NCBI GenBank assembly: GCA_020061125.1
Contig: JAGUYV010000293.1
Coordinates: 1-18,133, forward strand
Reading direction: 5' to 3'
From: a bacterium
GTDB taxonomy: Bacteria; UBP15; UBA6099; DSWB01
DNA length: 18,133 nucleotides
Shown here in pieces: positions 1 through 18,133 of the stretch (positions are counted from its first letter, which is position 1; each line of letters starts with the position of its first letter). Both the position numbers and the translations under genes were made by a program. A model generated the notes under the pieces. That model saw nothing but the letters and a program-made list of their open reading frames with translations, searched no databases and was not told where the DNA came from.

Positions 1-894
1 CTCAAATCCATGGCCGGGCGCGGCCTCATCGCCGAGGTGGATGTGCTCGGACGGCCGCGCTACACCCTGCTCCCGGCCGTGCCGGGGTTCATGGAATTCC
101 AGTTCATGCGCGGACAGGAAATCACCCGCGAGCGCGCCGAGGCCGGCCGCCTGTGGCATGAGGCGCTCAACGGCGCGTTCGGCGAGGAAAACTACGGCGC
201 GCCCACAAGCGGCGTGCGCGTGATTCCGCTCAAGAAAACCGTATCCGCGTCCAACCGGACCTTCGGGTTCGAGGACGCGGAACAACTGCTGCGCGCCTCG
301 GGCAGCATCGCCGTGACAGAGTGCGCGTGCCGCAAATCCGCGCAGAAATGCGGCGCGCCCCTGGATGTGTGCTTCATGCTGAACACATCCGCGGACTATC
401 TTGCGGCCAGGGGCCTGGCCGAAAAGATCACCCTGCGCGAGGCGCGGCGCAAACTCGAAAAAGCCGCGGACGCGGGCCTGGTGCACACGGTTTCAAACAC
501 GCGCGCGCCCGTGCAGATTCTCTGCAACTGCTGCTCTTGCTGCTGCGCGTCCCTGCGCGGAGTGACCGGACTGGGCAAACCCGCGGACAACCTGCGCTCG
601 AATTTTGTGTGCGCGCCCGCGCCGGACGGCGATTGCATCTCCTGCGGCGCATGCGCCAAAGCGTGCCCTGTGCAGGCCATCACCGTGGAAAAGAAACGCG
701 CCCCCGTGGTGAACCGGGAGCTGTGCCTGGGCTGCGGCGTGTGCGTGCGGCAATGCCCCACGAACTCCCTGCAACTCAAGCGCAGAAGCCGCTCCGCGCC
801 CCCGCTCAACTCCCTGGAACTGCTCGCCCGCATGGTGTCCGAGCGCGGCAAAACGCCGCGCATCATCCGCGGCCTGCTCAATGATTTGCTCTGA
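1..894 (+). CDS. 4Fe-4S dicluster-domain protein, 5' end outside window
   Basis: The frame is open to the left edge, and Leu-Lys-Ser precedes the first ATG at base 10, so the gene most likely begins upstream. Numbering from that ATG, the protein has a short N-terminal part that reads like the end of a winged-helix (RYTLLPAVPGFMEF, residues 18-30). A first Cys group follows (C105, C107, C114, C121), then a dense group ILCNCCSCCC (170-179), and finally two classical ferredoxin motifs, CISCGACAKACP (209-220) and CLGCGVCVRQCP (239-250), which should each bind a 4Fe-4S cluster. No signal peptide or membrane segment is visible. The likely role is cytoplasmic electron transfer or redox sensing. The two upstream Cys groups could bind further metal. 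The partner enzyme is not in the window. Family assignment is confident, function is not. Confidence 0.85.
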   Translation, partial: LKSMAGRGLIAEVDVLGRPRYTLLPAVPGFMEFQFMRGQEITRERAEAGRLWHEALNGAFGEENYGAPTSGVRVIPLKKTVSASNRTFGFEDAEQLLRASGSIAVTECACRKSAQKCGAPLDVCFMLNTSADYLAARGLAEKITLREARRKLEKAADAGLVHTVSNTRAPVQILCNCCSCCCASLRGVTGLGKPADNLRSNFVCAPAPDGDCISCGACAKACPVQAITVEKKRAPVVNRELCLGCGVCVRQCPTNSLQLKRRSRSAPPLNSLELLARMVSERGKTPRIIRGLLNDLL

Positions 895-980
895 CGCGGC
901 GGCCGTCGCTTACACGAGCGGTTTACTAAAAACCGCGCCCTGGCCTTAGAATGTAAATATCACAGCTTTGCGGAGAGCGC

Positions 981-2006
981 ATGAGAGCATTGACCCGGCA
1001 ATTATCCATCACCGTGTTCGCGCTGTTCCTGGCGGCGCGCGCCCTGGCCGCGCCATCGGATTTCATCCCCCTTGTGCTCGCCGCGCATTCCTTTCCGCTC
1101 CAGGGCGGCCTTGCGGATCGCGTTGGCCCCACGCCCCAGCCGGTCATGGACCTGTTTGCGGAATATGACCGGGACATCATTCCCGAAGACAAGCCCTATC
1201 GCGCCTACACGCCCACCGAGGAGCAGATGCACGACATCAGCGCCGCCATAGCCGCCCTGCCCCGCAGCGTGAGCGAAGCCGCCGCCCCGCGCCTGCTCGG
1301 CATCTATTTCATCGAAAACATGATCGGCAGCGGCTGGACTGAATGGATGATCGGCCCGGACAGGCAGGAGTACTATGTAATCGCGCTCAACGCAGAAGTC
1401 CTTCAACTGAACGCATCGGACTGGATCACGAAAAAAGAGAAAACGGTTTTCAAACCCGACGACCCCGCCATGGATCTGCGCATTGACATCGGCGCGGACC
1501 GCTCCGGATTCTATTACATTTTCTACCACGAGATTGCGCATGTGTACGACTACGCCACGGATGTGACGCCCGGGGAGCCGGGCCAGGCGCCCGCAAAACT
1601 GTTCGAGGAAAAAATCCGCCGGGGCAAGTCCATGCAGGACCAGTTTCCGTTCATGCACGAATACTGGCAAGAATTTCGCAAGCCCGCGCGCGCACACGAC
1701 TTCGAGGGCCGGGCGGCCGTGTCGTTCTACGGACTCGGGGGGCCGAATGTCAACATGTCCGCAGCGCCGGAACTGTACCGCGCGCTCGAGGCCAGCCCGT
1801 TTGTCACGCTCTATGCGTCGCAGAACTGGATGGAGGATTTCGCGGAGCTGTTCGCCGCGTGGATGAGCATTGAGGTTCTGGGCCGGCCGTGGAAACTGGC
1901 GGTGATGCGGAACGGTGAAACGGTGTTCACCATGGAACAGCCGCTGAAACGCGAACCCCTGGCCGCGCGCGCGGCGCTCATGAAAAAAATCCTGTCAATC
2001 GAATAA
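981..2006 (+). CDS. Exported putative zinc metallopeptidase (HExxH)
   Basis: 341 residues. The first 24 form a good signal peptide (basic start, hydrophobic core, ALA-A cleavage site near residue 24), so the protein should be exported. FYHEIAHVYDYATD (181-194) holds an HEIAH motif at 183-187, the usual zinc and catalytic residues of zincin peptidases. WMEDFAELFAAW (283-294) offers a conserved-looking acidic helix whose Glu/Asp (285, 286, 289) could be the third zinc ligand, as in gluzincins. I do not recognise a named family. The ATG at 981 follows GCGGAGAGCGC, a reasonable ribosome site. A weak promoter-like pair (TTTACT 922-927, TAGAAT 947-952, spacing 19) lies upstream. The gene converges on ilvN with only 11 bases between stops and no obvious terminator. 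Export and the HExxH motif are seen directly; peptidase activity is inferred. Confidence 0.72.
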   Translation: MRALTRQLSITVFALFLAARALAAPSDFIPLVLAAHSFPLQGGLADRVGPTPQPVMDLFAEYDRDIIPEDKPYRAYTPTEEQMHDISAAIAALPRSVSEAAAPRLLGIYFIENMIGSGWTEWMIGPDRQEYYVIALNAEVLQLNASDWITKKEKTVFKPDDPAMDLRIDIGADRSGFYYIFYHEIAHVYDYATDVTPGEPGQAPAKLFEEKIRRGKSMQDQFPFMHEYWQEFRKPARAHDFEGRAAVSFYGLGGPNVNMSAAPELYRALEASPFVTLYASQNWMEDFAELFAAWMSIEVLGRPWKLAVMRNGETVFTMEQPLKREPLAARAALMKKILSIE

Positions 2007-2017
2007 GGGCCGCGCGG

Positions 2018-2515
2018 TCAGGTTTTGCCGCCGCCGCGCACGAGCACGACTTTGCCGGTGCGCATGATCTCGATGATGCCGTATTTCTTGAGCAGGCGCT
2101 CCATGGCGTCAATTTTGTCCTGCGCGCCCGTGACCTCGATAATCAGGGACCGTTCGGCGACATCGAGAATTTTGGCGCGGAAGGTGTCGGTAAGCTGCAT
2201 GATCTCGGAGCGCTGCGAGGGGTCGGCGTTCACCTTGATGAGCGTGAGTTCGCGGTCCACGGTGTTGACTTCGGTGATGTCGCTGACCTTGACCACATCC
2301 ACGAGCTTGTTGAGCTGCTTGGTGACCTGTTCAAGAGTGTGATCATCGCCCTCGACCACGATGGTCATGCGGGACAGGTCCGGGGCCTGCGTGGTGCCCA
2401 CGGCCAGGCTGTGGATGTTGAATCCGCGGCGGCCGAAGAGCATGGCCACGCGTGCGAGGACGCCGGGCTTGTTCTCAACCAGCGCCGTGATGGTGTGCCG
2501 TGTCGGAGTTGTCAT
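2018..2515 (-). CDS. ilvN: Acetolactate synthase small (regulatory) subunit
   Basis: 165 residues, the usual length for the regulatory subunit. An N-terminal ACT domain is visible (HTITALVENKPGVLARVAMLFGRR from residue 7, then GFNIHSLAVG), which in the family binds valine and confers feedback inhibition. A C-terminal domain (about 85-160) starts ELTLIKVNAD and carries AKILDVAERSLIIEVTG. It activates the large subunit in the first common step of valine, leucine and isoleucine synthesis. The start lies 7 bases after the ilvB stop, and GGGAGGATTGA, which spans that stop, is the ribosome site. The pair is therefore probably co-transcribed and translationally coupled. Nothing appears broken. Confidence 0.96.
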   Translation of the reverse strand: MTTPTRHTITALVENKPGVLARVAMLFGRRGFNIHSLAVGTTQAPDLSRMTIVVEGDDHTLEQVTKQLNKLVDVVKVSDITEVNTVDRELTLIKVNADPSQRSEIMQLTDTFRAKILDVAERSLIIEVTGAQDKIDAMERLLKKYGIIEIMRTGKVVLVRGGGKT

Positions 2516-2522
2516 GGTCCGG

Positions 2523-4199
2523 TCAATCCTCCCATTCCGTGATCATTTCGTCGAGCGCCGCGCCTTTGGGCACCATGGGCAGCACATTCTGCTCGCGCTC
2601 CACATGGATGTCAATGACGCAGGTTTTCTTGTTTTCGAAGGCTTTGCGAAGCGTGGGCGCGACATCCTTTTTCTGCATGACGGTGTAACCCTCGGCGCCG
2701 TAGGCCTGGGCCACTTTTGCGAAGTCCGGATTGCCCGCGCCCAGTTCCGTTGATGCGTAACGGCGCCCGAAAAACATCTGCTGCCACTGGCGCACCATGC
2801 CGAGGTAGCCGTTGTTCAGAATCACGATTTTCACGGGCAGCTTGTTCTGCACGGCGGTGGCAAGCTCCTGAATGTTCATCTGGATGCTGCCGTCGCCCGC
2901 GATGTCAATGACAAGCGCGTCCGGGCGGCCCACCTGCGCGCCGATGGCTGCGGGGAACCCGTAACCCATGGTGCCCAGGCCGCCGCTGCTCAACCATGTG
3001 CGCGGATTTTTGTTGAGGTAATACTGGGCCGCCCACATCTGGTTCTGGCCCACCTCGGTACACACGATGGCCTCGCCGCCCGTGATTTCATGTATCTGCT
3101 GCACGACATACTCGGGCATGATGGAATCGTCCGAGTCTTTGAACTTCAGGGGATGTTCCACCTTCCAGGTGCGGAGCGCCATGTTCCACTCGTCGTGCTT
3201 CTTGGGCTTAATCTCTTCAATCAGTTCCGTAAGAATGCTCTTGGCGTTGCCCACGATGGGAATTTCCACAGCCACATTTTTCGCGATTTCGGCCGGGTCA
3301 ACATCAATATGTATGATGCGGGCATTACCCGCGAAGGATTCGATGCGGCCAGTGACGCGGTCGTCGAAGCGCACGCCCACGGCCAGGATCACATCCGCGC
3401 TGCACACGGCCTTGTTCGCGTACCAGGTGCCGTGCATGCCGAGCATGCCCAGGGACAGGTCGTGCGTCTCGGGGAACGCGCCCTTGCCCATGAGGGTGTT
3501 GGTCACGGGAATGTCCATGGATTCGGCGAGCTGGCGCACCTCGTCGTGCGCTCCCGCGGAAATCACGCCCCCGCCCACATAGAGCAGCGGGCGCTTTGCA
3601 TTCTGGAGCAGTTTCGCGGCTTTCTTGATCTGCTGCTTGTGACCGGTGATGGTGGGCTTGTAGCCGCGCAGCTCGATGGCTTCGGGATGCTTGAACTTGT
3701 ATTCCATGGCGCAGATGTCCGCGGGCAGATCAATGAGCACGGGGCCGGGGCGGCCCGTGGCGGCGATGTAGAACGCCTCGGCCACGGAGCGGGTGAGCAT
3801 CTCGGGAGTTTTGACCAGGTAGCTGTGCTTGGTGATGGGCATGGTGATGCCGAAGATGTCGGCTTCCTGGAATGAGTCGCGGCCGAGAAGTGTGGTGTTG
3901 ACCTGCCCGGTGAGCGCCACGATGGGCACGGAATCCATCCATGCGTTGCAGATGCCTGTGACCAGGTTGGTGGCGCCGGGTCCGCTGGTGGCGATGCACA
4001 CGCCGACCTTGCCCGTGACGCGCGCGTATCCATCGGCCGCGTGCGCCGCGCCCTGCTCGTGCCTGGTCAGGATGACCTTGATTTTTTTCGACTTGTACAA
4101 CTCATCGAACAACGGGATGACCACACCGCCTGGGATGCCGAAAATCACTTCCACACCCTGGCGCTCCATGGCCTCCACGAGGGCTTGCGCTCCTGTCAT
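2523..4199 (-). CDS. ilvB: Acetolactate synthase large (catalytic) subunit
   Basis: 558 residues, full length for the TPP-dependent catalytic subunit, which condenses two pyruvates to acetolactate, or pyruvate with 2-oxobutyrate. Visible features are the N-terminal pyrimidine-binding domain with the catalytic Glu48 in LTRHEQGAAHAADGYAR, the FAD-binding central domain (GVRFDDRVTGR, 275-285), and the C-terminal TPP/Mg motif GDGS (435-438) to NN (462-463). The start ATG is preceded by GGAAAGGAG about 11 bases upstream. The gene lies 114 bases after the WecA-like gene on the same strand. That gap shows no convincing terminator, promoter or branched-chain leader peptide, so read-through from the polysaccharide genes is possible. 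It is followed immediately by ilvN. Confidence 0.97.
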   Translation of the reverse strand: MTGAQALVEAMERQGVEVIFGIPGGVVIPLFDELYKSKKIKVILTRHEQGAAHAADGYARVTGKVGVCIATSGPGATNLVTGICNAWMDSVPIVALTGQVNTTLLGRDSFQEADIFGITMPITKHSYLVKTPEMLTRSVAEAFYIAATGRPGPVLIDLPADICAMEYKFKHPEAIELRGYKPTITGHKQQIKKAAKLLQNAKRPLLYVGGGVISAGAHDEVRQLAESMDIPVTNTLMGKGAFPETHDLSLGMLGMHGTWYANKAVCSADVILAVGVRFDDRVTGRIESFAGNARIIHIDVDPAEIAKNVAVEIPIVGNAKSILTELIEEIKPKKHDEWNMALRTWKVEHPLKFKDSDDSIMPEYVVQQIHEITGGEAIVCTEVGQNQMWAAQYYLNKNPRTWLSSGGLGTMGYGFPAAIGAQVGRPDALVIDIAGDGSIQMNIQELATAVQNKLPVKIVILNNGYLGMVRQWQQMFFGRRYASTELGAGNPDFAKVAQAYGAEGYTVMQKKDVAPTLRKAFENKKTCVIDIHVEREQNVLPMVPKGAALDEMITEWED

Positions 4200-4313
4200 G
4201 ATGGTGTGTTCTCCTTTCCTGAAAACGCATTGCTCCGGGCAACAGTTATGAACAGAAACGGCGCGGCGCGGGTTCCGGGCATCGGAGCGCGGAACGCCGG
4301 GATCGCGCCGGAG

Positions 4314-5318
4314 TCATACCCTGGTCTGGTTGTAGTCGTACGAATCTTTGAGAAGAAACCAGCAGGTGGCGCCGATGAGAAACAGAACGAGCGGGATCAG
4401 AAGGGCCTGCGAGCGGGGCGCCTTGAGCATGAGGATGGCGGCTGCGCCGAACAGGAAATTGGCCGCGAACAGCACCGTGACCGCGCCCTGGATGCTCAAT
4501 CCCAGGTTGCACAGCCGGTGGCTGGTGTGGTCCTTGCCGCCCTCGGTGATTTTGAGGCCGTGGGTCACGCGCATGATGGTGACCAGCCCGGTGTCGAAAA
4601 TCAACAGGCCCAGAACCACGCCGATGGCCCAGAAATGCACGGTGTTCCGCGGCTCGGCCACGAGCACGCCCATGCCCGCGAGCATGGTGCCCACGAACAT
4701 GCTGCCCGCGTCCCCCAGAAACAGGGTTGCGGGGTGGAAGTTGTGGAACAGGAATCCCATGCACACGCCCGAGAACACGATGGCCGTGAGCGCCACGCCG
4801 GGCTTGCCCGCGAGCAGCGCGAACAGCGCGAAGAAACATGCGCAGATGGCGGCCGTGCCCGAGGAAAGGCCGTCTATGTTGTCAATCAGATTCAGCGCGT
4901 TGATGATGCCCACGATCCAGACAAGGGTGAGGACAGCGTCCACGGGGAAAATGCCCGTGGGCCGCAGCATGTGGCCGCCGGCGATGACCAGAGCCGAAGC
5001 CCCGCCCTGCAGCGCGAGCTTGGCGCCCGGGCTGATGCCCTTGATGTCGTCGAACAGGCCCGCGGCCATCATGAACGACGCGGCCGCGAACAGGGTCCAG
5101 TACTGGCGCAGGTGCGCGCCCCCGTCCACATACAGCATGACCCCGAGAAAGCTCAAGGTCATGGACAGGCCCCCGAGCATGGGCATGCTCGTAAGGTGGA
5201 ACCGCTTTTCGCTCGGGTGGTCTATGATTCCCAGCGCCAGGGACACCCGCGCGAACACGGGTGTGGCCAGAAAATTCACCGCAAAGGCGAGCAGAAAATA
5301 AACTGCGAACTTGTCCAT
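4314..5318 (-). CDS. Polyprenyl-phosphate glycosyl-1-phosphate transferase (WecA/MraY family)
   Basis: 334 residues with about ten hydrophobic segments, an integral membrane enzyme. Family signatures appear in order: GLFDDIKGISPGAK (87-100, Asp pair 90-91), NLIDNIDGLSSG (143-154), FLGDAGSMFVG (200-210) and DHTSHRL (263-269). These are the Mg-binding and uridine-sugar motifs of enzymes that transfer a sugar-1-phosphate from a UDP-sugar to undecaprenyl phosphate on the inner face of the membrane. Context (a sugar dehydrogenase and an epimerase directly upstream, 1 base away) favours a WecA-like role starting a surface polysaccharide or O-antigen unit. MraY of peptidoglycan synthesis is less likely because no mur genes are near. 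The exact sugar substrate cannot be read from the sequence. Confidence 0.9.
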   Translation of the reverse strand: MDKFAVYFLLAFAVNFLATPVFARVSLALGIIDHPSEKRFHLTSMPMLGGLSMTLSFLGVMLYVDGGAHLRQYWTLFAAASFMMAAGLFDDIKGISPGAKLALQGGASALVIAGGHMLRPTGIFPVDAVLTLVWIVGIINALNLIDNIDGLSSGTAAICACFFALFALLAGKPGVALTAIVFSGVCMGFLFHNFHPATLFLGDAGSMFVGTMLAGMGVLVAEPRNTVHFWAIGVVLGLLIFDTGLVTIMRVTHGLKITEGGKDHTSHRLCNLGLSIQGAVTVLFAANFLFGAAAILMLKAPRSQALLIPLVLFLIGATCWFLLKDSYDYNQTRV

Positions 5319-5319
5319 G

Positions 5320-6651
5320 TCAGATCTTGACGATACGGCCGCCGCCGCTCACTTTCACATTCTTTGTCACATTGCGCGTGTCCACGATCAGTTTGGAATT
5401 TTTCACAATGAAGGGAATGTTGAAGCACTCGTGATCCACGAGGATGCACACGCAGTCCTGCTCCGTGAGCAGTTTACGGGACATGCGCGCGGATGTGATT
5501 TTCCCCACGCCGCTTTCCACGCGGAAATACTCGCTGCCATTGCCCACGGCCTTGATGAAAGGATCGTGGTACACCACATTGGCGCCGCGCGACACAAGCT
5601 CGTCAATGACTTTGAGCGCCGGGGAATTGCGCGCGTCGTTAATGTCCTTCTTGAACGCGATGCCCAGCGCCAGGATCTTCGAGCCGCTGATGCTTTTCCC
5701 GTCCTCGTTCAGCGCCTCGAAGATTTTCTGCACCACATAGCGCGGCATGTTGAGGTTGATCTCCGCGGACATCTCGATGAACTTGGTGTAGAAGTCGTAC
5801 TCGCGCGCTTTCCATGACAGGTAGTACGGGTCCACGGGAATGCAGTGGCCGCCCACACCCGGGCCGGGGTAGAAAGGCATGAACCCGAACGGCTTGGACG
5901 ACGCCGCGTCTATCACTTCCCAGATGTCTATGTTCATGCGGTCGCAAAGAAATGTCAGTTCGTTGATGAGCGCGATGTTCACGCTGCGGAAAATGTTCTC
6001 GAGGAGTTTGGTCATTTCCGCGATGCGCGGGTTAGACACCTCAATGATAAGCTGCTGGGCGATGATCTGCGAATACAGGCGCTTCGCCAGCGCCGCGCTC
6101 TGCTTGTCCACGCCGCCGATGACTTTCGGGGTGTTGCGGATGGAGAAATGCTTGTTGCCCGGATCCACACGCTCGGGCGAGAACACCAGGAAAAAGTCCT
6201 TGCCGCACTTGAGGCCGCCCTCTTCGAGGATGGGCAGCACGATCTCCTCGGTGGTGCCGGGATAGGTGGTGCTTTCGAGGATGATGAGCGCGCCCTTCTT
6301 CAGGAATTCCCGGATTCTGCGGCTGGCGTCTATGATGAACGATACATCCGGCTCCTTGAATTTGGAGAACGGCGTGGGCACGCAGATGAAAATCACATCC
6401 ATGTCCGACAGCGCCGAAAAATCGCTGGTTGCCTTGAGGAAGCCCTTGTTCACAACCTGTTTGATGTCGCTGTCTTCGATGTCGGATATGTAGCTCTTGC
6501 CCTGGATGATGGCCCTGCTCTTGCGCTTGTCCGGGTCCACGCCCATGACATGGAATCCCGACTTGGCGAACTCCAGAGCCAGGGGCAGGCCCACATAGCC
6601 CAGGCCCATGACCGCTATCTGCACTTGTTTTTTATCTATTTGCGCTTTCAT
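5320..6651 (-). CDS. UDP-sugar 6-dehydrogenase, WbpA-like
   Basis: 443 residues, normal for the UDP-glucose/GDP-mannose dehydrogenase family, which oxidises the C6 hydroxyl of a nucleotide sugar to a carboxylate with two NAD+. The NAD-binding GLGYVGLPLA is at 16-25, the family motif ESTTYPGTTEE at 126-136, and the active-site Cys270 sits in GPGVGGHCIPVDPYY (263-277). The wording around the catalytic Cys and the C-terminal domain most resembles UDP-N-acetylglucosamine 6-dehydrogenases (WbpA type), but UDP-glucose or UDP-ManNAc cannot be excluded. The start ATG directly abuts the stop of the upstream epimerase, and the next gene begins 1 base after its stop. This indicates one operon making uronic-acid sugars for a surface glycan. 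Confidence 0.92.
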   Translation of the reverse strand: MKAQIDKKQVQIAVMGLGYVGLPLALEFAKSGFHVMGVDPDKRKSRAIIQGKSYISDIEDSDIKQVVNKGFLKATSDFSALSDMDVIFICVPTPFSKFKEPDVSFIIDASRRIREFLKKGALIILESTTYPGTTEEIVLPILEEGGLKCGKDFFLVFSPERVDPGNKHFSIRNTPKVIGGVDKQSAALAKRLYSQIIAQQLIIEVSNPRIAEMTKLLENIFRSVNIALINELTFLCDRMNIDIWEVIDAASSKPFGFMPFYPGPGVGGHCIPVDPYYLSWKAREYDFYTKFIEMSAEINLNMPRYVVQKIFEALNEDGKSISGSKILALGIAFKKDINDARNSPALKVIDELVSRGANVVYHDPFIKAVGNGSEYFRVESGVGKITSARMSRKLLTEQDCVCILVDHECFNIPFIVKNSKLIVDTRNVTKNVKVSGGGRIVKI

Positions 6652-7629
6652 TCAATTCACCTCATAGTGTTCCCGCGCCCAGGCGATGGTTCTGGCCAGG
6701 CCGTCGTCCAGGTCCACTTCAGCCCTGAACCCGAGCATTTCCTGGGCCTTGGACACATCGGGAACGCGCCGCCGCGTGTCCTGATAACTCTTGCCGTACG
6801 CTTTTTCGTAGGGGATGAATTTGATGTCCGCAGTAGTCCCCGTAAGTTTCTTGATGCGCTCGGCCAGTTCGAGAATGGTGATTTCCTTGTTGTTGCCGAT
6901 GTTGAAAGCCTGTCCGATGGCGGCTTTGTGTTCGCCCGTGGCGATGGTGCCTCGCACGGTGTCGCCCACGAAGGTGAAGCACCGGGTCTGCTGCCCGTCG
7001 CCGTGCACGGTGAGGGGTTCGCCGCGGAACGCCTGGGAGATAAAATTGGCCACCACGCTGCCGTAGCCGCTTTCGTCAATGCGCGGGCCGTAGGCGTTGA
7101 AGTACCGCACGATGGACACGGGCAGCCCCTTGTGGTGATACGCGAACGCCAGGTGTTCGTCCAGGGCTTTGGAAGTCGAGTACGACCACCGGTCCACATG
7201 CGTGGGGCCGAGCACGCGCAGCCCGTCTTCTTTGAATGGGATATCCGTGGAACGGCCGTAAATTTCAGATGTGGACGCGAACACCACGCGCTTCCAGTAT
7301 TTGAAGGCGTGTGCGAACACGATTTCCGAGCCTTTCACATTGATGAGAATGCCCTGCAGCGGGTCGTTCACAATGTGCTTCACGCCCACGGCCGCGGCCA
7401 GGTGGTATACCACGGACGCGGATTTAATCAGCTCGTCCATGAGCGGTTCGTTCAGAATCGTGTCGTGAATCAGATGGAACTTCGGGTTCTCCAGGTTGTG
7501 CTCGATATTCTGGATCCTGCCGGTGAGCAGGTTGTCAATGACCGTGACTTCGTATCCGCGTTCCAGAAGCGCGTCGGAAAGATTGGATCCGATCACGCCG
7601 CTGCCGCCGGTGATGAGCGCGTGTTTCAA
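6652..7629 (-). CDS. NAD-dependent sugar epimerase/dehydratase, TTG start
   Basis: 325 residues from a TTG codon at 7629. The start is chosen because the Rossmann fold begins at once (MKHALITGGSGVIG) and AGGGAGG lies about 11 bases upstream. A longer reading from an ATG at 7713 would add 28 basic, low-complexity residues and has no ribosome site. Extended short-chain dehydrogenase features: the glycine motif GGSGVIG (8-14), Ser/Thr in ASTSEIYG (118-125), catalytic YSTSK (Tyr150, Lys154), and FNAYGPR. The sugar-nucleotide half holds VHGDGQQTRCFTFVGD. The fold covers UDP-glucose 4-epimerases, UDP-glucuronate decarboxylases and dTDP-glucose dehydratases; the substrate is not decided here. It is the first gene of the polysaccharide operon, and the following dehydrogenase starts at its stop codon. 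Confidence 0.9.
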   Translation of the reverse strand: MKHALITGGSGVIGSNLSDALLERGYEVTVIDNLLTGRIQNIEHNLENPKFHLIHDTILNEPLMDELIKSASVVYHLAAAVGVKHIVNDPLQGILINVKGSEIVFAHAFKYWKRVVFASTSEIYGRSTDIPFKEDGLRVLGPTHVDRWSYSTSKALDEHLAFAYHHKGLPVSIVRYFNAYGPRIDESGYGSVVANFISQAFRGEPLTVHGDGQQTRCFTFVGDTVRGTIATGEHKAAIGQAFNIGNNKEITILELAERIKKLTGTTADIKFIPYEKAYGKSYQDTRRRVPDVSKAQEMLGFRAEVDLDDGLARTIAWAREHYEVN

Positions 7630-7803
7630 GTGATGTGCCGCCTCCCTGTATATTCGCCGGTCCCCTTGCGCCGTGCGGGCGTCATGCGCGGTTGAAAACC
7701 GCCGGCCGTCCATGCTCCGCCCTGTGTCATAATAACGACAAAGCGTCCCGGCGTCTGTTTTTCGAACGCACGGACGCCGCCGGGCCAGTCTGCATAATCT
7801 AAA

Positions 7804-7832
7804 AGCATACCATTACAGATCCCGATAATCAA
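7804..7832 (-). promoter_or_regulatory. Promoter for the polysaccharide operon
   Basis: Read on the - strand: TTGATT (7832-7827), 17 bases, then TATGCT (7809-7804) preceded by TGG, an extended -10. Each hexamer matches 4 of 6 consensus bases and the spacing is ideal. Transcription would begin near 7797, giving a leader of roughly 168 bases before the TTG start. The -35 box overlaps the U-tract of the upstream terminator. Confidence 0.5.
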
Positions 7833-7863
7833 TAAAAAAAGCAACCCGGTTCATGCCGGTTGC
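7831..7863 (-). terminator. Intrinsic terminator after the 216-residue lipoprotein gene
   Basis: On the - strand GCAACCGG pairs with CCGGGTTGC (8 base pairs with one bulged base, loop about 6; bases 7841-7863), followed by TTTTTTTATT (7840-7831). This is a standard rho-independent terminator. It lies about 150 bases past the stop of the gene at 8014-8664 and separates that unit from the polysaccharide operon. Confidence 0.8.
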
Positions 7864-7882
7864 AGTCTGTATTGCGGGCGAG

Positions 7883-7919
7883 AATCCGGGCGGCCTTGGC
7901 CGGGAACCGCCCGCGGATT
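7883..7919. other. Long stem-loop in the 3' untranslated region
   Basis: AATCC (7883-7887) and GGGCGG (7888-7893) pair with CCGCCC (7907-7912) and GGATT (7915-7919), an 11-bp stem with a 2-base bulge and a 13-base loop. The rest of 7864-8013 shows no open frame I would trust. It lies between the lipoprotein stop and the intrinsic terminator, so it would be part of the 3' UTR. It may only stabilise mRNA, or be part of a small RNA. I could not match it to a known riboswitch. Confidence 0.4.
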
Positions 7920-8013
7920 GCTGCCGTAACCCCCGGCATCAGACCTTAAGCGTTGCCGCTGAAATCGGGGGAATCATCGGCTCTGCAACCATGCATCTGA
8001 TGGCTGCCCGTAA

Positions 8014-8664
8014 TCACATGCCGCTGTCCGGGCGCATGTAGAAAATCTGCAAACGGCCCTTGATGGAGCCTGCGTAGAAAGCCGCGGACAGGGTTTCGCC
8101 ACCGGAGCGCGAGGCGTTGACGCTCACGGCAGCGCAATCGGAAATCCCCATGGCGCGCCCCGCGTCCGCAGCCTGTTTTGCAGTCACGGCTTCCGGCAAA
8201 TCCAGATCCTTCATATAATCTTCGGATACATCCGTGAACAGCGCTTTCTGTTCCTCGACCATGCGCTGGCTGATGTTGGCGATCTGTTCGTACACGGCCG
8301 CGCAGGCCATGGGCTTTATGGCGGCTTCGCACGCGTCATATTTCTCCTGCGGCGCAGCCGGAGAGGAAGCGCTGATGGATTTGGCTTCGGCGATATACTC
8401 TTCGAGCGTGGCCTGGGCTGGATACTGCGCATGGTTGAGTCGTGCGGTGTACTCGGTAAGCGCACCGCCCTGCATGAGCCTGGCCGCAGTTTCAGACTTG
8501 CACAGATCTTTTTCGAGCTGTTTCATGGGGTCCGCGGCCTTGCGATCCGCACTGGCGCCCGGAACCGGCTTCGGTGCTCTGGCCCTGTTGCAGGAAACCC
8601 CGCCCAGGCCAGTTGCGGCCGCAAGCGCCGCCGCAAACACGAACTTGAAAAACCCGCGCTGCAT
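8014..8664 (-). CDS. Small exported protein, five-cysteine family, member A
   Basis: 216 residues from the ATG at 8664. An in-frame ATG 15 bases earlier lies inside the ribosome site (GGAGGAAAATATC before the chosen ATG), so it is rejected. The N terminus is basic then hydrophobic (MQRGFFKFVFAAALAAATG) and ends in GGVSC. Cys25 could be lipidated, although Gly at -3 makes the lipobox atypical. The mature part has exactly four further cysteines: 55 (KDLC), 112, 121 and 177 (MGISDC). The same plan is seen in the two genes upstream, which suggests two disulphides and a common fold. I recognise no named family. It is followed by its own terminator (7831-7863), and the upstream gene also ends in a terminator, so it is its own unit. 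Confidence 0.78.
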   Translation of the reverse strand: MQRGFFKFVFAAALAAATGLGGVSCNRARAPKPVPGASADRKAADPMKQLEKDLCKSETAARLMQGGALTEYTARLNHAQYPAQATLEEYIAEAKSISASSPAAPQEKYDACEAAIKPMACAAVYEQIANISQRMVEEQKALFTDVSEDYMKDLDLPEAVTAKQAADAGRAMGISDCAAVSVNASRSGGETLSAAFYAGSIKGRLQIFYMRPDSGM

Positions 8665-8680
8665 GATATTTTCCTCCAAT

Positions 8681-8704
8681 GCCCGTATGCCCGTATGCCC
8701 GTAT
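8681..8704. repeat. Three tandem copies of GCCCGTAT
   Basis: Three perfect 8-base units lie head to tail at 8681-8688, 8689-8696 and 8697-8704, immediately upstream of the ribosome site of the gene at 8014-8664 (read as ATACGGGC on its strand). A TAAAAT -10-like hexamer (8708-8703) overlaps the outer end, so the array probably forms the first transcribed bases. No good -35 is visible. Confidence 0.85.
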
Positions 8705-8742
8705 TTTACCCGGTGCGGCCGCGCGCGTCCTGCGGTGAATTG

Positions 8743-8770
8743 AAAAAACCGGGGCGGCGCGCCGCCCCGG
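8743..8770 (-). terminator. Intrinsic terminator after the 176-residue lipoprotein gene
   Basis: A perfect 22-base palindrome (8749-8770, all G and C) is followed on the - strand by six U residues (8748-8743). It lies 33 bases past the stop of the gene at 8804-9334. The strength of stem plus U-tract makes this one of the clearest signals in the window. The + strand side has only TTT, so it is mainly one-directional. Confidence 0.92.
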
Positions 8771-8803
8771 TTTCTGATTGCGGTTCATGCCGGCGCAAGC
8801 CGA

Positions 8804-9334
8804 TCACATATCGCCGATATACCACTTGCCCTCAACCTTGATGGTGGGGATTTCTTCTTCTTTTTCTTCTTCATCCGGAGATTTGGACTTGATCTTCACG
8901 ACACCGCAGGCCTCGACTTTCTCGATGCCCATTTCCTTAAGTTCGGCGGGAATTTCGCTGTCGCAGGCCTTCTCTTCCGCGGAAAGCACGGAGCAGGATT
9001 CGAGCATGGCTTCACCCTTCATTTCTTCCTTGAACATCTCGCGGGGATCGCCTTCCATTCCGTACTCGGCCATCTGCTTCTTCATGGCGTCGAACATCTG
9101 CGGGGGCATGAGATCCAGAAGCGCGCCCACATCACCGGCCAGACCGGCCTTGCACATTTTGTCGCCCAGTTCCTGAACGCCGCTGATTTTCGGCTCGGCT
9201 TTGGCCGCTGCCTTTTCCCCGGCTTTGCCAGCAGCTTCTTTTCCACCCTTTTCGCCGCCCTTGTTGCTGCAGCCCGTCACGGCCAGGGACACGGCGAACA
9301 CACAACACAGCATTGCCATAAGAATCTTTTTCAT
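8804..9334 (-). CDS. Lipoprotein, five-cysteine family, member B
   Basis: 176 residues. The signal peptide ends in a standard lipobox, AVTGC, with lipidated Cys22 followed by Ser, which would send it to the outer membrane under the usual Lol rule. Residues 25-49 are a Lys/Gly/Ala/Glu-rich, repeat-like tether. The globular part has Cys61 (DKMC), Cys114 (ESCSVL), Cys124 (KAC) and Cys143 (EACGVV), matching its two neighbours, and ends in GKWYIGDM. A strongly acidic stretch (DEEEKEEE, 154-161) lies between Cys143 and the C-terminal strand. The ATG follows GGGAGGA. It has its own near-consensus promoter (9483-9511) and a strong terminator (8743-8770), so it is monocistronic and probably well expressed. 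No function can be named. Confidence 0.88.
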   Translation of the reverse strand: MKKILMAMLCCVFAVSLAVTGCSNKGGEKGGKEAAGKAGEKAAAKAEPKISGVQELGDKMCKAGLAGDVGALLDLMPPQMFDAMKKQMAEYGMEGDPREMFKEEMKGEAMLESCSVLSAEEKACDSEIPAELKEMGIEKVEACGVVKIKSKSPDEEEKEEEIPTIKVEGKWYIGDM

Positions 9335-9482
9335 TCTCTCTGACTTCCTCCCATGAGTTTTTTGGAATCGTTCATAATGTCTTGTTTATCTGTAAGCGGC
9401 GTTCGCGTACTTAGCCGCGAATCGTATCCATGATGAGCGCTTGGCGTAACATTCCCTGCGCGCGCCATGCTGAAGTTGACCC

Positions 9483-9511
9483 ATCATATCATCACAAAAG
9501 ATATATGTCAA
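9483..9511 (-). promoter_or_regulatory. Near-consensus sigma70-type promoter for the 176-residue lipoprotein
   Basis: On the - strand: TTGACA (9511-9506, perfect), 17 bases, TATGAT (9488-9483, 5 of 6). Transcription should begin near 9476, giving a leader of about 142 bases. That leader contains a TTCGCG/CGCGAA hairpin (loop 8) in its middle. Confidence 0.78.
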
Positions 9512-9513
9512 AA

Positions 9514-9537
9514 TCACAGGCCCGTGATCCATGTCAC
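9514..9537. promoter_or_regulatory. Phased GTGA/TCAC half-sites, possible CRP/FNR-type operator
   Basis: Directly upstream of the -35 box, read on the - strand, GTGA (9537-9534), TCAC (9527-9524) and GTGA (9517-9514) start exactly 10 bases apart. The first two form TGTGA-N6-TCACG, close to the CRP-type palindrome. The last two form ATCAC-N6-GTGAT. A further GTGA (9495-9492) lies in the promoter spacer. The symmetry is seen; the identity of the regulator is inference. Confidence 0.42.
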
Positions 9538-9565
9538 ATGACAGATATGCGCCGTCATTGTGCAT

Positions 9566-10180
9566 TCAGCGCATTTCCGGCATTTCCGTTATTATGCGCC
9601 AGCTCCCGCCGGTTTTTCCGGCCAGAAATTTCTGGCTCTGCGCTTCACGGCCCTTGAGCTTGTATGAAACCACCAGATAACCGCACGAGTCCACGCCCAT
9701 GGCCTCGAGCACGCCCAGGACCGCGTCCTCTGAAAACAATGCGCCTCCGCCCGTGGAGAGGTCCGCGGCTGCGGTCTCGCAGGGCGCGGGTTCTTCCAAA
9801 ACTTCACAGGTCTCGATGGGATGCGCCGCCAGGTCCGCTTTCATGTCGCCGGTCAGAGATTCCATTTCCGCGCGCGCTTCCTCAATCGCCTGATCCAGGG
9901 TTTTGTCCTGGAGATCCATCATGAGGGCGGTGCCGCGCAGCCGGGTGATGAATTCCACGGACTGCACCATGAGACCTGGGATGCGCTCGGCGCTACACAG
10001 ATCCGCGGCCAGGGTTCCGAACACGGGCGGTTTCGAGGGTTTCTTGTTTTGCAGCTGTGTGTCCGCGGGCGCGTGGGCGGTTTTGTCCGCGGGTTTGCCG
10101 TTGCCGTCATGCTTGCGGCATCCGGCCGGCACAAGGCCCAGGGCGAAAAAAACCATGATCGCGGGAACGATTTTCCTCAT
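9566..10180 (-). CDS. Small exported protein, five-cysteine family, member C
   Basis: 204 residues. MRKIVPAIMVFFALGLVPAGC is a signal peptide with a probable lipobox (PAGC; Pro at -3 is not ideal) and lipidated Cys21. A Lys/Pro/Ala-rich tether (22-54) follows, then Cys62 (ADLC), Cys125 (IETCEVLEE), Cys134 (PAPC) and Cys166 (MGVDSCGYLVVSY), and a closing SWRIITEM. The Cys order, the MGxxxCG turn and the C-terminal Trp-x-Ile strand match the two genes downstream, so the three are probably old duplicates. GGAG lies 8 bases before the ATG, inside a hairpin loop. The gene has its own promoter (10244-10272). No strong terminator follows; the short ATCAC/GTGAT hairpin at 9513-9528 is a weak candidate. 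Confidence 0.82.
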   Translation of the reverse strand: MRKIVPAIMVFFALGLVPAGCRKHDGNGKPADKTAHAPADTQLQNKKPSKPPVFGTLAADLCSAERIPGLMVQSVEFITRLRGTALMMDLQDKTLDQAIEEARAEMESLTGDMKADLAAHPIETCEVLEEPAPCETAAADLSTGGGALFSEDAVLGVLEAMGVDSCGYLVVSYKLKGREAQSQKFLAGKTGGSWRIITEMPEMR

Positions 10181-10198
10181 GCGAAAAGCTCCTTTCGC
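10181..10198 (-). promoter_or_regulatory. Ribosome site held in a hairpin loop
   Basis: Directly before the ATG of the 204-residue gene, GCGAAA (10198-10193) pairs with TTTCGC (10186-10181). The loop GGAGCT carries the Shine-Dalgarno bases. The stem ends at the start codon, so folding could modulate initiation, or may simply present the ribosome site. The pairing is perfect over six base pairs. Confidence 0.45.
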
Positions 10199-10243
10199 GG
10201 CCGCGGATTATGCGTGTCCGCGCACGGCGCCACGCGGTGTTTC

Positions 10244-10272
10244 ATACTATCACGCCTCTGTAGGATTGTCAA
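10244..10272 (-). promoter_or_regulatory. Promoter for the 204-residue lipoprotein-like gene
   Basis: On the - strand: TTGACA (10272-10267, perfect), 17 bases, TAGTAT (10249-10244, 4 of 6). The start of transcription would be near 10237, about 57 bases before the ATG. The promoter layout parallels that of the neighbouring 176-residue gene, but the GTGA array is not present here. Confidence 0.65.
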
Positions 10273-10331
10273 AAAAGCCATCCCGAAACGAATTGCTTCC
10301 GGCAAAAGTTCTGGAAAAAACAGTCTGAAAG

Positions 10332-10345
10332 TACAAATAATTGTA
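10332..10345. promoter_or_regulatory. Palindrome TACAA-ATAA-TTGTA between divergent genes
   Basis: A perfect 5+5 inverted repeat in an AT-rich stretch lies between the start of the 204-residue gene (- strand) and the amidohydrolase (+ strand). It could be an operator for either. No convincing + strand promoter could be drawn around it. Confidence 0.25.
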
Positions 10346-10403
10346 TGTAACAAATTTTGGAAAACGCGCGCCGCGCTCCCGCGCAGCGCCACGGTGCCAC
10401 ATT

Positions 10404-11795
10404 ATGCCTACCCTGGAAACTCTGGATATAAGCCCCGGCAGAGTCTGTTTGCGCGATGTGCGCGTCGTGGACATCGTGAGCGGGCACACCACCGGCCCGG
10501 TGAATGTGATCGTTGAACACGGACGCATCGCCGCCGTGGACGCGCCGCCCCAGGGCGTCGGCATTCCCGCGCAGAACCTCACCCTGGTTCCTGGCCTCAT
10601 TGATTGCCACAGCCACATTTTAAGCCCATTCCTCACCAAGCAGGAAGGGTTTCTGGGCGCGTGGACCATGCGCCAGATCGGACGCAACCTGCGGACCAAC
10701 CTGGCCTCGGGCGTGGTGCTGGTGCTGGACATGTTAAGCCCCATCCGCATCATGAACAAGGTGCGCTGGCTCGTGGAGCGCGGCACGCTCGCAGGCCCGG
10801 AGATCCGCGCCAGCGGCGCGATTTTAAGCTGCGAGGGCGGATACCCGGAATTCATTTTTCCCATCCCCTGGCCCCTGGCCGGAATCATCGGTTCGCCCAA
10901 GTACCATCTGTCGAGCGAATCCGACGCCCGCAAAATGGTGGCGTACCTGCACAAATGCGGCGCGGACCACATCAAGATCGGCTACACCAGCCGCCCGCGC
11001 GATTTTCACGGCCCGAAGATGCCGGTGCTGAAACGGGAAATCCTCATCGCCATCTGCGATGCGGCCCATGCTCTTGGACTCAAGGTGGCCGTGCACCACA
11101 ACTGGTCGTGCGACATCGAGCCGATCCTTGAGGCCAATCCGGACTCACTCGAGCACCAGTGCAACGATCAGGTCATCACGGACGAACACCTCGCGCTCGT
11201 GAAGAAAAAAGGAGTGGCCGTGACGCCCACGCTCACCGTGGGCCACAACATGGCGTATTTCGACCAGAAAACCGAGTTCATGCGCAGCCAGGCCGCGAGC
11301 GAACTGTTCGAGCCGGAAGCCGTGGAGCACCTCAAATTCGTGGCCGACACATGGCTCGACCCAAACGAAACCAGCTATCAGGATGTGTTCGGGTACTGGC
11401 GCGGCAGCCATGATGTGTACGACCGCGCCACGCAGACCACGAGGCGGCTGTTCGAGGCGGGCGTGCCCATCCTGTGCGGCACGGACTTTGGGGCGGTCAC
11501 GGCGTTCAGCGGCGAGACCGCGGACGAGGTGCGCCGCCTGTCCATGCACGGGCTGGGCAATCTCGAAGCCCTGCGCGCAGCCACTCTGCGCGCGGCGCAA
11601 CACATCGGCGTGGACGCGGATTATGGCTCCATCGAACCCGGCAAGCGCGCGGATTTTTTCCTCGTCGAGGGCGACCCTCTCGAAGACGCGGCTGCGCTGC
11701 GCAATGTGCGCATGGTCGCCAAAAGCGGCCGATGGTACAAACCCGGCGGCGACACCACAACGCCCATGTTCAATAAGGGGTATGCGTTCAAGTGA
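10404..11795 (+). CDS. Metal-dependent amidohydrolase, imidazolonepropionase-like family
   Basis: 463 residues from the ATG at 10404. An in-frame TTG at 10341 would add 21 residues of unlikely sequence, and a stop codon lies just before it. The ribosome site is weak (GGTG 8 bases upstream). After a small beta-sandwich N terminus the metal motif GLIDCHSH (His69, His71) appears, then Lys191 in HIKIGY (probable bridging ligand), His231 in VAVHHNW, His251 in LEHQCND and Asp361 in GTDFG. The C terminus, SIEPGKRADFFLVEGDPLED, closes the sandwich. This is the full two-metal amidohydrolase set seen in imidazolonepropionase- and prolidase-like hydrolases of cyclic amides or dipeptides. No signal peptide is seen, so it is cytoplasmic. 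The substrate is unknown, and no histidine-degradation genes are near. It converges with the C39-like gene, 18 bases apart. Confidence 0.88.
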   Translation: MPTLETLDISPGRVCLRDVRVVDIVSGHTTGPVNVIVEHGRIAAVDAPPQGVGIPAQNLTLVPGLIDCHSHILSPFLTKQEGFLGAWTMRQIGRNLRTNLASGVVLVLDMLSPIRIMNKVRWLVERGTLAGPEIRASGAILSCEGGYPEFIFPIPWPLAGIIGSPKYHLSSESDARKMVAYLHKCGADHIKIGYTSRPRDFHGPKMPVLKREILIAICDAAHALGLKVAVHHNWSCDIEPILEANPDSLEHQCNDQVITDEHLALVKKKGVAVTPTLTVGHNMAYFDQKTEFMRSQAASELFEPEAVEHLKFVADTWLDPNETSYQDVFGYWRGSHDVYDRATQTTRRLFEAGVPILCGTDFGAVTAFSGETADEVRRLSMHGLGNLEALRAATLRAAQHIGVDADYGSIEPGKRADFFLVEGDPLEDAAALRNVRMVAKSGRWYKPGGDTTTPMFNKGYAFK

Positions 11796-11813
11796 ACCGG
11801 GGAATCTCCGGCG

Positions 11814-12389
11814 CTACCCTTGCAGCAGGAACACGGTCCTTGGCTTGACAAGTCCCGCGCGCACCAGCGGCAACTGGCTTTCCGGCATGTACCCGGGCAA
11901 CAGCGAAAACCGGTCCCACCATTCGGGCAAATCCATTTTCTCAATAACGCCGAACGGATTGGCGACGGTCACGGTTGCGTCCGGTCCGTTCACGCCGGTG
12001 AACACTCCGTAATGCATGACTTTGTTCGGCGGGTGGAAGTGGTCCACCACGGCGTACAGAAACATGGTGGGAAGGCCGCGACGGAGATTGACGATAATGC
12101 GCTCGAACACATCCGGCGCGTCCCCGATCATGCGCACGCGCAGTCCGAGTTTTCTGGCGTAATGGTCGAAACCCGCGGCCACGGTCCAGTGCAGGGTGCC
12201 CCAGGGGTGCGTGAGACAGCGACGGGACAGTTGCTTTTCAGCAACATTGAGGCCCAGGAATTCGAGAACCATGCGCGCGGCGCACGGCCCGCAGGTGTGA
12301 TCGGTCTGCTGTTTGAAAACCGGAAAATTTTCAAGCTCAATGACATCGCCGCCGGGATCGGGCGGCTCGGTTTTCCAGTCTCTTTTCAT
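11814..12389 (-). CDS. C39-like cysteine peptidase domain protein
   Basis: 191 residues. FKQQTDHTCGPCAARM (25-40) gives the catalytic Gln27/28 and Cys33 of papain-like C39 peptidases. His126 in VMHYGVFTGV and Asn144 in VANPFG complete the triad position (Asn or Asp occurs there in relatives). There is no ABC-transporter or membrane part, so it is not a bacteriocin exporter but a stand-alone domain of the Peptidase_C39_2 kind. No signal peptide is seen, unlike the two genes upstream in the same operon. The start ATG follows GAGGAAGG by 6 bases and lies 12 bases after the upstream stop. The sequence supports the fold well; whether it cleaves peptides or acts as a transferase is open. Confidence 0.78.
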   Translation of the reverse strand: MKRDWKTEPPDPGGDVIELENFPVFKQQTDHTCGPCAARMVLEFLGLNVAEKQLSRRCLTHPWGTLHWTVAAGFDHYARKLGLRVRMIGDAPDVFERIIVNLRRGLPTMFLYAVVDHFHPPNKVMHYGVFTGVNGPDATVTVANPFGVIEKMDLPEWWDRFSLLPGYMPESQLPLVRAGLVKPRTVFLLQG

Positions 12390-12401
12390 GGTATGCCTTC
12401 C

Positions 12402-14402
12402 TCAATCATCAAGTTGCCGCAGAAAGAAGTTCTGTCCGGCTGAAAATTCCGGATCCGCGACCACGGGCGCGCCCGGTTCCAAAAGGTTCTGGAATCTGCC
12501 TGTGAGCTTGAGTCCCGACGACAGGCACCGGCCCATGCGGAACGGCGCGCGTTCCACCTGCCACGCACCGGCCCGTTGCAGAGATATATCCTGCCTCTGC
12601 GCGGCCGCGTATTCGAGCAGGTTCAGAAACGCATCCACGCCCTGGGCCTTTGCGGCAACGAATTCCCCGGCGAACCCGGCGTATACAATTCTTCCTTTGC
12701 CCGCGGGCGCGTCCCACACCACGGGCTTGCCGCCGTTCGAGAACAGCACGCGCGCGTCCTGCACCGCGCATGCGGTCAGTGGCAGCGTGGCCTGAAGCGG
12801 CCCGGAAGGAGACAGCGCGGGGGGCGCATCGGCCACCGGGTCCAGGACACGCGTCTGGGTCGAAAGCATGGCGGCCGTATCCAGGCCCGGAACGACTTTG
12901 GGCATCCACGATTTGCATCGCTGCATTTCCAACCCGAGTGCGTCGAGCAGGGCCGCGGCCGGGCTTTCCATGCCCTGTTTGCGCCACCACGAAGATGGCA
13001 TGTCGTCGTACTCGTCCGCGCCGCCCAGAAACAGCAGCACCCCGCCTTGTTTAACCCAACGGGCCATGCCCTGCACGATTTCCGGCGACACGGGTTTCCA
13101 CGCATCGAAACTCGCCACGATCAGCTTGATGTCCGCGGGCGGATAATCCGGCTCCGCGAACCGCTCGGCGGGCAGCACGCGCGCGGGGATGCCCGCGCGC
13201 ACCGCGGCCAGCATGGGCGCGATATGCCCGCTGAACCGGCTCATGCCCTGCCCCGTCTGCCACATGGCCGAGTCCGCGGTCAGAAACCCGATCTCCGTGG
13301 TCACCGGTCCGGCCCAGGTTCCTCCCTCGGGCATTTCCCTCTGCGCCTTCCAGATCGTGAACAGTTGATTCTTGTACGATTCCGGGACCGGCCCGTCCCC
13401 GTACAAATCCGTGCTGATGAAGATGCGGCTGGGCCACGGCGCGATTTCGTAGCGGTTCACGGACGGATGCAGGAGCGCGGCCGCGAGCGTATCCTCGTAC
13501 CACGCTTCGAGATCGGACCACGACGCGCCTTTGGCGTCCTCCACCGGATCGGTGAGGAACCAGGCGTGCTTGCGCGTGCCGCGCACAAGTTCCGCGAAGT
13601 AGCTGTATTCGAGGAATGCATAATGAAAGGTGCTGGCGAACGGTTCGCCGCCGAGCATGTGCGCGTGCTTGGCCGTGCCGGTCCACACCTGCGCAATGAA
13701 CCCGTCCGTGTCTTCGAGCGCGAAGAATGCGTGGTGCGGCGCGATGATCTTCCAGTCCGTGTAGTTGGGATTGCTGTGCGCCGGAACCAGGCACGCCACG
13801 GACGCGTCGCGGGATTTCACATGCCCGCACACCTGGCGGAAGAATTCCTCGTACAGGTACGCTTTGAGCTGCCCGGCGCGCCAGTTGTTTTCCAGGGTCT
13901 CGTGCGGCGCGCGCCACGGCTCTCCATAATGCTCCCGCCAGGCTTTCTTGAAAGATTCGCTGTAGCCCGTGCTGGCGAAGAACTCCGGCTCCTCGGGCAG
14001 AATACCGCGCGCGCCCGCTTCCAGCGCCTTGTCCACACGCCGGTTGAACCAGTCTATCCAGGGCTGGACCGGCACCACCCACGCTCGCCCCGGGATCATC
14101 TCGAACGGCGTCCCGTCGCTGATTGTCTGCTTGATTTCAGGGTGCTGCACCACGATGTCCGTTTGCTTGTCGAGCCAGCTCGCGCCCAGCATGACCCAGG
14201 TCTCGAATCCGTGATCGGCCCAGGATTTGATGCGCGCGGCTTCGTCGCTGTACACGAAAACCACATCCGCGGGCAGATGGATTTCCTCTCGCCAGGCGTT
14301 CCATTCCTGAAAGCCGGTGCGCGGGCCGTCCGCGACCGCCGCGGCGCGCGCCAGCAGCACAAGCGCGATGGCCGTAAAAACCGAAATCCGGCGCATGTTC
14401 AT
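12402..14402 (-). CDS. Exported glycoside-hydrolase-like TIM-barrel protein
   Basis: 666 residues with a signal peptide ending near AVA-D (residues 23-25). The first half reads like a (beta/alpha)8 barrel: VVFVYSDEAARIKSWADHGF (47-66), PVQPWIDWFNRRVDKALEAG (111-130), and ARGILPEEPEFF (131-142), whose Glu residues 137, 138 and 140 are acid/base candidates. Residues about 394-462 (APMLAAVRAGIPARVLPAER, then WVKQGGVLLFLGG) resemble the glutamine-amidotransferase-like trimerisation domain of GH42-type beta-galactosidases. A beta-rich tail ends the protein. I cannot name a CAZy family and the nucleophile is not certain. The ATG at 14402 sits 10 bases after the stop of the PHP protein. An internal ATG two codons later would also work. 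It is likely to act on carbohydrate outside the cytoplasm. Confidence 0.6.
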   Translation of the reverse strand: MNMRRISVFTAIALVLLARAAAVADGPRTGFQEWNAWREEIHLPADVVFVYSDEAARIKSWADHGFETWVMLGASWLDKQTDIVVQHPEIKQTISDGTPFEMIPGRAWVVPVQPWIDWFNRRVDKALEAGARGILPEEPEFFASTGYSESFKKAWREHYGEPWRAPHETLENNWRAGQLKAYLYEEFFRQVCGHVKSRDASVACLVPAHSNPNYTDWKIIAPHHAFFALEDTDGFIAQVWTGTAKHAHMLGGEPFASTFHYAFLEYSYFAELVRGTRKHAWFLTDPVEDAKGASWSDLEAWYEDTLAAALLHPSVNRYEIAPWPSRIFISTDLYGDGPVPESYKNQLFTIWKAQREMPEGGTWAGPVTTEIGFLTADSAMWQTGQGMSRFSGHIAPMLAAVRAGIPARVLPAERFAEPDYPPADIKLIVASFDAWKPVSPEIVQGMARWVKQGGVLLFLGGADEYDDMPSSWWRKQGMESPAAALLDALGLEMQRCKSWMPKVVPGLDTAAMLSTQTRVLDPVADAPPALSPSGPLQATLPLTACAVQDARVLFSNGGKPVVWDAPAGKGRIVYAGFAGEFVAAKAQGVDAFLNLLEYAAAQRQDISLQRAGAWQVERAPFRMGRCLSSGLKLTGRFQNLLEPGAPVVADPEFSAGQNFFLRQLDD

Positions 14403-14412
14403 TTTGAAGACC

Positions 14413-17034
14413 TCATTTCACGGGTGCGTCGTACTCGCCGTTTCCGTCAACATCAAGATAGATGGGATTGGTGAATGAATAGGAATGCGCGCCGGGGTAG
14501 ACCGGGAACAGGTCGTCCGCGCCCTCGGCCACCACGACGACCCATGTGTCCGCGGCGGCGCTTATGGGAACCGTGCGTTTGAACCGCACCGGGGTTTCGC
14601 GGCCCTGCACATTGAATGAAGCGGTCTCTTTGCCCCCCACGAGCACGGTGACCTTGTCGAAGGTGAGCCAGGAGGGAGCCTGCACGGTGATGTCGAGGTC
14701 CGCCCTGCCCCCTTTTGCTGTTACGGTCTCGCCAAAACTTTTACCGGATATGGAAGCGGTGATGAACGGCCCGGCCATGACCGTGACCTGCTGCTTGAGC
14801 ACGGACTGAATGAAAGCGGGTTCATCCATGTCGCCGGGTATGTCCGTGGGGCTGCGAACACAGTTGCGCGGATATCCGGCTTCGAGGGTGAAAATGCGGT
14901 GCGAGTCCGAGTTGCCCGTGCCCGTGACGCGGTGGCCGCGGTCCAGGCGGCTGAACCAGTCGAGAAGCGTGTCCGGCAGGCCGCCGTACCATGTGCCGTT
15001 CAGCACCTCGATGGCGTCGTAGTCGAAACTCAAGAGATCCGGGAACGGCGAGGATGCGGTCTGCGGGTCGTAGTCAATGTAGGCGAAGTACCCGAAGGCC
15101 GGTGTGCGCGGGTGGTTGATCTGCACCACGCGGGGCGCGGGGTTGTTGTCCCGCGAGGCCTGGAACAACTGCGCGGGCGAAAGGCCCATGTGCGCGATGG
15201 CGCCCTGGTTGGGCGCGGCCGGGTCGTAAGTGAGCGGGAACGCGTTGAAGTGCCCGAGTCGCGGGGTCGAAATCTCGTCGCCCTTGATGGCCTTGATCTC
15301 GCGCTCCAGCCCGAGTTCGCGGATCGCCGGATCGTAATCCGTGACCCGGTCGTGGTCCGTGGCCACGGGAATTTCCACGCCCGCGGCCGCCAGGCCCGCC
15401 ACTTTCCAGATGAGCAGATCGCTGCTGTCGTGGCTGGATTCGGCGTGCAGATGGAAATCCCCGCACAGCCATCCGGCGGTGTCCACCACGCGGGGCAGAA
15501 CCACGCTCATGTACGCCTCGGCCCCGGCTTCTGCTTCAATGGTTTTTTTGACATACTCATACTCCAGGCCGCGAGACACATAGACATCGTATTTTCCGGG
15601 TTTGACTTCGATGGTCTCATTGCCGCTGGCGCTGAAATGCGTAAGCGAGAACCCGCCCCCGTATTTTTTCATTCTGTAGTATTTGCCGTTCGCCGCGCCG
15701 GAAACCGGATCCACGGGCTTGAGAGAAACGGTAACAGGGATGTTTTTTAATGAGCTGTCTCCAATGTCTATATGCAAGCGCGCAGAATCTGACATGGTGA
15801 ACGACAACTCCTGGTGTCCGTTTTTTACGGTGATTGTTTGCGGTTCCGCATCCGTTCTCGTCTCTGATGTTGCCCGAATGACATATTCACCCTGCGGCAG
15901 GTTCAGCGCAAACCTGCCTTTTCCGTCCACATGCGCCATGTTGAGATAATCGCCTTCGGCGTCAAGCACGCTCACAACGGCGTCGGCAACCGGCGCGCCC
16001 GAGGCGTTGCTTACCCTGCCCGAAACCTTTCCCGGCTCGATGCCGAGCGAGCGCCAGGCCACGGATGCGACATCCCCGTTCCCAACGATCCAGTAATGGG
16101 ACACGGACGCGGATTCATCGGGTTTGGCCCGCAGGGTGTCGAACACGGTGATGATGTGCTTTGAAAGAATTAGAGGGATTTTTATCTGTGCGCCTTTGCT
16201 CACCCATGCGTAGGAAACCGAAGGCCCGGCCGCGGCCACGAATGGATAGGGACCGTTTTTTGTGAATGCGTCTTCATCGAACCCCGGGCCGGGAGCGAAC
16301 GGCCGCACGCCGTCGCCCACCAGAACGCCGTAGCCCATGTTCACGGCCAGGGCTTTCTTGTTCTTGTTTTCGATGCTCGTGCGGATTTCCAGTTCCCGCG
16401 AGTCCGGGCGCAAAATGTAGTCAATGGTGATCAGGATGCGCAGGGCCGCGGGGTTGCGGCCGAGCATTTCGTTGAGCACATCGAACGACGCGTCGCGGCC
16501 GGTCACGCGCACCACGGCCTCACCGTCCGACCCGTCTTTGAGAATTTCCGCTTTGATGGGTGCGAACACGCGCATGCCCATGAGCGGCTCCGACCCCAGG
16601 AAAAACACCGGGAACACGCCGCCCGTGCCCATGGCGTTGTGCCAGCGCAGGCTTCCGTCCTCTCCCTCGTACAGGATGGCCGCGTCTTCCACAACGCCGC
16701 CGAACGGATTCACCCCGCTGCCCGGCCGCACGCCCGCGATGGTGAACGCCGCGAGGTTGTTCTTGAGCACGAAGTCGCCGGGCACACCCTCGGCCAGAGG
16801 CCCGCCCGGGAGTTGCGAATTGTCCTGCGCAATCTCCGCGCGCACGGTGTTTGCGTCAAGCGCCGCGCCCGCGGGATTTCCCGCGCAGTAGTTGAAATGC
16901 ACGCGCGTGGGCGGGGCAGCATCCCACAGCCACGGCCCATCTGTTGCCTGTTCCGCGGAAAATGCCGCGCAAGCGGGCAGAATCCCGTAGGCAAGGCCCA
17001 GAACAAACATCGCAATACAGTAAAGTCTCTTCAT
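14413..17034 (-). CDS. Exported PHP-domain metallohydrolase, CehA/McbA-like
   Basis: 873 residues. The N terminus is a signal peptide (cleavage near ACA-A, 22-24; Cys22 in LPAC is a weak lipidation candidate). Residues 25-330 form a large beta-rich region without a clear match. A carboxypeptidase-regulatory-like beta-sandwich follows (GKVSGRVSNASGAPVADAVV, 335-354, to about 415). The PHP domain runs from about 520, with metal ligands GDFHLH (His528, His530), ATDHD (Asp560, His561, Asp562), GDEIS (Glu587), GHFN (His595), INHPR (His641) and NSDSH (Asp710, His712). This is a complete trinuclear metal set, so a phosphoesterase or carbamate/ester hydrolase is expected. The end carries a calcium-type loop, DVDGNGEYD (861-869). 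GAGGG lies 7 bases before the ATG. It is the first gene of a three-gene operon. Confidence 0.85.
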   Translation of the reverse strand: MKRLYCIAMFVLGLAYGILPACAAFSAEQATDGPWLWDAAPPTRVHFNYCAGNPAGAALDANTVRAEIAQDNSQLPGGPLAEGVPGDFVLKNNLAAFTIAGVRPGSGVNPFGGVVEDAAILYEGEDGSLRWHNAMGTGGVFPVFFLGSEPLMGMRVFAPIKAEILKDGSDGEAVVRVTGRDASFDVLNEMLGRNPAALRILITIDYILRPDSRELEIRTSIENKNKKALAVNMGYGVLVGDGVRPFAPGPGFDEDAFTKNGPYPFVAAAGPSVSYAWVSKGAQIKIPLILSKHIITVFDTLRAKPDESASVSHYWIVGNGDVASVAWRSLGIEPGKVSGRVSNASGAPVADAVVSVLDAEGDYLNMAHVDGKGRFALNLPQGEYVIRATSETRTDAEPQTITVKNGHQELSFTMSDSARLHIDIGDSSLKNIPVTVSLKPVDPVSGAANGKYYRMKKYGGGFSLTHFSASGNETIEVKPGKYDVYVSRGLEYEYVKKTIEAEAGAEAYMSVVLPRVVDTAGWLCGDFHLHAESSHDSSDLLIWKVAGLAAAGVEIPVATDHDRVTDYDPAIRELGLEREIKAIKGDEISTPRLGHFNAFPLTYDPAAPNQGAIAHMGLSPAQLFQASRDNNPAPRVVQINHPRTPAFGYFAYIDYDPQTASSPFPDLLSFDYDAIEVLNGTWYGGLPDTLLDWFSRLDRGHRVTGTGNSDSHRIFTLEAGYPRNCVRSPTDIPGDMDEPAFIQSVLKQQVTVMAGPFITASISGKSFGETVTAKGGRADLDITVQAPSWLTFDKVTVLVGGKETASFNVQGRETPVRFKRTVPISAAADTWVVVVAEGADDLFPVYPGAHSYSFTNPIYLDVDGNGEYDAPVK

Positions 17035-17106
17035 CTGTCGTCCCTCAATGATGTGATTGCAAAACCAAAGTACACCGCGGAGGAGTATTTCAATCCACGA
17101 TTGTTG

Positions 17107-17259
17107 TCACAGAGAACGCGGAGTTTACACAGAGACACGGAGGATTCCGTGCAACGCGGCCCCGGCCGCGTCATTCGTGTCCTTGGTGTCCTTCGTGGAT
17201 AACTCTTTTCAGCCTTTGCCCTGTGCCCTCTGTGGCCTCCGTGGTAATCATTGCCTTTG
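17107..17259. repeat. Palindromic intergenic repeat, copy 1
   Basis: A purine-rich arm (17107-17143, with CACAGAGA and ACACGGAGG), a GCGGCC-CC-GGCCGC core (17156-17169) and a long pyrimidine-side arm (17181-17246, with CCTCTGTGGCCTCCGTGG) form an imperfect inverted repeat. Bases 17156-17259 recur about 95% identical at 17420-17523. It belongs to the widespread family of CACRGAGG-type repeats seen between genes in environmental bacteria. No transposase is present. Confidence 0.85.
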
Positions 17260-17293
17260 CCTTCGTCTTTTTCGGACATTCGCGCCCTGCGGC

Positions 17294-17315
17294 GGCGGCG
17301 TTCGGCGACGCCGCC
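17294..17315. repeat. GC-rich palindrome between the two repeat copies
   Basis: GGCGGCGT (17294-17301) pairs perfectly with ACGCCGCC (17308-17315) around a 6-base loop, followed by CTACAT. There is no U-tract, so it is not a terminator. It looks like a REP-type element unrelated to the flanking repeats. Confidence 0.6.
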
Positions 17316-17383
17316 CTACATCCCCTTGAATCCAGATAAATTTTTACGCCTTGCCATTGTGCCTTCTGTATTAATCGTTCAAA

Positions 17384-17523
17384 AGGACACCGCGGAGGCG
17401 CGGAGATTTTATTTTAAGCGCGGCCCCCGGCCGCGTCATTCGTGTCCTTGGTGTCCTTCGTGGATAACTCTTTTCAGCCTTTCCCTGTGGCCTCTGTGGC
17501 CTCCGTGGTAATCCTTGCCTTTG
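17384..17523. repeat. Palindromic intergenic repeat, copy 2
   Basis: Same orientation as copy 1. A shorter purine arm (17384-17405, AGGACACCGCGGAGGCGCGGAG) precedes the GC core and the conserved 104 bases (17420-17523). The two copies differ by a few substitutions and two single-base indels. The remaining sequence of the 17035-17642 gap shows no credible gene. Confidence 0.85.
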
Positions 17524-17605
17524 TTTGTGCCGTTGCCTTTCGCGAGGCCCAACACCCCGCCCGTGCGCGCACGCAGCAAATTATAACACAACGCCCGGAA
17601 CGGCA

Positions 17606-17634
17606 TTGAAAGCCGCGTGCGCGTCATATACAAT
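17606..17634 (+). promoter_or_regulatory. Promoter of the flavin oxidoreductase gene, probably leaderless
   Basis: TTGAAA (17606-17611, 5 of 6), 17 bases, TACAAT (17629-17634, 5 of 6). The ATG starts at 17643, only 9 bases past the -10 box, where transcription itself should begin. No Shine-Dalgarno is visible before the ATG. Confidence 0.7.
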
Positions 17635-17642
17635 GTTGACTC

Positions 17643-18133
17643 ATGACACTCTTTGACCCCGTTGTCATCGGCGGCAAAACAGCGCCCAACCGGTTTGCGG
17701 CCCTGCCCATGGAGGGCAACGACGCCGCGCCCGACGGCTCGCCGTCCGATCGCACAATCGAGCGATACCGCGAACTGGCGCGCGGCGGCTGGGGCGTGAT
17801 CATGCTCGAAGCCGTGGCTCCGGCGCTCTCGGGCCGCGGCCGCACCAAACAGCTTGTGCTCACCAAGGACACCCTGGACGGCTTCCGCCGCCTGGTGGAC
17901 ACCATGCGCGCGCAAGCCCCCGGCACCCTCATCTTCATCCAGATCAACCACGCGGGCCGTTACGCCCTTACCCCGCAGATTGCATACCGGCACCCCGAAC
18001 TCGACGCCTGGCATAAAATCACGCCGGACACGCCGGAACTCACAACCCAGGAACTCGACATCATCACGCAGAAAATGTGCTGGGCCGCGGACTGCGCCGC
18101 GCGCACCGGCGCGGACGGCGCGGATCTCAAGGC
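17643..18133 (+). CDS. NADH:flavin oxidoreductase (Old Yellow Enzyme family), 3' end outside window
   Basis: 163 codons are present and the frame runs off the right edge. MTLFDPVVIGGKTAPNRF at the start, then ALPMEG, matches the opening strand of OYE barrels. RYRELARGGWGVIMLEA (42-58) is the second family block, QINHAGR contains the substrate/FMN-site motif, and ARTGADGADLK at the edge is the helix-strand that in relatives reads GFDGVEI. The protein binds FMN and reduces an activated alkene or a related substrate with NAD(P)H; many relatives carry extra FeS and FAD domains, which would lie beyond the window. No signal peptide is seen, so it is cytoplasmic. The start is fixed by the promoter 9 bases upstream and the family's N terminus. 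Truncation here is only the window edge. Confidence 0.88.
   Translation, partial: MTLFDPVVIGGKTAPNRFAALPMEGNDAAPDGSPSDRTIERYRELARGGWGVIMLEAVAPALSGRGRTKQLVLTKDTLDGFRRLVDTMRAQAPGTLIFIQINHAGRYALTPQIAYRHPELDAWHKITPDTPELTTQELDIITQKMCWAADCAARTGADGADLK

Follow-up and report, generated by a model that had tools for sequence, protein, structure and literature searches.

Genes and transcription signals at the locus

The window, that is, the whole 18,133-nt stretch of contig JAGUYV010000293.1 that was analysed, carries three adjacent genes on one strand, here called LP3, LP2 and LP1, together with candidate transcription signals (Table 1). All three predicted proteins have the same layout, in which an N-terminal hydrophobic leader is followed by a low-complexity linker and by a domain of about 130-175 residues containing exactly four cysteines. 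LP1 likely starts at the ATG at 8664, which is preceded by GGAGG; the ORF tool's choice, the TTG at 8679, is a less likely start.

Table 1. Coordinates of the LP genes, their domains and neighbouring signals in the window
Feature	Position	Strand	Description
LP3	9566..10180	minus	204-aa exported protein; weak lipobox VPAG-C21
LP3 four-cysteine NTF2-like domain (predicted)	about 9569-10036	minus	
LP2	8804..9334	minus	176-aa lipoprotein, AVTG-C22; shortest of the three
LP2 four-cysteine NTF2-like domain (predicted)	about 8807-9190	minus	weak, sub-threshold DUF4878 match
LP1	8014..8664	minus	216-aa lipoprotein, GGVS-C25
LP1 four-cysteine domain	about 8026-8538	minus	longest C3-C4 insertion of the three
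Promoter-like site before LP3	10244..10272	minus	TTGACA-17-TAGTAT, TG before second hexamer; 10/12, consensus only
Promoter-like site before LP2	9483..9511	minus	TTGACA-17-TATGAT, TG before second hexamer; 11/12, consensus only
Intrinsic terminator between LP2 and LP1	8744..8775	minus	14-bp stem, GCGC loop, U-rich tail; -26.2 kcal/mol, z -3.96
Perfect 8-bp tandem repeat	8679..8704		ATGCCCGT x3.2, directly upstream of the LP1 ribosome-binding site

The initial annotation proposed that the three genes are separately controlled. The strong terminator between LP2 and LP1 and the promoter-like sites before LP3 and LP2 speak for this, but no promoter was recognised for LP1 in the sigma-70-like scan, which returned four sites over the two strands, where 1.0 is expected from shuffled sequence. 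The terminator was missed by the pattern scan, probably since some of the U run is paired within its stem. Judged from these signals, separate transcription of LP3, LP2 and LP1 is plausible. As a separate observation, slippage in the tandem repeat upstream of LP1 could alter expression of this gene.

A family defined by four invariant cysteines

Each of the mature proteins was originally described as having five cysteines, and this count is correct when the lipobox-type cysteine is included (positions 25/55/112/121/177 in LP1, 22/61/114/124/143 in LP2 and 21/62/125/134/166 in LP3). However, the leader cysteine falls outside the plan, because the anchors differ between family members; the shared plan is one of four cysteines, C1 to C4. 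As to the probable lipidation of the N-terminal cysteine, LP1 and LP2 pass the PROSITE-type lipobox rule, and LP3 fails it with Pro at -3. C2 and C3 indeed form a close pair, with gaps of 9, 10 and 9 residues in LP1, LP2 and LP3, whereas the MGxxxC turn ascribed to all three occurs in LP1 and LP3 and is replaced by MGIEKVEAC in LP2.

As the initial annotation noted, overall identity is low (22-25% between pairs), and yet the three proteins are clearly related. An HMM built from the members outside the window recognised leaderless LP1, LP2 and LP3 with E-values of 1.6e-10, 5.4e-10 and 6.4e-17, respectively, and still did so after every cysteine had been changed to alanine (8e-4, 5.8e-4 and 9.1e-7), whereas shuffled versions with the cysteines kept in place gave E-values above 1. 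On these sequence comparisons, the homology of LP1-3 is real and not a coincidence of cysteine counts, because the match survives the loss of the cysteines and is not reproduced by the cysteines alone; the paralogy and the shared cysteine plan are thus strongly supported by both the HMM and the alignment.

The four cysteines occupy the same columns in all 15 aligned family sequences, a count that leaves out the orthologue L046, in which the anchor motif has no match. Identity across the family is only about 15-28%, and the conserved spacings are about 46-82, 9-11 and 18-56 residues for C1-C2, C2-C3 and C3-C4, with C1 placed in the first helix or at its end and with no CxxC or CxC pair among the four. 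A C-terminal Trp in the last strand is near-invariant (13/15; LP1 has Leu). Apart from the cysteines and this Trp, no column exceeds 10/15, the remaining conservation consists of scattered Gly, and among charged residues one Arg column alone reaches half of the sequences (8/15).

Searches of the curated databases agreed with the earlier statement that no named family has this plan. No Pfam or NCBIfam family reached its cut-off for any member, and the NCBIfam matches were at chance level; a sequence profile search of the PDB and a plasmid search with LP3 found no match, and PHROGs gave one weak match to one member. LP2 scored 20.6 bits against DUF4878 (PF12870), below the gathering cut-off of 24.1; no other member matched this family, and no match in the organism's own genome exceeded the cut-off. 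Membership in DUF4878 was rejected, as the scores lie below the Pfam cut-off.

Predicted fold

AlphaFold2 models were built from an alignment of six sequences, four of which are clearly distinct. The LP2 model (pLDDT 78.5, pTM 0.65) has the element order HHHH-E-H-EEE and the LP3 model, of moderate confidence (pLDDT 68), HHHH-E-HH-EEE, so that the two agree in the succession of helices, strand, helix and three strands. Both models show the features that characterize the NTF2-like fold, namely helices on a curved sheet in the order alpha(s)-beta-alpha-beta-beta-beta. Nearly every top structural match of the LP2 model is NTF2-like, including the DUF4878 structure 3k7c (Foldseek probability 1.00; Z 9.3, 3.1 A over 100 residues) and YchJ 9vxg (Z 10.5, 2.3 A over 97 residues). 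For the LP3 model the best VIA match is again 3k7c (Z 5.4, 4.5 A over 96 residues), in a list that is mostly NTF2-like. The expectation that the three proteins share a fold is supported by the likeness of the LP2 and LP3 models, while LP1 would be NTF2-like by homology only; with this qualification, LP1-3 probably share the NTF2-like fold.

Cysteine pairing and the question of metal binding

The genome encodes a VKOR protein with a CPYC site (94 bits; cut-off 27.5), and disulfide formation outside the cytoplasm is therefore possible. Both models place C2 at the beginning of a single strand of about ten residues and C3 after it. Pairing of C2 with C3, as anticipated in the initial annotation, appears unlikely from the models, because the intervening strand puts the two cysteines too far apart. 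In an antiparallel meander, the strand that follows would begin at C4 and bring it close to C3, and C2 would be a neighbour of C1 in the first helix; the modelled arrangement thus fits C1-C2 and C3-C4 better than C2-C3. A search for members with a lost cysteine pair, which would reveal the pairing, gave no new members.

Four invariant cysteines with little else conserved could instead bind zinc, iron or an Fe-S cluster, as invariant cysteine tetrads can also do, which would make these metal-binding or redox proteins and not disulfide-stapled binders. This alternative gains some plausibility from YchJ and other SEC-C proteins, which rank among the top structural matches of LP2 and in which an NTF2-like domain is joined to a cysteine-rich motif. 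However, there is no CxxC or CxC pair among the widely spaced conserved cysteines, C2 and C3, separated by the length of a predicted strand, would leave a tetrahedral site unclosed, and the domain is predicted to be exported by an organism that encodes VKOR. We consider metal binding unlikely. The likeness of LP2 to YchJ and SEC-C proteins (9vxg, 2jq5, 2i9w) lies in the NTF2-like fold, for which YchJ gives the best Z of LP2; they differ in that LP2 is exported and has four spaced cysteines, and no SEC-C motif was detected here. SEC-C was absent among the Pfam matches up to E 1, and mature LP1-3 contain no CxC.

Relation to known NTF2-like domains

The closest known counterparts are DUF4878 domains (PF12870; 3K7C, Cj0202c), for which 3K7C is the representative (PMC3924330). 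The similarity covers the predicted fold and element order as well as the Trp near the C-terminus found in 13 of the 15 four-cysteine sequences, a conserved C-terminal Trp being a hallmark of DUF4878 (PMC3924330). In contrast, every four-cysteine member scores below the Pfam cut-off, and four invariant cysteines are not among the features given for DUF4878 in that paper. Exported NTF2-like domains occur in lipobox, signal-peptide, transmembrane and zinc-ribbon architectures, and non-catalytic ligand binding has been proposed for them (PMC3924330). The present family is likewise predicted to be exported by lipobox, signal peptide or transmembrane segment, and in relatives (P0013) the four-cysteine domain lies behind a zinc ribbon, which was matched, and a transmembrane segment recognised by eye. 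By analogy, this agreement in architecture with exported DUF4878-type domains is an independent point that favours the NTF2-like assignment. One such gene (L031 1159-2145, the same gene as L035 5001-5504, of ADurb.Bin236) encodes a zinc ribbon, a lysine-rich linker, a transmembrane segment and a C-terminal four-cysteine domain, an arrangement that resembles membrane-spanning sensors.

MTB12, DUF4783, the N-terminal domain of PBP2a/PBP5 and the NTF2 domain of RsgI9 gave further fold-level matches to LP3 or LP2. All of these have an extracytoplasmic setting. They differ from LP1-3 in their partner domains, and no PDB sequence match links them.

The NTF2-like assignment might nevertheless be an artefact of a shallow alignment, the true fold being an unrelated alpha+beta one, considering the six sequences behind each model, the moderate confidence of the LP3 model and the lack of any Foldseek match with E below 0.001 for the LP2 and LP3 models. 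Against this, the long match lists of both models are almost entirely NTF2-like, LP2 reaches Z-scores of 9-10, and the sub-threshold sequence match of LP2 to DUF4878 points in the same direction. We therefore give this objection a small chance of being right and retain the NTF2-like fold as the probable one.

Dispersed paralogues and distribution

Searches of the organism's own genome (4.1 Mb in 513 contigs, 79% complete) revealed at least 13 four-cysteine domains in 12 genes, LP1-3 included. At least ten of these domains lie outside the window, on the nine contigs C285, C348, C98, C464, C275, C457, C65, C428 and C11; the C11 protein has two in tandem, and those of C348 and C275 are truncated at contig ends. 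The leaders vary: a lipobox match is found in LP1, LP2, C285, C464 and C457 and is absent from LP3, C65, C428, C98 and C11, of which, by eye, C98 looks transmembrane-anchored and C65 and C11 look signal-peptide-like. The C464 paralogue (L010 1114-1488) also has a second cysteine-rich region of about 125 aa after the four-cysteine domain, without a Pfam match.

The initial annotation held that the three genes diverged long ago but stayed adjacent, so that LP1-3 would be an ancient tandem triplet, diverged in place, whose copies were kept together for different conditions. The adjacency of three members on one strand, with the terminator and promoter-like sites between and before them, fits this idea. 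However, in pairwise phmmer comparisons the best match of each protein is on another contig (LP3-C285 1e-15, LP2-C348 2e-14, LP1-C464 9e-8). In a maximum-likelihood tree LP1-3 fall into different groups, and a tree uniting them was rejected (AU p 0.0013), although long branches and mostly weak forks keep this from being strong proof. Furthermore, the presence of the triplet in related genomes had been put forward as a check, and none of the order's six other genomes has it; they contain 0-2 members each. Divergence in place is hence hardly probable; LP1-3 belong to a family scattered over the genome and are not a tandem array of that kind, and a local triplet gives way to a genome-wide paralogous expansion. 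The gene neighbours of the paralogues, from ORF lists and Pfam (LpxB, SPFH/band-7, LprI-like, epimerase, PilT-like and others), include none that recurs, so that no partner can be proposed.

The family is present in five of the seven genomes of its order, which belongs to the candidate phylum UBP15, and no credible members were found in the 379 other genomes (386 sampled in total). A single scan of genome contigs, with the concatenated family members as query, gave as named relatives bacterium ADurb.Bin236, UBP15_UBA6099 and isolate USCA_metabat.19_sub. UBP15 has been listed as 'Candidatus Lagoxiota', with six genomes of 2.56-4.55 Mb from black smoker, digester and wastewater samples (PMC11382960). 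Weak matches outside the order were not counted, being a leader or lipobox match in one genome (G010) and confined to leader positions in two others (G026 and G050); a further match (G125) was a chance one in a 2Fe-2S protein region.

Proposed role of the four-cysteine domains

We consider it fairly probable that LP1-3 represent lineage-specific, multi-copy extracytoplasmic NTF2-like domains of UBP15 that are stapled by two disulfides and serve in non-catalytic binding. In each domain a layer of helices would cover a curved sheet of four strands, and DUF4878-type and other NTF2-like domains would be its nearest counterparts in structure. After export, its four cysteines would form two disulfides, predicted to be C1-C2 and C3-C4, which would staple the helix layer and the variable loop onto the sheet. 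Such a domain would probably bind or recognise a small ligand or a partner protein without catalysis, and interchangeable leaders would hold it at the membrane or release it into the periplasm.

No active site is suggested, because no polar residue is conserved enough, the Arg column being the only charged one to reach half of the sequences. That these are SnoaL- or ketosteroid-isomerase-type enzymes using the NTF2 pocket catalytically is very improbable: the NTF2-like fold does include many enzymes (PMC3924330), but no catalytic polar residue is conserved in the 15-sequence alignment. We infer that a non-catalytic binding module is the most likely role. A more specific proposal, doubtful but not far-fetched, is that this phylum-specific two-disulfide NTF2-like family, with its at least 13 domains in one genome on interchangeable anchors, provides a set of receptors that differ in ligand specificity and act in the periplasm or at the surface.

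The four-cysteine family is real, unnamed and lineage-specific and is probably a new branch of a known kind of protein, the exported NTF2-like domains; its surprising element is the invariant four-cysteine staple and the copy number, not the triplet. A protein family unnamed in the searched databases is now defined, with a probable fold and a phylum. If its members are receptors, they would open a way to learn what this uncultured and hardly explored phylum senses or binds beyond its inner membrane; if not, they add one more branch to a large and already diverse superfamily.

Other features of the window

At 984-2003, the window encodes an exported-looking protein with a HEIAHVYD motif that suggests a zinc metallopeptidase; its Pfam matches are sub-threshold only. 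Two near-identical repeat copies, at 17160-17259 and 17425-17523, lie about 265 nt apart and agree at 98% over 61 nt and 93% over 44 nt. Their reverse strand would read as HGGHRGHRE/EGHQGHE-like peptides, and they probably represent a repeat in intergenic DNA rather than a gene.
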